Below the pieces are notes generated by a model. That model was not told the origin of the DNA, ran no database searches, and worked only from the letters and a program-made list of their open reading frames with translations. Below, one piece after another: positions 1 to 64,000 of a stretch of DNA of 64,000 nucleotides. The number at the start of each line of letters is the position of its first letter. The first letter of the stretch is position 1. Where the stretch lies: positions 1,054,001 through 1,118,000 of the forward strand of contig NZ_JAPPWA010000002.1 of assembly GCF_029815055.1 (NCBI RefSeq), written 5' to 3'. This DNA is from Ignatzschineria sp. RMDPL8A. GTDB lineage: Bacteria; Pseudomonadota; Gammaproteobacteria; Cardiobacteriales; Wohlfahrtiimonadaceae. Both the position numbers and the translations under genes were made by a program.

Positions 1-1
1 G

Positions 2-163
2 CGCATTGTGCGTGAATCATTTCGGCATTCACAAATGCAGTTAGAGGGATTAGACATTGTGGTGTTGGTTCAACGAAATGTGAATCTCACCGATAGAGCA
101 GCACTTCATCAATCGTTACAGATGCATTGGAACAAAGTCGAGGAATTATGCGGACGCTCATGA
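2..163 (+). CDS. rnpA: Ribonuclease P protein component, 3' end only (partial)
   Basis: Reading frame 2 is open from the left edge to TGA at 161-163 and gives the last 53 residues of RnpA, the protein subunit that helps RNase P RNA bind pre-tRNA leaders. The start RIVRESFR matches the conserved helix of the RNR-motif region, and LDIVVLVQ matches the following beta strand. The N-terminal half lies outside the window. In most gammaproteobacteria rpmH (and often dnaA) lies just upstream, so this suggests the edge sits close to that cluster. The stop codon overlaps a possible internal ATG of yidD, and the two genes are translationally linked by overlap. Confidence 0.9.
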   Translation, partial: RIVRESFRHSQMQLEGLDIVVLVQRNVNLTDRAALHQSLQMHWNKVEELCGRS

Positions 164-357
164 TTTGGCTCATTAAAGGGTATAAATACTTTTTAAGTCC
201 ATTTTTTGGCAGTCAGTGCCGTTTTGAGCCGACCTGTTCAACCTATGCCATTCAAGCGATTGAAAAATATGGCGCAATTAAAGGGGGCTGGCTGATGATT
301 AAACGTCTGGTGCGGTGCCAACCTTGTTGTGAAGGGGGAAAAGATCCGGTGCCGTAG
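148..357 (+). CDS. yidD: Membrane protein insertion efficiency factor YidD
   Basis: A 69-residue protein of the YidD (DUF37/haemolytic) family, a small inner-membrane-associated factor thought to help YidC-dependent insertion. The family core is clear: an N-terminal amphipathic segment (IKGYKYFLSPF), then the cysteine-containing signature CRFEPTCSTYA, KGGWLMIKRLVRC and a closing GGKDPVP. An in-frame TTG lies at 127, but ATG 148 has GAGG five bases upstream and gives the usual length; ATG 160, overlapping the rnpA stop, is a second possibility. It overlaps rnpA by 16 bases and is followed 68 bases later by yidC, the usual gammaproteobacterial order. Confidence 0.93.
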   Translation: MRTLMIWLIKGYKYFLSPFFGSQCRFEPTCSTYAIQAIEKYGAIKGGWLMIKRLVRCQPCCEGGKDPVP

Positions 358-425
358 AATAAAGGTATCGGTTTTTTCATTTGATTGTTAAAATAAGGCT
401 TTTTATAAAGTAAAGAATTCTATCT

Positions 426-2129
426 ATGCAGAGCAGTAATCAATACCGGCTTATTTTATGGGCATCGCTTGTCGTTGTTGCCTATCTTCTATATTCCAAT
501 TGGGTGACGGCGAATAATCCGGCGCCTGAGAAGCCTGTCGTAGCGGAGATGACGACTGGAAATGCGGTGAATGCGGTGAATGGCGATATTCCAACGTTAA
601 GCACGGAAGATGCGACCAATTCCATTATTCACGTGCGCACCAATGTGTATGATATTAAAATTCAAACACAGGGCGGTGATATCGTTGAAATGGGGCTTAC
701 CTCATATCCAGAATCGCTTGAAAACGACGATAAACCCTATAAATTAATGGGGCATGATTCGGAGCGTTTCCGTCTTAATAAAACCGGCCTTCTCAATACC
801 GATGGTAGCGCCGCAAATCACAATACACTCTATGTCGCAGAAGCGAGTGAGTTTGTGATGAAAGAGGGCGAAAATTCGCTTGTTGTGCCACTTTATTATG
901 AAGATAAAGCGAACAACATCACCTATGTGAAGCGTTATATTTTCGAGCGTGATTCGTTCAACATCCACTTTGAGCAAGAGGTGATTAACCACTCGGATTC
1001 AGTGTGGAGCGGTAAAGAGTATCGTCAGCTGGTTGAAAAAGAGATGACGCAAGAATCCTCTGGCTTTATCGGCGCGCAGAGCTATCGCGGGCCTGTAATT
1101 TCATTCCCGAATGATGATTACAAATATGAGAAAATCAAATACAAAAACATGGTGAAAAAAGAGGGTAAAACCTTTGTTCCCCGTGAATTTAGCGGTCAAG
1201 ATGGTTGGATGGCACTCATTGAGCAATACTTTGTGGTTGCGTGGGTTCCTGGTAAATCAAAAGAAGATGTCGGCCATTTAAGTACGATCGAAACCCGTCA
1301 TGATCAAAATGGTAATAACGCCGCTGATACTGAATATGTGCTGCGCATGTACGATCAGTACAATACCGAGATCGCACCGGGTAAAAGTCATATCTTTGAG
1401 AGCCGTTTTTATGCCGGTCCTAAAGATAAAGATCAGTTAGCGGCAACCGCTGAGAAGCTTGATCTTACCCTTGACTACGGCTGGTTAAGCCCGATTTCAA
1501 ACATCATGCTTAAAATCCTTAAGTTCTACCATAGCTTTACCGGGAACTGGGGTTGGTCGATCATTTTATTAACGATCACCGCGAAAGTGGCACTGCTCTA
1601 TTTTGCGAATAAAGGGTATGTATCGATGGCGAGAATGCGTCATGTGACCCCTAAATTGCAATTGATTCGTGAGCAATATGCTGATGATAAAATGAAGCTT
1701 CAAGAAGAGATGATGAAGCTCTATCGCCAAGAAAAGATTAATCCGTTAGGGGGATGCTGGCCGATCATCATTCAGATCCCGATCTTCATTGCACTCTTCT
1801 GGATGTTAAAAGAGAGCGTTGAACTTCGCCAAGCGCCTTGGATCTTCTGGATTAAAGACTTATCACAAATGGACCCATATTTCGTATTGCCGATTCTCAT
1901 GGGGGTGACGATGTTCTTCCAACAACGCCTCAACCCAGCGCCAACGGATCCTACGCAAGCGAAAATTATTAAGTGGATGCCATTTGTCTTTACCTTTATG
2001 TTTATGTGGTTCGCATCGGGCATCGTGCTCTACTGGGTAGTGAATAACTTACTCACTATTTTACAGCAGAGCATCATTATGAAGCGCGTCGAAGCGGGCG
2101 ATAAAAAGCCAGCCGCGGCGGATAAATAA
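426..2129 (+). CDS. yidC: Membrane protein insertase YidC
   Basis: A 567-residue YidC/Oxa1-type insertase, slightly longer than the E. coli protein (548). It inserts inner-membrane proteins alone or with SecYEG. An N-terminal membrane anchor (about residues 5-23) is followed by a large periplasmic beta domain (about 55-340) and the conserved C-terminal core with five membrane helices. Core hallmarks are GNWGWSIILLTI, the cytoplasmic hairpin MARMRHVTPKLQ...QEEMMKLYRQEKINPLGGCWP, and QQRLNPAPTDP. The tail is short and lysine-rich. No strong Shine-Dalgarno is visible before ATG 426. It is followed by a good intrinsic terminator at 2160-2188. Confidence 0.97.
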   Translation: MQSSNQYRLILWASLVVVAYLLYSNWVTANNPAPEKPVVAEMTTGNAVNAVNGDIPTLSTEDATNSIIHVRTNVYDIKIQTQGGDIVEMGLTSYPESLENDDKPYKLMGHDSERFRLNKTGLLNTDGSAANHNTLYVAEASEFVMKEGENSLVVPLYYEDKANNITYVKRYIFERDSFNIHFEQEVINHSDSVWSGKEYRQLVEKEMTQESSGFIGAQSYRGPVISFPNDDYKYEKIKYKNMVKKEGKTFVPREFSGQDGWMALIEQYFVVAWVPGKSKEDVGHLSTIETRHDQNGNNAADTEYVLRMYDQYNTEIAPGKSHIFESRFYAGPKDKDQLAATAEKLDLTLDYGWLSPISNIMLKILKFYHSFTGNWGWSIILLTITAKVALLYFANKGYVSMARMRHVTPKLQLIREQYADDKMKLQEEMMKLYRQEKINPLGGCWPIIIQIPIFIALFWMLKESVELRQAPWIFWIKDLSQMDPYFVLPILMGVTMFFQQRLNPAPTDPTQAKIIKWMPFVFTFMFMWFASGIVLYWVVNNLLTILQQSIIMKRVEAGDKKPAAADK

Positions 2130-2159
2130 CCGATAAATCAAGGTTAATTAAAATACGTT

Positions 2160-2188
2160 AAATCCCCAACATTGTTTGGGGATTTTTT
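2160..2188 (+). terminator. Intrinsic terminator after yidC
   Basis: A perfect 10-bp stem (2160-2169 with 2176-2185) around a six-base loop, ending in six T residues. It closes the rnpA-yidD-yidC unit. A TTG at 2172 that would extend mnmE upstream lies inside this hairpin, which argues against that start. Confidence 0.85.
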
Positions 2189-2207
2189 CACTGTAGATGA
2201 GGTGAAT

Positions 2208-3536
2208 ATGTTAAAAGATAGAACCATTGCAGCGATTGCAACGAGCACTGGCATTGGCGGAATTGGGATTGTCCGTTTGTCGGGGCGTGAGAGTTTAGCC
2301 ATTGCCCAAAAAATGACGCGTTTAACGGAATTTACGCCGCGGATGGCGCAGTTTTCCCCCTTTTTAGATGAGAGTGGGACGGCGATTGACGAGGGCGTTG
2401 TACTCTATTTTAAAGGCCCGAATTCCTTTACCGGCGAAGATGTGGTGGAACTTCAAGGTCATGGCGGTGTTACGGTGTTAAGCCGAGTGTTAGCGCGGGC
2501 GATTGAGCTTGGCGCAGAACCTGCTCGCCGTGGAGAATTTTCAGAGCGCGCTTTTATTAATGGCAAACTCGATCTTGTGCAAGCAGAAGCGATTCACGAC
2601 TTAATTATTAGTGAGAGTGAAGCGCAGGCAAAAGCAGCGATGAATTCGCTCCGAGGCGGCTTTTCTAAAGAGGTGAATGGTCTTTTAGATACGCTCGTTG
2701 AGCTTCGCGTTTACATTGAAGCCGCGATCGATTTTAGTGAAGAAGATATCGACTTTATCTCCGATGGCAATGTGCTTGTTCGCCTTGAAGATCTCGACCA
2801 AAAAGTCAAAACCCTTCTTAAAAACGCTGGGCAAGGCAAACTCTTAACTGATGGCCTTCAGGTAGTATTAGCCGGCCGCCCAAATGCGGGGAAATCGAGT
2901 CTGCTTAACGCACTTTCCGGCGAAGAGACGGCGATTGTGACAGAGATTGAGGGAACCACGCGGGACCTTCTGCGTGAACGCATTGTGATCGATGGCATGC
3001 CCCTTCATATTATCGATACCGCAGGACTGCGCGAAACTGATAACATTGTTGAAGCGGAAGGCATTAAGCGCGCGAAAGCAGCGATTAAAGAGGCGGATCT
3101 TGTTCTTTGGCTGCATGATGATGAAAGTGGCGAGCGCGAGATTGATCCGGAGCTATTAGAGCTCAATATCCCGATTCTATACATTCACAATAAGATCGAT
3201 CTTTCAGCAAAAAAAGCGGGGCAATATGAGGATTATATTGCCATGAGCGCAAAAACTGGTGATGGTCTTGATATTTTGAAAACCGCGATTTTAGAGGTTG
3301 CCGGCGTTACTCGTACCGAAGGATTATTCAGTGCTCGTGAGCGCCATATCTTCTCGCTTAAAGCGGTGCTTGCACACTTTGAAGTGGCGCTTGAATTGAT
3401 CCGTGCGGAGCATAGTATTGAGCTTGTCGCCGAAGAGCTTCGTCTAGCGCAAAGTTCGCTCGGGGAAATTACCGGTGAATTTACCCACGATGAGTTATTG
3501 GGCGAGATCTTCTCAAGTTTCTGCGTTGGGAAATAA
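2208..3536 (+). CDS. mnmE: tRNA uridine-5-carboxymethylaminomethyl(34) synthesis GTPase MnmE
   Basis: A 442-residue MnmE (TrmE), the GTPase that with MnmG modifies wobble uridine 34 of several tRNAs. The N-terminal tetrahydrofolate-binding domain starts TIAAIATSTGIGGIGIVRLSG and contains GPNSFTGEDVVELQGHGG. The helical domain is split by the G domain: P-loop GRPNAGKSS at about 223-231, G2 EGTTRD, G3 DTAGLRE, G4 HNKIDL, G5 SAKTG. The C-terminus is FCVGK, with the catalytic cysteine region conserved. ATG 2208 is chosen because it has GAGGTG just upstream and matches the family N-terminus. mnmG is not in the window. Confidence 0.97.
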   Translation: MLKDRTIAAIATSTGIGGIGIVRLSGRESLAIAQKMTRLTEFTPRMAQFSPFLDESGTAIDEGVVLYFKGPNSFTGEDVVELQGHGGVTVLSRVLARAIELGAEPARRGEFSERAFINGKLDLVQAEAIHDLIISESEAQAKAAMNSLRGGFSKEVNGLLDTLVELRVYIEAAIDFSEEDIDFISDGNVLVRLEDLDQKVKTLLKNAGQGKLLTDGLQVVLAGRPNAGKSSLLNALSGEETAIVTEIEGTTRDLLRERIVIDGMPLHIIDTAGLRETDNIVEAEGIKRAKAAIKEADLVLWLHDDESGEREIDPELLELNIPILYIHNKIDLSAKKAGQYEDYIAMSAKTGDGLDILKTAILEVAGVTRTEGLFSARERHIFSLKAVLAHFEVALELIRAEHSIELVAEELRLAQSSLGEITGEFTHDELLGEIFSSFCVGK

Positions 3537-3596
3537 TTGCGTCATCTCTTTGCTGAGAATATGTTAAGAAATGAGTTAAGAAATGCCTCTAAATTT

Positions 3597-3642
3597 AGGC
3601 TTATTGGATCGAGAGATAGAGCGAGACAATAAGCCTTTTTTA
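3597..3642 (+). terminator. Intrinsic terminator after mnmE
   Basis: A 10-bp perfect inverted repeat (AGGCTTATTG at 3597-3606 with its complement at 3627-3636) followed directly by a run of T residues, about 60 bases after the mnmE stop. Confidence 0.75.
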
Positions 3643-3728
3643 TTGCCCTTGTACTTCTTATCAAATCGCGGTAGTTTAAAGGGAAATCGCTTTTTTCTAT
3701 CCGATAACAACAATAAAAAAGGATTGCT

Positions 3729-4952
3729 ATGACCTCCTTAATTTCAGATCAACAATCGCTCCTGTTGTGGGCGTTTATCATCATTGCAGCGAGCGTTTCC
3801 ATTTTGGTTGAACAGCGCTACGCGTGGTCGTCGAAAGTGCCGGGCGCGGTGATTGCACTGATAATTGCCATTGGATTTTCGAGCTTTAAAATCATTCCGA
3901 CCGATGCGCCAGTGTATGACGCAGTATGGGGCTATGTAGTGCCGTTTGCGATTCCGCTCCTTCTTTTTCAGGTCAATGTGGCGAGCATTTTTAAAGAGAG
4001 TCGCAGACTGCTGTTTATCTTTTTAATTAGCTCGGTGGGGACGATGATTGGCGCGGTGATTGCATTTTTCCTCTTCCGTAATGCGATTCCTGAACTCGAT
4101 AAAATTACCGGCATGATTAGTGCCTCCTATATTGGCGGCGGGGTCAATTTCGCAGCGATGACGGCAAAGCTCGAGCCCTCAAAAGATATGACGGCCTCAA
4201 CCATTGTGGCGGACAATCTTATCATGGCGCTCTATTTCATTATTTTGGTGACGATTAGCGGGATGATGTGGTTTCGTAAACGCTTTGCAACGCCCCACAT
4301 TGACGCAGTGGAGAAGAGCCTTGCGGGAAGTGAGAGCGATAATTTAGCGAAAGCTTATTGGACACCGAAAGCGATCTCGCTGAAAGACATTGCCATCAAT
4401 ATGGCGGTAACGGTGTTTTTGGTGGCGGCTTCCTTTACCTTAGCCGATCTTCTCTCTCCCCTTAAAGTGCACGCAAGTGGCATCGTCTCAGAGATTGCGA
4501 TCGGGCTTGTTACCGATAAATACCTCATTTTAACGACGCTCACCTTTATTGTGATTGCGCTCTTTCAATCCCACTTTCAAAAATTGAGTGGTAGCCAAGA
4601 GATGGGCACCTATATGATCTATCTCTTTTTTGTGGTGATCGGGATTCCGGCATCGCTGCCGCTGATTATCCAAAATGCGCCGCTGCTGCTTTTATTTGTG
4701 ATCACCATTATGAGCATGAATCTTGTGGTGAGCCTCCTGTTTGGGAAGCTCTTTAAGTTTTCTCTTGAGGAGATTTTGCTCGCATGTAATGCCAATGTGG
4801 GCGGTCCGACCACGGCTGTGGCCATGGCGATTAGTTGCGGTTGGCGCAATTTAATTGGGCCGATTTTAGTGATCGGAACGGTGGGATATGTGATCGGAAA
4901 CTATGCCGGCACGATTATTTATACAATTTTAACGCGCTTTATGGGAGCTTAA
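3729..4952 (+). CDS. DUF819 family integral membrane protein
   Basis: A 407-residue hydrophobic protein resembling the DUF819 (YjcL-like) family, a group of probable multi-spanning carriers of unknown substrate. About ten membrane segments are visible. Residues likely to matter are two glycine-rich discontinuities, SASYIGGGVNFAAM (about 133-146) and NANVGGPTTAVAMA (about 355-368), placed symmetrically in the two halves, which suggests an inverted-repeat transporter fold. ATG 3729 follows AAAGGA. DUF3820 gene 4956-5195 starts four bases after its stop, so the two are probably co-transcribed. The function is not known; transport is inference from topology. Confidence 0.8.
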   Translation: MTSLISDQQSLLLWAFIIIAASVSILVEQRYAWSSKVPGAVIALIIAIGFSSFKIIPTDAPVYDAVWGYVVPFAIPLLLFQVNVASIFKESRRLLFIFLISSVGTMIGAVIAFFLFRNAIPELDKITGMISASYIGGGVNFAAMTAKLEPSKDMTASTIVADNLIMALYFIILVTISGMMWFRKRFATPHIDAVEKSLAGSESDNLAKAYWTPKAISLKDIAINMAVTVFLVAASFTLADLLSPLKVHASGIVSEIAIGLVTDKYLILTTLTFIVIALFQSHFQKLSGSQEMGTYMIYLFFVVIGIPASLPLIIQNAPLLLLFVITIMSMNLVVSLLFGKLFKFSLEEILLACNANVGGPTTAVAMAISCGWRNLIGPILVIGTVGYVIGNYAGTIIYTILTRFMGA

Positions 4953-4955
4953 TGG

Positions 4956-5195
4956 ATGAGCGGTGAGCTGTTTGGAAAAGAGGATTTGGTGAAGTTAGCC
5001 AATGATCGCATGCCCTTTGGAAAATATGCCGGCAGGCGCTTGATTGATCTGCCGGAAGCCTATCTTCTCTGGTTTGAAGGGAAGGGCGGCGGCTTTCCAA
5101 AGGGAGAGCTGGGGCGACTTTTAAAATTGGCGCTAATGCTTAAAATCGATGGCACCGATCGGCTCATTCATCCGCTTAAATCGGGGCGAGATTAG
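4956..5195 (+). CDS. DUF3820 family small protein
   Basis: A 79-residue soluble protein with the DUF3820 pattern: MPFGKYAGRRLIDLPEAYLLWF near residues 18-39, followed by a basic C-terminal half. Members are described as putative quorum-sensing-regulated virulence factors, and the MPFGKYxGxxxxxxP motif also occurs in nuclease-associated proteins; no catalytic role is established. It starts four bases after the DUF819 gene, so it is probably its operon partner. The function remains unassigned. Confidence 0.75.
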   Translation: MSGELFGKEDLVKLANDRMPFGKYAGRRLIDLPEAYLLWFEGKGGGFPKGELGRLLKLALMLKIDGTDRLIHPLKSGRD

Positions 5196-5221
5196 TCCGA
5201 TTTGTTTGTCTGGTCAATAAG

Positions 5222-6010
5222 TCATAGCGGACTCATATGGCGCTGACGATAGCGATCGGGCGTAGTGCCGGCAATGGTTTGAAACATTGCGATAAAACTT
5301 GACGCGGAGCGGTAACCGACATCAAAGGCGATCTCTTCGATGGTTTTCCCCTGTTCCAAGAGCGAAATGCCGTGAATAAACCGTAAGCGCTGACACCACT
5401 CATTAAAGCTCATGCCGAGTTCTTTTTGAAAGTGGCGCGTTAAGGTGCGCTCGGTGGTAAAGACGCTCTCGGCCCACTCTTTTAAGGTGCGCCGATTGGC
5501 AGGATCTTTCTCAAGCGCTGTTAGAATTGGCTTTAATAGGCGGTGCTCTGAGCTTGGTAGATAGGTATGGCCGATCATCGCATCATGGAGCTCATCAATT
5601 AAGACGTAGGCTTTGCGTTTATCGGTGCCAGATTCGGGAATTAGGCGATCGCTCTCAAAAAAATAATCAATAATCGCGCGGGCAATCTCACTCAGTTTTA
5701 AGAGAGACGGGCTCTGCGTTAGCGCGGTGGTCTCCTCTTCATGAATGTTAATGGAGCGAAATCGCGTCGGCTCATGATTGTAACAGGCGTGAGTGCAATG
5801 GGGCGGAATCCAGATGGCAAATCCCGGAGGCGCAATAAAACGCTCGCCCTCAATCTCAAGGGTAATGACGCCGCATTTCACAAAAATAATCTGTCCCCAG
5901 GGGTGATTATGTGGCAGATATTCACTCGCCTCGTTAATATTTTCATCAGCGAGCATCATAAAATGGTTGGGATTCATATCAAACCACTCGATCGGTAATT
6001 GGTGCGCCAT
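5222..6010 (-). CDS. AraC family transcriptional regulator with cupin sensor domain
   Basis: A 262-residue regulator. The N-terminal third is an AraC-type cupin (HNHPWGQIIFVKCGVITLEIEG, then PPGFAIWIPPHCTHA), typical of a small-molecule pocket. The C-terminal about 100 residues hold the two AraC helix-turn-helix motifs: TLKEWAESVFTTERTLTRHFQKELGMSF and TIEEIAFDVGYRSASSFIAMF, ending in GTTPDRYR. It is divergent from the DMT transporter at 6165, with 154 bases between the starts, and is therefore its likely regulator. The effector is unknown. Confidence 0.87.
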   Translation of the reverse strand: MAHQLPIEWFDMNPNHFMMLADENINEASEYLPHNHPWGQIIFVKCGVITLEIEGERFIAPPGFAIWIPPHCTHACYNHEPTRFRSINIHEEETTALTQSPSLLKLSEIARAIIDYFFESDRLIPESGTDKRKAYVLIDELHDAMIGHTYLPSSEHRLLKPILTALEKDPANRRTLKEWAESVFTTERTLTRHFQKELGMSFNEWCQRLRFIHGISLLEQGKTIEEIAFDVGYRSASSFIAMFQTIAGTTPDRYRQRHMSPL

Positions 6011-6164
6011 CGAAAAAAGCCCTCTTAAAATGTCAGATTAGTGAAGAAGAATGTCCGTTTTACGGTATATCATTCATTTAAGACATCTCTATACTAGTAC
6101 ACCGATGAGAAAAGATCTTATTTAAATTGAATGATAGCGTGACGTTTTGTCACAGGAGAGATGA
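6011..6164. promoter_or_regulatory. Divergent control region between AraC regulator and DMT transporter
   Basis: A 154-bp AT-rich gap that must contain promoters for both genes. Plus-strand translation of the transporter is set by AGGAGAG just before ATG 6165. No certain operator repeat is seen; an AraC-type regulator would be expected to bind here by analogy with similar divergent pairs. Confidence 0.5.
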
Positions 6165-7088
6165 ATGAAACTGACTGCAATGCTCTATCCGCTCGTCGCG
6201 GTAATGATCTGGGCAATGAATGCTGTTGTAAATAAATTGTCCGCCGGCGTGATCGAGCCTGCAACGATTTCGTTTTACCGCTGGGTGCTGGCGGGGATTA
6301 TTTTAACGCCGTTTTGTTTGCGCGGCACGATTATGAATTGGGCAAAAATTCGCCCGCTTCTTGGAAAGCTCGCCTTTTTAGGATTTTTGGGAATGGCACT
6401 CTACCAGTGCCTTGCCTACTATGCGGCGCACACCATTTCGGCCACGATGATCGGGATTTTCCTCTCGCTCACGCCGCTGTTAACGATTTTACTTAGCCTA
6501 GTAATTTTACGTACACCGCTCACAATCGGGCTTGTGATTGGGAGTTTGTTGTCGTTTTTCGGCATTACTTGGCTGATTAGTGGCGGCAACCCGAAACTTC
6601 TTTTAGAGATCGGGATCGGCAAGGGCGAGCTCATGATGCTTGTTGCCTCTTCAGCCTACGCGCTCTACGGGGTTTTAACGATGAAGTGGAAGATCACGAT
6701 TTCAACTTGGCAATCGCTCTATTGGCAGGTGATTTTCGGGATTATTATTCTTATTCCGCTCTTTATGTTTGCCGGAAATGTGGCGATTACCCGCGATAAT
6801 GTGGCGCTTATTTTATTTGCCGGCATTCCCGCGTCGATTATTGCACCGTTTTTATGGCTTCAAGGCGTTGCGCGTTTAGGCGCGAGTAAAACCTCGCTCT
6901 TTATGAATTTATCACCGCTTTTCACTGCGATTATTTCGATTATTTTCCTTCATGAAACACTCGAAAGTTATCACATTATTGGAGGCGGAATTTCATTGGT
7001 CGGCGTCATGATTGCTCAGCAGATGAACCAAGAATTTCGCTTTAAAAGCCGTGAAAAGGTCTTAGCAGAACTGAATCAAGCAGAATAA
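6165..7088 (+). CDS. DMT superfamily (EamA) transporter
   Basis: A 307-residue inner-membrane protein with ten predicted helices in two EamA repeats (about 1-135 and 150-290). Family signs are the first-helix pattern AVMIWAMNAVVNKLS, TISFYRWVLAG, and LSPLFTAIISIIFLHETL in the second repeat. Members export amino acids, metabolites or drugs; the substrate cannot be told from sequence. It is divergent from the AraC regulator, a common exporter-regulator pairing, and has AGGAGAG as ribosome binding site. A strong terminator follows at 7145-7188. Confidence 0.87.
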   Translation: MKLTAMLYPLVAVMIWAMNAVVNKLSAGVIEPATISFYRWVLAGIILTPFCLRGTIMNWAKIRPLLGKLAFLGFLGMALYQCLAYYAAHTISATMIGIFLSLTPLLTILLSLVILRTPLTIGLVIGSLLSFFGITWLISGGNPKLLLEIGIGKGELMMLVASSAYALYGVLTMKWKITISTWQSLYWQVIFGIIILIPLFMFAGNVAITRDNVALILFAGIPASIIAPFLWLQGVARLGASKTSLFMNLSPLFTAIISIIFLHETLESYHIIGGGISLVGVMIAQQMNQEFRFKSREKVLAELNQAE

Positions 7089-7144
7089 TAGGTCGTAATA
7101 AAAGATACGAAAAGGCCTAAAAAGAATCCATGAGGATGGAGGAG

Positions 7145-7188
7145 AAAAGCCCGAACGCTGATGTTTCCAGAGTGTTCGGGCTTTTTTT
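7145..7188. terminator. Terminator after the DMT transporter, possibly bidirectional
   Basis: A 15-bp stem (AAAAGCCCGAACGCT paired with 7171-7185, one G-T pair) with a T tract on the plus strand and an A tract on the left. It can stop plus-strand transcription and, in reverse, the minus-strand Na/Pi gene that ends at 7242. Confidence 0.85.
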
Positions 7189-7241
7189 ATGTTGTTTATA
7201 TTAATGTGAATTTGATTGGAGGATCGCCCTTCAAAAAAACA

Positions 7242-9299
7242 CTACGCTTTCTGCTCCGGGAGGCACACCTCATCGCTAATCAGTTTAATGGGTGGGAGCT
7301 CTTCAGGATCTTCCGCATCATCACTTTCCGCAATGGAGGCCGCGTTATCAACGGGCGCTAAATTGCTCGGCGCGTTCTCGTTAGTCTCATCATTTAAGAC
7401 CTCATCAAGGGTCTCTTTTAGATTTGAAACGGCGCTCGCATCGTCCTCAATTTCCTCCGGTTCATCGTGAATAAAGGGGCGATATTGGCTCTCAAAGGCG
7501 AGGGCTAAAATATCGTAGAGACTTTTCACAATGCGGCGGCTGTAATTGAGATCGTTCATGAGCGAACTGGTACTAAATCCATCGATCTCATCTTTGCGCA
7601 CCGCCATAAAAATTTCACGGCGGAAGACGCGTTCAAACTGTTTACTCTTTTCAATCAAACGCTCGATTTCAGCGAGGCTTTCATGCTTTAATTCCGCGGT
7701 TATTCCCTCTTTTTCGAGAATCTGATAGAGGCGATAGATCTCGCGAATATTCTTAAAGAGGTAGATTTTAAGTTGTTGATAAAAGTTTCGCACATCCGAC
7801 TCCGAGAGAGCGGAATAGCGGGAGAAGTTATCTTGCAATTGGTGACTGTTTTTCACCGAGTCAACGAGCTTTAGCGCGATCATTTGGCAGTTAAGCAGAT
7901 GCTCTTGGTAATAGGCGCTCTCTTCCTCATCGTCAAATTGAATGCGACTCATAAAGGAGAGAATTTCGCTATAGATGCCTTTCACGTAGCGCTGATAAAG
8001 TTTATTAGCATCAAGGGGGGCATCGTCCATGCCTTTACGGATTAATCCCTCGTTAAACTCTTCCGCGCCAAGCTCTTCAATGGGAAGATTGAGCGATAAA
8101 CAGATCACCTCAACGCTCATCTGTCCAAGGTGTTCAATCTCTTGAAAGATCGCACCGACGGCCGTTGCAGGCGATGAAAGGACGTTGGGATTTAAATAGC
8201 GGGAGGTAATCACTTTTTCATTGGGCTCTGCCGCCGATTCTTTCTCCATCGCATCGGCAATGAGCGCCGTCTGTTTCTTCTCATCGGGGATCCAAATCAT
8301 CAGTTTTGCGATTAATTTATCTTGCAATCCCCAGAAAATTGAGACCCCAAGGAGATTAAAAATCGTGTGGAATACCGCAAGTTCAATGAGTGGATTAAGC
8401 GATAGCGCATCGCCAATTTGATAGACCAGATAGGTGAGCGGTTTAAGGAGAATAAGCGCTAAACTGCCGGTGACAAAGTTAAACAAAACGTGGGCTAAGG
8501 TTAAGCGTTTTCCGCCACGACTACCGCCCAAAAACCCGACAATTGCGGTGGTAACCGAACTTCCCCAGATCGCGCCGATGGTTAAGATAAAACTCTCTTC
8601 TAAGGTGACTTGCCCCAAATGAAGTGCGGTTAACACAAGCATAATGGTGGCGTGGCTCGATTGTAAAACGGTGGTGATTAAAAAGCCGATGCCCAAAAAG
8701 ATAAGCACACCCGAGATGCCATCGAGGGAATGTTCGGTGAAATCCACTTCGCTGGTGAAGTTGGAAAATCCACTTTTCATCAGAGAAATTGCGAGCAAAA
8801 TAAAGGCAATGCCGAGTAGGACGCGCCCAAGTGCTTTACTTTTATCGCCATTAAATGAAGCGAGCACGCCGAGGACAATCATCGGATAGGCAAAGGGAGC
8901 TAAATCAACGCCTTGACCTGCAAGCGCAAGGAGCCAAACGCCACTGCTTGCCCCGATATAGGCCCCCATCATAATGGTAAATCCGCCGGCAAGGGTGATT
9001 AGCGAGGTACTAATAAAGGCGATCGTTAGGAGCGATACGACGGTGGTCGATTGTAAAATCATCGTCGAAAGCATCCCAAAAAAGAGCCCTTTCGGTTTAG
9101 TCGAGGTGCTTCTTGCTAATATTTTTTCGAGCTTACTTCCGGCGAGTTGCTGGAGCCCGTCATTCATGCACTGCATGCCAAAGAGGAAAAAGGCGAGTCC
9201 TGAGCAGAGTTCGACCCAGCTAGGATTGCCTCTAAAGGTGTAGAGCAGGCTAATTGCAACGAGGCCAAATAGAAGATTGCGTATTTTATTTTTTTTCAC
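7242..9299 (-). CDS. Na/Pi cotransporter family protein with PhoU-like domain
   Basis: About 685 residues. The N-terminal half has two Na/Pi-cotransporter repeats, each with the QSS/T signature: STMILQSTTVVSLLT and TTVLQSSHATIMLV. The hydrophilic half (about 380-600) is a helical PhoU-like region, and the tail is acidic (DDAEDPEELPP). Family proteins carry phosphate or other anions; in many bacteria the PhoU-fused type takes part in phosphate homeostasis. The longest start is a TTG at 9329, but GTG 9299 has AAAGG eight bases upstream and is preferred. The tail acidity is unusual. Monocistronic by context. Confidence 0.85.
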   Translation of the reverse strand: MKKNKIRNLLFGLVAISLLYTFRGNPSWVELCSGLAFFLFGMQCMNDGLQQLAGSKLEKILARSTSTKPKGLFFGMLSTMILQSTTVVSLLTIAFISTSLITLAGGFTIMMGAYIGASSGVWLLALAGQGVDLAPFAYPMIVLGVLASFNGDKSKALGRVLLGIAFILLAISLMKSGFSNFTSEVDFTEHSLDGISGVLIFLGIGFLITTVLQSSHATIMLVLTALHLGQVTLEESFILTIGAIWGSSVTTAIVGFLGGSRGGKRLTLAHVLFNFVTGSLALILLKPLTYLVYQIGDALSLNPLIELAVFHTIFNLLGVSIFWGLQDKLIAKLMIWIPDEKKQTALIADAMEKESAAEPNEKVITSRYLNPNVLSSPATAVGAIFQEIEHLGQMSVEVICLSLNLPIEELGAEEFNEGLIRKGMDDAPLDANKLYQRYVKGIYSEILSFMSRIQFDDEEESAYYQEHLLNCQMIALKLVDSVKNSHQLQDNFSRYSALSESDVRNFYQQLKIYLFKNIREIYRLYQILEKEGITAELKHESLAEIERLIEKSKQFERVFRREIFMAVRKDEIDGFSTSSLMNDLNYSRRIVKSLYDILALAFESQYRPFIHDEPEEIEDDASAVSNLKETLDEVLNDETNENAPSNLAPVDNAASIAESDDAEDPEELPPIKLISDEVCLPEQKA

Positions 9300-9329
9300 A
9301 CTAACAGCCTTTAACGACTTAAGGAACAA

Positions 9330-9541
9330 CTTAAGGATGACTTAAGGGTTGATCGGTTAAATCAACCATTTGCTTAAGAAAAATAGATCTTTGATTATAG
9401 CAGATCCTTTTTTAAAGCGAGGGTAAAAGCGCATCGATCCATCACGCTAAACGAGGCGAAATGGGCGTTAAATAACGATTAACTAACGATTAACCAGCGT
9501 AAAGTCATTTAACGAATTCATGAGATAGGTAAAGAAAGAAT
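9330..9541. other. Intergenic region upstream of Na/Pi gene and M-box promoter
   Basis: No gene is seen. It holds a short hairpin (GGTTGAT...ATCAACC, about 9347-9366) and a doubled TTAACGATTAAC-like segment near 9476-9497. It should contain the minus-strand promoter of the Na/Pi gene. The next 480 bases (promoter, riboswitch and leader of mgtE) are listed separately. Confidence 0.5.
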
Positions 9542-9569
9542 TTGACAAGTTAAATAAAGGGGGTATGAT
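9542..9569 (+). promoter_or_regulatory. Sigma-70 promoter for the M-box/mgtE transcript
   Basis: A perfect TTGACA -35 at 9542-9547 and TATGAT -10 at 9564-9569, spaced 16 bases. Transcription would start near 9576, about 70 bases before the riboswitch core. Confidence 0.75.
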
Positions 9570-9645
9570 TCATTCTTAGTTATTTTGGGTTAACGCACGA
9601 TTCTTTAAGGGATCAGCCAGAAAATTAATTTGGTCAAAGCGTTAA

Positions 9646-9806
9646 CTATCCTCGTTAGGTGAGGCTCCTATATGGAGGTAAGCTACTGCCCAGAAACGTC
9701 GAGAGACACCAATGGGTCAGCAGAAACTGTCGAGCTAAGGCGGTATCTAATGTAGCCGGGAAATATCCCATGCCATATAGTGCTAAAACTTTACGAAAGA
9801 GGAGAG
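9646..9806 (+). ncRNA. M-box (ykoK) magnesium riboswitch aptamer
   Basis: The sequence carries the strongly conserved M-box blocks in order: CGTTAGGTGAGGCTCCTATA at 9653-9672, then CTACTGCCCA, GACACCAATGGGTCA, and GCCATATAGTGCTAAA with TTACGA at the 3' end. P1 can form between CCTC (9650-9653) and GAGG (9799-9802). M-box RNAs fold around several magnesium ions and turn off magnesium transport genes when the ion is plentiful. The downstream gene is MgtE, which fits exactly. Confidence 0.95.
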
Positions 9807-9868
9807 ATCACGGTGCGCGTTTGCGTGCTAATAAAAGCACCCTCCTCATTAGGACGGGTGTTTTTTTT
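9799..9868 (+). terminator. M-box expression platform: terminator with competing antiterminator
   Basis: A terminator hairpin runs from 9834-9842 (AAAGCACCC) plus TCCT to AGGA and GGGTGTTTT, ending in eight T residues (9861-9868). A mutually exclusive antiterminator can form: GAGGAG (9799-9804, the 3' side of aptamer P1) pairs with CTCCTC (9842-9847), and GGTGC (9812-9816) pairs with GCACC (9837-9841). With magnesium bound, P1 would hold GAGGAG and the terminator would form. The pairing is seen in sequence; the switch logic is inferred. Confidence 0.85.
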
Positions 9869-9976
9869 GGTCTTCGAAAAGTGGACTGATCATCCATGGA
9901 CTCTTTTTAAATGGATACCAGCGTTGGCGCCTGCGCGCGTCGCCACGTTTAACAAAATATATCGAGGACAGCAACA

Positions 9977-10012
9977 ATGGTTACTGTCGTTTTTATGAAA
10001 GTAAAAAGATAG
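9977..10012 (+). CDS. Possible 11-residue leader peptide upstream of mgtE
   Basis: ATG 9977 has GAGGA 8 bases upstream (9964-9968) and opens an 11-codon frame, MVTVVFMKVKR, closing with TAG at 10010-10012. The stop overlaps the TAGGAG ribosome binding site of mgtE, whose ATG is at 10024. The arrangement would allow translational coupling or a leader-peptide control acting after the riboswitch. Short frames arise by chance, so this stays tentative. Confidence 0.35.
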   Translation: MVTVVFMKVKR

Positions 10013-10023
10013 GAGTTAAGCCA

Positions 10024-11022
10024 ATGGTAATTCAAGACTTAAACATGAAATTTGGGAAAGAGACAGCCGGATCTCTTATGACCACGAACTTTGTCACGCT
10101 TCCGATGGATAGCCGTGTCGATGACGCGATCGATTATCTTCGCGGGCATCTCTATCAGCGTGAAGATATTCATTACCTCTATGTGCTCGATAATGCCGAG
10201 CGTTTAGTGGGCGTGATTGCGATTCGTGAGCTGTTAGCGGCCGATGGACGTGATCCACTATTCCGCGTGATGAAGAAAAAGCTGAGCAAACTTGAGACCG
10301 ATATCGATCAGGAAAAAGTAGCCAAGCTCTTCCAAAAAACGGAGCTGGTGACAATTCCCGTTGTCGATGAATCGGATCATTTAATCGGGGTGATCCACGT
10401 TGATCAAATCCTCGATGTGATGGAGCAAGAGGTGACCGAAGATGTCTATAAAATGGCCTCGATCAACAGTGATGTAAGCGGTTACAATCTTTTAAATGCA
10501 ACGATTGGGCTGCTTTATCGCAAGCGGATTGCATGGCTTGTGGTGCTTGTTTTTATGAACGTCTTTTCAGGGGCGGGGATTGCCACCTATGAAGAGCTGA
10601 TTGAAAATAATGTGGCGCTCGTTTTCTTCCTTCCTTTACTCGTCGATAGTGGCGGAAACGCTGGAGCACAGTCGGCAACGCTGGTAATTCGTGCGATGGC
10701 ACTCGGGGAAGTTCGGATTAAAGACTGGTTTAAAATGGTGGGCAAAGAGTCGCTCGTTTCTGCGCTTTTAGGCTTTAGTATGGCCTTTGCGGTATCGCTT
10801 GTGGGCTTTATGCGCGGCGGGATCGAGATTGCTACAATCGTTGCGATTACCATGGTATTTGTGGTGATGATCGGCAGTATTATCGGCATGTCGCTTCCCT
10901 TTATCTTTAGCAAATTCAAGATGGACCCAGCCACCGCAAGCGGCCCATTAATCACTTCAATTTGTGACATTGTCGGCGTCTTTATCTATTTTGGTATCGC
11001 CAATATGTTCCTAACGCTGTAA
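10024..11022 (+). CDS. mgtE: MgtE family magnesium transporter, short form
   Basis: A 332-residue MgtE/SLC41-type magnesium channel. Residues about 15-75 and 85-135 are paired CBS domains (first starting AGSLMTTNFVTLPMD, second DQEKVAKLFQKTELVTIPVVDE), followed by a linker helix and five membrane segments. The pore region contains PLLVDSGGNAGAQSATLVIRAMALGE, the hallmark with the conserved Asn and Gly residues. The typical protein is about 450 residues; here the acidic N domain of about 120 residues is absent. ATG 10024 has TAGGAG as binding site, and no in-frame upstream coding explains the loss. It is controlled by the M-box at 9646-9868. Confidence 0.92.
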   Translation: MVIQDLNMKFGKETAGSLMTTNFVTLPMDSRVDDAIDYLRGHLYQREDIHYLYVLDNAERLVGVIAIRELLAADGRDPLFRVMKKKLSKLETDIDQEKVAKLFQKTELVTIPVVDESDHLIGVIHVDQILDVMEQEVTEDVYKMASINSDVSGYNLLNATIGLLYRKRIAWLVVLVFMNVFSGAGIATYEELIENNVALVFFLPLLVDSGGNAGAQSATLVIRAMALGEVRIKDWFKMVGKESLVSALLGFSMAFAVSLVGFMRGGIEIATIVAITMVFVVMIGSIIGMSLPFIFSKFKMDPATASGPLITSICDIVGVFIYFGIANMFLTL

Positions 11023-11041
11023 TAAAAAAGCGAGTCATAAG

Positions 11042-11081
11042 CTTCCCCTATGCGGTCGATTAACGGCATAGGGGATTTTTT
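11042..11081. terminator. Intrinsic terminator after mgtE
   Basis: A 9-bp perfect GC-rich stem (CCCCTATGC at 11045-11053 with GCATAGGGG at 11066-11074) followed by a T run. It lies between convergent mgtE and the LysE-type gene. Confidence 0.88.
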
Positions 11082-11089
11082 GCAGGAGA

Positions 11090-11740
11090 TTAAATCATAC
11101 CAAGAATGGTTTTAATCAGCGCGTAGAGTCCAACGCCGATGAAAAGGGCGCTGCTCAATAAGATCAGTACTTTTTCTACTTTCGGGGTAATGAGGTGGCG
11201 CACGCCAAGGCCTAAACTGATGAGCACGGTAAAATCGAGCGTACACCAGATTAGGGTTAAAAGGGTCATGCCGTGGAGGTGGGAGAGTCCGAGGTTCGCT
11301 AAAAACGGTGGGAAAAACGCCATGAAAAAGATTAAATCTTTGGGGTTCGCCATCCCTAGGATTACACCCTTAAGAAAGAGCCTGCGATAAGTGGTATCGC
11401 TTGATTCTGCTTCCATCTCAGTGGTCTCTTTTTTATCAGGATTCCGCCGATGCATGATGTAGGGGTGAATGAGCGAATAGCCATATCCAAGCATAAAGAG
11501 CGCCCCAAAAATCGCCAGATAATTAAGTAGATTGGGATTGACAGAACCAATGCCGGAGATAAGTAGGGCTGCGAATCCAATCCAAATAAGAGCGGCGGTG
11601 GTGGTACCGCAAATTGCAAAAAAGAGCCCTCGTTTTGAGTGATTGATGGCGGTGTTAATGGAAAAAAGCGCGATCGGGCCGGGCGAGACGATATAGAGCG
11701 AGGCCGCTAAGATAAATCCCGCGAGAATCGAAATATCCAT
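11090..11740 (-). CDS. LysE family exporter
   Basis: A 216-residue membrane protein of the LysE/RhtB family, which exports amino acids such as lysine, threonine or homoserine lactone. Six membrane segments are visible, with the family N-terminal signature SPGPIALFSINTAINHSKRGLFFAICGTTTAALIW (about 20-54, the GxxxG pattern) and the mid-protein GVILGMANPKDLIFFMAFFPPF. A charged loop (about 98-118, KKETTEMEAESS) separates the halves. It stands alone: mgtE converges on it from the left and the MORN-type gene ends upstream of it. Substrate unknown. Confidence 0.88.
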   Translation of the reverse strand: MDISILAGFILAASLYIVSPGPIALFSINTAINHSKRGLFFAICGTTTAALIWIGFAALLISGIGSVNPNLLNYLAIFGALFMLGYGYSLIHPYIMHRRNPDKKETTEMEAESSDTTYRRLFLKGVILGMANPKDLIFFMAFFPPFLANLGLSHLHGMTLLTLIWCTLDFTVLISLGLGVRHLITPKVEKVLILLSSALFIGVGLYALIKTILGMI

Positions 11741-11879
11741 GATAAAAGCGAATCCTTCAACAAATGGTGAGTCAGTGCTATTGATCCATAAAAAAGGCGG
11801 GTGGTTCGATGGCTAGCGGCCGATCATCCCCATTCCCGCGCTCGTAGTATTACTTATGTAAGCGACTTATATAAGTACA

Positions 11880-13175
11880 TTAAAATGGCCACAGTTTCCA
11901 AAATGCTCCATTACGCGGTTCATTTTGCTCTTCATATTGCTGTAAAAACTCATCGAAATCATCGGAATCCATCGATTGAACCTCTTCAAGCGTATGGGTA
12001 GATTCATCCGTAGACGCATCCGCGCTATCAGAGTCATTAGAGTTATCCGTATTATCCGAATCGAGCTTGATCCATTCACGATTGGTGCTGCAGGTATCAT
12101 CTGATGGGTCAAAATCACCGATATAGACCGGTAGTAGTAAGCCTTGCTCATCCCAATGGGTCTCTTCAACCAGTTCGCCTTCATCATAAATTAAGCGAGT
12201 GCGAAGTTGGCCATTTTCATCCCAATGCTTGATAGTGCCGTGGTAGACGCCTTCTTCATACTGCTCTTGGAAGGCAATTTGCCCACTTTCGTACCAGGTT
12301 TTCCAAGTGCCCGATTGCTCGCCATCTTTGAAATAGCCAACAAGCTCATAATGGCCAGAGGGATACCACGCTTTCATCGCGCCATTGAGAATGCCGTTGT
12401 CGTAATTTTCCTCACCAATTTGCACGCCTTCCTGATTATAAAAACGAAGAGTGCCATCGGGGCTTGTCAGTTGCCATGCATAGATATCATTAATATCGGT
12501 GATGCGAATGGGGTCGATCTGTTTGATGCCCCCTTTATAGAAATCCTGAATGGTAAAGGAGTCCGCATCAGAATCGGTCAAGACGCGATAATATTGAAAA
12601 TCATCGCCGCTTTGAACGCGCTCTCCATTTGAATTAAATGCACCGAGATAGCGATTTCCGTTGATGAAGAAGAGCTCTGTACTAACCTCGCCTGCGTCAT
12701 TGTAAAAGGTGACTTCACCGTGAGGCTCACCATCTTTATATTGCGCTTCATATTCAAGCAGCCCTTCATCGCTCCACGAGGAGATTGTGCCGCTTGACTC
12801 GCTATTATTCACAAAATATTGCGTTGTGATCTGACCTTGATCGTTATAAAAACGCATGGTCCCTTGCAAACTTTTCGGGCTCCAGCTTGCAAGATCAATC
12901 TCATCACGAATGCAGACCGCATCGATCTGTTTTTGATCATTCTTTACGTAATAATCTTGCACGTAATAGCAGCCATTTAAGGTCTCATGCAGACGGCGAT
13001 AGTAGTAGCTATCCTCATTTTTATCGGTGCTCGGCGTGCCATCTTCGGCAAAATAAGCGATGATCGGCGCGTCTTCATCCGGATTTACCGCTGCTTCTTC
13101 GGCAAAAGTGGTTTGAGAGAGAGGCGTTAATAGCAGAAAAAGTAGGCTTGAGAGAGGCGTTTTTAGGAAAGTCAT
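11880..13175 (-). CDS. Secreted MORN-type repeat protein (YwqK-like), internally duplicated
   Basis: A 431-residue protein with a clear signal peptide (hydrophobic 7-20, cleavage near TTFA/EE). Most of the rest is short repeats of the GT-x-x-F/W-Y-x-x-G-x-x pattern found in MORN_2/YwqK-like proteins (GTMRFYNDQGQ, GEVTFYNDAGE, GTWKTWYESGQ, GTIKHWDENGQ). Residues 57-124 and 195-261 are two copies of a longer module (YYR...QDYY...KQID...GTxRFYN). The C-terminal 60 residues are acidic and Ser/Asp-rich. Relatives have been called antitoxins in some annotations, but no toxin gene adjoins it here and it is exported; the function is unknown. Confidence 0.75.
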   Translation of the reverse strand: MTFLKTPLSSLLFLLLTPLSQTTFAEEAAVNPDEDAPIIAYFAEDGTPSTDKNEDSYYYRRLHETLNGCYYVQDYYVKNDQKQIDAVCIRDEIDLASWSPKSLQGTMRFYNDQGQITTQYFVNNSESSGTISSWSDEGLLEYEAQYKDGEPHGEVTFYNDAGEVSTELFFINGNRYLGAFNSNGERVQSGDDFQYYRVLTDSDADSFTIQDFYKGGIKQIDPIRITDINDIYAWQLTSPDGTLRFYNQEGVQIGEENYDNGILNGAMKAWYPSGHYELVGYFKDGEQSGTWKTWYESGQIAFQEQYEEGVYHGTIKHWDENGQLRTRLIYDEGELVEETHWDEQGLLLPVYIGDFDPSDDTCSTNREWIKLDSDNTDNSNDSDSADASTDESTHTLEEVQSMDSDDFDEFLQQYEEQNEPRNGAFWKLWPF

Positions 13176-13382
13176 GATCGTTCCTTTAGTATTGTTATGA
13201 ATGTGAGGCAGATCCTCAATGCAGTAATTCTTTCTATTATAGACTAAATCCTTTACAGGTGGGTAAAAAACGCGGGTAAAAAGAGGCAGTTTGCGCTAGA
13301 AACGAGCGGATTTCGCTGGCTATATTTCAGCGGATAAAGGCGTATAATGGGAGCGATTTTCTACGACAAACAAGGAGATTTC

Positions 13383-13610
13383 ATGCGCTTGATTTTAACG
13401 CTGCTGCTCATCATTCCGATGGCGCTCTATTATCTTGGGCTCTACTATTGTCCGGAAACGCTCGCACGCCTTGAATTTATGGGTTGGCCACTTTCGATTT
13501 TTCTCGGTGTGGTTGTGATGGTTTGGGCGGTTTTGATCGGCGGAATCTTTGCCATCTATTATCTTAAAAGAGAGCTCCGAGACGAAGAGGAAGGAGGAGT
13601 GCATTCATGA
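13383..13610 (+). CDS. Small membrane protein, DUF485-like symporter partner
   Basis: A 75-residue protein with two membrane helices (about 3-20 and 33-58) and a charged C-terminus (KRELRDEEEGG). Small DUF485-type proteins commonly precede acetate/solute symporters and are thought to assist them; this one fits by size, topology and position, though its sequence is divergent. ATG 13383 is chosen because AAGGAGAT lies just upstream; an in-frame ATG at 13347 has no such site. Its stop overlaps the start of the symporter gene (ATGA), showing translational coupling. Confidence 0.72.
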   Translation: MRLILTLLLIIPMALYYLGLYYCPETLARLEFMGWPLSIFLGVVVMVWAVLIGGIFAIYYLKRELRDEEEGGVHS

Positions 13611-14977
13611 AATCTTCTGGATCGTCGCAATTTTTCTTAGCCGGCCGGCAAATTAGCGCATGGCAAAATGGCTGGGCACTCGCTGGGGATTATCTCTCGG
13701 CGGCGGCTTTTTTGGGCTCTATCGCCATGTATTTTAGCCAAGGCATGGACTCGCTCTTTTACGCGGTGGCAACGCTTGTCGGCTGGCCATTACTTCTTAT
13801 TTTGTTTGCCGATAAATTGAGACGCTCGGGTGCGTATACCATCAGTGGCGTGCTCAATCAGCGCTTTCATTCCACGCGATTACAAATTTTAAGTGGCTCA
13901 ACCTCACTCCTTATCAGTCTATTTTATCTTTTAGTGCAATTGATGGGGGCGGGCACGCTATTAAAACTGCTCTTTAATCTCTCTTATACGCACTCGCTGA
14001 TATTGGTGGTTTGCTTAACCGCGGGGCTCGTATTTATGGGCGGGATGAAGGCAACGACGCTCGTTCAGAGCAGTAAAGCGATGATTCTTTTTGGCTTTGC
14101 CGGTACGATGCTCTTTTTAGTTTGGCGTGAGATGGGCTATTCGATTCCAAATCTCTGGGCACGGGCGCGCGAGCTTGGGGATTCAAGCGGATTTATGCCG
14201 AGCGTGAAAATTGCGGGCGGCGTTGAGCAAGCTTCATTAGTGCTTGGATTATTGCTCGGGCTTTTGGGGCTCCCCCATGTATTGATGCGCTTTTTTACCG
14301 TTAAAAAACCGAGAACGGCGGTGCTTTCTGCGATCTTTGCGAGCTTTTTAATCGCGTTCTTTTTTGTGATGAATCTGATTGTTGGCTTTGGCGCCTATGT
14401 AATTTTTTATGGTGAAACGCTCACAGGCGGGGCGAATATGGCGCTGATGCATTTAGCCGATTTTTTAGGTGGCGATCTCTTTACTTATCTCTTTGCGATC
14501 GTGGTATTTGTCACCATTTTAGCGGTGATGGCGGGGCTGGTGATGGCGATGGGCGCGAACATTACTCAAGATTTATTGCCACTCATTGCGCCAGAATTTA
14601 AAGAGAATCCGCTCGTTGCCCGGGCGAGCTTAGGCGTTATGCTACTGTTAAGTGCGTTCCTTGCCTATCTCTTTGAAGGGGTAAATCTTGCCTTTTTGTT
14701 TGGGATTGCGTTTTCGTGGGCAGCAAGTGCCCATTTCCCGCTCCTTTTCGGCGCGTTTTATATTAAATCCTTTAACGAGCGGGCGGCCTTTTATACACTC
14801 CTTGTCGGCGCGCTTGGCAGTACGCTTTTTCTGATTACTAGCCGGACAATTTGGTGCAATATTTTAGGCTTTAGTGAACCGCTTCATCCTTATCTGAGCC
14901 CAACGCTCTTTGTGCTGCCGCTCGCATTGATCGCACTTTTTATCGGGGCCGAGCAAAAGCGGGAAAAGAGAGCGTAA
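13607..14977 (+). CDS. Sodium:solute symporter family protein (ActP-like)
   Basis: A 456-residue SSS-family transporter with about 12 membrane segments. The first part QFFLAGRQISAWQNGWALAGDYLSAAAFLG is the conserved unwound helix 1 and sodium-site region of ActP-like carriers; MGLVMAMGANITQDL-like sequence (AGLVMAMGANITQDLLP) is the helix 8 sodium-site region. It is shorter than E. coli ActP (549) and begins close to helix 1, lacking the usual N-terminal segment. ATGA overlap with the DUF485-like gene supports an acetate or other short monocarboxylate uptake pair; substrate is inferred. It could alternatively carry other organic acids. Confidence 0.85.
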   Translation: MKSSGSSQFFLAGRQISAWQNGWALAGDYLSAAAFLGSIAMYFSQGMDSLFYAVATLVGWPLLLILFADKLRRSGAYTISGVLNQRFHSTRLQILSGSTSLLISLFYLLVQLMGAGTLLKLLFNLSYTHSLILVVCLTAGLVFMGGMKATTLVQSSKAMILFGFAGTMLFLVWREMGYSIPNLWARARELGDSSGFMPSVKIAGGVEQASLVLGLLLGLLGLPHVLMRFFTVKKPRTAVLSAIFASFLIAFFFVMNLIVGFGAYVIFYGETLTGGANMALMHLADFLGGDLFTYLFAIVVFVTILAVMAGLVMAMGANITQDLLPLIAPEFKENPLVARASLGVMLLLSAFLAYLFEGVNLAFLFGIAFSWAASAHFPLLFGAFYIKSFNERAAFYTLLVGALGSTLFLITSRTIWCNILGFSEPLHPYLSPTLFVLPLALIALFIGAEQKREKRA

Positions 14978-15107
14978 CACAGGGTAAAAATGTATACATT
15001 CGCGGAAGAGCACTTTTATGTGGCGATATTTTTTAGATATGGCAAAATAGATCGTCTCAACGGATTATTTTTGCAAAACAAAAACACAAATATAAGGAGC
15101 GGCTGTG

Positions 15108-15635
15108 ATGGTGGGGCAGACGTTTAAACGGGGTGGAAAACTCCTTTTGACACTATGTGCGAGCGTTGCTTTAACGGCATGCGCGACAACCTCGGGATCA
15201 GACGGGGAAAATGCTAGTAGCGCTAAGAGCGCACGGGTAAAAGCGAAAAAAGAGCCGACGGTACTAACCGCAAAGCGCGAGCAGGTGGTCAATGATGCGA
15301 AGAAATTCGTCGGAACGCCGTATCGCCTTGGAGGCACTTCACCCTCAACCGGGTTTGATTGCAGCGGGTTAGTGCAGCATGTCTATCAGGGCATTGATGT
15401 GGGATTACCGCGGACAACGCGCGAGCAAGAAGCGCATATGAGCGTCGCGAAACGCCCGGCAGAAGGGGATGTCCTCTTCTTTAAAATTAACGGTAAACAG
15501 GTCTCCCACGCCGGCATTTATGTAGGCAATAATCGCATGGTTCATGCACCGGGAACGGGTCGCAAAGTAGAAATTACCCGCATCGATACGCCGTATTGGC
15601 AGAGCCGATTATCAAAATGGGGCGCCATGAACTAA
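15108..15635 (+). CDS. NlpC/P60 family (C40) peptidoglycan hydrolase lipoprotein
   Basis: A 175-residue protein with a lipoprotein signal: hydrophobic 11-20 and lipobox LTAC with Cys25 as lipidated residue. The C40 peptidase domain fills about 58-175: catalytic Cys85 in FDCSGLV, His134 in SHAGIYVG and His146 in MVHAPGTG. Such enzymes (Spr/MepS, NlpC) cut the stem peptide or cross-links of peptidoglycan at the outer membrane. GTG 15105 and GTG 15111 flank ATG 15108; the ATG is preferred, eight bases from AAGGAG at 15094-15099. A 12-bp palindrome AATGTATACATT lies upstream near 14990. Confidence 0.92.
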   Translation: MVGQTFKRGGKLLLTLCASVALTACATTSGSDGENASSAKSARVKAKKEPTVLTAKREQVVNDAKKFVGTPYRLGGTSPSTGFDCSGLVQHVYQGIDVGLPRTTREQEAHMSVAKRPAEGDVLFFKINGKQVSHAGIYVGNNRMVHAPGTGRKVEITRIDTPYWQSRLSKWGAMN

Positions 15636-15710
15636 GCGCTAAAAATCGCATCGCATTCGGCGTATAATAGAGCGATTCTAGTCGATATTAATACGAGGAA
15701 CTTCTCAATT

Positions 15711-16190
15711 ATGAGCCGAGTTAAATTTCCTAAAACCCCGGGCATTCGCTATTTAGAGAGCGAAAAACAGCCGTTTGAACCATTTTTATATGCCGATAAA
15801 ACCTTAAGTGGCACCAAATCCACCGCCGATTGGCTTGGCGTTGATGAGCATTTAGTGATTAAAAGCCTAGTTTTTATTGATGAAAATCGAAAAGGGCTGA
15901 TGGTGTTAATGCATGGCGATTGCCACGTTGATACCAAAACGCTTGCCAATGTCGCAGGCGTTAAAAAAACAGAACCGGCAGAGTATAAAGACGCGCACCG
16001 TTGGACCGGCTATGAATTTGGCGGCACCTCTCCCTTTGGCATTCGCGCCGATCTTCCGATCTATGCGGAATCGACGATTTTTGATCTCGATGAGCTCTAT
16101 ATTAATGGGGGGAAACGCGGCTTTATCCTAAAAATTACCCCCGAAGTATTGCGTCATCGAGGCGCGATTCCCGTCAATGTATCGAAATGA
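15711..16190 (+). CDS. ybaK: YbaK/EbsC family Cys-tRNA(Pro) deacylase
   Basis: A 159-residue YbaK-type trans-editing factor that hydrolyses Cys-tRNA(Pro), made when ProRS mischarges tRNA(Pro) with cysteine. The domain spans nearly the whole protein: KTPGIRYLE start, conserved VIKSLVFIDENRKGLMVLMHGD with the catalytic lysine region, and the FGGTSPFGIRADLPIYAESTIFDLDELYINGGKRGF block. The length matches E. coli YbaK (159). A TATAAT-like element (15664-15669) precedes it. It is monocistronic and ends at a bidirectional terminator shared with the aldehyde dehydrogenase. Confidence 0.92.
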   Translation: MSRVKFPKTPGIRYLESEKQPFEPFLYADKTLSGTKSTADWLGVDEHLVIKSLVFIDENRKGLMVLMHGDCHVDTKTLANVAGVKKTEPAEYKDAHRWTGYEFGGTSPFGIRADLPIYAESTIFDLDELYINGGKRGFILKITPEVLRHRGAIPVNVSK

Positions 16191-16210
16191 TGGGGATATA
16201 AAAAACATTA

Positions 16211-16259
16211 AAAAAGGATCGAGATCCATGCTAACAACATGAAAATCTCGATCCTTTTT
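16211..16259. terminator. Bidirectional terminator between ybaK and aldehyde dehydrogenase
   Basis: A 15-bp stem (AAAAAGGATCGAGAT at 16211-16225 with its complement at 16245-16259) with A residues on one side and T residues on the other, placed between two convergent genes. Confidence 0.88.
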
Positions 16260-16276
16260 GCATTATGTGAGTTTAA

Positions 16277-17671
16277 TTATTCTGTGAGGCCACCGATGGA
16301 GAGGTATTTCGTTTCAAGATAGGCCTCAATCCCTTCAACGCCGCCTTCTCGGCCGATGCCGCTCTCTTTCATTCCACCAAAAGGCGCTTGCGCAGTACTT
16401 GGGAGCCCATCATTCCAGCCGACAATACCAAAGTCGAGTGCTTTATGAAGTTTAAGCGCGCGTTTATAATTCTCGGTAAAGAAGTAGGCCGCAAGCCCGT
16501 AAGGGGTGCCGTTTGCAATGGTGATCGCATCATCAAGATCGTAATAACGATAGACCGGCGCCACAGGGCCAAAGGTCTCTTCGTGCATAATATCCATCTC
16601 AAGCGTCACATCACCTAAAATAGTGGGGCGGACGAAAAAGGTCTCTTTGTCAAAATCGGCAATGCCACTTCCGCCAAGGAGCACATTTGCCCCTTTAGTC
16701 ACGGCATCTTCGATCTGATCCATAATTTTGCCGTATCCTTTTTGATTGATCACAGGGCCAATATCGGTATCGCTTTCGAGCCCATTGCCAAGATTGAGCT
16801 TCGCCGCTTCCTCAGTAAAACGCTCACAAAATTCATCATAGCGTGCGGCGTGGACAATAAAGCGATTGGCGCAGACACAGGTTTGCCCCGCGTTACGGAA
16901 TTTCGAGGCGATCGCTTGCGGAATCACAAGATCCATGTCGGCATCTTCACAGATAATAAACGGCGCGTGGCCACCGAGCTCCATAGTGATATGTTTCACG
17001 CTGTCGGCACTGTTTTTCATCAGCAGTTTTCCAACGTGTGTCGAGCCGGTAAAGGTGATTTTACGAATGCGCGCGTGTGAGGTGAAAATCTCGCCAATTC
17101 GCGGACCATCACCATTGACGCATTGGATTAAATTAAACGGAAAGCCGGCTTGATGGGCAAGTTCAATCAGGCGAATGGTCGTAAGCGGTGTCTCTTCCGC
17201 CGGTTTGACGATAAATGCGCATCCTGCAGCAATGGCAGGAGCGGCTTTACGGGTCATCATCGCAGCAGGGAAGTTCCACGGAGTAATCGCCGCGACAAGC
17301 CCAATCCCTTGCTGAGTGACAAGGAGACGTTTATCCCGCGAGCCTGCAGGAATCGTGCGACCATAGAGCCGTTTAGCCTCTTCCGCATACCAGCGAATAT
17401 AGCTCACCGCGTAATTCACCTCGCCCAAGGATTCGGTTAAGGGTTTGCCATTTTCTTCGGTCATCGTACGCGCAATCGAGGATTTTTCCGCCATGATCGC
17501 ATCGGCCCATTTATGCAGAAGTTCAGCACGCTCATAAGCGGTAGTATCGCGCCAATCTAAAAAAGCCTCAAACCCAGCATTAATCTTCGCTTCCACCTGT
17601 TCGTTGGTATCGATCGGAACGTCCTTAATGGCGGCTCCCGTTGCGGGATTATAGACAGTAAATGTACTCAT
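16277..17671 (-). CDS. NAD(P)-dependent succinate-semialdehyde/aldehyde dehydrogenase
   Basis: A 464-residue aldehyde dehydrogenase. The cofactor site TPWNFPAAM, the catalytic Glu in [10 protein letters not shown] and the catalytic Cys in [14 protein letters not shown] are all present, and the C-terminal [13 protein letters not shown] block is typical of succinate-semialdehyde dehydrogenases (GabD type), which turn succinate semialdehyde into succinate. Related aldehyde dehydrogenases with other substrates share these motifs, so the substrate is moderately sure. The ribosome binding site AAAGGAGAT precedes ATG. It is divergent from the prp operon across a 607-bp gap; no gabT lies nearby. Confidence 0.87.
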
Positions 17672-18278
17672 GACGATCTCCTTTTTGGAATAGAAAAGTA
17701 ATGCAATCTCCTTTCATTTTATCGAAATTTATGTAAAGGCGGGCGAATATTGCGCTATGAATCAATGGGCACGTTTGAAAAATTAAAAAATAAACGGATT
17801 TAAAAGAAAAATTTTTTATTGAAATAGATCAAAATTTTAGCAATTGAGAAGCAAAGCTGGGTGGGGTGAGAGCGGAGTTGTAAAGGTGGGTAAAGCCAGT
17901 ATCGATTCGAGAGGAATCGAACGAGCGGATAAAAACCGGGATACCCATTTTGATGGGGCACAAATAATCACTATAGCACGCTGAATTTGAAAGAAAAGAA
18001 ATAAAAAATGGATTAAAAAATTTAATTTGGGAAAGGGAAAAGCGCCGTGTTATATCTGAGGTAGATTAAAGATCAGTCAATAGATGATAAAAATAACAAT
18101 AGGTTACTGGTAAGGCATTTCACACATTCGATTTCAAATTTTATTTCATGTAAATCCCCGAAATCTCATTAATAACTAAGATCAATTATAAATCCATAAT
18201 GAAAAGAGAGGACGGTGATTTGTAGCACCACGGCGTTTATGCGCCACGTTCAAGTGTCAATTAGCGGAGGAAGTTAAC
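17672..18278. promoter_or_regulatory. Divergent control region of aldehyde dehydrogenase and prp operon
   Basis: A 607-bp AT-rich region with no credible gene. It contains an FNR-like site at 17819-17832 (TTGAA, four bases, ATCAA; one mismatch to the consensus), a hairpin TCGATTC/GAATCGA near 17902-17920, and a small GGCG/CGCC hairpin near 18231-18244. AGCGGAGGAAG just before 18279 is the prpC ribosome binding site. No clear sigma-54 promoter and no prpR gene are seen here. Confidence 0.55.
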
Positions 18279-19397
18279 ATGACAAATCAGTTCACGCCCG
18301 GTTTAGAAGGGATCATTGCAGTACAAACCTCTATCTCCAACTTAGATGTGGTGGAGAGTCGTATTTTGATCAAAGGATTTGATCTGATTGAGCTCGCAGG
18401 GAAGAAGAAATATCTCGATGTCGCCCATCTTTTAATTGAAGGAAGACTCCCAACGGAGGCCGAGAGAAATGCGGTCGAGGCACGTTTGAAAGAGCATTAT
18501 GAGCTCCCCGAAAGCGTCTATGAGATCTTTAAACTCTTACCGAAAACAACTCACCCGATGGACCTTTTGCGGACGGGCATCTCAATTTTAGCGGGGTACG
18601 ATACCGATTTAGACGATCGCTCGCCGGAGAAAAATCGTGAACAAGCCTATGAGCTTTTAGGCAAAATTCCGACAATCGTCGCCAATGGCTATCATATTCT
18701 GCACGATGAACCGATCGTTCCGCCGGATCCATCGATGGGTTATAGCGAAAACTTTCTCTATATGATTACCGGTAAAAAACCGACGCAATTTGAGATCGAT
18801 ACCTTCGATAAATCGCTCCTTTTATACAGTGAGCATGAACTGCCAAACTCCACCTTTACCGCGCGATCGATTGCATCAACAAACTCCGATCTATACGGCG
18901 CACTAGTTGGGGCGGTGGCCTCGTTAAAAGGTAACCTTCATGGCGGCGCGAATGAGGCGGTGATGGAGATGCTCCTTGAGGCTGAAACGGTAGAAGGGAT
19001 GGAAACCATGATTCGTAACCGACTCGCGAATAAAGACAAAATTATGGGCTTTGGGCATCGGGTCTATATGAAAAAAGTGGATCCCCGCGCGCTAGTAATG
19101 CGTGAGGCGCTTCGCGAATTATGCCGCATTAAAGAGGATGATACCTACCTTGAGATGTGTGAAAAAGGCGCTGAGATTATGGCGGCGGAAAAGGGACTCT
19201 ACCCCAATCTTGATTATCCCGCGGCGCCGGTTTATTGGGAGCTTGGGATTCCCGTTGAGCTCTATACTCCGATCTTTTTCTGCGCACGAACCGTCGGGCT
19301 CTGTTCACACGTTTTAGAGCAACATTCCAATAACCGTATTTTTAGACCGAGAGCGGATTATATTGGGCCTGCCTATGGGGAAAATGGCGCGCTGTAG
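18279..19397 (+). CDS. prpC: 2-methylcitrate synthase
   Basis: A 372-residue citrate-synthase-fold enzyme that condenses propionyl-CoA with oxaloacetate to 2-methylcitrate. Catalytic motifs are visible: HELPNSTFTAR and HGGANEAVMEMLLE (first His region), GFGHRVYMKKVDPRA (second His) and LDYPAAPVYWELGIP (Asp). Length about 370 and the absence of the long N-terminal extension of the gammaproteobacterial citrate synthase GltA match PrpC. It is followed by prpD and prpB, which fixes the assignment as methylcitrate rather than citrate synthase. Ribosome binding site GGAGG. Confidence 0.93.
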   Translation: MTNQFTPGLEGIIAVQTSISNLDVVESRILIKGFDLIELAGKKKYLDVAHLLIEGRLPTEAERNAVEARLKEHYELPESVYEIFKLLPKTTHPMDLLRTGISILAGYDTDLDDRSPEKNREQAYELLGKIPTIVANGYHILHDEPIVPPDPSMGYSENFLYMITGKKPTQFEIDTFDKSLLLYSEHELPNSTFTARSIASTNSDLYGALVGAVASLKGNLHGGANEAVMEMLLEAETVEGMETMIRNRLANKDKIMGFGHRVYMKKVDPRALVMREALRELCRIKEDDTYLEMCEKGAEIMAAEKGLYPNLDYPAAPVYWELGIPVELYTPIFFCARTVGLCSHVLEQHSNNRIFRPRADYIGPAYGENGAL

Positions 19398-19466
19398 CTC
19401 GCTCCAAACCCTTTAAAAAAGATTGTTTATTCAATGATTCAAACGCATTAAATTAAGGAGTTTTTT

Positions 19467-20915
19467 ATGGTGGTTAAAGTTAAAACCAATGAAAATCGTG
19501 AAGTGGATGCACTTTTAAGAACGATCGCGGAGTATGTTGTCGATCACGAGATTACCAGCGACGAAGCTTATGAAACTGCGAGCAGCGTGCTTCTCGATAC
19601 GATTGGATGCGGGATTTTAGCGCTCAACTTCCCTGACTGTACCAAAATGCTCGGGCCGATTGTCCCCGATACGGTGGTATTAAATGGCGCGCGCGTTCCG
19701 GGCACGAATTATGTGCTCGATCCGGTGCGGGCGGCCTTTAATATTGGTTGCATTATTCGTTGGCTCGATTATAACGATACCTGGCTTGCAGCCGAATGGG
19801 GCCATCCATCGGATAACTTAGGCGGTATTTTAGCGGTGGCGGATTATCTCAGTCGGCAAAATATCGCAAAAGGCAAACCGCCCTTAACGGTGAAAGATGT
19901 GCTCACCGCGATGATTAAAGCCCATGAAATTCAGGGCGTGATTGCGCTGGATAATTCCTTTAATCGCGTCGGGCTTGATCATGTGCTTTTGGTGAAAGTC
20001 GCGACGACTGCGGTGGTAACGCATATGTTGGGCGGCGATAAAGAGACGGTGATCAATGCGCTTTCCAATGCGTGGATCGATAATTCGAGCCTGCGTACTT
20101 ATCGTCATGCACCGAATACCGGGTCGCGTAAATCATGGGCGGCAGGCGATGCCACAAGTCGCGGGGTTTATCTTGCGATGGTGGCGATGAAAGGGGAGAT
20201 GGGCTATCCCACTGCGCTTTCGGCGCCGACTTGGGGATTTCAGGATGTTTTATTTGAAGGGAAAGAGATTACGCTCGCGCGAAAACTCGATTCCTATGTG
20301 ATGGAACATGTGCTATTTAAAGTCCCCTATCCGGCAGAATTCCATGCGCAGACGGCGGCAGAATGTGGCATTACCCTCCATAATGAGGTGAAAGATCGTC
20401 TCGATGAGATCGATAAAATTGTGCTGCATACGCATGAATCCGCCATTCGCATTATTGATAAAACCGGCCCGCTTTTAAATGCAGCAGACCGCGATCACTG
20501 TTTGCAATATATTGCAGCGATTGCGCTCTATAAAGGGGCGGTGCGCTCGGAAGATTATGAGGATGAGGCAGCGGCTGATCCCGTGATTGATAAGCTCCGC
20601 GACACGATGGAAGTGGTGGAAGATTTACGTTATTCCAAAGAGTATCTCGATCCAGATAAACGCTCGATCGCCAATGCCATGCAGGTCTTTTTCAAAGACG
20701 GGACTTCAACTGAGAAAATCGAAGTGGAGTATCCGCTTGGGCATCGTTTCCGCCGTAAAGAGGCAATTCCGGTGGTGCTTGAGAAGTTCAGCAATAATCT
20801 TCTCACACATTACACGCCATTTAAAAAGGATCAAATTGAGGCGCTTTGTTTTGATTATGATCGCTTAGCTAAGACCGATGTAACCGAGTTTGTTGAGCTG
20901 TTTGTGACCCCTTAA
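19467..20915 (+). CDS. prpD: 2-methylcitrate dehydratase
   Basis: A 482-residue MmgE/PrpD family protein, dehydrating 2-methylcitrate to 2-methylaconitate (cis form). Family features include [11 protein letters not shown] near residue 50, [34 protein letters not shown] (about 92-125), KAHEIQG, and [11 protein letters not shown], with [13 protein letters not shown] later. Length matches E. coli PrpD (483). It sits 69 bases after prpC; AAGGAG precedes ATG. No acnD or prpF adjoins it, so the hydration step would need aconitase B elsewhere. Confidence 0.94.
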
Positions 20916-20960
20916 TTTAGGGAATTCAATCCGATTAATGAAATGTAATAAGGAGTGATT

Positions 20961-21881
20961 ATGGGGTGGATTATTTCAAAACCCTCAACTCAAGAAGCGC
21001 TCAGCGAAACCTTTATGCGTCTAGTTAAAGAGGGTGCGATTCTTAAAATTCCGGGCGCTCACGATGCGATGGCCGGCATTGTCGCAAAACAAGTGGGATT
21101 TAAGGCGCTCTATCTTTCAGGGGGCGCGTATACCGCAAGTTTGGGGCTGCCTGATTTGGGCATCATTACCTCAACGGAGGTGGCGGAGCGAGCGCGAGAG
21201 ATTGTCCGTGCGACTGATCTGCCGATTTTGGTGGACATTGATACCGGTTATGGCGGTGTTTTAAATGCCGCGCGTACCGCTCGTGAAATGGTGGAGGCGG
21301 GCGTTGCTGCGGTGCAGATTGAGGATCAAAAACTGCCGAAGAAATGCGGTCATCTAAATGGAAAGCAGCTCGTATCGGTTGAAGAGATGTGCCAAAAGAT
21401 TGCGGTATTAAAAGAGGTTGCGCCGAGTTTAGTTGTGGTGGCACGTACCGATGCTCGCACCGTTGAAGGCATGCCGGAAGCGATTGCGCGAGCAAAAGCG
21501 TATGTAGAGGCGGGAGCAGATATTATTTTCCCCGAAGCGATTTTAAAAGCAGATGAATTTAGTGAAATCTGCACTGCGTTAGGAGATACGCCGGTTTTAG
21601 CGAATATGACGGAATTTGGCCGAACGCCGTACTATACGGCAGATGAATATGAGGCGATGGGATGTCGCATTGTGATCTATCCTGTTACCTCGCTCCGCGT
21701 TGCCGCTAAGGCTTATGAACGTATTTTTACCGAAATTTTTACGACAGGAACGCAAAAGGAGAAACTTGACGATATGCAAACCCGCGAGGAACTCTATCAA
21801 GCGATTAAACTGGCTGAATTTGAGGCGCTTGATGAGTCGATCGCAAAAACCATTGTCCCAAAAATTGGTGATGAAGATTAA
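20961..21881 (+). CDS. prpB: 2-methylisocitrate lyase
   Basis: A 306-residue PEP-mutase/isocitrate-lyase family enzyme that splits 2-methylisocitrate into pyruvate and succinate. The catalytic loop KKCGH (in DQKLPKKCGHLNG), metal-binding DIDTGYGG, and TEFGRTPYYTADEYEAMG are diagnostic of PrpB. ATG 20961 is chosen because AAGGAG lies five bases upstream; GTG 20955 overlaps that site. It is the last gene of the prpC-prpD-prpB operon and is followed by several hairpins and a terminator. Confidence 0.95.
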   Translation: MGWIISKPSTQEALSETFMRLVKEGAILKIPGAHDAMAGIVAKQVGFKALYLSGGAYTASLGLPDLGIITSTEVAERAREIVRATDLPILVDIDTGYGGVLNAARTAREMVEAGVAAVQIEDQKLPKKCGHLNGKQLVSVEEMCQKIAVLKEVAPSLVVVARTDARTVEGMPEAIARAKAYVEAGADIIFPEAILKADEFSEICTALGDTPVLANMTEFGRTPYYTADEYEAMGCRIVIYPVTSLRVAAKAYERIFTEIFTTGTQKEKLDDMQTREELYQAIKLAEFEALDESIAKTIVPKIGDED

Positions 21882-21911
21882 ACCTTTCCGATTCACCGCA
21901 TAATAAAGTCT

Positions 21912-22008
21912 CAGGGTTTTCTCCAAAACCCTCGCTCTCATAACTGCTCCCCCAGTTATCAGAGATTTGCCCTACCAAGCACTGCGTTTGGTTAGGGCTT
22001 TTTTATGG
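21912..22008. terminator. Triple-hairpin region ending in terminator between prpB and recQ
   Basis: Three hairpins in a row: AGGGTTTT/AAAACCCT (21913-21932), ATAACTG/CAGTTAT (21940-21959) and GCCCTA-CCAA/TTGG-TTAGGGC (about 21972-22000), the last followed by TTTTTT. The last can act on prpB transcripts and, read in reverse, on recQ transcripts. Confidence 0.7.
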
Positions 22009-22013
22009 CTAAG

Positions 22014-23837
22014 TTAAAGCGTACGTTCACGATAGGCTTGAATGGCGCGGATAAATTGCTCTCCATATTGCTCGGCTTTTTTTGAACCAACGCCTTTGAT
22101 GGTGAGGAGCAGTGTTGGTGTCGTTGGGGCGCGGGCAGCCATCTCTTTGAGGGTTGCATCGTTAAAGATCACAAAGGCCGGCAGTGATTTCTCTTGGGCA
22201 ATCTCAAGGCGGAGTGCTTTAAGCTCGTTAAAGAGGGTTTTATCATAATCGAAGGTATCTTCTTTGGCGTGACGTTTTTTCGGTGCCGGGCGCTCGATGC
22301 GATTCTGTTTATGATAAATTTTCTCCTCACCGCGAAGTAATGGGCGCGCTTTTTCAGTAAGGTAGAGGGTTGGATACTCTTCGACCGTTTGGGCGATATA
22401 GCCTCGCGCAACAAGGGTCATCACCATTTCACGCAGGCTTGTCTCTTTATATTCCGACATAATGCCGTAAGTCGATACGCGATCTAGGCGCGCATCCATC
22501 ACTTTTTGGCTTTTTGAGCCCCGCAGAACTGCGATAATCATGCGAACGCCATAGGAATTTCCCGCATGTTGTTGCACGCGATAAATGCACGAAAGAATTT
22601 TCTGCGCCTCAACCGTGATATCGATATTCGGCGATGAGTCGAGGCAATTGCCACAATTACTGCAATGATCCGGGATCTCCGTTTCACCAAAATAGCGCAA
22701 AATCACCGAGCGTAAACATTTGTCGGTATGGCAATAATCTTCAAGATATTTTAAATTTTTATAGAGAAGGGAGCGACGATCCGGCTCGAGATTCTCTTGG
22801 TTTTCGATCAGATATTTTTGCAGGCCAATATCACGGGTGTTGTACATTAAAAGACAATGCGCAGGCTCGCCATCCCGTCCCGCACGGCCCGCTTCTTGAT
22901 AATAGGCTTCCATATTTTGCGGCATATTATAGTGAATCACAAAGCGGACATTGGGTTTATCAATCCCCATTCCAAAGGCGTTGGTGGCTACAATAATCTG
23001 AATTTGATCGAGCAAAAAGGCCGATTGACTCTTATCGCGAGCAGCACTATCCATCCCGCCGTGATAATGAGCCGCTTTAAATCCCTCTTTAATCAGTTGC
23101 GCGGTGAGCTGTTCCACATTTTTGCGCGTCGAACAGTAGATAATGCCGGCATCATCGGGGTAATTATTTTTAATAAAATCGCGAATATAGCCAATTTTAT
23201 TGCCTACTTTGAGCACCTCATAGGTGAGATTCGGGCGATCAAACCCAATATTGGATTCCACAGGTGTCTGTAAGCCTAAGAGTGAGCGGATCTCTTCGGT
23301 TACCTCGGGCGTTGCCGTTGCGGTAAAAGCGGCGACCACAGGGCGAACGGGGAGCGAATAGATAAAATCGATAATCTCCCCATAGGAGGGGCGAAAATCA
23401 TGGCCCCACTTTGAGATACAGTGCGCCTCATCAATGGCAATTAATGAAAGATGCATACGGCTCACAATGGTGCGAACGAGATAGGTATTGAGCCGCTCGG
23501 GCGCCACATAAATGAGCTTATATTCTTGATTGAAAATCGCCTGTTTTCGAATCGAAAGCGCCTCTTCGGTGAGCGAGCTATTGATAAAAGTCGCCGGAAT
23601 GCCTTGCTCATTGAGCGCATCGACCTGATCTTTCATCAGCGAAATAAGCGGCGAGACCACAATGGTAATGCCGGGCAGAAGCGTTGCGGGAAGCTGATAG
23701 CAGAGCGATTTTCCACCCCCTGTTGGCATAATTCCGAGGGCATCTTGACCGCTTAAAATCGCATCTACGAGCACCTCTTGACCCTCACGGAAACTTGAGT
23801 AGCCAAAGTAGGTTTGCAGTGCTTCATATTTTGTCAA
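22014..23837 (-). CDS. recQ: ATP-dependent DNA helicase RecQ
   Basis: A 607-residue RecQ (E. coli: 609). Helicase motifs are motif 0 FGYSSFREGQ, Walker A GIMPTGGGKS, DEAH in IAIDEAHCISKWGHDFRPSY, and motif VI QEAGRAGRDG. The RQC zinc site has four cysteines (CHTDKCLRS...CSNCGNC), followed by a winged helix and a C-terminal HRDC domain (about 530-600). The longest start is 27 codons further up, but TTG 23837 has AAGGGAG six bases upstream and gives exactly the family N-terminus TKYEALQTYFGY, so a TTG start is proposed. Confidence 0.95.
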   Translation of the reverse strand: MTKYEALQTYFGYSSFREGQEVLVDAILSGQDALGIMPTGGGKSLCYQLPATLLPGITIVVSPLISLMKDQVDALNEQGIPATFINSSLTEEALSIRKQAIFNQEYKLIYVAPERLNTYLVRTIVSRMHLSLIAIDEAHCISKWGHDFRPSYGEIIDFIYSLPVRPVVAAFTATATPEVTEEIRSLLGLQTPVESNIGFDRPNLTYEVLKVGNKIGYIRDFIKNNYPDDAGIIYCSTRKNVEQLTAQLIKEGFKAAHYHGGMDSAARDKSQSAFLLDQIQIIVATNAFGMGIDKPNVRFVIHYNMPQNMEAYYQEAGRAGRDGEPAHCLLMYNTRDIGLQKYLIENQENLEPDRRSLLYKNLKYLEDYCHTDKCLRSVILRYFGETEIPDHCSNCGNCLDSSPNIDITVEAQKILSCIYRVQQHAGNSYGVRMIIAVLRGSKSQKVMDARLDRVSTYGIMSEYKETSLREMVMTLVARGYIAQTVEEYPTLYLTEKARPLLRGEEKIYHKQNRIERPAPKKRHAKEDTFDYDKTLFNELKALRLEIAQEKSLPAFVIFNDATLKEMAARAPTTPTLLLTIKGVGSKKAEQYGEQFIRAIQAYRERTL

Positions 23838-24086
23838 AATAACTCCCTTATTTCGCGCAACGTTCATATTGATCGGTCTAAATTCTACCATGTTAGACCA
23901 TGAAAGGGGGTGTTTCATTTGATTTTAACTCTCAGTTTACGGCCATAAAACCGCCCTGGGAGCGCGCCTCTTTTGCGGAAAGAGTGCTATACTCGTGCGG
24001 TATTTAATGATCTTATTCATAATGAAACGGATGATAAAAAGGCTGGCAACATGGACCGCCGCCGAAGGTAGACGAGGGAGAAAAGG

Positions 24087-24986
24087 ATGACGGAGACACA
24101 AAAAGCGTACATTGCCGTATTGGTTCAGATGGTGATTATTGGATTATCATTTATGTTTGTAAAAATTGCACTGATGGATGGGGATACGCTCAATATGCTC
24201 GCGCACCGTTTTACCTTTGCCTTTAGCGCCGCCTCGATTCCGGTTTTATTCGGGCTTGTGAAGTTGTCGATGACGAAAAAGGGCGCTCGGGTACTGATTC
24301 CATTATCGCTTTTATATCCGCTACTCTTTTTCACCTTTCAAACGCTCGGGCTCGCCAATACCTCCTCATCAGAGGCGGGAATTGTCTTTGCTACAACGCC
24401 AGTATTGGTGGCGATTTTTGCCGGGGTGTTACTTAAAGAAAAGGTCACGTTTTGGCAGGCCTTTTTTATCGGGCTCTCAGTGAGCGGGGTGATATATATC
24501 ATTATTATGAAGGGCAATGGCGGATTTACCTTTAATATTAAGGGGATTATCTATACGCTACTTTCCGCCTTTTCAACGGCGATCTATACCGTGTTGGTGC
24601 GCCGATATCGTTATGAGTTTTCCAATTTTACTTTGATGTATTTTATGATGATGATCGGGGCGATCGTTTTTAATCTTCTCGCTTTTGGAACGCATGCGCT
24701 TAACGGCTCATGGCATCTCTATTTTGGACCGCTTTTTGAGATGCGCTATCTCTTATCGGTGCTCTATCTCGGCGTGCTTTCAACCTTTATTACCCAGTTT
24801 TTATCGATCTACGCGGTCGCGCGGGTGGAAGCGGCGCGAATTGGCGTCTTTAATAATTTAAGCTCGGTGGTGACGGTGTTGGCTGGGGTGATTTTCCTCA
24901 AAGAGACGCTCTATAGCTACCATTTAATCGGTGCGCTGATTATCGTGATCGGCATTGTGGGCAGTAATTATTTCGCGAAAAAATAG
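24087..24986 (+). CDS. DMT superfamily (EamA) transporter
   Basis: A 299-residue, ten-helix EamA protein, unrelated in detail to the one at 6165. First repeat: VQMVIIGLSFMFVKIAL and LANTSSSEAGIVFATTPVLVAIFAGVLLKEKV; second repeat: GVFNNLSSVVTVLAGVIFLKETLYSYH. These are the usual EamA signature endings before helices 5 and 10. The substrate cannot be called. A GGGAG sequence precedes ATG 24087, and about 40 bases upstream the leader is unusually GC-rich (GGACCGCCGCCGAAGG near 24055), which may be structured; it matches no riboswitch that I know. hemW follows 60 bases later. Confidence 0.85.
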   Translation: MTETQKAYIAVLVQMVIIGLSFMFVKIALMDGDTLNMLAHRFTFAFSAASIPVLFGLVKLSMTKKGARVLIPLSLLYPLLFFTFQTLGLANTSSSEAGIVFATTPVLVAIFAGVLLKEKVTFWQAFFIGLSVSGVIYIIIMKGNGGFTFNIKGIIYTLLSAFSTAIYTVLVRRYRYEFSNFTLMYFMMMIGAIVFNLLAFGTHALNGSWHLYFGPLFEMRYLLSVLYLGVLSTFITQFLSIYAVARVEAARIGVFNNLSSVVTVLAGVIFLKETLYSYHLIGALIIVIGIVGSNYFAKK

Positions 24987-25046
24987 TATAATCGAGCTCT
25001 ACTTTTACTTTCTCATCCACTCATTCATTACTCATTGGGCAGCCTT

Positions 25047-26180
25047 ATGATTCCATTAAGTTTATATCTTCATTTTCCGTGGTGCATTCAAAAATGCCCC
25101 TATTGTGATTTCAATTCACATAAGAATAATGAAGCGCTCTACAAGCCCTATATTGAGGGATTGGTGAACGATGTGGTCACGATTTTGCCCTATATTTGGG
25201 GGCGGAATATTCACTCGATTTTTATCGGGGGCGGTACGCCAAGCTTGATGCCACCTGAGTTATTGGAGCGGCTCTTTTCTGATCTGCGCACCTATCTTAA
25301 TTTTGATCCCAATATTGAAATTACCATGGAAGCGAATCCCGGAACGGTCGATCGAAGCTACTTTAAGGCCTATCGCGAGATTGGGGTCAATCGTCTTTCC
25401 ATTGGTGTTCAGAGTTTAAATAACGAGCAACTCACCAAAATTGGGCGCATTCATGATCGAGATGAGGCAATACGTGCGATTGAAACGGCTCATGAGGCCG
25501 GATTTGATGAAATTAATTGTGATCTGATGTTTGGGCTTCCCGGGCAGAGCTTAGCCGGCGCTATGGGGGATCTAAATGGGGTGATTGCGATGAATCCGAC
25601 GCATATTTCTCACTATCAATTAACCCTTGAGCCGAACACCTACTTTTACCGTTATGAGCCTGAACTACCGCGAGATGAAACCATTGAAGCGATGCAACTA
25701 GAAGGTTATGAGACCCTGGCAAAGGCGGGATTTGAGCATTATGAGGTGTCGGCCTTTGCGAAAAAGGGCTCGCAATGTGCGCACAATACAAATTATTGGG
25801 AGTTTGGGGATTATCTTGGCATTGGTGCCGGTGCGCACGGGAAGATCACCATGATGGGCGAGCGTCACGTATTGCGCACCCAGATGGAAAAGCACCCCCG
25901 CACCTTTGTTGAAGCGAGCTCAGCTGAACGGTTAACCATTAATAAAGTGGAAAAAGAGGATCTGTTATTTGAATTTTTCCTCAATGTCCTTCGCCTAAAA
26001 CGGGGCGTACCGGTGGAGTATTGGGAAGAGCGCACCTTTTTACCCTTTAGCCTGATTGAAGCGCGGGTAGCGGACTTAAAAGAGCGGGGATTGTTGGTGG
26101 ATCGCACTGATCGATTGCAGGCAAGTGAACGTGGATTTTTGTTTGCTAACCAAATTTTAACCGAATTTTTAGAGGAATAA
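25047..26180 (+). CDS. hemW: Radical SAM family heme chaperone HemW
   Basis: A 377-residue HemW (E. coli: 378), an HemN-like radical SAM protein that binds heme and is thought to deliver it to respiratory enzymes rather than to catalyse coproporphyrinogen oxidation. The SAM motif is CIQKCPYCDFNSH (CxxxCxxC, residues about 14-26), with GGGTPSLM and EANPGTVD following, and HYEVSAFAKKGSQCAHNTNYW typical for HemW. A TTG at 25035 is in frame; ATG 25047 fits the family start (IPLSLYLHFPWC). It stands between a DMT exporter and the DegP gene. Confidence 0.93.
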   Translation: MIPLSLYLHFPWCIQKCPYCDFNSHKNNEALYKPYIEGLVNDVVTILPYIWGRNIHSIFIGGGTPSLMPPELLERLFSDLRTYLNFDPNIEITMEANPGTVDRSYFKAYREIGVNRLSIGVQSLNNEQLTKIGRIHDRDEAIRAIETAHEAGFDEINCDLMFGLPGQSLAGAMGDLNGVIAMNPTHISHYQLTLEPNTYFYRYEPELPRDETIEAMQLEGYETLAKAGFEHYEVSAFAKKGSQCAHNTNYWEFGDYLGIGAGAHGKITMMGERHVLRTQMEKHPRTFVEASSAERLTINKVEKEDLLFEFFLNVLRLKRGVPVEYWEERTFLPFSLIEARVADLKERGLLVDRTDRLQASERGFLFANQILTEFLEE

Positions 26181-26338
26181 TCTTCTCTTATTTTGGGCTC
26201 TTAATTCGTTGTCACGCTCCGGTTTTATCGCTCTTTTAGAGTGGTATTAGCCCGCACTCTTTGGCGAAAACCTTGAAAATAATTTACAAGCCGCCATATA
26301 GAGTATTAGGGTTATTACACAAAAAAGGAGACTTTTCT

Positions 26339-27802
26339 ATGCGAAAATTAAAGCAAGCATGGTTACCTTTTGCATGGGTAATCATGACATTTTTAACGTT
26401 CACAGCGGTTGCGAATGCGGATAACAGGCCGCCCGATTGGAGCCTCTTATTTGAAGAGAATAAGGCGGCCATTGTGAGCATTACCACCGAAGGGACAGAA
26501 AAAGTCCAAATTCGCTCCCCCTTTGATGGTTTTCCATTTGGCCCCTCGCCCTTTGGTTCTCCCTTTGGAGAGGATGATCCCTTTAGCTTTTTCTTTGGAA
26601 CGCCAAATAATACGCCTAAAGAGCAAGAGCGCATTGTACGCGGTGCGGGATCGGGCTTTATTATCGACAGTGAGGCCGGAATTATTGTGACCAATGCTCA
26701 CGTTGTGGAAAAGGCCGACGATATTACCGTTCATTTCTTTGATCGCCGTGAAGCGAAAGCGGAGTTGATTGGGCAAGATGAGCGCTCGGATGTTGCGGTG
26801 CTTAAAGTCGCGCTTGATCAAAACTCACCGCTCCAAGAGGTGACAATTGGCGATGTTGAAACGCTTAAAGTGGGGCAATGGGTAATGGCGGTCGGTTCAC
26901 CATTTGGGCTTGATTATACGGCGACGCAAGGGATTATTAGCTCACTTGGCCGCAATCTTCCCAATGACCATTACACCCCCTTTATTCAAACCGATGCGGC
27001 GATCAATCCCGGTAACTCAGGCGGACCACTCTTTAATACTAAGGGTGAGGTGATTGGTATTAACTCACAAATTTATACCAGTACCGGCAGCTACGCGGGG
27101 GTCAGCTTTGCCATTCCGATCGATCTTGTGATGGATGTGGTGGCGCAAATTCAGACCCACGGGAAAGTGACGCACGGCTGGCTGGGCGTTCAAGTCCAAG
27201 AGGTGACGCCGGCACTTGCCAAAACCTTTGGGATGGAAAAGCCTGAAGGGGCGCTTGTGGCCGATGTGGTTAAAGGCGGACCTGCTGATAAAGCAAAACT
27301 TAAATCAGGAGATATTATCCTAGCGTTTAATGGTAAAAAGGTGCGCAGTTCAAGCAATTTACCGATGCAGGTGGCGCGCGCTAATGTCGGTGATAAAGCG
27401 GAGCTTCTCATTCTTCGAAAAGGAAAAGAGAAAACCCTCACCGTCACCATTGAAGCAAGTGACTCAGATAAAACCGAAACCGTGACCGGCAGTAACGCGA
27501 AAAATAGCCTCAACGTCGTTGTTGAAAATCACCCAAATTACCCGAAAGAGAAGGGCGTTTTAGTGAAAAACGTTGGGAAAGGCATTGCGATGACAGCGGG
27601 CATTCGCGCAGGAGACATTATCGTGCAGATCAATAATGATGATACCGATGATGTGGAGAGCTTTAAAAAAGCCCTTGAGAAAACCTCTGATGATGCAGTG
27701 ATTCGTCTGCTCGTTAAACGAAATGGCAATCCCTTCTTTATTGCGATTACCAAGCCCGTAGATGCGCCGAAAGATAGACCAAAGGCGAAGGGTAAAAAGT
27801 AA
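26339..27802 (+). CDS. degP: Do-type periplasmic serine protease/chaperone (DegP/MucD)
   Basis: A 487-residue HtrA-family protease that degrades or refolds damaged envelope proteins. A signal peptide covers residues 1-28 (cleavage near ANA/DN). The trypsin-like domain has the triad His (TNAHVV, about 121), Asp (RSDVAVLK) and Ser (NPGNSGGP, about 226). Two PDZ domains follow (about 270-365 and 385-475). The glycine/phenylalanine-rich segment FPFGPSPFGSPFG near residues 62-75 corresponds to the MucD/DegP LA loop. ATG 26339 is chosen for AAAAAAGGAG upstream and the proper signal peptide; an upstream frame of 26 codons is rejected. Confidence 0.94.
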   Translation: MRKLKQAWLPFAWVIMTFLTFTAVANADNRPPDWSLLFEENKAAIVSITTEGTEKVQIRSPFDGFPFGPSPFGSPFGEDDPFSFFFGTPNNTPKEQERIVRGAGSGFIIDSEAGIIVTNAHVVEKADDITVHFFDRREAKAELIGQDERSDVAVLKVALDQNSPLQEVTIGDVETLKVGQWVMAVGSPFGLDYTATQGIISSLGRNLPNDHYTPFIQTDAAINPGNSGGPLFNTKGEVIGINSQIYTSTGSYAGVSFAIPIDLVMDVVAQIQTHGKVTHGWLGVQVQEVTPALAKTFGMEKPEGALVADVVKGGPADKAKLKSGDIILAFNGKKVRSSSNLPMQVARANVGDKAELLILRKGKEKTLTVTIEASDSDKTETVTGSNAKNSLNVVVENHPNYPKEKGVLVKNVGKGIAMTAGIRAGDIIVQINNDDTDDVESFKKALEKTSDDAVIRLLVKRNGNPFFIAITKPVDAPKDRPKAKGKK

Positions 27803-27868
27803 TTTGCAGTAACAGATTAAATCATTACTGACATCATAAAATCAATTAAGAAAATTGAGATAATTGAT

Positions 27869-27898
27869 AAAACTCTCCTTCGGGGGAGTTTTTTTTAT
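27869..27898 (+). terminator. Intrinsic terminator after degP
   Basis: Stem AACTCTCC/GGGGAGTT closed by a TTCG tetraloop and followed by a run of T residues, about 70 bases after the stop codon. Confidence 0.88.
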
Positions 27899-27964
27899 GG
27901 CTGTTTAATATGGATGTGAGGAAGGCAGATCGATAGAAGGAGGGAAGGGGATAAATTCCAGACA

Positions 27965-27998
27965 AGAAAAAAGCGTAAGGGTTAATGCTTACGCTTTC
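27965..27998 (-). terminator. Intrinsic terminator of the rpsF-rpsR-rplI operon
   Basis: A 10-bp perfect stem (AAAGCGTAAG at 27970-27979 with 27988-27997); on the minus strand it is followed by six T residues, 58 bases past the rplI stop. Confidence 0.82.
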
Positions 27999-28055
27999 TC
28001 ATTTAATTGTTAGTTCGTTCGTTTAGTTTTTGTGATCAATTAAATTGATTAAATT

Positions 28056-28505
28056 TTATTGCTCGGGTGTTACATTTACAGTGATGTTTACTTGAACATC
28101 AGCGTGTAAATGAAGTGCTACAGTGTGTTCACCGATTGCACGGATTGAGCCTTGTGGAATACGGACTTCTTTACGCTCAAGTTTAACACCTGCGTTGGTA
28201 ATTGCATCAGCAATGTCGTGTGCAGTGACTGAACCGAATAGACGGCCTTCAGATCCTGCTTTAACAGCCATTGTGATGACTAAACCTTCAAGTTTTTCAC
28301 CACGTGCTTGTGCATCAGCTAAGATTTCAGCTTGCTGTGCTTCTAACTCAGCGCGACGCTCTTCGAAAAGCGCTACGTTGGTTTCAGTTGCTTCAGCAGC
28401 TTTACCTTGTGGTAAAAGATAGTTACGAGCATATCCTGGTTTCACATCAACCGTATCACCAAGAGAACCTAAATTATGAATTTTTTCTAAAAGAATAACT
28501 TGCAT
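28056..28505 (-). CDS. rplI: 50S ribosomal protein L9
   Basis: A 149-residue bL9, identical in length to E. coli. The N-terminal rRNA-binding domain has MQVILLEKIHNLGSLGDTVDVKPGYARNYLLPQGKA, the most conserved part of the family; a long charged helix (about 42-75) connects to the C-terminal domain (GRLFGSVT...VALHLHADVQVNITV). It is the last gene of rpsF-rpsR-rplI, 17 bases after rpsR. Confidence 0.98.
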   Translation of the reverse strand: MQVILLEKIHNLGSLGDTVDVKPGYARNYLLPQGKAAEATETNVALFEERRAELEAQQAEILADAQARGEKLEGLVITMAVKAGSEGRLFGSVTAHDIADAITNAGVKLERKEVRIPQGSIRAIGEHTVALHLHADVQVNITVNVTPEQ

Positions 28506-28522
28506 TTTTATCTCCCTCTAAA

Positions 28523-28747
28523 TTAGTGTTGATGCGTGTATGGGATCAATGCGATGTAGCGTGCGCGTTTGATAGCAGTTGATAACTGGCGCTGATAACG
28601 TGCGCTAGTACCAGTAACACGGCTAGGAACGATTTTTCCAGTTTCTGTGATGTAGTTTTTTAAAGTGTTGACATCTTTATAGTCAATCTCTTTAACACCT
28701 TCTGCGGTGAAGCGACAATATTTTCTACGACGAATAAAACGTGACAT
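28523..28747 (-). CDS. rpsR: 30S ribosomal protein S18
   Basis: A 74-residue bS18. It contains [41 protein letters not shown] and the basic C-terminus [17 protein letters not shown], all standard. S18 binds S6 on the platform of the small subunit. priB, which sits between rpsF and rpsR in enterics, is absent here (38-base gap). Confidence 0.98.
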
Positions 28748-28785
28748 ATATTTTATACCTTTAAATTAAGTGGATGGGGGATGAC

Positions 28786-29151
28786 TTAAGCTTCTTCAGC
28801 TTCGTTCTCGTTATTTTCTTCACGAGCGTCGCGTTGTGGTTTTGCAACAACTGAAGGTTCAGTGATTGCTTCGTCACGGGCGATGATTAAGTCACGGATA
28901 ACCGCATCGTTAAAACGGAAAGCACTTTGTAATTCTTCTAATGCAACTTGGTTACATTCGATGTTCATTAACACGTAGTGTGCTTTGTGGATTTTTTGGA
29001 TTGGATAGGCTAATTGACGACGACCCCAATCTTCTAAACGATGGATTTGTCCACCTTCGGTAGTTACGATTTCACGATAACGCTCGATCATCGCAGGAAC
29101 TTGTTCGCTTTGATCTGGGTGAACCAGAAATACTACTTCATAATGACGCAT
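28786..29151 (-). CDS. rpsF: 30S ribosomal protein S6
   Basis: A 121-residue bS6. [18 protein letters not shown] starts the fold, [24 protein letters not shown] is the conserved centre, and the acidic tail [11 protein letters not shown] corresponds to the segment extended by RimK-type glutamate ligation in relatives. GGAGC precedes ATG. A TAAAAT -10 element (plus 29266-29271) and a structured leader (29222-29250) lie upstream, which may hold an S6:S18 autoregulatory site. Confidence 0.97.
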
Positions 29152-29221
29152 TTAATATGCTCCTTTTGGATTTAACAAAGTGTGTAAAGTCTTCAGATCG
29201 CTCTGTAAGACAAGGAGACCT

Positions 29222-29250
29222 GGCGGTTTTATGTAAAATAAAAAGCCACC
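29222..29250 (-). promoter_or_regulatory. Structured 5' leader of rpsF with ACCGCC side, possible S6:S18 element
   Basis: On the minus strand GGTGG and CCGCC flank a T-rich and an A-rich arm, giving an imperfect hairpin in the leader of rpsF; the 3' arm contains ACCG. Autoregulatory RNA sites bound by the S6:S18 pair are known in many bacteria and carry a CCG element. The match here is loose. Confidence 0.3.
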
Positions 29251-29308
29251 AAAATCAAGCGCTCAATTTTACCATAGCGCGCCCGAATAAGGAAATCTAT
29301 TTTGGACC

Positions 29309-30136
29309 CTACTTAGCCTTTTGATTGAGAAGCGGATTTCCAAGAGCAATCGTTGCAAGATCGCCAATATTATCGGTAAACTCGAAATCATCGCGTTCGG
29401 TGATTACAATCACCGTTGAGCCCATATTAAAGCGCCCAAGCTCTTCGCCCTGTTTCAGGGTGATGTTTTCATCAGACCAATCTTGGTAATTGAGTGTTTT
29501 TCCGTAAGGAGGCGTCACTTCACCCGCCCAAACGGTCTCCATGCTCGAGACGTTAATCGCGCCCACTAAAATCACAATTACTCGGCCAAGCGCTGTTTCA
29601 AATAGACAGACAAGGCGTTCGTTTTCCGCAAATAGGGTGGGAATTTTTTCCGCTGTTTTAATGGAAACGCTGTAGAGACGGCCGGGGATATGGGTTGTTT
29701 TTAACAGTTTCCCGTCAATCGGCATATGAATGCGGTGATAATCGCGCGGTGAGAGATAGACGGTGGCATAGGCGCCATTTTCAAATTCATCCGCGAGATG
29801 AGGGTCGGCAATCAGCGCTTCTAAGGTGAAATCATGGCCTTTAGCGTTAATAAACTGAGTGCCTTCAAGTTTGCCAAACGCGGCAACTTTTCCATCTGAG
29901 GGGGAAACGATGCTTGCCTTACTGATGGTGCGCGCACCCTCTTTCAGTTCGCGGGTAAAAAAGGCGTTAAAGTGCTCAAAATCGCGCGGCGATGAATGTT
30001 TACTTTCATCCCAATTGATCTTATAGAGCTTGGCAAAAATGGAGATAAACGCATTTTTAAACCACTTAACGCGAATGCGCGTTAAATGACGAAATACCCA
30101 AGAGCAACTGCGCTGAAAAAAGAAAAAACGGGTCAT
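29309..30136 (-). CDS. psd: Phosphatidylserine decarboxylase proenzyme
   Basis: A 275-residue Psd, making phosphatidylethanolamine from phosphatidylserine at the inner membrane. Catalytic regions are SPSDGKVAAFG (Asp), YLSPRDYHRIHMPIDG (His) and the C-terminal self-cleavage site. The usual LGST motif reads MGST at residues 238-241; the Gly-Ser bond that becomes the pyruvoyl group is kept, so the enzyme should mature normally. An N-terminal basic and aromatic segment suggests membrane association. It follows kdsB by 18 bases; GAGG precedes ATG. Confidence 0.95.
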   Translation of the reverse strand: MTRFFFFQRSCSWVFRHLTRIRVKWFKNAFISIFAKLYKINWDESKHSSPRDFEHFNAFFTRELKEGARTISKASIVSPSDGKVAAFGKLEGTQFINAKGHDFTLEALIADPHLADEFENGAYATVYLSPRDYHRIHMPIDGKLLKTTHIPGRLYSVSIKTAEKIPTLFAENERLVCLFETALGRVIVILVGAINVSSMETVWAGEVTPPYGKTLNYQDWSDENITLKQGEELGRFNMGSTVIVITERDDFEFTDNIGDLATIALGNPLLNQKAK

Positions 30137-30154
30137 ATTAGGCCTCTTAATAAT

Positions 30155-30946
30155 TTATTCAGACTCGATCTCATCGAGGGCATTGGCGATTTTATCGGTT
30201 AACCAATCGGTCGCGCGCTCAAGATCGATTTCGGTATCGATACCGGTCGGCGGGGTCTCTTCAATGCGGGCAACGGAGATAATTGATCCGCTTGCTAAGG
30301 CACGAAGCTGTTCCAGTTTTTCAATTTCTTCCAAAGGCGATGGAGGGAGGGTTGGATAGTTTTTCAAAAAGCAGCCGCGATAGCCATATACCCCGATGTG
30401 ACGGAGGAAATTATAGGCTTCAGGCACCTCACCTTCCTGTTCCATTTCACCGCGAGGGTAAGGGATCGGCGCGCGCGAGAAATAGAGCGCTTCACGGCGT
30501 TCGTTTAAGATCACTTTCACCGCGTTCGGATCATTAAATTCTTCCCACGTTGCGATACGGGTTGCGAGCGTACTCATCTGCGCTTGGGGATTGCCCTTTA
30601 ATGTATCGGCCACTTTATCGGCTAAATTGGCCGGTAAAAAAGGCTCATCGCCTTGCCAATTGACGATAATTTCTTGATCGCCGAGATGCTCTTTAAGCGC
30701 AACCTCACTTAAGCGATCCGTCCCAGTTTCATGGCTTGCTTGGGTCATCACTACCTCAGCGCCCAGGCGTTTCATATGTTTGCCGATGGCATTGTCGTCG
30801 GTTGCGATAATGATGCGCGTCGCTTTACTCTTTTGAGCGCTCATCCATGTCCATTCAATCACAGGTTTATCATGAATGGGCAATAACATTTTGTTGGGTA
30901 AGCGCGTCGATTTAAGGCGCGCAGGAATTATAATGGTATACGCCAT
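30155..30946 (-). CDS. kdsB: 3-deoxy-manno-octulosonate cytidylyltransferase
   Basis: A 263-residue KdsB, which activates Kdo as CMP-Kdo for lipid A inner-core synthesis. The nucleotide-binding start IIPARLKSTRLPNKML, then TDDNAIGKHMKRLGAEVVMTQ and NWQGDEPFLP are family signatures, with RHIGVYGYR near the C-terminal third. The longest frame begins 14 codons earlier, but the family starts at MAYTIIIPARL, so ATG 30946 is used; its ribosome binding site is weak (AAGGAA, about 11 bases away). psd follows in the same operon. Confidence 0.95.
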   Translation of the reverse strand: MAYTIIIPARLKSTRLPNKMLLPIHDKPVIEWTWMSAQKSKATRIIIATDDNAIGKHMKRLGAEVVMTQASHETGTDRLSEVALKEHLGDQEIIVNWQGDEPFLPANLADKVADTLKGNPQAQMSTLATRIATWEEFNDPNAVKVILNERREALYFSRAPIPYPRGEMEQEGEVPEAYNFLRHIGVYGYRGCFLKNYPTLPPSPLEEIEKLEQLRALASGSIISVARIEETPPTGIDTEIDLERATDWLTDKIANALDEIESE

Positions 30947-31561
30947 GGAGGAGTCATTCCTTACAATTTTAGTGAATAAAAGAAACAATTAAATTCTTTA
31001 AAAGTGAACCGTCCATTTTAGCAAAGCTAAAAGTTTTATGTGAATAATCTAATGGAGTATTGATTTGTGCATAAGAAAAAAGTCAAGTCATAAAATGGTC
31101 AAAAATTGATGGTTTTTAGCTTGACTTGTGATAAATTTTTCTTGCGTTCGATTCTTATGCGGGTTTCAAAATTTTAAAATTTTGTCAACACCCGATTTGT
31201 GCAAAACGTTGAAAACAGCGGGGTTTGAAAGATTGAGCAATTAGTAGTCATATTTTTAAAAGAGGCATTTGTACACTCTTAAACGGACTTTTTTTTACGA
31301 TATCCCAAGAGTTATCCACAGGTATTGTGAGTATCTTTGGATAACTCGATTTGTCTGCTACTCAAGTAAAAAATGCGGTAAGATTTTGAAAATCGCTTTG
31401 TTTCTTGCCGGAATAATTTTTTATCTGTTTTTTATAAACATTTCATATAAAGGCGCTTTGTTTGTGAGGAAAAAGCGAGTGATTTTAGTGGGAGATTGGG
31501 CATGAAAAGCGGAAATAGGCTATGATAATTCCATTCTTAAATCATCTAAAACGAGGCTACA
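30947..31561. other. AT-rich non-coding region with DnaA-box cluster and inverted repeats
   Basis: A 615-bp gap between divergent kdsB and mazG. It contains a perfect DnaA box TTATCCACA (31312-31320), a near match in opposite orientation TTTGGATAA (31336-31344), and TGTGAATAA (31039-31047), TGTGCATAA (31066-31074) and TGTGATAA near 31127. The 31312/31336 pair lies in a 9-bp perfect inverted repeat (GAGTTATCC/GGATAACTC). Other structures are an 18-bp palindrome CAAAATTTTAAAATTTTG near 31168-31185 and AAGTCAAG/CTTGACTT (31080-31087, 31120-31127). GATC sites are not seen. A TATGAT element at 31521 may serve mazG. Confidence 0.6.
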
Positions 31562-32362
31562 ATGGAGCAATTACTCAAGACAATCGCCGCCCTTCGCGCT
31601 AAAAATGGCTGTCCTTGGGATCGCAAACAGACGCACGAATCGTTGATTCCTTATCTGGAAGAAGAGGGTGCTGAAGTGGTGGAGGCGATTTTAGAAAAAG
31701 ACGATGCCCACCTTAAAGAGGAGCTTGGGGATCTATTATTGCAGATCTTATTGCATGCACAAATTGCCTCAGAGCGTCGCGCGTTTAATTTTATCGATGT
31801 AGCCAATACCTTAAATGAGAAGATGATTCGGCGTCATCCTCATGTCTTTGCCGGGAAAACCTACGCCAATGAAACGGAGCAAAAGGCTGATTGGAATCGC
31901 ATTAAAGCGGAAGAAGCAGAAGCAAAAGGGGAAGAAAAGGGGCTGTTAAGCTCGCTCGATCCGACATTTTCGGGCTTAAAACGTGCGTTTGATCTGCAGA
32001 AAAAAGCGGCGAGCGTTGGCTTTGATTGGGATAATTTTGACGATGTGTGGGCGAAGGTAGAAGAGGAGCAGGGTGAATTTCAGGCTGAACTTAAGAAGAG
32101 CTCTAAGGTAGATTTAGAGGCTGAATTTGGCGATCTTCTCTTTGCGCTGGTGAATGTTGCGCGTCATTTAGAGATCGATCCTGAGCGGGCGATGAGTCGC
32201 ACAAACGTTAAATTTCAGAGACGCTTTAGTTATGTTGAAGCGCAAGTAGGCGATCGTTTTGGAGAAGCGACATTAGAAGAGATGGATGCGGCGTGGAATG
32301 ATGCAAAATCCGCCGAGCTTCCAGATGGAAAGTCCATCAATCATCTACTGAAACGGTCATAA
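31562..32362 (+). CDS. mazG: Nucleoside triphosphate pyrophosphohydrolase MazG
   Basis: A 266-residue MazG (E. coli: 263), hydrolysing NTPs and dNTPs to monophosphates, important for clearing aberrant nucleotides and linked to ppGpp levels. Two MazG domains are present: the first with CPWDRKQTHESLIPYLEEEGAEVVEAI and EELGDLLLQILLHAQIA (EExxD-type metal site), the second with GFDWDNFDDVWAKVEEEQGEF and EFGDLLFALVNVARHL. ACGAGG precedes ATG 31562. xseA follows 14 bases later, an operon partner. Confidence 0.95.
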   Translation: MEQLLKTIAALRAKNGCPWDRKQTHESLIPYLEEEGAEVVEAILEKDDAHLKEELGDLLLQILLHAQIASERRAFNFIDVANTLNEKMIRRHPHVFAGKTYANETEQKADWNRIKAEEAEAKGEEKGLLSSLDPTFSGLKRAFDLQKKAASVGFDWDNFDDVWAKVEEEQGEFQAELKKSSKVDLEAEFGDLLFALVNVARHLEIDPERAMSRTNVKFQRRFSYVEAQVGDRFGEATLEEMDAAWNDAKSAELPDGKSINHLLKRS

Positions 32363-32376
32363 TAAGGAGCATTGCG

Positions 32377-33741
32377 ATGTTAAATGAGATGCGAGCGCTT
32401 ACGGTGTCGGAATTAACCCATCAAATTAAACAGCAATTGGAGGGAACATTTTTCCACTGCGTTGTGGAGGGGGAGATTTCCAACATTGCGTTTCCCGCGT
32501 CAGGGCATGTCTATTTTAGTTTAAAAGATAGTGGCGCGAGCCTTCGGGTTGTGGCGTGGCGAACACAAGCGGCCAAATTTCGCGAGTTATTACGGCAAGG
32601 GGAAAAGGTAGAGGTTCGCGGATCAATTACGCTCTATGCGCCTCGTGGTGAGTATCAATTGGTGGCCAATCAGGTTTCGCCTCAAGGTGTCGGCGCGCTC
32701 TACGCTGCTTTTGAAAAGCTTAAAAATCAACTTCGATTAGAAGGATTATTTGAGCCGCATCATAAAAAAACGATTCCCGCCCATCCGCATAAAATTGGGA
32801 TTGTTACCTCGCAAAGTGCGGCGGCGTTGCAAGATGTATTAAAAACTCTTCGGCTTCATCGTCCTGATATTGAAACCGTTCTCTATCCAAGCCTTGTACA
32901 AGGGGCAGATGCGCCGGCATCCATTGTAAATGCGCTCAATATAGCGAATACGCGAGCGGAAGTGGATGTGATTTTGCTTGTGCGTGGAGGCGGTTCCATT
33001 GAGGATCTCTGGGCGTTTAATGATGAAGCGGTGGCACGAGCAATTTTTGCTTCAAATATTCCGATTATTAGCGGGATTGGCCATGAAACCGATACTACGA
33101 TTGCCGATTATGTAGCGGATCTTCGCGCGGAAACCCCCACGATGGCCGCAAAACTCTCAGCGGTTTCCCAAGATGAATTACGGCAAGCGCTCGATCTTTT
33201 TGAGATGCGAATGACGGGAGTGGTGAGAGAAAAAGTCACAAAATATCGCCGTTATCTCCACCGTTTATCGCTTCGTCTACAAGCGCAGCAGCCAGCGCAC
33301 TTTTTAAAAGAGTCGAGGCAAACGCTCGGACATCTCTCCGAAAAGCTTGAGCATTTAATGGTAAAACGGCTCAGTTGTTACCAGCAACAGCTGACTAACT
33401 ACGAGGCAAGGCTCAATTCTAGGCATCTAGCAGGGCAACAAGCGATGCTATTGCAACAGTTATCAGGGTTTGAAAGCCGTATGGCAGATGCGGTAAAACG
33501 AAAGCAGACGCAAGAAGAGCAGAGGTTTGAGGCGTTAGTGGGACGGCTTAATAATCTAAATCCACTTGCCGTATTATCTCGCGGTTACAGTGCGGTGAAA
33601 TCGGGCGATCAATTGATTTCATCGGTAGCCTCAGTGAATAAAGGCGATGAACTGACCATTGTATTAAGTGATGGTGAGGTGACAGCGCGTGCGGAAACCA
33701 TTATTCCGCATGAGAATTCTCCGCATAATAAGGGTATATAA
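32377..33741 (+). CDS. xseA: Exodeoxyribonuclease VII large subunit
   Basis: A 454-residue XseA. The N-terminal OB fold (about 1-105) has VSELTHQIKQQLEGTF and EISNIAFPASGHVYFSLKD; the catalytic domain contains KIGIVTSQSAAALQDVL, the DVILLVRGGGSIEDLWAFNDE block and GIGHETDTTIADYVADLRAETPT, hallmark of the family. A long coiled coil (about 265-395) follows. It digests single-stranded DNA together with XseB, which is not in the window. The gene ends in a perfect 15-bp tandem duplication that includes its stop codon. Confidence 0.95.
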   Translation: MLNEMRALTVSELTHQIKQQLEGTFFHCVVEGEISNIAFPASGHVYFSLKDSGASLRVVAWRTQAAKFRELLRQGEKVEVRGSITLYAPRGEYQLVANQVSPQGVGALYAAFEKLKNQLRLEGLFEPHHKKTIPAHPHKIGIVTSQSAAALQDVLKTLRLHRPDIETVLYPSLVQGADAPASIVNALNIANTRAEVDVILLVRGGGSIEDLWAFNDEAVARAIFASNIPIISGIGHETDTTIADYVADLRAETPTMAAKLSAVSQDELRQALDLFEMRMTGVVREKVTKYRRYLHRLSLRLQAQQPAHFLKESRQTLGHLSEKLEHLMVKRLSCYQQQLTNYEARLNSRHLAGQQAMLLQQLSGFESRMADAVKRKQTQEEQRFEALVGRLNNLNPLAVLSRGYSAVKSGDQLISSVASVNKGDELTIVLSDGEVTARAETIIPHENSPHNKGI

Positions 33742-33763
33742 GCCTGTAGTATATAAGCCTGTA
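33734..33763. repeat. Perfect 15-bp tandem repeat at the xseA stop codon
   Basis: GTATATAAGCCTGTA occurs twice without a gap (33734-33748 and 33749-33763). The first copy holds the xseA TAA; the unit is a multiple of three, so the second copy has a stop in the same frame. Confidence 0.9.
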
Positions 33764-33771
33764 AACCTTTA

Positions 33772-34416
33772 TCAAACGTCAGTGTTTGTGGAAACGTTAA
33801 AAGTCGTATGTTGAATAAATGCATCGCAGAGCTCGGCTAGCTCTTTTGAAAGAAGAATTTCCGTATGGGATTCAGGGAGCGTTATATGATCGGTCATCCC
33901 TTCAATCTTGGTTTCATCGACATAGAGTGTGCCGTCGTTGGGGCGATCATTTTTAAGAAAGAGTTTGGTAACCCCAAAAGATTTGGTGCCGGCAATAACG
34001 CCAAGCGGAACAGAGCTATTCCAACGGTTTTTCTGTGGCAAAAGCGCATTAAGCGCACGGCCCACAATAAAACTTAAATTTTTATCTTCAAGATTTTGAG
34101 TAATGGTCGAGCCTTGAAAGGGCGGGGTGATCGCAATGGCGTGTGAGACATTAAGCTCAGGATAAGCCTCAAGCGTGAATTGAATCACTAGCGACCCAAG
34201 ACTATGGCCAATTAAAACAGCGGACTCACCATTGTCGGTCTCTTTTTGGATAAATTCAGCAAAATCACGGGTATTTTCTTCGAGAGTTTGTCGTACCGAA
34301 CGGTAGCAAAAATGCACGGTTTCATAGCCAAGCGCTTCGAGTTTATTGGCAAGCGGGGTCATAAAGAGCGGGAACTCAAAAATGCCATGAGTCAAAATGA
34401 TTTTGGGTTGTGCCAT
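33772..34416 (-). CDS. Small alpha/beta hydrolase
   Basis: A 214-residue alpha/beta hydrolase-fold protein. The nucleophile elbow GHSLGS (Ser about residue 71) follows AVLIG, the oxyanion region is HGIFEF near residue 10, and SHTEIL near 188 supplies the probable catalytic His. The short form resembles lipase-like or PGAP1-type hydrolases; no substrate can be named. It lies 46 bases downstream of sspB on the same strand and could be cotranscribed; it converges with xseA with only 30 bases between stops. Confidence 0.8.
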   Translation of the reverse strand: MAQPKIILTHGIFEFPLFMTPLANKLEALGYETVHFCYRSVRQTLEENTRDFAEFIQKETDNGESAVLIGHSLGSLVIQFTLEAYPELNVSHAIAITPPFQGSTITQNLEDKNLSFIVGRALNALLPQKNRWNSSVPLGVIAGTKSFGVTKLFLKNDRPNDGTLYVDETKIEGMTDHITLPESHTEILLSKELAELCDAFIQHTTFNVSTNTDV

Positions 34417-34462
34417 TTGATTACCTCGCTCTTACGCAAAAAAACGAACGTGTATTGACTCT

Positions 34463-34960
34463 CTATTTGATGATTTTAAGTGTGGGTTTGCCCCGTCTTT
34501 TTGTGGGAGGGGTTGGGTCATCATCATTGTGCTCAGAATCATCCGCGTCATGCTCACGATGATCTTCCACAATATTGAGTGTTGGCTTAGAGGTTTTACT
34601 TGGTGCTACAGTGATTTTTTCTTCATACTCATCTTCAAGGAGCGCTTCAGTTTCAAAGCCCATGCCTTGCGCATTTTCTTGTGCGTAGATGGCCGCAATC
34701 GCCCCGATTGGAAGCGAGATATCGTATTTTACGCCAGAAAAGCGTGCCGAAAATGTGATCCAATCATCGCCTAATAACAAGCTTTGCGTCGCACCGGGCG
34801 CGATATTTAAGATAATACGCCCATTATCGATATATTGCTCAGGCACTTCAACAAAAGGAAGTGTGGCATCGACCACAAGATGGGGCGTGCAGTTGTTATC
34901 GATAATCCAGTCGAACATTGCGCGGATTAAGTAGGGTTTATTGGAAGTCATTAGGCGCAT
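34463..34960 (-). CDS. sspB: ClpXP protease specificity-enhancing factor SspB
   Basis: A 165-residue SspB, the adaptor that brings ssrA-tagged proteins from stalled ribosomes to ClpXP. The Sm-like tag-binding domain fills residues about 5-112 (NKPYLIRAMFDWIIDNNCTPHLVV, LNIAPGATQSLLLGDDWITFSARFSG). After an acidic linker (about 113-156) the last residues GKPTLKIIK match the ClpX-binding tail (consensus RGGRPxLRVVK-like). A second similar stretch, SKPTLNIVED, lies in the linker at about 126-135. Start ATG 34960 follows GAGAT; ATG 34951 is possible. Confidence 0.93.
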   Translation of the reverse strand: MRLMTSNKPYLIRAMFDWIIDNNCTPHLVVDATLPFVEVPEQYIDNGRIILNIAPGATQSLLLGDDWITFSARFSGVKYDISLPIGAIAAIYAQENAQGMGFETEALLEDEYEEKITVAPSKTSKPTLNIVEDHREHDADDSEHNDDDPTPPTKRRGKPTLKIIK

Positions 34961-35054
34961 GATTAAATCTCATCTGAAACAAGTAAACAAGGTTGAGTGG
35001 GTTGGGATTAACGCACTCTAGAGTCGCCATTTTAATGGGATTAAGACCAAACGG

Positions 35055-35663
35055 CTAGCTTAGGCGCGTTTTTTTGTCAAAGAGTGCTTTCACAGAGTCG
35101 CGATCGAGCAGACGTTCGCTATAGAGCATTGTGGTTTCCGCTTTGCTTGGAATTGGCACTTCAAGATGATTAACCCACCATAAAAATGGCGCGATGGTGG
35201 CATCGATTAGGCTAAATTCATCACTTTGGAAAAATTCGGTCTCTTCAAAGAGGGGCGCGTGGGCGACAAGTAGATTGCCGATCGCTTTATTTGTTTTGGT
35301 ATCCGCCGTTTTACGACCAATCAGTTTTTCCACTAATGGGTACCATTCATCAACAATTTTACGGAGAGTTAAGCGGAATTTTGCTCGATTGATGGGGTCG
35401 TTGGGAAGAAGAGGGGGATGGGGAAAGCGTTCGTCTAAGAACTCTAAGATGGTATCTGTGTGATAGAGCGCAACTTCACGCGTAATTAAGGTAGGGAGAA
35501 TTAATTGAGAATTAACATCAAGTAGATCCTCCGGAGGATTGCTCGTATCGACGACGACTTGATCACAGGTGATGTTTTTCTCAAGTAACGTAATCGCAAC
35601 ACGATCAGCATCCAAAGAATTCTTTTCAAGATATAGGGTAAAGCCATTGCGGCGAGTTGACAT
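35055..35663 (-). CDS. sspA: Stringent starvation protein A
   Basis: A 202-residue glutathione S-transferase-fold protein of the SspA family, an RNA-polymerase-associated protein in starvation and acid stress in E. coli. The thioredoxin-like half has LYLEKNSLDADRVAITLLEKNI and LILPTLITREVALYHTDTILEFLDERFPHPPLLP; the helical half has EFSLIDATIAPFLWW. The GST catalytic residue is not conserved, as usual in SspA. It follows petC by 81 bases across a perfect hairpin; sspB follows 94 bases later. Confidence 0.93.
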   Translation of the reverse strand: MSTRRNGFTLYLEKNSLDADRVAITLLEKNITCDQVVVDTSNPPEDLLDVNSQLILPTLITREVALYHTDTILEFLDERFPHPPLLPNDPINRAKFRLTLRKIVDEWYPLVEKLIGRKTADTKTNKAIGNLLVAHAPLFEETEFFQSDEFSLIDATIAPFLWWVNHLEVPIPSKAETTMLYSERLLDRDSVKALFDKKTRLS

Positions 35664-35689
35664 TAAGATCTCCTTTTAAACTAAATAAG

Positions 35690-35719
35690 TTAAGGAGCGA
35701 ACCAATTTTCGCTCCTTAA
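35690..35719. terminator. Intercistronic hairpin between petC and sspA
   Basis: A 12-bp perfect stem (35690-35701 with 35708-35719) with a 6-base loop. No long T tract follows on the minus strand, so it may attenuate or protect the upstream petABC mRNA rather than fully stop transcription. Confidence 0.6.
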
Positions 35720-35744
35720 ATGAATAGATTATCAGGCGTTTGGA

Positions 35745-36542
35745 TTATTTAACATCTTTCCAGTATTCGCGATTTAAAGCATACGCAAGTAGGGTAAAGA
35801 TAATTAAGAAACCAATCACCCAAGGACCATATTTTGCACGGAGTAATTGAGCCGGTTCTGACACATACGCTAAGAAGTTGGTAATGTCATTCACTGCTAC
35901 TTTATACTCTTCTTCGGTTAAAAGACCGTCTTTGATCTTTTGAGTGCCGACGACAACAGAGAGTGTTTCACAGTCATCGCCTTTACATTTAGGGTCAGCT
36001 TTAACTGTTTCCATTACCGGTGCATAAATTCCTTGAAGTTCTGCAAGAACGTGAGGCATACCTGCGCCTTCAAATGCTACGTTGTTTACGCCTACAGGGC
36101 GAGTTTCGTCAACATAGAAGCTCATGAGATAGCGATAGATATAATCTGCGCCTTTTGCACGAACGATGGTTGATAAATCTGGAGGAGCGGTCCCTAACCA
36201 GTTTCCACCATCAACGCGGCTCATTGCGGTATAGATTAAGTCACCCTCTTTCGCAAGATTAAACTCATCTTCACGAACATCGTAACTACCGACGTGCATA
36301 TAGTTCTTTTTAAGATCATCGAGTTCAATTCCGATATCACGTGCTGTAACGTTATAGCGTTGGAATTCAACGGAGTGACAACCTAAACAGTAATCCATGA
36401 AAAGTTGCGCGCCTTGTTGAAGCGACGCTTTGTTTTTCATGTCGATGGTCACTTTTCCAATGTCTGCCACATTTGGATTAGCAGAAGCAGTGGAGAGCGA
36501 TAAGCATACAAAGCTAAATAGTAGAGTAATTAATTTTCTCAT
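35745..36542 (-). CDS. petC: Ubiquinol-cytochrome c reductase, cytochrome c1
   Basis: A 265-residue cytochrome c1 with signal peptide (cleavage near TASA/NP), the covalent heme site CLGCH (about residues 52-56), and the axial methionine in GAGMPHVL (about 160). The C-terminal anchor is GPWVIGFLIIFTLLAYAL with the cytoplasmic tail REYWKDVK. It transfers electrons from the Rieske protein to soluble or membrane cytochrome c. ATGA overlap with petB shows tight coupling. Confidence 0.96.
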   Translation of the reverse strand: MRKLITLLFSFVCLSLSTASANPNVADIGKVTIDMKNKASLQQGAQLFMDYCLGCHSVEFQRYNVTARDIGIELDDLKKNYMHVGSYDVREDEFNLAKEGDLIYTAMSRVDGGNWLGTAPPDLSTIVRAKGADYIYRYLMSFYVDETRPVGVNNVAFEGAGMPHVLAELQGIYAPVMETVKADPKCKGDDCETLSVVVGTQKIKDGLLTEEEYKVAVNDITNFLAYVSEPAQLLRAKYGPWVIGFLIIFTLLAYALNREYWKDVK

Positions 36543-37813
36543 TTCATTGTCACCCTTTCTGGAACAGGTTTAACGGTATCCATTTTCGACCACCAAGGCA
36601 TGCCGAAGAAGAAAGCGAAGTAGTAGATAGAGCAGATTCGCGCTACAAAAGTACGTGCGTCAGTTGCAGGAACCACACCAAGGTAGCCAAGGATGATGAA
36701 CGCAACAACAAAGAGAGCCACGAGAACTTTCGTTAAGGTGCCTTTATAGCGAATCGATTTAACAGGGCTCTTATCTAACCAAGGTAAGAAGAAGAGAACT
36801 GCGATCGAAGCACCCATCGCGATAACGCCCCAAATCTGAGTACCGAACCATGATGGAACCGCTCTTAGAATTGAGTAGTAAGGGGTGAAGTACCATACCG
36901 GTGCAATGTGATCCGGTGTTGCAAGTGGGTTTGCTGGCTCGAAGTTCGGGCTTTCTAAGAAGAGACCAAACATGTCGGGCGCATAGAAGATAATCAGAGC
37001 AAACACAATCATGAAGATACCGACCGCAAAGGTGTCGTGTACGGTGTAGTAAGGATGGAATGGGATACCGTCTAATGGAATGCCATTTTCATCTTTATGC
37101 TCTTTGATTTCGATTCCGTCAGGGTTATTTGAACCCACTTCGTGAAGCGCTAAGATGTGCGCAACCACAAGGCCCACTAACACTAATGGAAGCGCAATGA
37201 CGTGAAGTGCGAAGAAGCGGCTTAAGGTTGCTTCTGAAATCACGAAGTCCCCACGAATACCGGTTACTAATGTGTCACCGATGTAAGGAATTGCACCAAA
37301 GAGAGAAATGATTACCTGTGCACCCCAGAATGACATCTGACCGTAGGGAAGAACGTATCCCATAAACGCTTCAGCCATGAGGACAAGGTAAATTAACATA
37401 CCAAAGATCCAAACAAGCTCACGGGGTTTTCTATGTGAACCGTAGATAAGACCTCTGAACATGTGCATGTAAACAACGATGAAGAACATCGAAGCCCCAA
37501 CGGCGTGCATGTAGCGAATTAGCCACATCCAAGCAGTATCCCGCATTACTGCGGTTTCAAGGGATGCGTAGGCAATTGGAATACCCGTTGCGCTTAACGC
37601 ACCATCGGGTTTGAAGTGCATGACAAGCCAAATACCGGTTAGGATCTGGTTGACAAGAACGACCATTGCGAGCACACCAAAAATATAGAGGAAGTTAAAG
37701 TTTTTTGGTGCGTAATATTCAGTCATGTGGGTTTTAAGTGCGCGATTCACCGGTAGGCGATCGTTAACCCAATCCCATAGACGCATAGCTGCAGATTTAT
37801 TGCTTGTTGACAT
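36539..37813 (-). CDS. petB: Ubiquinol-cytochrome c reductase, cytochrome b
   Basis: A 424-residue cytochrome b with eight membrane helices. The heme-ligating histidine pairs are in RYMHAVGASMFFIVVYMHMFRG and FALHVIALPLVLVGLVVAHILALHEVGSNNPDG. The Qo-site motif, normally PEWY, reads PVWY at residues 305-308 (V codon at 36896-36898), a variant known in some beta- and gammaproteobacteria. It overlaps petA by one base (TAATG) and petC by four (ATGA). It oxidises ubiquinol and takes part in proton translocation. Confidence 0.96.
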   Translation of the reverse strand: MSTSNKSAAMRLWDWVNDRLPVNRALKTHMTEYYAPKNFNFLYIFGVLAMVVLVNQILTGIWLVMHFKPDGALSATGIPIAYASLETAVMRDTAWMWLIRYMHAVGASMFFIVVYMHMFRGLIYGSHRKPRELVWIFGMLIYLVLMAEAFMGYVLPYGQMSFWGAQVIISLFGAIPYIGDTLVTGIRGDFVISEATLSRFFALHVIALPLVLVGLVVAHILALHEVGSNNPDGIEIKEHKDENGIPLDGIPFHPYYTVHDTFAVGIFMIVFALIIFYAPDMFGLFLESPNFEPANPLATPDHIAPVWYFTPYYSILRAVPSWFGTQIWGVIAMGASIAVLFFLPWLDKSPVKSIRYKGTLTKVLVALFVVAFIILGYLGVVPATDARTFVARICSIYYFAFFFGMPWWSKMDTVKPVPERVTMK

Positions 37814-38421
37814 TATGCTTCTCCTCCGCTTAATCCAACAACGATTAGATTGTCCGTTTTGTAATAATACTCAGGCACAACAAGATTCGTTGGAGCTGGA
37901 AGGTTTTTAAATACGCGACCCGCTAAGTCAAAGCGTGAGCCGTGACATGGGCAGTAGAATCCACCTTTCCATTCTTTACCTAAATCTTGAGGGGCAATTT
38001 CTGGACGATAAGTAGGTGAGCAACCTAAGTGTGTACAGATTCCTACAAGTACGAGGATATCAGCACGATCTTCACGTGAACGGAAGAGGTTTGTTGCATA
38101 ATCAGGTTGTTGTGACGCGGTGTGTGAGTCTGCATCAACTAAGTTTGCTGCAGGCATCTCTTCAACCGTTTTCATCATCGCATCAGTACGTTTTAACACC
38201 CATACTGGCTTACCTTGCCACTCAACGCGGAGTAATTCGCCCGCATCTAATTTTGAAATATCAATTTCAACGGGAGCTCCCGCATTTTTTGCTCTTTCGT
38301 TAGGCATCCATGATTTTACAAATGGACCGCCCACTAAAAAAGCCGCGCCGACTGCACCTACTGCGGTTGTTGCGTAGGTTAGAGTGCGTCTTTTTTTAAG
38401 ATCTATCTTCTCAGAACTCAT
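37813..38421 (-). CDS. petA: Ubiquinol-cytochrome c reductase, Rieske iron-sulfur subunit
   Basis: A 202-residue Rieske protein. The N-terminus carries a twin-arginine-type region (KKRRTLTYATT) plus the single membrane anchor TTAVGAVGAAFLVGG (about 16-31). The 2Fe-2S ligands are in CTHLGC and CPCHGS, with a disulfide-type pair in the same loops. It lies 24 bases after efp and starts the petABC set. Confidence 0.96.
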   Translation of the reverse strand: MSSEKIDLKKRRTLTYATTAVGAVGAAFLVGGPFVKSWMPNERAKNAGAPVEIDISKLDAGELLRVEWQGKPVWVLKRTDAMMKTVEEMPAANLVDADSHTASQQPDYATNLFRSREDRADILVLVGICTHLGCSPTYRPEIAPQDLGKEWKGGFYCPCHGSRFDLAGRVFKNLPAPTNLVVPEYYYKTDNLIVVGLSGGEA

Positions 38422-38445
38422 CTCTTATCTCCATTACATTCGATA

Positions 38446-39015
38446 TTATTTGTTAACGCGAGATACATATTCGCCTGTGCGAGTATCAACTTTAATAATT
38501 TCATCTTGTTGCACGAAAAGCGGAACGCGTACCACAGCGCCTGACTCTAATGTCGCTGGTTTACCACCTGTTCCTGCTGTATCGCCGCGAAGGCCGGGAT
38601 CCGTTTCAACAATTTTCATTTCGATAAAGTTGGGCGCAGTAACGGAAATTGGAACGCCGTTCCAGAGTGTTACTGTGCAGACGTCTTGCTCGATGAGCCA
38701 TAATTTCACGTCTTCAACCGCAGAAGCGCCTGCGCCGATTTGGTCGTAGGTTTCTGGATTCATGAAATGCCAAAATTCGCCGTCGTTATAGAGATATTGC
38801 ATCTCAACGTCCATTACATCAGCCGCTTCAACAGAGTCGCCTGATTTAAAGGTACGCTCAATAATACGACCGGTTTTAAGGTTGCGAATTTTAACGCGGT
38901 TGAATGCTTGCCCTTTGCCTGGTTTAACCATCTCGTTTTCAACGATCGAACAGGGATCGCCGTCGAGCATGATTTTTAAGCCACTTTTAAATTGATTTGT
39001 AGTATATGTTGCCAT
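38446..39015 (-). CDS. efp: Translation elongation factor P
   Basis: A 189-residue EF-P, which frees ribosomes stalled on proline stretches. The modified-lysine loop is VKPGKGQAF (Lys about residue 34), the same sequence context as in EpmABC-type E. coli EF-P; the three beta-barrel domains and the C-terminus [10 protein letters not shown] are standard. It lies only 24 bases upstream of petA with no visible terminator, so it may be cotranscribed with the bc1 genes. Confidence 0.97.
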
Positions 39016-39165
39016 TATTTATTAAATACCTAGATCTATAAAAATATTTTTGTAATTGTAACGTATCTCGAAGAAACTTTCAGCATTGTGCCTATTATAA
39101 ATTAATTAGACACAATTCTAATCAAATAATCTGATTTTATTAGGAAAGTTTGATTCGCGTTTTAA

Positions 39166-39198
39166 GGGTAATTCGCTCGGCAATAGAAAGAATTACCC
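39166..39198. terminator. Hairpin after fbp
   Basis: A 9-bp perfect inverted repeat (GGGTAATTC at 39166-39174 with GAATTACCC at 39190-39198), about 25 bases beyond the fbp stop. The T tract on the minus strand is weak (TTAAAA), so it is at most a modest terminator. Confidence 0.5.
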
Positions 39199-39222
39199 GA
39201 AAAAGGTCTTATTATACCGGAA

Positions 39223-40269
39223 CTAAGCGTTCGTGGTGTGATTAAAATCTAAGTTTTGTTCTTTAGCGTAGGCTTCATGTTTTTCAAGGATGATTTGCAT
39301 CTCCTCTTTTGAGCCCATAATCACAGGAACGCGCTGGTGTAGATCGCTTGGGTCGATATCTAAAATACGGTCATATCCGGTACTTGCGATACCGCCGGCT
39401 TGCTCGACTAAGAACGCCATTGGGTTTGCTTCATACATAAGGCGTAAACGGCCGCCGCGTGAACGAATATTTTCATCCATAGGATAGGCAAAAAGTCCGC
39501 CGCGAAGGAGAAGACGATGAATATCCATCACCATTGCACCAACCCAGCGCATAGTGAATTTCTTACCACGAGGGCCATCTTTACCGGCGTCGCACATCTC
39601 AACGTACTCTTTCATCGGCGCTTCCCACACATTGCGGTTCGATTGGTTGATCGCATACTCGCTTGTGGTCTCAGGGATTTGGAGGTTCGGGTGCGTTAAG
39701 ATAAATTCGCCCATGCTTGGCTCTAAGGTAAAGCCGTGAGTGCCGTGGCCAATCGTGATCACCATCATCGTCGCTGAGCCATATAAACAGTAACCCGCAC
39801 AGACTTGTTCGGTGCCTTTTTGTAAGAAATCTTCTTTCGTTGGGTTGTGATTGGGTGAGCGTAAAATTGAGAAAATTGTGCCGATCGGGCCGTTAATATC
39901 AATGTTGCTCGAGCCATCAAGTGGGTCGAAAAGAAGGAGGTAATTGCCTCGTGGCGCGCCCTCTGGAATTGGATAGATATCTTCCATCTCTTCACTTGCC
40001 ATTGCCGACAAGTGGCCACGCCAAATATTGTTTTTGATGAAGAGTTCGTTGGCGATCACATCCAAGATTTGCTGTGTTTCGCCTTGACAGTTTTCATCTT
40101 CCGTACTTCCTAAAACATTGGCTAATTGCCCTTTTTTCACCGCAGCGGCAATCATTTTGCACGCGACCGCGATATCATTCATAAGAAGGGTGAAATTTCC
40201 AGTTGCGTCTGGGAAACGTCGTTGCTCTTCAATGATAAATTGCGACAGCGTTACGCCAAAATGGTCCAT
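39223..40269 (-). CDS. fbp: Class I fructose-1,6-bisphosphatase
   Basis: A 348-residue Fbp, the gluconeogenic phosphatase that makes fructose 6-phosphate. Metal-site and family sequences: EEMEDIYPIPEGAPRGNYLLLFDPLDGSSNIDINGPIGTIFSIL (metal ligands Asp-x-Leu-Asp-Gly-Ser), and the C-terminal RLLLRGGLFAYPMDENIRSRGGRLRLMYEANPMAFLVEQAGG. The longest frame begins nine codons upstream, but ATG 40269 has GGAG six bases before it and matches the family start. No AMP-site assignment is attempted. Monocistronic, divergent from fur. Confidence 0.95.
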   Translation of the reverse strand: MDHFGVTLSQFIIEEQRRFPDATGNFTLLMNDIAVACKMIAAAVKKGQLANVLGSTEDENCQGETQQILDVIANELFIKNNIWRGHLSAMASEEMEDIYPIPEGAPRGNYLLLFDPLDGSSNIDINGPIGTIFSILRSPNHNPTKEDFLQKGTEQVCAGYCLYGSATMMVITIGHGTHGFTLEPSMGEFILTHPNLQIPETTSEYAINQSNRNVWEAPMKEYVEMCDAGKDGPRGKKFTMRWVGAMVMDIHRLLLRGGLFAYPMDENIRSRGGRLRLMYEANPMAFLVEQAGGIASTGYDRILDIDPSDLHQRVPVIMGSKEEMQIILEKHEAYAKEQNLDFNHTTNA

Positions 40270-40473
40270 GATATTCTCCAATTGTAAATGAATCACTCTA
40301 GATTAGTTGCCCGTATGATACCGCTTTTTCTTCTTGAATTAAAGCGCTTTGTAGCTCGCTCGTAGTCAATTTCGTCTGAGATCAAAGCGGAATCGTAAGC
40401 GAAGATTTTGTATGTCGACGCGGTAACCGATATACTATCTCTTTATAGGTAAACTATCAGTGAGAATTTAAAG

Positions 40474-40917
40474 GTGGAAAATAAAACAAATATGAGTTCT
40501 AAAGAACTGAAAAATGCTGGATTAAAAGTAACTTTGCCACGCCTAAAAATCTTAGATATTTTGGCGAAAGCGGCAGAAACCAGCGTCTGCCATCTAACCG
40601 CGGAAGAGATCTTCATGCAACTGAGCCAATCCGGCGAAGAAGTCGGGCTTGCAACGGTTTATCGTGTATTAACACAATTTGAACAAGCAGGGCTCGTTCG
40701 TCGACATTTTTTCGATGGCGGTCAATCGATGTTTGAACTAGACCAAGGCGATCAGCATGATCATATTATTTGTGTGAGCTGTGGTCATATCGATGAGTTC
40801 TCTCATGATCGTATTCAAGAAAAACTCGAGAAAATCGCTGAAGATTTGGGCTATGAATTACGCGATTCACGCACCTTTCTCTATGGGCTTTGTAGTGAAT
40901 GCCGGGATCACAAGTAG
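40474..40917 (+). CDS. fur: Ferric uptake regulator Fur
   Basis: A 147-residue Fur. The winged helix is ELKNAGLKVTLPRLKILDIL...AEEIFMQLSQSGEEVGLATVYRVLTQFEQAGLVRRHFFDGG; metal-binding sites are HDHIICVSCGHIDEF and the C-terminal CSEC, the CxxC pairs of the structural zinc site. The start is GTG 40474 (GAGAA upstream) or ATG 40492; both are plausible. Its 3' end overlaps the ArnT-like gene by 19 bases. No obvious Fur box is seen before it. Confidence 0.94.
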   Translation: MENKTNMSSKELKNAGLKVTLPRLKILDILAKAAETSVCHLTAEEIFMQLSQSGEEVGLATVYRVLTQFEQAGLVRRHFFDGGQSMFELDQGDQHDHIICVSCGHIDEFSHDRIQEKLEKIAEDLGYELRDSRTFLYGLCSECRDHK

Positions 40918-42494
40918 GGCTCTTTAGCAAAGAATATACCACGCGACGTTATGCCTTATTATGGGTGAGTATTTGGCTCGTCCTTATTTTCGTCACGTGG
41001 TTTTCACGGCCCTTAATTCCCTATCAAGAAACGATGCTCGCGGCAGTCTCGTGGGAGAGTTACGCCAGCAAGTTTTATCTCTATCCGATTTTAAATGGCG
41101 AGTATGTAGCGAACGTGTTTCCGCTTGTGCCGTGGATTGAGGTGGGAATTTGGCAATTAACCGGCGCCAGTGAATTTTCGCTTCGCGCTGTGATGAGTAT
41201 CTTTAGCATTGGCGTTCTCTTTTTAACCGGATGGGCGGCTTACCAGCTCTGGCCTGATAAACGCTATGTTCGCGGCAATGCGCCCTTCATCTTAGTGGGA
41301 AGCCTTGTTTGGACGCTCTTTGCAACGGCGAATATCTCGCAGGTTTGGCTCGTTTTCTTTCTCGTGTTTGCGATCAATTTTCTGATCCGCGTTTGGCGGT
41401 TTAATGATGAGCGCTGGTGGATTGGTTTTGCATTATCAGTGATGGCGGGGCTCTTTGCCTCAGGTCTCTATTTTCTTTGTCTTGTGATGCCGATGTTGCT
41501 CCTTACACCTTTTTGGGCGGACAAAAAGAGAGTGGCACGAATCTATGTGGCTGGCCTGCTTTCGATTTTAGTCGCCGTTACTCCCTTTTTTCTTTGGGCG
41601 CTGAACGTCAGTGATGCGTTAATGGGGGATCAGTCGCTCTGGACGATTATGGGTGGACGCGGCATTATTTCAGGCATCTATTCACCAATCCCATTTTATA
41701 TTACCCTGTTAAATATTGGTGCTGTGCTCTTTCCGTGGGTTTTTTGGTTAAAACTCTACCGCTTTCGGAAAAGTGTTGCGCACGATCCTGAATTGAAATT
41801 TAGCTATCTCTGGTTTTTCTCGACGCTGGTTATGTTGATGCTACTTGGCTCGACTTCACTTGTGGAACTCTTTGCGCTCTATCCCGCGCTTTGTCTCATT
41901 GTGGCGCGCCATTATGTGCAGGGCTATAACGAACGGCGCGACATCCTTTTTATTGTGCTCGTCATTGCGCTAATTGGTCTTTTGTTAATTCTCATTCCGC
42001 TGAATCATGAGTTTTTTGATCTCCCAGATTGGACGAAAAATGTCTCGGTTTGGTGGGGGGCAGGGCTCATTCTTTTTTCAGTCACGTTGCTTGTGAGTGC
42101 GAATGATACGCGGGTTTTTACTTTAATGCTGATGAGCGTTGCCTTAACGCTTGCGATCAATTTTGGCATTGTGCGCCAAGCGGCAGATTTTTACGATTTG
42201 GAGCCTGCGGGCGAGCGCGTTTCTTGGTATCAATCTCGAGGCTTTAAGATGGCCCATTTAGGGAATTATCCCGGACATATTCATTTTGTGGGGCGGTTAA
42301 CTGAGCCGCTTACCACGATTCATTCGGTTGAGATGTATCAAAAATTTAAAGAAGAAAATCCCGATGCGCGTATGATTATGTATATTAGTGAGATTGATGA
42401 TCAATTAAGAGAGCGTATAGAATATTGGCAACCTTTTCGTGGGCGATATTTGGTCATAGCCCCAATTTCGGAGGTTAAGCCCTACGCTCGGTAA
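40899..42494 (+). CDS. ArnT-like membrane glycosyltransferase (GT-C fold)
   Basis: A 531-residue polytopic protein with a GT-C layout like the ArnT/PMT families: an acidic site just after the first helix (PLIPYQETMLAAVSWESY, candidate catalytic Glu), about 11 further helices, and a soluble C-terminal periplasmic part (about 440-531). Such enzymes use undecaprenyl-linked sugars to modify lipid A or proteins. It is not certain that L-Ara4N is the donor: no arn genes adjoin it. ATG 40899 overlaps fur by 19 bases, so translation may be coupled to fur, giving possible iron-linked expression. DUF349 gene follows by 18 bases. Confidence 0.72.
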   Translation: MPGSQVGLFSKEYTTRRYALLWVSIWLVLIFVTWFSRPLIPYQETMLAAVSWESYASKFYLYPILNGEYVANVFPLVPWIEVGIWQLTGASEFSLRAVMSIFSIGVLFLTGWAAYQLWPDKRYVRGNAPFILVGSLVWTLFATANISQVWLVFFLVFAINFLIRVWRFNDERWWIGFALSVMAGLFASGLYFLCLVMPMLLLTPFWADKKRVARIYVAGLLSILVAVTPFFLWALNVSDALMGDQSLWTIMGGRGIISGIYSPIPFYITLLNIGAVLFPWVFWLKLYRFRKSVAHDPELKFSYLWFFSTLVMLMLLGSTSLVELFALYPALCLIVARHYVQGYNERRDILFIVLVIALIGLLLILIPLNHEFFDLPDWTKNVSVWWGAGLILFSVTLLVSANDTRVFTLMLMSVALTLAINFGIVRQAADFYDLEPAGERVSWYQSRGFKMAHLGNYPGHIHFVGRLTEPLTTIHSVEMYQKFKEENPDARMIMYISEIDDQLRERIEYWQPFRGRYLVIAPISEVKPYAR

Positions 42495-42512
42495 ATTCGT
42501 GAGGAGAACGTC

Positions 42513-45257
42513 ATGTTTAGATTTTTCGCACCTAGTTGGAAAAGCCGCTCTAGTGCGCGTCGTTTACGCGCTATTTTAGAGGAAGGACTGACGGATGATA
42601 TTTTATTACAGCTTGCCAGTTATGATGCCTCACTCGAGGTGCGTAGAGCCGCGGTTGATCGACTAACCGATCTCAATGAGCTCTATTCGCTCTGGCTCGG
42701 TGAGCGCTCTAAAGAGGGGCAGACCCATGTAATGGCGCGTTTGGCGGCCCTGATTAATGACGATAATGATCTGGCGGCGGTTAAAAAACTCTTTGAAAGT
42801 GTGCGCGTGCGTTCATTTCCTCTTGCGACCTTACTGTTAAGTGTGAATTCTCCCGAGATTCAAGAATATCTCTTTACGAAAATTGAGCATCCACACGATG
42901 TGGTAAGACTGATTGAAGCGCAAAATCCGTTCGCAGAAAGAGCGTTGGCGAAAATTGACGAATTGGCTGTGTTGAAAACGCTGCAAGCAGAGTTAAAAAA
43001 CAATGATAAACGGGCGCATCAACTGATTCGTGGGCGTATTGCCGAGCTTGAAACGATTAAAGCGAAGGAAGCGCAGGCGGAAAGGCTCATCGATGCCTAT
43101 CGTCTTTTATCAGAAAGTGAGCCACTTGCGGCGCTGAATAAACTAAGTGAAATTGATAGTCAATGGACTGCTGAAGCGCTTCCTGAGCAAAAAGAGCGTG
43201 ATCGCTATCGTGAGGTTTATCTTGCCCGTTATCGTGAATTTAGTGAGCAGTATCAAAAAATGCAAACGCTGATCGAATCGTGTGAAACCGCGCTAAGTGA
43301 AGCGCAGACAGAAGATGAATTGACGGCGCTTATTGAGACGCTATCGGGGCGATTAGAAACGGCTTCGAGAGCGGTAGCAGAATCGATCAACAAATGCCTC
43401 GATACGGCAAATAGCCGCTTAAAATCACTTAAAACTGTTCATAAAGCGGAAAATCAATACCGCGGATTGATTCAGTCCACTAAAAAACTGCTTAAATCCC
43501 GCTATCAGATCGCAAATCATGAGATTGAATCGACGATTGTCAGTCTAAAAGAGGCGATCGCGAAAAAGCCGCATGGGGAGCTGGATCGTCTATTAAATGA
43601 ACTTCATCGCCGGAAGGAATTACAAGGGCGCGCCGCTGAGATTGAGGCAAGCGTTGTCAATAGTCTAGAAAAACTTGGAAAAGCCATTGAAGAGGGCGTA
43701 ACACAGGCGGCGGGAAGTTGCGTTAAAGAGGCTGAAACCCTATTAAATGAGAAAGGGGCGGCACTGCCTCAAGCGGTTCATCAGCATCTTTTTAGAGAGC
43801 TCGGAACCTTGAAGAAAAAGCTCTATGAGATGCGTAAATGGGCTCGTTGGGGGGCTGAAAATGCCCTACAAAAACTGTGCGATAAAGCGGAAGCGCTTGC
43901 AGATGAAGAGAATAATGCCTATATCGTCGATCAATTAAAACAGCTCCGCTTAAGTTGGGATGAGGCCGCGCGAAATAATCGTCAAATGGCCAAACAATTG
44001 CGTGAGCGTTTTGATGCGGCGTGCGAAAAAGCGTTTGCCAGCGTTGAAAAAGAGCGCGACAAGAATCAAGAGTATCGCCGTTTCTATCTCAATGAAGCCC
44101 GTGAAATACTATCACTATTTCAGCAAAATATTGACCAGATTGATTGGAATAATCCCAATTGGGGAGCGATTCAACCGCTACGTACGCAATTTTTAGAGCA
44201 GTGGAATCAATATCTCAATCAATATTCAACCGGCGAGCGGATTAGTTTTGGCGCACCACTCTTTTTACCCCGTGATAAACGCATGCTCGAGCGTGAAATG
44301 CAAGGTATTTTAGCACCACTTAATAAAGCGATTCGAAATGCACAACAAACTGAGATCACCCGTCTTTATGCGCTGATTGAAGAGCTCAAAGGCTTGGCGG
44401 CTGAGATGCAAGATGAGCAGGCGGATATTGATAGTATTCTTGCAGATTTTAAAATTATGAAGCAGGAGTTTAAGCCGAAACTCGTGCTCCGTTATCGTGA
44501 TCATCGCCGTTTGATGAAGTCCTATAAAGAAGTCACAGAAACGCTCTACGCCCATGAGCAATCCTATCGCTCCGCTTCTGATGAAAAACGCTCGCAAAAT
44601 GCTGATAAAAAACGAGCTGTATTAGCGGAAATGTCTGCTTATCTTAATGAGCTGAATGGGGATAATCTCGCTGGTTTTGAAGCGAAAATGGATCATTTTC
44701 AAGAAGCGTGGGATGAAGCGGGCGTTGTTGCCAAGCAAGATCATCGCCAATTGATGGCAGAGCTCCACGGGATTAAAGATCAATTGTTTGAAGCGCGCCT
44801 ACGTATCGAAAATAGTTTAAAAGATGCCAAGTTAGAAAAGAGTATTGCTATCGCTAAAGCACTCGGCATTCTTGAAGAGTGTGCAGTTAAAGGGGAGGCG
44901 TTTTCACTTGCAGAGATGCCAAAACCGACTGAACGCCCGCTGTTAAAACGCTATGAGTGTTTAGCTGAGATTGAAAAAGGCAATGACGCGGCGCGTTTAT
45001 ATCTACAAACTCTTTATGAGGCGCGGGATAATGAGGCGCGGAAACTTGCGGTGGTGCACGATATTTTAATCTCGCGTGAAACGCCGGAAGAGGATCGAGC
45101 GCTCCGCATTCAGTATCAATTAGAACGGTTGCCCGATGAAATGATGGGGCGTGTAAAAAGGCCTATTAATAAGCAGCTAGAGATGCTGTATAATGATTGG
45201 TTTGAAAAAATAGTGGGTGAGCTGGAGCCAAAGTTATGGCAGCGCTTTTTTGATTAA
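42513..45257 (+). CDS. DUF349 domain-containing coiled-coil protein
   Basis: A 914-residue, highly charged protein. The first about 130 residues look like HEAT-type helical repeats (RRLRAILEEGL, SLEVRRAAVDRLTDLNEL); the remainder is mostly alpha-helical coiled coil with DUF349-like units recognisable by tryptophans in patterns such as WNNPNWGAIQPLRTQFLEQWNQYL and FQEAWDEAG. No signal peptide or membrane helix is seen, so it is cytoplasmic. DUF349 proteins are common in gammaproteobacteria with no firm role. It lies 18 bases after the ArnT-like gene and 80 before ppiD. Confidence 0.78.
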   Translation: MFRFFAPSWKSRSSARRLRAILEEGLTDDILLQLASYDASLEVRRAAVDRLTDLNELYSLWLGERSKEGQTHVMARLAALINDDNDLAAVKKLFESVRVRSFPLATLLLSVNSPEIQEYLFTKIEHPHDVVRLIEAQNPFAERALAKIDELAVLKTLQAELKNNDKRAHQLIRGRIAELETIKAKEAQAERLIDAYRLLSESEPLAALNKLSEIDSQWTAEALPEQKERDRYREVYLARYREFSEQYQKMQTLIESCETALSEAQTEDELTALIETLSGRLETASRAVAESINKCLDTANSRLKSLKTVHKAENQYRGLIQSTKKLLKSRYQIANHEIESTIVSLKEAIAKKPHGELDRLLNELHRRKELQGRAAEIEASVVNSLEKLGKAIEEGVTQAAGSCVKEAETLLNEKGAALPQAVHQHLFRELGTLKKKLYEMRKWARWGAENALQKLCDKAEALADEENNAYIVDQLKQLRLSWDEAARNNRQMAKQLRERFDAACEKAFASVEKERDKNQEYRRFYLNEAREILSLFQQNIDQIDWNNPNWGAIQPLRTQFLEQWNQYLNQYSTGERISFGAPLFLPRDKRMLEREMQGILAPLNKAIRNAQQTEITRLYALIEELKGLAAEMQDEQADIDSILADFKIMKQEFKPKLVLRYRDHRRLMKSYKEVTETLYAHEQSYRSASDEKRSQNADKKRAVLAEMSAYLNELNGDNLAGFEAKMDHFQEAWDEAGVVAKQDHRQLMAELHGIKDQLFEARLRIENSLKDAKLEKSIAIAKALGILEECAVKGEAFSLAEMPKPTERPLLKRYECLAEIEKGNDAARLYLQTLYEARDNEARKLAVVHDILISRETPEEDRALRIQYQLERLPDEMMGRVKRPINKQLEMLYNDWFEKIVGELEPKLWQRFFD

Positions 45258-45337
45258 TTGATAGTCAAGCGCGGTAACTTTCGTTACTATATTTGCCTCT
45301 TTATGGTCGAAACGTTAAAAGGAAGAGTTCGTTAATT

Positions 45338-47257
45338 ATGATGCAATTTATTCGAAATCACTCAACGAGTTGGTTCGCAAAGATTCTCTTTATAGGGATT
45401 GGTGTCTCCTTCTTAGGATTTGGGGGTGCGAATCTGTTTGGTGGCGGGGGTAGTTCCCGTTATGTTGCGGAAGTGAATGGTCATAAAGTTGCGGTTCAGT
45501 CGGTCGATGAGATCTATACCGAGATGATTCGTACCGGTGATTTTGCGCAATATATCAATAAAAACCAAGAAGATTTAACGGACGAAGATCGTCGCCTTTT
45601 AAAAGAGCAAGCCTATACGATTGTTGAATCGCGTGTGCTTGCGGCGCAATTGGCAGATAGATACCAAATTGTCACCACCGATGCGGAAGTGGCGAATGCG
45701 ATCCGCTCGATCGAGTTTTTTCGTGATGGCGAAACCGGTCAATTTGATAAAGCGCGTTATGAAGATTATTTAAGACAGACGGGAACCGTTGCAGCGCAAT
45801 TTGAAAATAGTGTGCGCTCCGATCTTACCAATCAAAAGCTCGTGCGTTATTTAGCGCTCGGTGCGGTGAGTGGTGATTCACGTCTAGCTGAACTTGCGGC
45901 GATTGAAAATGCTACGGGAAGTTTTGAGTTAGTGACCATCAATTACGATCAATTTAAAGGGGAGCGTAATCCTGTTACGCTTGAAGAGATTGAGCAACTT
46001 TATGAGCTTAAAAAATCTGAGCTAATTACCGATAACCGTGTGAAACTTGCATACATCCATATCAAAGCCGATGATTATCTTGATCAGGTAGAGATTAGTG
46101 ATGAGGCGATTAAACAAGGCATTGCTCAGCTCGAAACCCGTACCTTTGATCGCATTGAAATTGCAGCAACGAGTGACGCTGAAAAAGAGGCGGCGCTTAG
46201 TGCACTTAATAGTGTGTATGATGAGATCGCATCAGGAGAGTTAAGTTTTGAAAAGGCAGCGGAATCGGACGCGGTGAAAGCGGTGAACGGTCATCTCGTT
46301 GCAAAAGAGACCATTAAGCTTGGCGCGATTGGTGATGCGGCATTTGACGCGGTTCTATTTGACCTTGATTTGAATGCCCCTCTCTCAAAACCATTTGCAA
46401 CGGACACCGGCGTTTATATGCTCTCACTGACTGGCGTTAAAAATGTAATGGGTAGCGGCATTGATGTAACATCAATGGTTCGCAATCAGCTCGCTGAACC
46501 CCTGGTTGCTGACCTTTATTATGCGGCACAAGAGAAATTTGAAAAGCTTGCAGAAATCTATCGTGATGATCTTGAGTCGATCGCAAGTGAGCTTGGCGCT
46601 GAGGTAATTACTACCGATTGGCTGTCACTTGATCAAAAAGAGGGCGTGCTTGAAAATGATGAGTTTTATTCATCGGTTGCCTACCTTGATTTAGCCAATA
46701 CTCCTGTGGTGAGTGCACCTTTTGCGCCCGGTGAAAATGAAGGGGCGTTAGTCAAAGTGATCGAATTTGACGCAAACCACGCGATGACGCTTGATGAAGC
46801 AAAACCGCTTCTGACTGAAGTGATTAAACGCAATAAGTTACGTATGGCGATGGCAATCGAGCTCGATCAATTAAAAGATAAGGCCGAAAGCGGCGCGGTT
46901 AATCTTGAAACGTACGCGAAAGAGCAGGGTTATGACTTCTTTGTACTTAATGATTTAGTGGCACGTTATATGGATCCAAGTGCGCTTAACTCCATTGCAT
47001 TTGAAGCGTTAATGGCAAGTTACTACGAGCAACCGGTTGCGCCCTATATGATGCTTCATGATGGGGCAGAAGGCATAGCGCTTGTGAATGTGAAAGCCTT
47101 TAAAGCGGGTAGTATCGATGATTATTCAGCGATTGAGCGTCAAGAAAAGCGTGGATTGTTGCAAAACGATCAAGCCAATTATGAGCTCAATGCAATCTTT
47201 GAAGATTTCAAATCACGCAGTAAAGTTAAACGTCTTGCCAATCCATTTATGCAGTAA
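45338..47257 (+). CDS. ppiD: SurA N-terminal domain/PpiD-type periplasmic folding factor
   Basis: A 639-residue protein anchored by one N-terminal helix (WFAKILFIGIGVSFLGFGG, residues 11-29), with a SurA-like N domain (about 38-190: VAEVNGHKVAVQSVDEIY) and a parvulin-like region in the middle (about 255-365). As in PpiD, the parvulin active site looks degenerate (no clear His/Cys/Asp pattern) and a further chaperone-like C-domain follows. PpiD works with SecYEG and periplasmic chaperones. ATG 45338 (or 45341) is used; the frame extends 15 codons upstream but lacks a signal there. A terminator follows. Confidence 0.87.
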   Translation: MMQFIRNHSTSWFAKILFIGIGVSFLGFGGANLFGGGGSSRYVAEVNGHKVAVQSVDEIYTEMIRTGDFAQYINKNQEDLTDEDRRLLKEQAYTIVESRVLAAQLADRYQIVTTDAEVANAIRSIEFFRDGETGQFDKARYEDYLRQTGTVAAQFENSVRSDLTNQKLVRYLALGAVSGDSRLAELAAIENATGSFELVTINYDQFKGERNPVTLEEIEQLYELKKSELITDNRVKLAYIHIKADDYLDQVEISDEAIKQGIAQLETRTFDRIEIAATSDAEKEAALSALNSVYDEIASGELSFEKAAESDAVKAVNGHLVAKETIKLGAIGDAAFDAVLFDLDLNAPLSKPFATDTGVYMLSLTGVKNVMGSGIDVTSMVRNQLAEPLVADLYYAAQEKFEKLAEIYRDDLESIASELGAEVITTDWLSLDQKEGVLENDEFYSSVAYLDLANTPVVSAPFAPGENEGALVKVIEFDANHAMTLDEAKPLLTEVIKRNKLRMAMAIELDQLKDKAESGAVNLETYAKEQGYDFFVLNDLVARYMDPSALNSIAFEALMASYYEQPVAPYMMLHDGAEGIALVNVKAFKAGSIDDYSAIERQEKRGLLQNDQANYELNAIFEDFKSRSKVKRLANPFMQ

Positions 47258-47297
47258 GACGCGTGCTCAATGAGCCGTACAATCGATATTTAAAAAG

Positions 47298-47330
47298 AGG
47301 GCTAGATCATTGTCTAGCCTTTCTTTTTAT
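47298..47330 (+). terminator. Intrinsic terminator after ppiD
   Basis: A 7-bp perfect stem (GGCTAGA at 47300-47306 with TCTAGCC at 47313-47319) followed by TTTCTTTTT. Confidence 0.75.
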
Positions 47331-47377
47331 GAGTTAAAATAGATTTAATTCAATTTCCAAAATAGAAGTGATCAGAT

Positions 47378-48382
47378 ATGAAAATTGAGAAACAGTATTC
47401 CCTCAAATCATTTAATACTATGGGCGTGGAAGCGTTTGCAGAACATTTTGCGCCGCTGAGTGAACTCGATGAACTCGCTAAGCTTGAAGCGCTTCCTAAC
47501 CCCCTTTTTGTGCTTGGTGGCGGCAGTAATCTACTGTTGTGTCGCGATATTGACGGCACCGTTCTGCACAATCGGTTAAAAGGGATTCATCTATTAAATG
47601 AAACCGATGAGACGGTGCAAGTTGAGGTGATGGGCGGTGAAAATTGGCATGAATGGGTGACCTATGCGCTTAAAAAAGGCTGGCACGGACTCGAGCCGTT
47701 AGCGCTTATTCCTGGCACTGTGGGCGCCTCTCCTGTGCAAAATATCGGGGCGTACGGCTATGAGGTGGGCGAATTTATTGAAACGGTGAAGGCCTTTGAT
47801 TTAACGGAATATCATGAGGTTGAGTTTCCCCGCGAGCAGTGTGAGTTTAGTTATCGAGATAGTCTTTTTAAGATCAATCGTGGCCAATATCTCATCACGA
47901 GCGTTGTGTTTAATCTTAAAAAATCCAAAGTGGTTGAGATTCGTTATCCGGTGGTTCAGCGTTATCTTGAAGCAGAAGGCATTGAGGAGCGAACGCCTTT
48001 TACCATCTATAGCGCAGTGATTGCGATTCGGAGATCAAAATTGCCCGATCCGAAAGTGATTGGTAATGCGGGGAGCTTTTTCAAAAACCCGATTATTTCA
48101 AACTCAACGTGGCGTCTTTTATTAACTCACGAACCGGATTTAGTTCATTATAAAACGGCCGATGACCGGATTAAGCTTGCAGCAGGGCAATTGATCGATC
48201 TTGCGGGCTTTAAAGGTGCGCGCGAAGGTGATGCCGGCATGTATGAGAAGCAGGCGCTCATTTTAGTCAATCACGGTAATGCAACCGGCGAGGCGCTCTA
48301 TCAGTTCTCTGAGAAGGTTGCCGATGCGGTGGAGGCTCGATTTGGCGTCCGTCTTGAGGCGGAACCTTTAATAATTCGATAA
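47378..48382 (+). CDS. murB: UDP-N-acetylmuramate dehydrogenase (type I)
   Basis: A 334-residue MurB, the FAD/NADPH enzyme that reduces UDP-GlcNAc-enolpyruvate to UDP-MurNAc. FAD-binding GGGSNLLL and LIPGTVGASPVQNIGAYGYEVGEF, the type I tyrosine-loop part SYRDSLFK, the catalytic Ser in NAGSFFKNP and the C-terminal QALILVNHGNATGEAL are all conserved. It follows the ppiD terminator and precedes mlaC by 45 bases. Confidence 0.96.
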   Translation: MKIEKQYSLKSFNTMGVEAFAEHFAPLSELDELAKLEALPNPLFVLGGGSNLLLCRDIDGTVLHNRLKGIHLLNETDETVQVEVMGGENWHEWVTYALKKGWHGLEPLALIPGTVGASPVQNIGAYGYEVGEFIETVKAFDLTEYHEVEFPREQCEFSYRDSLFKINRGQYLITSVVFNLKKSKVVEIRYPVVQRYLEAEGIEERTPFTIYSAVIAIRRSKLPDPKVIGNAGSFFKNPIISNSTWRLLLTHEPDLVHYKTADDRIKLAAGQLIDLAGFKGAREGDAGMYEKQALILVNHGNATGEALYQFSEKVADAVEARFGVRLEAEPLIIR

Positions 48383-48427
48383 ATCCCAGTATACTTAGCG
48401 GGTAAATTTTAAAAAAGGAGCATCATT

Positions 48428-49042
48428 GTGCGTTTAAAATCTTTCCAAAAATTCTTCATGATGCTTGCGTGTCTCTTTGCATTTAGCGTTGCGCAAGCTG
48501 CAGAAACACCCGATGGCGTCATTCGTGCGACCTCAGATGAGATGATTTCAGCGTTAAAGCAAAACAAAGCGACGTTAGAAAAAAATCCTGAGAAGGTCTT
48601 TGATCTGGTTGAAAAGATCTTAGTACCTCGATTTGATTTTGAGACCATTTCACAGTGGGTCATGGGCCGTTCATGGCGAAATGCAACGCCGGCGCAGCGT
48701 ACGGAATTTACCACCGAGTTTAAAAGACTCTTAATTAATGCCTATGCCGGTGTGTTGCTCGATTATACCGACGAGAAGATCAATATGTTACCGCTTCCAC
48801 GTGGTGCGGCGTCTCGCGATGATTTAACGGTGCGTTCTGAGATCGTTTCCAAAGGTAAAGAGCCTGTTGCGATCAATTATGCGATGATTAAAGATCAAAA
48901 AGGGCGTTGGATGGTCTATGATGTGAGCGTTGAAGGGGTGAGCATTGTGACAAGCTATCGCTCAGAGATTCGTGAGCTTGTGGCATCGCAAGGCATCGAC
49001 GGCATGATCAAAACCATTAAATCAAAAAATAGTGGTAAATAG
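48428..49042 (+). CDS. mlaC: Phospholipid-binding periplasmic protein MlaC
   Basis: A 204-residue MlaC with a signal peptide (cleavage near AQA/AE). The single-lipid shuttle domain shows PEKVFDLVEKILVPRFDFETISQWVMGRSWRNATPAQRTEFTTEFKRLLINAYAGVL, highly typical. It ferries phospholipids between the outer-membrane MlaA complex and the inner-membrane MlaFEDB complex. GTG start with AAGGAG upstream. mlaFED is not adjacent; only mlaC and mlaB are here, behind murB. An imperfect hairpin (49069-49111) separates it from mlaB. Confidence 0.92.
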   Translation: MRLKSFQKFFMMLACLFAFSVAQAAETPDGVIRATSDEMISALKQNKATLEKNPEKVFDLVEKILVPRFDFETISQWVMGRSWRNATPAQRTEFTTEFKRLLINAYAGVLLDYTDEKINMLPLPRGAASRDDLTVRSEIVSKGKEPVAINYAMIKDQKGRWMVYDVSVEGVSIVTSYRSEIRELVASQGIDGMIKTIKSKNSGK

Positions 49043-49162
49043 CGTCATCGGTTGTATTTGATAAAAGATTGAGAAGTCCTGAAGCGGTTATGGTTATTGA
49101 TAGGGCTTCTCAATTTTGAATCGGTTGAGTGTCATTAAAGCAAAGATTAAGCGGAGAGCAGT

Positions 49163-49456
49163 ATGAGTGAGCATTGTGTGGCAAACGGGCAGGGCCGATA
49201 TGCGTTATCAGGGGTATTTACCAAAGAGACCATTCCGGCACTTGAGCGTGACATTGCGCCTAAATTTTCACAGGAAGCGCCTGTGACGCTCGATCTTTCT
49301 GGCATTGATGATTGCGATAGTGCGCTTGTGGCGCTTTTAATTGAATGGAAGCGTGATTATCCTGAAATTCAGCTTGAAGCGGCGACGGATCGATTAATGC
49401 GATTACTCCATATGTATCAAGTAGAAAGCTACTTTTTTGACGAAAATTTAAAATAA
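49163..49456 (+). CDS. mlaB: STAS domain protein, MlaB-like
   Basis: A 97-residue STAS-domain protein. The core TLDLSGIDDCDSALVALLIEW resembles the anti-sigma-antagonist phospho-site loop, with Asp-Ser-Ala as in MlaB. The Mla system uses MlaB as a small regulator bound to the MlaF ATPase. Its place behind mlaC supports the name; a general STAS regulator cannot be excluded. The rest of the transporter (MlaFED) is not in the window. Confidence 0.75.
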   Translation: MSEHCVANGQGRYALSGVFTKETIPALERDIAPKFSQEAPVTLDLSGIDDCDSALVALLIEWKRDYPEIQLEAATDRLMRLLHMYQVESYFFDENLK

Positions 49457-49480
49457 ATTGCTTAAAGATCCGTCACAATC

Positions 49481-49508
49481 TTGACGAAATCGAAAAAGAA
49501 TATATAAT
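49481..49508 (+). promoter_or_regulatory. Sigma-70 promoter for the tRNA-Gly/tRNA-Cys transcript
   Basis: TTGACG at 49481-49486 and TATAAT at 49503-49508, spaced 16 bases, placing the start near 49515, eleven bases before the tRNA-Gly. Confidence 0.78.
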
Positions 49509-49525
49509 AACTCTCATTCAATTAC

Positions 49526-49601
<76 letters not shown>

Positions 49602-49607
49602 AATATT

Positions 49608-49681
49608 GGCTGGATAGCAAAATGGTTATGCAGCGGATTGCAAATCCGTAGACGCCAGTTCGATTCTGGCTCCAGCCTCCA
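49608..49681 (+). tRNA. tRNA-Cys (anticodon GCA)
   Basis: A 74-base cloverleaf with acceptor GGCTGGA paired to TCCAGCC, anticodon loop ATTGCAAA (GCA) and encoded CCA. It lies six bases after tRNA-Gly, so the pair is cotranscribed. Confidence 0.97.
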
Positions 49682-49708
49682 TTTAAATTGTGTTAGTTAT
49701 ATTTCTAT

Positions 49709-49823
49709 GGTGACCTATATTGGTTTCCTGGCAATAAACTATTGTGAACCGTGTCAGGTCCGGAAGGAAGCAGCACTAGCAAGAGGTTTGTGTGTCTAGG
49801 GTCGGCTGATATGGGTCATCACC
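49709..49823 (+). ncRNA. ffs: Signal recognition particle 4.5S RNA
   Basis: A 115-base hairpin RNA whose ends (GGTGA... and ...TCATCACC) pair. The apical domain has the invariant GGTCCGGAAGGAAGCAGC segment including the GGAA tetraloop that binds Ffh. It guides ribosomes making inner-membrane proteins to FtsY. It follows the tRNAs and lies 30 bases before dnaX. Confidence 0.93.
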
Positions 49824-49853
49824 ATTTTTGGGGAAATATAAATTGGAATTATC

Positions 49854-51845
49854 ATGACACATCAAGTCTTAGCCCTTAAGTGGCGTCCTCGCGATTTTCA
49901 TGAAGTAGTCGGCCAACCTCACGTAGTTAAAGCACTTACCAACGGCCTCGATAATAATCGCCTCCATCACGCATTTTTATTTACGGGAACCCGCGGCGTC
50001 GGGAAGACTACGCTTGCGCGTATTTTTGCGAAATCACTCAACTGTGAACGCGGCGTGTCATCAGAACCTTGCGGCGAATGCTCGATTTGTCAGGAAGTCG
50101 ATCAAGGCAATTTTGTTGATCTAATCGAGATTGACGCAGCGTCCCGTACAAAAGTCGAAGACACGCGTGAAATTCTTGATAATGTTCAATATGCGCCAAC
50201 GCGCGGCCGTTATAAAATCTATCTCATTGACGAGGTGCACATGCTCTCCAATAGTAGCTTTAATGCGCTACTTAAAACGTTGGAAGAGCCCCCTGCACAC
50301 GTTAAATTCCTGCTCGCAACCACTGATCCACAGAAATTGCCGGTTACGGTATTATCGCGCTGTCTGCGTCTGCAACTTAAAAAGATCGATGTTCCCACCA
50401 TTGAAAAACAACTAACCCTCATCCTAAAAGCGGAAGATGTGGCTTTTGAGCCCCAAGCGGTGACGCTAATTGCGCAAGCGGGTGAGGGAAGTATGCGCGA
50501 TGCACTCTCGATTCTTGATCAAGCGATTGCCTATACTAATTCAAACATTACCGTGGCTGCGATTCGCGATATGCTCGGATTAATTGATGATCAGCATATC
50601 AATCATCTGTTAAACGCATTGGCAACTCGCAATACAAACGAGGTTTTAGCCGTTTCGCAGAGATTGGAAGCGTTTGGACTTGATTATCATGCTCTCTTAG
50701 AGGATCTAATTACGGCATTCCATCGGTTAACCTTATTGCAAATTAACCCCGATATGATGGCGTACGATATTGAAGATCGTGAGCTCTATCTCGCGCTTAA
50801 AGACCAATTTAGTGCAGAAGATTTACAGCTCTTTTATCAAGTTGCGCTTCACGGACGTCGTGATCTTCATCTGCATCCAAATGCCGGTTTAGGCTTTGAA
50901 ATGACATTGCTCCGTATGCTGCTTTTCTCGCCGCTCTCTGAGCGTCATATGAAAGCGGTGCAAGCAAAGGCTGATTCGGCTGAAAGCGCAAAAAAAAAAG
51001 TAACGCCGATCGCGCCATCGAGTGATTCATCTCAGCCATCTCAAAATATTGAGGTTATTGAAGATGCTCCCAGTCCTATACAAAAAAACGCACCGGTACC
51101 CTTAACGCCTCGCAAAAAAGCGGAGATTGAGCAATTTGCGGCAGAGCTTTCCGACCCAATGAAGCGTCTTGAAGAGACGGCTCTTGAGAATGTAGATAAT
51201 ACTGATAATGTACCGTCTTGGGATCTGCCTCCGGTGGAATCTTATGATCAGCAAGAAGCGGTTCAAGATTCATGGATTGAGCCAGAAAAAATTGATGTGC
51301 CAAAGGAAGATGAATCCAGCAAGGAAGACGAGGTAATCGTCGAAACTTCCGAAACCATCGAAGAATCCTCTGAAGAGTCAATCGATGAAGCTCCATCAAA
51401 TGAAGAGATTTCGAGCGAATCCCCAAAAACTATCACCAGTGCGATGCTGACTAATAATGATGCATGGCTTCAGATGGTGAGTGAATTACAGCTTGAGAGC
51501 GTATTGCGCGGGATTGCCTCGACGCTTGCATTTGAGCATTTTGAAAATGGCGTATTAAAATTACAGCGTGCGGAACAGGATCGCGTGTTTAACGTCAATG
51601 AGGCGGGAATGCGTCTCAGTATGGCGATTTCCAATTATTTGGGTGAAAAAGTTCGCTGTGAGCTTGAGTATGTTAAGCATGCCAGTGAGCTTGAGGAAGA
51701 GACGCTCTATGAGCGAACCGACCGAATTAATGCTGAGAAATATGAGGAAGTGAAAGAGGCTTTTTCACGGGATCCGATCGTGCGCTACATTGTCGATGAG
51801 TGTCAAGGAAAGCTGTTTGAGAAGACAATTAAGGTGACGGAGTAG
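49854..51845 (+). CDS. dnaX: DNA polymerase III subunit tau (gamma by frameshift)
   Basis: A 663-residue DnaX clamp-loader subunit. The AAA+ core has Walker A GTRGVGKTT (about 45-53), zinc cysteines in CERGVSSEPCGECSIC, Walker B YLIDEVHML and sensor 1 ATTDP. The third domain ends near 375; a low-complexity acidic linker (about 395-540) leads to the C-terminal tau domains that bind DnaB and the core. Run A10 (50990-50999) at codons 379-382 is a probable slippage site: a -1 shift adds SNADRAIE then TGA, giving a gamma-like product of about 390 residues. An immediate TAA lies in the +1 frame. Confidence 0.95.
   Translation: MTHQVLALKWRPRDFHEVVGQPHVVKALTNGLDNNRLHHAFLFTGTRGVGKTTLARIFAKSLNCERGVSSEPCGECSICQEVDQGNFVDLIEIDAASRTKVEDTREILDNVQYAPTRGRYKIYLIDEVHMLSNSSFNALLKTLEEPPAHVKFLLATTDPQKLPVTVLSRCLRLQLKKIDVPTIEKQLTLILKAEDVAFEPQAVTLIAQAGEGSMRDALSILDQAIAYTNSNITVAAIRDMLGLIDDQHINHLLNALATRNTNEVLAVSQRLEAFGLDYHALLEDLITAFHRLTLLQINPDMMAYDIEDRELYLALKDQFSAEDLQLFYQVALHGRRDLHLHPNAGLGFEMTLLRMLLFSPLSERHMKAVQAKADSAESAKKKVTPIAPSSDSSQPSQNIEVIEDAPSPIQKNAPVPLTPRKKAEIEQFAAELSDPMKRLEETALENVDNTDNVPSWDLPPVESYDQQEAVQDSWIEPEKIDVPKEDESSKEDEVIVETSETIEESSEESIDEAPSNEEISSESPKTITSAMLTNNDAWLQMVSELQLESVLRGIASTLAFEHFENGVLKLQRAEQDRVFNVNEAGMRLSMAISNYLGEKVRCELEYVKHASELEEETLYERTDRINAEKYEEVKEAFSRDPIVRYIVDECQGKLFEKTIKVTE
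50990..50999 (+). promoter_or_regulatory. A10 slippery tract in dnaX (programmed frameshift or transcriptional slippage)
   Basis: Ten adenines encode the three lysines after Ala379. It sits after the clamp-loader core, the place where E. coli uses A-AAA-AAG ribosomal slippage and Thermus uses an A9 tract with RNA polymerase slippage to make gamma. The downstream base pairing is weak, so transcriptional slippage appears at least as likely. Confidence 0.7.
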
Positions 51846-51945
51846 GGTGTTTTACGCTACACTAAGACGTTCATAATTTTTGATTATTTTTAGATGAGAT
51901 ACAATTTATTCATCGTTCAACGATCAATCAGTTAAGGAGATCATT

Positions 51946-52275
51946 ATGTTTAAAGGCGGTATCGCTGGAATGATGCAAAAAGCGCAAAAAATGCAACGCG
52001 ACTTAGAGAAAGCGCGTGAAGCTTTAGCGGAAGTTTTTGTTGAAGGGGAAGCAGGGGCAGGATTAGTTAAAATCGAGATGAGCTGTCGTCACGTGGTGCG
52101 CTCAATTCGCATCGATGACTCACTCTTTGAAGATGATAAAGAGATGCTTGAAGACCTTCTAGGTGCGGCGTTTAATGATGCGCTTCGTAAAGTTGAAGCA
52201 ACGGCGGAAGCGCAGATGTCAGAAGTGACAGGCGGTTTAAATCTTCCTCCTGGAATGAAAATTCCTGGCCTATAA
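51946..52275 (+). CDS. ybaB: YbaB/EbfC family nucleoid-associated protein
   Basis: A 109-residue YbaB, a dimeric DNA-binding protein that usually lies between dnaX and recR. Hallmarks are MQKAQKMQRDLEKAREALAE at the N-terminus and a Pro-Gly-Met C-terminal end LNLPPGMKIPGL. AAGGAG precedes ATG. A terminator follows at 52301-52333. Confidence 0.95.
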   Translation: MFKGGIAGMMQKAQKMQRDLEKAREALAEVFVEGEAGAGLVKIEMSCRHVVRSIRIDDSLFEDDKEMLEDLLGAAFNDALRKVEATAEAQMSEVTGGLNLPPGMKIPGL

Positions 52276-52300
52276 TTGGTCGATTGATTTGAGATTAAAT

Positions 52301-52333
52301 GCATCAATTTTGAGCAAAAATTGGTGCGTTTTT
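52301..52333 (+). terminator. Intrinsic terminator after ybaB
   Basis: An 11-bp stem (GCATCAATTTT at 52301-52311 with AAAATTGGTGC at 52317-52327; one G-T pair) followed by a T run. It may partially separate recR from dnaX-ybaB. Confidence 0.75.
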
Positions 52334-52386
52334 GACTTAAATAACCCTCTTTTGCTCTCACCATCGTGTAAAAAGATCATCGAAAC

Positions 52387-52980
52387 GTGTTTCCAAAAAC
52401 CTTACAAACTTTAATTGATGCGCTTCGCGTATTGCCTGGAGTTGGGCAAAAAAGTGCTATGCGAATGGCGCTCTATCTGTTAGATCGCAATCCAGAAGGC
52501 GCGCGAAAATTGCAAGCGTCGATCGGACTTGCGCTTGAAACTATCACCAAATGTACGGTGTGTCGTAATTTAACGGATCAGCCGGTCTGTGCCCATTGTT
52601 TGGATGAAAAACGCCAAAACGGGCAGATCTGTGTGGTTGAAAACCCAAGCGATGTCTTTGCGCTCTCACAAAGTGTGGCCTATAAAGGGCGTTATTTTGT
52701 GCTCTACGGACGGTTATCGCCCCTTGATGGAATTGGGCCTGAAGAGCTTGGATTATCACTTTTAGAAGATCACCTTAAAACTGGCGATGTTACCGAGCTT
52801 ATTTTAGCAACCAACTCGACGGTTGAAGGGGAAGCAACAGCCTATTATATTGATGAACTGGCTGAACCGTATGGCGTTAAAGTGACGCGAATCGCGCATG
52901 GTGTTCCGCTCGGAGGTGAGTTAGAATACCTAGATGGAGGGACATTATCCCACGCCTTCAATGCAAGGCAGAAATTTTAG
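52387..52980 (+). CDS. recR: Recombination mediator protein RecR
   Basis: A 197-residue RecR (E. coli: 201). It has the helix-hairpin-helix LRVLPGVGQKSAMRMALYLL, the zinc finger CTVCRNLTDQPVCAHC, the Toprim domain starting ICVVENPSDVFAL and GRYFVLYGRLSPLDGIGPEELGL, and RIAHGVPLGGELEYLDGGTLSHAF. It acts with RecO in RecFOR to load RecA. GTG 52387 is the start; the N-terminus aligns well there, although the ribosome binding site is weak. Confidence 0.96.
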   Translation: MFPKTLQTLIDALRVLPGVGQKSAMRMALYLLDRNPEGARKLQASIGLALETITKCTVCRNLTDQPVCAHCLDEKRQNGQICVVENPSDVFALSQSVAYKGRYFVLYGRLSPLDGIGPEELGLSLLEDHLKTGDVTELILATNSTVEGEATAYYIDELAEPYGVKVTRIAHGVPLGGELEYLDGGTLSHAFNARQKF

Positions 52981-52990
52981 GAGGACGAAG

Positions 52991-53332
52991 ATGAGTACAA
53001 TTTTTGGTAAAATCGTGCGCAAAGAGATTCCCGCCGATATCGTGTATGAAGATGAGGATGTCTTGGCGTTTAACGATCTTGCGCCCCAAGCGCCGATCCA
53101 CGTATTAATTATTCCTAAAAAAGAGATTGCAACCATCAATCATATTGAAGCAGATGATGCCGAATTGATGGGAAAACTCTTTTTAGCCGCGCAAAAAATC
53201 GCGAAAAAACTGGGCGTAGCCGACAATGGTTATCGCTTAGTGTTTAACTGCAATGAAGATGGTGGGCAGACGGTCTATCACATTCATATGCATTTTCTTG
53301 CAGGGCGTGCGCTGAGCTGGCCTCCGGGTTAG
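52991..53332 (+). CDS. HIT domain protein (HinT-like)
   Basis: A 113-residue histidine triad protein with the HIHMHF active-site motif (VYHIHMHFLAGR). Members hydrolyse adenosine phosphoramidates or AMP-lysine, and are often annotated hinT/ycfF. ATG 52991 is chosen because AGGAGGAC lies directly upstream, 7-10 bases away; a longer frame from 52934 overlaps recR and is rejected. It starts ten bases after the recR stop, so it may share the recR transcript. Confidence 0.92.
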   Translation: MSTIFGKIVRKEIPADIVYEDEDVLAFNDLAPQAPIHVLIIPKKEIATINHIEADDAELMGKLFLAAQKIAKKLGVADNGYRLVFNCNEDGGQTVYHIHMHFLAGRALSWPPG

Positions 53333-53354
53333 TTTTTAGCGTTATAAACCCTCT

Positions 53355-53394
53355 AAAAACCTTTCTCACCAACGTGGGAGAGGTTTCTTTTTTT
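53355..53394 (+). terminator. Intrinsic terminator after the HIT gene
   Basis: An imperfect stem (AAACCT with AGGTTT, plus internal CTC with GAG) ending in a T run, just before ttcA. Confidence 0.6.
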
Positions 53395-53424
53395 ACAGAC
53401 ATTATGAGAATTTAGTAGAAGTTT

Positions 53425-54393
53425 ATGGCATCCGTTTCAGAACGCAAATTACAAAAACGCCTCCGCCGTCAAGTCGGTACGGCCATTATGGATTATCAAA
53501 TGATCGAAGAGGGCGACCGCATCATGGTCTGCCTCTCAGGGGGAAAAGATTCCTATACCTTGCTCGATCTTCTTTTACAACTCCAAAAGAAAGCGCCGGT
53601 TAATTTCACCCTTACCGCGGTCAATTTAGACCAAAAACAGCCCGGATTTCCAGAAGAGGTTTTGCCTACATATCTGCAGAGTTTGGGCGTTGATTATCAT
53701 ATTATTGAGCAGGATACCTATTCGGTGGTAACGAGCATTATTCCTGAAGGGAAGACGATGTGCAGTCTCTGTTCTCGTCTTCGTCGCGGTGCGCTCTATA
53801 CCTATGCGAAAGAGCATGGATTTACCAAAATTGCGCTCGGGCATCATCGCGATGATATTGTTGAAACGCTCTTTATGAATATGTTTTTTGGGGGTACATT
53901 AAAAGCGATGCCGCCGAAATTAAAAAGCGACGATGGCGAGAATATTTTAATTCGTCCGCTCGCCTATTGTGCCGAAAAAGACATTATTAAATATTCTGCG
54001 CTGAAAGAATTTCCGATAATCCCCTGTAATTTATGCGGCTCGCAAGAGGGGTTACAGCGTCAGGAAGTTAAAAAGATGCTTGCCGAGTGGGAAGTGCAAT
54101 TTCCAGGGCGGATTGATCAGATTTTCCGCTCCATTCAAAATGTAAAACTCTCACAATTAGCAGATCGTTCGCTCTTTGATTTTGACCAGTTCACAACCTC
54201 CGATCAATATGTGAAATCGGACGATGTGGGCAATCAATCGGCCGGTAATTTGGGTGGCAGAGCGCCTTATCAGAGTGCACAGCAGACCATTCAGTTTTAT
54301 CCAGGTACAGCGTCGCTAACGGCATCAGTACATGATGACGATGAGGGGGATGAGCTTGATGAGAGTGATGTAAGAGAGAAAGGTTGGTTTTAA
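53425..54393 (+). CDS. ttcA: tRNA 2-thiocytidine(32) synthetase TtcA
   Basis: A 322-residue PP-loop ATPase with a 4Fe-4S cluster that thiolates cytidine 32. PP-loop SGGKDS (residues about 38-43), [10 protein letters not shown] and IPCNLCGSQ hold the cysteines that bind iron-sulfur, and [17 protein letters not shown] is characteristic. Residues beyond about 270 (serine/aspartate-rich) are poorly conserved and probably an accessory tail. A strong terminator follows. Confidence 0.95.
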
Positions 54394-54411
54394 GGCTTAT
54401 CATTAATCATC

Positions 54412-54459
54412 AAAAGCCCGATTGAGTGTTCTGTAATAGGCTCACCATCGGGCTTTTTT
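54412..54459. terminator. Bidirectional terminator after ttcA
   Basis: An 11-bp stem (AAAAGCCCGAT at 54412-54422 with ATCGGGCTTTT at 54447-54457) plus T tract; it lies between the convergent ttcA and the AEC transporter. Confidence 0.85.
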
Positions 54460-54504
54460 AATGGGTTGAATAAAATAGAGCTGTTTGAGTGCGGCGACTT
54501 ACAT

Positions 54505-55410
54505 TTACGCCAAGAGAAGATACCAGCCGGCAACGGTGAGAAAGGAGATGGGAATTCCGATCGCGGTTAAGAGGTTGGAAAGCTCGGGTTCTAAATTTTT
54601 CTCCATGGCAATAATCGTCGCTAATACCATCGGTGCCATCCCAGTTTGCAGCACAATAATGAGGTTAACCTCGTGAATATTCGATTGATAAATACCGGTT
54701 AAAAGCGCGAGGGCAATTGCAGGAAGAATAATCAGTTTAGCGACAAGGCCAACCGCAAGGGGTTTGAGTAATCCCCATTGACTGGGAAGGCGTAAACTTG
54801 CGCCAACACTAATCATCGTTAGCGGGGTGAGAAGCGCGCTAAAGGTCTCTAAGGTATGCTGGACAACGGGCGCGTAGGGAATGCTAAATCCTTTTAAAAT
54901 AAAGGCAATGATAAGTGCTTGAATTGGGGTGAAGCGTAGTAATCCCTTCATATTCTCTTTAAGGCTTAAAGATTTTCCGGTATAAAGATCGGCCACAAAG
55001 GCGCCAACGGTAAAGAGTAAAATAAAGTTGGATTGATCGTAAAAAATCGCATATTCGAGGAATTGATCGCCCATCAGTGCGGTAATGAGCGGGAAGCCGA
55101 CAAAGGAGGTATTGCCCGTTCCTACCATTAAAATTAGACAGCCAATCACCGTTTTACTCATCGGAATGATTAAATTGATGAGATAGACGAGTGCAATCAC
55201 AAACAAAAAGAGAATCCAAGGCGCGGCAATCGGTAAAATCGCGTCCATGGTAAAGGGTTGGCTATGAATTTTATCGAGAATCAGCGCAGGCAGAGCAATG
55301 CGAATCGCCACCAAATTAAGCGATGCAATAAAGTCTTGCCGCGAGCGAACATAGAACGTGAGAATTTTACCTGCGAGCAGGCAGACAACAATGAGAAAAA
55401 TACCTTCCAT
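54505..55410 (-). CDS. AEC family transporter
   Basis: A 301-residue membrane protein of the auxin efflux carrier-type (AEC) family, bacterial members of which carry malonate, lactate or other organic acids. Ten helices in two inverted halves are visible, with two helix-break regions: GTGNTSFVGFPLITALMG in the first half and LQTGMAPMVLATIIAM in the second, each typical of the family. The start ATG follows weak ribosome-binding sequence. Substrate unknown; monocistronic and downstream of nagA on the same strand with 33 bases between. Confidence 0.83.
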   Translation of the reverse strand: MEGIFLIVVCLLAGKILTFYVRSRQDFIASLNLVAIRIALPALILDKIHSQPFTMDAILPIAAPWILFLFVIALVYLINLIIPMSKTVIGCLILMVGTGNTSFVGFPLITALMGDQFLEYAIFYDQSNFILLFTVGAFVADLYTGKSLSLKENMKGLLRFTPIQALIIAFILKGFSIPYAPVVQHTLETFSALLTPLTMISVGASLRLPSQWGLLKPLAVGLVAKLIILPAIALALLTGIYQSNIHEVNLIIVLQTGMAPMVLATIIAMEKNLEPELSNLLTAIGIPISFLTVAGWYLLLA

Positions 55411-55443
55411 CTGTTTTGCTTTTACCGGAACACCGATTAACCG

Positions 55444-56592
55444 TTACAGCGGGAAGAATTGCCCCTCATCATAGCGATTAAACGCTGCACGGTATCCTTT
55501 TTTAATTTTACCGTAGTGAGTGTTCTGGATCGCCATAGCTGGGTAGAGCGATGCCATCTTAATGCTCTTCTCTAATGAATACCCAAGTTGATGAGTGTTA
55601 ATAACGGCGGTGGCAAGAGAAAGATGAGCGCCCGCAAGTGTGCCGTTATGATCAACCAAGCGACCCTTATTATAGTAGATCTCTTTTCCATCGAGAATAA
55701 ATTTTTTTAGGTCGCTACCGGTGGTTGCCATCGCATCGGTAATTAAAAAGAGCTTGCCATCGGGCTTCGCCTCAATTGCAAGTTTTACCATAATGGGATC
55801 AATGTGATATCCATCATGGATAATTGAAGCATACGAAGTTTCATCAGTGATTGCAAATCCAAGTGTTCCGGGATTTCTCGATTCCATCGGCGGCATGGCA
55901 TTATAAAGATGGGTAAATCCGGATAATCCCGATAATTTAGCGGCGTTCAGCGTATCAGGATCGGCTTTTGTGTGGCCGGCAAATACGGTAATCCCTGCAT
56001 CGGTAAGACGTTTAATGAGCGCTATCGGCACAGTTTCAGGCGCAAGGGTAATGAGGATATGCCCAAAGCGACCGTTTGCTTCAATTAGGCGCGTTAACAC
56101 CGCTTTACTGGGAATATGAATGTTTTCTTCTTTATGAATGCCTTTTCGCAAAGGATTGATCATCGGGCCCTCTAAATGAATCCCGAGAAGTCCATTGAGA
56201 TTGACCTTAATCCCCGCTTCAATGGTATCGAGTGCCTGCATAATCACCTCATCGGTAGGCGTAATCAAGGTCGGAAGCAGGGCATGGGTTCCAATCGAGA
56301 GGTGGGCGTTTAAAATCGTTTTTAACCCGTCAAGCGTTGGCTCATCATTAAACAAAATTCCGCCGCCGCCATTGACCTGAAGATCAATAAATCCCGGTGT
56401 GAGTATTCCCGTAATGGTGCTTTGAGGGATATTAGGCGAAAGCGTACTAAGCGTCTTACGATCTTCTCTATTTTGAGTATCAAAGATCGCCTCAATGAGG
56501 TCATTATCTCGGTTAATGAGGAGCGTTTGCTCCAACAAAAACGCCTCCCCATCAAAGAGGGAAGGCGCGTGAATCAGTTCGTAATTAATCAT
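55444..56592 (-). CDS. nagA: N-acetylglucosamine-6-phosphate deacetylase
   Basis: A 382-residue NagA, which removes acetate from GlcNAc-6-P. The amidohydrolase start PGFIDLQVNGGGG carries the Glu/His metal region, HLEGPMINPLRKGIH and GHTKADPDTLNAAKLSGLSGFTHLYNAMPPM contain the metal-binding His residues, and the catalytic Asp is in LITDAMATTGSD. It is the last gene of the accA-DUF815-SIS-nagA run, 20 bases after the SIS gene, which supplies the deaminase of the same pathway. Confidence 0.95.
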   Translation of the reverse strand: MINYELIHAPSLFDGEAFLLEQTLLINRDNDLIEAIFDTQNREDRKTLSTLSPNIPQSTITGILTPGFIDLQVNGGGGILFNDEPTLDGLKTILNAHLSIGTHALLPTLITPTDEVIMQALDTIEAGIKVNLNGLLGIHLEGPMINPLRKGIHKEENIHIPSKAVLTRLIEANGRFGHILITLAPETVPIALIKRLTDAGITVFAGHTKADPDTLNAAKLSGLSGFTHLYNAMPPMESRNPGTLGFAITDETSYASIIHDGYHIDPIMVKLAIEAKPDGKLFLITDAMATTGSDLKKFILDGKEIYYNKGRLVDHNGTLAGAHLSLATAVINTHQLGYSLEKSIKMASLYPAMAIQNTHYGKIKKGYRAAFNRYDEGQFFPL

Positions 56593-56612
56593 AATCTAAT
56601 TGTAATCGAATG

Positions 56613-57635
56613 TTAGAGCGTTTCGGTCACTTTTTTAAGATTTGGCGGAGTATCAGGATTAAATCCGCGATGAAGTGAGAGCTCTTCGACGAGCTTATAG
56701 TAGGCCGTCATATGGACAAGCGGTTGTAAAATGGGGTGAACTTCAGGGAGTACGAGCGTATTGTCAGATTTCCCTTTTGTGTCGAACGCTAACACGTTTG
56801 CGCCGTAGCTCGTGAGTTTTTTGTTAATCTCAAGGCTTGAAGCGCGAGATTCATCATTTCCAACAAAACTAATGACCGGGTAGTTCTCTTTTAAAAGTGA
56901 AACCGATCCGTGGAAGATCTCGGTGGCTGAAATGCCTTCTGCGTGGATTTGGCAGGTCTCTTTCAGTTTAAGGGCCGATTCAAGGGCTGAACTTAATCCG
57001 ACGCCACGGCCAATAGAGAAGGTCTCAACACAATCTTGCAGGCTTTCAATAAAATAAGGCCAGTCGGTCATCTGTAGGGTTTGATCGAGGTAAGCGGGGA
57101 GATTTAGGAGGGCTTCTGCGAGCTCGTTATTTTCACTCCAGGTCGCTAAAATCGAGGCAAAGGCGGAGAGACTACCGATATAACTTTTCGTTGCGGCAAC
57201 GCTCTTTTCTTCCCCTGCATTAATGCCAAGTAAAAAATCACATTCTTTCGCTAGTGGTGAATCGGTGTCGTTAATGATGCCGACCGCTTTAGTGCCGCCC
57301 GCACGAATTTTTTGTAAAAACTTGATAAGATCTGGGCTTTTTCCCGATTGGGAGGTAACGATTAGGAGTGAATTTTTAAGTTTTAACCCTTTATCGTAAA
57401 TAGACGCAAGAGAGGGCGCCGCTACGGTCACCGGTACACCAAGACTCTCTTCAAAGATATATTTTGCATAGTTTGACGCGTTAAAAGAGCTACCACGTCC
57501 GAGGGTTACGATATGCCAAGGATCGGTTTTTTTTAGGTATTCTGAAAGCTCGATCAGTTGAGGCGCGTTTGCTTCATGTTGCGCTTCAATGACATTGGGA
57601 ATTTCTTTAATCTCTTTTGCCATGAATGTTGACAT
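56613..57635 (-). CDS. SIS domain glucosamine-6-phosphate deaminase-type protein (NagB-II/AgaS-like)
   Basis: A 340-residue protein of two SIS domains, like the isomerase half of GlmS. The first domain includes TLGRGSSFNASNYAKYIFEE, VTSQSGKSPDLIKFL and AATKSYIGSL; the second GRGVGLSSALESALKLKETCQIHAEG and EIFHGSVSLL. Proteins of this form (NagB-II) convert GlcN-6-P to fructose 6-P and ammonia. The adjoining nagA strongly supports that role. The glutaminase half of GlmS is absent, ruling out a synthase. It lies 13 bases after DUF815. Confidence 0.87.
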   Translation of the reverse strand: MSTFMAKEIKEIPNVIEAQHEANAPQLIELSEYLKKTDPWHIVTLGRGSSFNASNYAKYIFEESLGVPVTVAAPSLASIYDKGLKLKNSLLIVTSQSGKSPDLIKFLQKIRAGGTKAVGIINDTDSPLAKECDFLLGINAGEEKSVAATKSYIGSLSAFASILATWSENNELAEALLNLPAYLDQTLQMTDWPYFIESLQDCVETFSIGRGVGLSSALESALKLKETCQIHAEGISATEIFHGSVSLLKENYPVISFVGNDESRASSLEINKKLTSYGANVLAFDTKGKSDNTLVLPEVHPILQPLVHMTAYYKLVEELSLHRGFNPDTPPNLKKVTETL

Positions 57636-57648
57636 ATTCGTATTCCTT

Positions 57649-58530
57649 TTATTGATCCTTTTTAAGCATTGATTCTAATTTTTTTTCGCCAATATGATTA
57701 CGGACAAATTGTTCCGCCACTCGGCCACTGCGAGAACCGCGCTGTAATGAAAATTGTAGGGCTTTGCGTTTCACCTCTTCATCGTAATCGAAATCGGGTG
57801 CATAGCGAGTAAGCCAGCTCTGAACGATCTCTAAATACTCTTTTTGTGAAAAGGGATAGAACGAGAGCCAGAGCCCAAAGCGCTCAGAGAGCGAAATTTT
57901 CTCTTCGATCGCTTCGACGGTATGAATCTCATCGCCTTTCGCATTATCGTGCATATATTCAGGCAGAAGATGGCGACGATTGGAGGTGGCGTAGATCAAA
58001 ACATTGTGTGATGGACTGATAAGAGAGCCGTCCAAAATCGCTTTTAGCGACTTATAAGAGGGGTCATTATCCTCAAAGGAGAGGTCATCACAAAAAATAA
58101 TGAATTTATAGGGTTGGTTTTCGATCTGCTTAAAGAGGGACGGTAGGGCAGGAAGATCATCAGAATCGATCTCAATGAGCTTAAGTCCTCGATCTTGGTA
58201 TTCCGTTAAACAAGCCTTTACTAGCGATGATTTTCCCGTACCTTTTGAGCCGGTAAGCAGAACGTTATTGGCCGGATACCCCTCAAGAAATTGAAGGGTA
58301 TTGGCTTTAATAATGCCGATTTGCCGTTCGGAGCACCGAATGGCGGCAAAGTCGATTTGGGTTGGATTATCAATCCCCTCAAGATAACCGTATGGACCAA
58401 GATGAGAACGCACCCACCGAAACGCGGAATGTTTGGAGAAATCACAGGATTTCGGTGACGGGGGAAGCAGCGGTTCGATCCGCTCTAATACCGCAGTTAA
58501 GCGTTCTAAAAAAGGAATGATCTTGTCCAT
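57649..58530 (-). CDS. DUF815 family AAA-type ATPase
   Basis: A 293-residue ATPase. Walker A is GSKGTGKSS (about residue 92-100), Walker B FIIFCDDLSF (about 143-152), then ATSNRRHLLPEYM as the sensor part, and the R-rich end GSRSGRVAEQFVRNHIG. This is the DUF815 layout, of unknown cellular role. It stands 18 bases after accA and 13 before the SIS gene, so it is in a transcriptional unit with fatty-acid and amino-sugar genes. Confidence 0.87.
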   Translation of the reverse strand: MDKIIPFLERLTAVLERIEPLLPPSPKSCDFSKHSAFRWVRSHLGPYGYLEGIDNPTQIDFAAIRCSERQIGIIKANTLQFLEGYPANNVLLTGSKGTGKSSLVKACLTEYQDRGLKLIEIDSDDLPALPSLFKQIENQPYKFIIFCDDLSFEDNDPSYKSLKAILDGSLISPSHNVLIYATSNRRHLLPEYMHDNAKGDEIHTVEAIEEKISLSERFGLWLSFYPFSQKEYLEIVQSWLTRYAPDFDYDEEVKRKALQFSLQRGSRSGRVAEQFVRNHIGEKKLESMLKKDQ

Positions 58531-58548
58531 AGGTTGAGAGGCTAATCC

Positions 58549-59523
58549 TTATTTTTCTTCAAATTGACCAAGGCTCATCAATTTATTATAACGCGCTTCA
58601 ATGCGCTCTTCATTGGAGAGCGCTTTAAGGCTTTCAAGATGCTCTAAAATTTTCGCCTTAATCGACGCTGCCATCTCTTCAGGAGCTCTGTGAGCGCCGC
58701 CTTTCGGCTCTTCGATAATATCGTCGATGAGGCCAAATTCTTTGTTGCGATCAGCGGTAACGCCCATCGCTTCAGCGGCTTCCTTATTTTTCTCAGCGCT
58801 TTTCCAAAGAATTGAGGCACAGCCTTCCGGTGAGATGACTGAGTAGATCGAATATTGGAGCATCATCACTTTATCGCCAACCGCGATCGCAAGCGCACCG
58901 CCTGATCCACCTTCGCCCGCAACCGTACAGATAATCGGCACTTTAATGGTGCTCATCTCCAGTAAGTTACGTGCAATCGCTTCACTTTGGCCACGCTCTT
59001 CTGCGCCGATTCCAGGATAAGCACCGGGGGTGTCGATAAAGGTAATGATCGGCACGTTAAAGCGCTCAGCTAATTTCATTAAGCGAAGTGCTTTACGATA
59101 CCCTTCAGGACGGGGCATACCAAAGTTACGTTTAATTTTCTCTTTGGTATCGCGCCCTTTCTGATGACCAATCACCATGACCGGCTGTCCATCAATTCGA
59201 GCAAGACCGCCCACAATTGCATGGTCATCAGCATAGTGGCGATCGCCGTGGAGCTCTTGGAAATCGTCAAAGATTAGATCGATATAATCGAGCGTGTAAG
59301 GACGAAGTGGGTGACGCGCGAGTTGCGCAACCTGCCACGAGCTAAGTTTTGAGAAGATGCCATCAATTTCAGCATCGAGTTTGTCCTCAAGATCTTTTAG
59401 CTTATCCGCGACATCAATGTCTGTCCCTTCAGCCCAATTGACAAGCTCATTAATCTTCGTCTCAAGTTCTGAGATGGGAGCTTCAAAGTCTAAGTAATTG
59501 GTATTCAAATCATTACTCCTCAA
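58549..59523 (-). CDS. accA: Acetyl-CoA carboxylase carboxyltransferase subunit alpha
   Basis: A 324-residue AccA (E. coli: 319), which forms malonyl-CoA with AccD. The coiled N-terminal part [19 protein letters not shown] is usual; the crotonase-like core has [50 protein letters not shown] and [15 protein letters not shown], the oxyanion region. It starts a four-gene run with DUF815, SIS and nagA. Upstream at 59546-59565 is a perfect inverted repeat. Confidence 0.97.
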
Positions 59524-59545
59524 TAATTTGATTTCGATAATCGTC

Positions 59546-59565
59546 GATAAACCTCAAGGTTTATC
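59546..59565. repeat. Perfect 20-bp inverted repeat between DAHP synthase and accA
   Basis: GATAAACCT and its complement AGGTTTATC flank CA. No T tract is seen on either strand, so it is not a convincing terminator; an operator or mRNA hairpin before accA is possible. Confidence 0.6.
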
Positions 59566-59587
59566 AAAAATAAGAGTCATTATACCC

Positions 59588-60943
59588 TTATGAATGAAAT
59601 TTTTCTCTATGTTCCTTCAATTTTTCTGCAGTGAGGAACGCAAGTTCTAAGCTCTGCTGCGCGTTTAATCGAGGGTCACAATGCGTATGATAACGACTTT
59701 CGAGATCTTTTGAGGTGATGTTTTGGCCGCCGCCTAGGCATTCGGTCACATCTTGGCCGGTCATTTCAAAATGAACGCCACCAGCAAAGGTGCCTTCGGC
59801 ATTATGGGCATCGAAGAAGCTCTCAACCTCTTTTAAGATGCGATCAAATGGGCGCGTTTTATAGCCATTATCGGTGATGGTATTGCCATGCATTGGGTCG
59901 CAGCTCCACACAACGTGACGGCCTTCAGATTTCACTTTACGAAGAAGGCGGGGTAAATGCTCCGGTAACACATCAGCGCCCATACGGGTAATGAGCGTTA
60001 AGCGGCCCGGTTCGTTTTGCGGGTTAAGTGCATCAATCAAACGAATCAGATCATCCTCATGCATTTTATCGCTCACTTTAACGCCGATTGGGTTCGCAAT
60101 GCCTTTAGCGTATTCAATATGTGCGCCATCGAGTTGACGGGTGCGTTCGCCGATCCAAACCATATGCGCGGCAACGTTGTACCAATCGCCACTGGTGGAG
60201 TCAACCCGGGTAAATGCCTCTTCGTAGCCTAAAAGCAACATTTCGTGCGAGGTGAAGACTTGTGTCTCACGGAGGATCGGAGTATTGGCTGATTCAATGC
60301 CACACGCCTCCATAAATTTAAGAGAGTCTTGGATGCGGCGAGCAAGGTCGAGATAGCGTTCTGCTTGAGGTGAGTTTTCCGCAAAGCTCATATTCCAATT
60401 GTGAACGCGATGAAGGTCGGCGTATCCCCCGCGAGAGAAGGCGCGCAGTAAGTTAAGGGTCAGGCCAGAATGAGCGTAGGCTTTCCACATGCGGTCAGGA
60501 TCGGGCATGCGCGATTCTTTGGTGAATTCAATGCCGTTGACAATATCCCCGCGATAGCTTGGAAGAGTGATGCCATCGATGGTTTCAGTATCTGATGAGC
60601 GCGGTTTGGCAAATTGTCCTGCAATCCGGCCAACTTTGATCACCGGGCTGCTTGCCGCAAAGGTCAGTGTCACCGCCATTTGAAGAAGAACACGGAAGGT
60701 GTCACGAATGTTTTTCGCATTAAATTCTGAGAAGCTCTCAGCACAGTCGCCGCCTTGCAAGAGGAATGCTTTCCCCATCGCCGCTTGTGCAAGCTGCTCT
60801 TTTAAAGTGCGTGCTTCCCCAGCAAATACGAGTGGGGGAAGGGTTTTTAAGTGATCTTCTACGCGTTTTAAGGCTTCCTTGTCTTCGTAGACTGGAGTTT
60901 GTGCCGCGTTGAAATTTCTCCAGCTATTAGGTGTCCATGTCAT
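59588..60943 (-). CDS. Class II 3-deoxy-7-phosphoheptulonate synthase
   Basis: A 451-residue class II (plant-type) DAHP synthase, the entry step of the shikimate pathway. Family motifs are [12 protein letters not shown] (metal-binding Cys), [30 protein letters not shown].. [11 protein letters not shown], and [12 protein letters not shown], all class II. The E. coli AroF/G/H enzymes are class I and about 350 residues. An intercistronic gap to accA of 64 bases holds an inverted repeat; it may be separately transcribed. No other aro genes adjoin. Confidence 0.95.
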
Positions 60944-61150
60944 CTCTATAATTCCTTTCTCTTACTTTGATGGAAGGAGGGTTGATCGATAGTTACGATC
61001 GAATCTCCTACACTCATTACATTGGTAAATCTAAATCGTGTTTTACGTTAAAATTTTTGGGACTTGAATCGATGATTCAACGTCGTATTAGGCAACCTTA
61101 ATCAATCTACCAGATTATGGGCGCGTTGTGTCATTAAATAAAGCTTCAAG

Positions 61151-61184
61151 AAAAAGCCCTAAGGCTTTGCAGACTTAAGGCTTT
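61151..61184 (-). terminator. Intrinsic terminator after ilvC
   Basis: An 11-bp stem (plus 61174-61184 with 61153-61163; one G-T pair) followed on the minus strand by a T run, about 35 bases after the ilvC stop. Confidence 0.8.
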
Positions 61185-61217
61185 ATCAATTAAGGTTTGA
61201 TCGTTTTTGAAAAGGGT

Positions 61218-62288
<1,071 letters not shown>

Positions 62289-62810
62289 TTATAATGTTAA
62301 ACCTTTTGCACCACGTACTAAGCCGAGTGCGCCTGAACGAACAATTTCGACAATCCCAAGCTCTTTAACCGCGCGGATAAAGGCGTTGAGTTTTTCTTGA
62401 TCTCCCGTCATTTCGATGGTGAATGTTGAAGGGGTGACATCTAAGACGCGCCCTCTAAACATCTCATTGAGGCGGAAGAGTTCTGCTCGATTTTTCTCCG
62501 ACTCAGCGGTGACTTTAATCAGCATCATCTCACGCTCAACGTGAGCCCCATCGGTAAGATCGGTAAGTTTGACAACATCAATCAGTTTATTGAGCTGTTT
62601 GACGATCTGTTCGACGACTTGACCGTCCGCTATGGTGACGAGTGTGAGTCGAGAGAGCGATTTATCATCAGTAGGGGCTACTGACAAGCTCTCAATGTTA
62701 TAGCCGCGTGCGGAAAACAGATTGACCACTTTCGACAAGGCTCCCGCCTCGTTTTCCATCAAGATAGAGATAATATGACGCGATTGATCGTTATTTAATA
62801 CTGTAGCCAT
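62289..62810 (-). CDS. ilvN: Acetolactate synthase small (regulatory) subunit
   Basis: A 173-residue regulatory subunit with an N-terminal ACT domain (RHIISILMENEAGALSKVVNLFSARGYNIESLSVAPTDD, the valine-binding region) and the C-terminal half ELGIVEIVRSGALGLVRGAKG typical of IlvH/IlvN. It binds the large subunit and confers valine feedback. It follows ilvI by 14 bases and precedes ilvC. The symbol ilvH would be equally suitable. Confidence 0.95.
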   Translation of the reverse strand: MATVLNNDQSRHIISILMENEAGALSKVVNLFSARGYNIESLSVAPTDDKSLSRLTLVTIADGQVVEQIVKQLNKLIDVVKLTDLTDGAHVEREMMLIKVTAESEKNRAELFRLNEMFRGRVLDVTPSTFTIEMTGDQEKLNAFIRAVKELGIVEIVRSGALGLVRGAKGLTL

Positions 62811-62824
62811 TTTTTTACCTCCCT

Positions 62825-64000
62825 CTATACTTGGCTTAAGCCGTCTTTGCTGGTGTTTTCCATTTTATCGCGACCCGCTAAGATCATTTCGTGATGACCT
62901 TTGCCCGCAGGAATCATTGGGTAAACGTTCTCGGTCGGATCGGTGATAAAGTCAAGCAAGATGGTTTTATCTTTTTGCTTGAACGCCTCTATAAGTGCAG
63001 GTTCAACATCACTTGGTTTGGTGACTTGAACACCGCTGTGCCCATACGCTTCTGCTAATTTAATAAAATCAGGCAGAGAGTCAAAATAACTCATGCAGTA
63101 CCGTTTTTGGAAGAAGAACTCTTGCCATTGACGGACCATTCCTAAATAACCATTATTTAGGTTAATAATTTTTACCGGAGTGTGATATTGGAGCATCGTC
63201 GACATCTCTTGAAGCATCATTTGGATACTTCCATCGCCGGTAATGCATGCAACATCGCGATCAGGAGCGGCTAATTTAGCCCCCATCGCCGCTGGGACCC
63301 CAAAGCCCATCGTACCAAGCCCGCCGGAATTGATCCACTGGCGCGGCTCGTCAAATTGATAATATTGTGCCGCCCACATCTGGTGCTGGCCCACGTCCGA
63401 GGTAACAATCGCACGGCCTTGAGTCACTTCAAAGAGTTTCTCTAGGACAAATTGCGGTTTGATGATCTCACTACTATTAACATAATCGAGCGACTTCATT
63501 TCGCGCCATTCGGCGATCTGATCCCACCATTTTTCAAGTGCTTTTTCATCAAGCGAGCGTTTCTCTTCATTGTGAATGGCTAAAAACTCACGGAGAACCG
63601 ATTTCGCTTCACCAACGATTGGAAGATCGGTTGGAACGTTTTTCGCAATGCTCGATGGATCGATATCCACATGAATCACTTTTGCATTGGGGCAGAAGTT
63701 ATTAAGAGTCCCGGTAATTCGGTCATCAAAACGGGCACCGATGGCAAATAGAACGTCACAATGGTGCATCGCCATATTCGATTCATAAGTACCATGCATA
63801 CCGAGCATTCCAAGGAATTGCTGATCCGTTCCCGGATAAGCACCAAGCCCCATCAGAGTACTGGTAATCGGTAAATTGAGCGCACGCACTAATTCACGAA
63901 GTTCCTCATGCGCATTGCCAATCACAACGCCGCCACCGGTATAGACCATTGGGCGCTTTGCTTTAGTTAACAGCTCATAGGCGCGCTTGATCTGTTTTGG
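62825..64000 (-). CDS. ilvI: Acetolactate synthase large subunit, 3' part (partial)
   Basis: The C-terminal 391 residues of the TPP/FAD-dependent large subunit; the frame stays open to the right edge, and about 180 residues lie outside. It contains PMVYTGGGVVIGNAHEELREL, GMHGTYESNMAMHHCDVLFAIGARFDDRITG, and the TPP region GDGSIQMMLQEMSTMLQYHTPVKIINLNNGYLGMVRQWQEFFF. It makes acetolactate and acetohydroxybutyrate. With ilvN and ilvC it forms ilvI-ilvN-ilvC, whose promoter and any attenuator lie beyond the window. Confidence 0.96.
   Translation of the reverse strand, partial: PKQIKRAYELLTKAKRPMVYTGGGVVIGNAHEELRELVRALNLPITSTLMGLGAYPGTDQQFLGMLGMHGTYESNMAMHHCDVLFAIGARFDDRITGTLNNFCPNAKVIHVDIDPSSIAKNVPTDLPIVGEAKSVLREFLAIHNEEKRSLDEKALEKWWDQIAEWREMKSLDYVNSSEIIKPQFVLEKLFEVTQGRAIVTSDVGQHQMWAAQYYQFDEPRQWINSGGLGTMGFGVPAAMGAKLAAPDRDVACITGDGSIQMMLQEMSTMLQYHTPVKIINLNNGYLGMVRQWQEFFFQKRYCMSYFDSLPDFIKLAEAYGHSGVQVTKPSDVEPALIEAFKQKDKTILLDFITDPTENVYPMIPAGKGHHEMILAGRDKMENTSKDGLSQV

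Follow-up and report, generated by a model that had tools for sequence, protein, structure and literature searches.

The 615-bp gap between the divergent genes kdsB and mazG of this Ignatzschineria genome probably carries a DARS-like DnaA-reactivating site, arranged in the order core, Fis, IHF, a reading drawn from sequence comparison to which we give a probability of about 0.6. The site was one of several options in the original prediction, and it is supported by an exact core geometry, a spacing control, conservation and the presence of Fis and IHF motifs. The window, meaning the whole stretch of 64,000 nucleotides analyzed, corresponds to C2:1054001-1118000 in a genome of 2.18 Mb on three contigs. 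Within it, the AT-rich gap had been described as gene-free and measures 30947-31561. On one side lies kdsB (3-deoxy-manno-octulosonate cytidylyltransferase, 30155-30946, minus strand, ATG at 30946), which is the conserved neighbor of the element and is followed by psd; on the other lies mazG (nucleoside triphosphate pyrophosphohydrolase, 31562-32362, plus strand, ATG at 31562), which adjoins the element only in this genus and in one related genus, g4.

The core of the element is a triad of DnaA boxes at 31300-31334, ATATCCCAA-GAG-TTATCCACA-GGTAT-TGTGAGTAT, which the original prediction did not describe. Its plan consists of two boxes in the same direction, 3 bp apart, with an inverted box 5 bp further on; on the opposite strand this reads as box I, 5 bp, box II, 3 bp, box III. 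Box II (31312-31320, plus strand) is the perfect DnaA box TTATCCACA, present as claimed. Box III (31300-31308, plus strand) is the weak form ATATCCCAA, which relatives replace with TTATCCYCA, TTATACACA, TTATTCACA or TTATCCACA, and box I (31326-31334, minus strand) reads ATACTCACA on the minus strand. The conserved pattern also includes a Fis-consensus site, GAGCAATTAGTAGTC, at 31235-31249, 91 bp from box I, and an IHF-like site on the minus strand at 31202-31214, 124 bp from box I and one mismatch away from WATCAANNNNTTR. Further out, a CTTGACTT motif at 31120-31135 leads into a distal, degenerate DnaA box; this position, some 199 bp from box I, holds TTATTCACA in six g4 relatives. With box III as ATATCCCAA, box I as ATACTCACA and an IHF site one mismatch off, this genome is the weakest member of the family. 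Most relatives also have a CCATGC-like motif in the stretch that separates the Fis site from the triad (within 31250-31299); it is degenerate here.

Box density in the gap is far higher than chance predicts. Four R-type boxes (TTWTNCACA) were observed against 0.136 expected from Markov sequence with the gap's own composition, and 0/3000 simulations reached four. The near matches TTATTCACA at 31039, TTATGCACA at 31066 and TTATCCAAA at 31336-31344, all on the minus strand, are present, and the last forms with box II the predicted 9-bp inverted repeat, GAGTTATCC/GGATAACTC, found in this genus only. A further R-type box, TTTTGCACA at 31198 (minus strand), had been overlooked. The box placed at about 31127 is just TTTATCACA, one mismatch from TTWTNCACA; the 18-bp palindrome exists and is AT-rich, CAAAATTTTAAAATTTTG, but its ends are C and G, so that it is not made of A and T alone. 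This palindrome is not conserved in the relatives compared, and the boxes at 31039, 31066 and 31336 fall outside the conserved pattern. These features weigh little because they are not conserved beyond the genus, whose sole other representative in the comparison is a nearly identical metagenome-assembled genome (MAG). Conservation of the boxes thus holds for the triad core, but not for most of the boxes listed originally.

Within Wohlfahrtiimonadaceae, 17 elements were compared, one per genome: this genome, the close MAG, nine genomes of g4 and six of the Wohlfahrtiimonas group (g2). By MazG, the closest named relatives are the MAG (98% identity) and Wohlfahrtiimonas species (57-58%). The triad stands upstream of kdsB in 17/17 elements. 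In the nine g4 genomes, psd-kdsB diverges from mazG-xseA across a long gap with a common block of about 215 bp, of which the triad forms the right end. A sequence model of the element also matches the six g2 genomes, where it lies upstream of psd-kdsB with the aldolase gene eda on the other side. Since eda stands there in the place of mazG, mazG is not a conserved partner, and the suggested DnaA control of mazG finds no support as a conserved function.

The flanking motifs, taken in the consensus forms quoted in PMC8682772, keep their places as well. At 90-91 bp from box I, 17/17 elements have the start of the 15-bp Fis consensus GNNYANNNNNTRNNC, with varying letters between its fixed positions; at any other place it occurs in at most 3/17, and none of 20,000 column permutations reached 17/17. 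In 12/17 elements an IHF-like site, perfect in four and otherwise one mismatch off, begins at 122-124 bp from box I; the remaining five are without a match at that place. The motif TTGACTT (31120-31127 in the window), about 205 bp from box I, is common to all 17.

The geometry of the triad is itself specific. When up to three mismatches were allowed, the pattern matched at about 105 places, spread over 33 of the 40 relatives searched, whereas the reversed pattern gave 0 matches in the same 40. Widening the gap from 5 to 7 bp left 12 matches, seven of them known kdsB elements out of register and five unrelated, against the roughly 105. In 12 Mb of simulated sequence, no triad appeared at the family-search threshold. 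Among exact box pairs in 11 genomes, inverted pairs outside oriC are mostly 5 bp apart, with lesser peaks at 6 bp and at 17 bp, the latter being the distance from box III to box I; a 4-bp inverted pair recurs in oriC clusters.

Other places in the family carry related arrangements. A second conserved site at C2:865421-865785, with boxes and matches to the element model, lies between the genes for a YoaA-type DNA repair helicase and an M16-like peptidase, and it is also present in the relatives G014 (at 208 kb) and G003 (contig C9). Triads occur downstream of typA in g4 genomes (G014 C1:1713137; G003 C1:466748 and 466975; G013 C1:534003), in some of them as two copies 227-260 bp apart. In the present genome, a DnaA box pair that is almost perfectly palindromic and has the geometry of the triad adjoins pdxS at C2:346405-346451.

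The closest known counterparts are the DARS sites of E. coli. As read from MG1655, the DARS1 core is TTATCCACT-ATTCC-TGTGGATAA-CCA-TGTGTATTA and the DARS2 core TTATTCACC-TTTTC-TGTGGATAG-AGT-TGTGAAGAA, both spaced 5/3. The two cores are described as equally spaced, with box I opposite to boxes II and III (PMC5742627), and a ChIP-seq list of double boxes holds the same II-III pairs at DARS1 and DARS2 (PMC11317965). The element shares this plan of three boxes, box I opposite and gaps of 5 and 3 bp, with boxes I and III weak in this genome. It resembles DARS2, which lies upstream of mutH, in its identical core geometry, in the predicted sites for IHF and Fis beyond box III (17/17 elements for Fis, 12/17 for the IHF-like site) and in its intergenic position between oriC and the terminus. 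It differs in adjoining kdsB rather than mutH, and in the order and distances of its sites: core-Fis (85 bp)-IHF (118 bp), counted from box I on the I-to-III strand, as opposed to core-IHF (93/109)-Fis (145) in DARS2. The swap is a real difference because shifting the IHF or Fis sites by 5-10 bp is reported to lower DARS2 activity (Kasho et al., PMC4245941). With order and location both different, the element is therefore called a DARS-like variant and not a DARS2 orthologue. With DARS1, located upstream of uvrB, it shares the core geometry and a perfect box II, but DARS1 lacks both the Fis and the IHF consensus at the element's offsets and needs neither protein in vitro (PMC5742627). The E. 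coli uvrB-ybhK gap was considered as DARS1 and rejected, DARS1 being located before uvrB.

By analogy with E. coli, three ADP-DnaA protomers would bind the triad, the pair on boxes III and II lying next to each other and the third, on the inverted box I, turned toward them. The AAA+ domains at boxes I and II would then meet head to head and ADP would be released; the apo-DnaA set free could take up ATP and start replication at oriC. Bending of the flank by Fis, at some 50 bp past box III, and by IHF, roughly 20 bp farther out, would activate the site. DnaA binding with a preference for the ADP form over the ATP form, ADP release and a role in the cell cycle are thus what the E. coli model predicts for the element. 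The proteins that such a site would use are encoded in the genome: a DnaA 45% identical to that of E. coli, a Fis homologue (E 6e-16), and IHF alpha and IHF beta above curated cut-offs, along with an HU-like protein. A whole-genome search with PF00308, the DnaA domain family, matched DnaA and ZapE only; judging by this single search, a homologue of Hda may be missing.

The triad also extends far beyond the family. With up to two mismatches it occurs in 183/276 Gammaproteobacterial genomes, and the reversed pattern was absent from the same 276. Among the matches listed, 72 triads were inspected; they include relatives, so that the counts that follow are not independent events. An IHF-like site lies 122-128 bp from box I in 50 of these 72 listed triads and the Fis consensus 89-95 bp from box I in 30, while comparable control windows gave at most four. 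Of the 72 listed triads, 20 stand upstream of priA and one upstream of uvrB, and others are located by hemW (5), rpmE (4), aroE (4) and rsmA (3); other uvrB matches near triads were rejected as helicase cross-matches in priA. None of the 72 has dnaA within reach, and some class-wide triads may be parts of origins. In E. coli, the priA-rpmE gap holds no triad.

These counts hint at a class-wide module in which a distal box, IHF, Fis and the triad keep fixed offsets, Fis and IHF being swapped relative to DARS2. It would exist across much of Gammaproteobacteria and would have shifted between neighborhoods (priA, hemW-rpmE, aroE-rsmA and kdsB). E. coli DARS2 would then be a rearranged local version of it. 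We hold this extension tentatively, at a little short of an even chance. Published DARS comparisons extend through the relatives of E. coli as far as Vibrio cholerae and Shewanella (PMC8682772), and searches of the open-access literature yielded no report of such sites for Wohlfahrtiimonadaceae or of a class-wide module. Should this reading be right, dedicated DNA sites that recharge the initiator would be general in Gammaproteobacteria, and the five-part grammar of the module would let sites be recognized from sequence alone. It would also provide predictions for hundreds of species and a handle on the varying position of the sites and the varying order of Fis and IHF.

The element could instead be a DnaA-responsive promoter region, in which DnaA, Fis and IHF tune transcription of kdsB (or of mazG or eda) and so tie envelope or nucleotide metabolism to replication. 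Its invariable place upstream of kdsB within the family fits this idea, as do the 20 of 72 listed class-wide triads upstream of priA and the double boxes that DnaA binds in E. coli upstream of nrdA, nrdD, purH and polA. Since kdsB is a constant neighbor in the family and priA a frequent one outside it, the element may control kdsB transcription. However, while the internal spacing of the element is constant, kdsB lies at distances from box I that differ by 100 bp or more, and mazG anywhere between 159 and 380 bp away; outside the family, the same plan adjoins unrelated genes (priA, hemW-rpmE, aroE-rsmA). Nor would a double-box operator call for an inverted box spaced at precisely 5 bp. Box pairs separated by 2-3 bp are a general in vivo target of DnaA in E. 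coli (PMC11317965), and the II-III pair, itself a 3-bp double box like those at polA, nrdA and purH (PMC11317965), is therefore not specific to DARS; the inverted partner at 5 bp is. Those E. coli sites are defined by the double box alone, whereas the element adds the fixed inverted box and the Fis and IHF motifs. We regard the promoter reading as unlikely.

More doubtful still is a titration or datA-like site, which would only sequester DnaA or promote ATP hydrolysis. The dense boxes, the IHF-like site and the intergenic position recall datA, and in E. coli DARS and datA together make up much of DnaA titration. Yet the essential boxes of datA all point one way (PMC5742627) with an IHF site between them and no 5-bp inverted pair, whereas the conserved core here has box I inverted at a fixed 5 bp, and the good boxes number just three or four. 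With an inverted pair among the close boxes, the datA-like option of the original prediction is disfavored.

A conserved non-coding stretch with a consensus hairpin over boxes II-I might also suggest a structured small RNA gene or leader, but this is very improbable: the hairpin, which is the inverted box pair itself, has no compensatory pairs, the stretch has no Rfam match, and its variation tracks the consensus of the protein sites.

The DARS-like reading also agrees with the place of the element on the chromosome. GC skew, taken in sampled stretches of the genome, is positive along almost all of the window and beyond both its edges, so that the skew minimum proposed as a check is not here. 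In the sampled stretches, skew becomes positive near C2:61-62 kb and negative again near 1.5 Mb. Around the first switch, three intergenic gaps within about 9 kb (C2:54231-63438) hold 12 perfect DnaA boxes (5, 3 and 4), far from dnaA and rpmH, and oriC is likely this cluster at C2:54.4-63.2 kb. The element is thus intergenic, about 1.02 Mb from this switch, and the sampled terminus switch near 1.5 Mb lies beyond it. Two complete relatives behave alike, each with its skew changing sign at a box cluster of its own, 0.8 Mb from the element in one and 1.0 Mb in the other. The idea that the usual origin lies only about 31 kb away fails too: rpmH-rnpA, at the left edge of the window, adjoins a gene that we take from its sequence to be metK, and dnaA is on another contig, C1. 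Despite its DnaA boxes, AT-rich gap and palindromes, the element has a negligible chance of being the replication origin or a displaced or second one, as the skew sign changes about 1.02 Mb away at another box cluster.

Two minor observations concern replication and the window at large. Unless one of the contigs has a different place or orientation, the sampled skew implies unequal replication arms of about 1.44 Mb and about 0.7 Mb; a search of this genome for an E. coli-type dif pattern gave no match. Finally, an M-box magnesium riboswitch is located at 9644-9808 of the window (Rfam RF00380, 139 bits).
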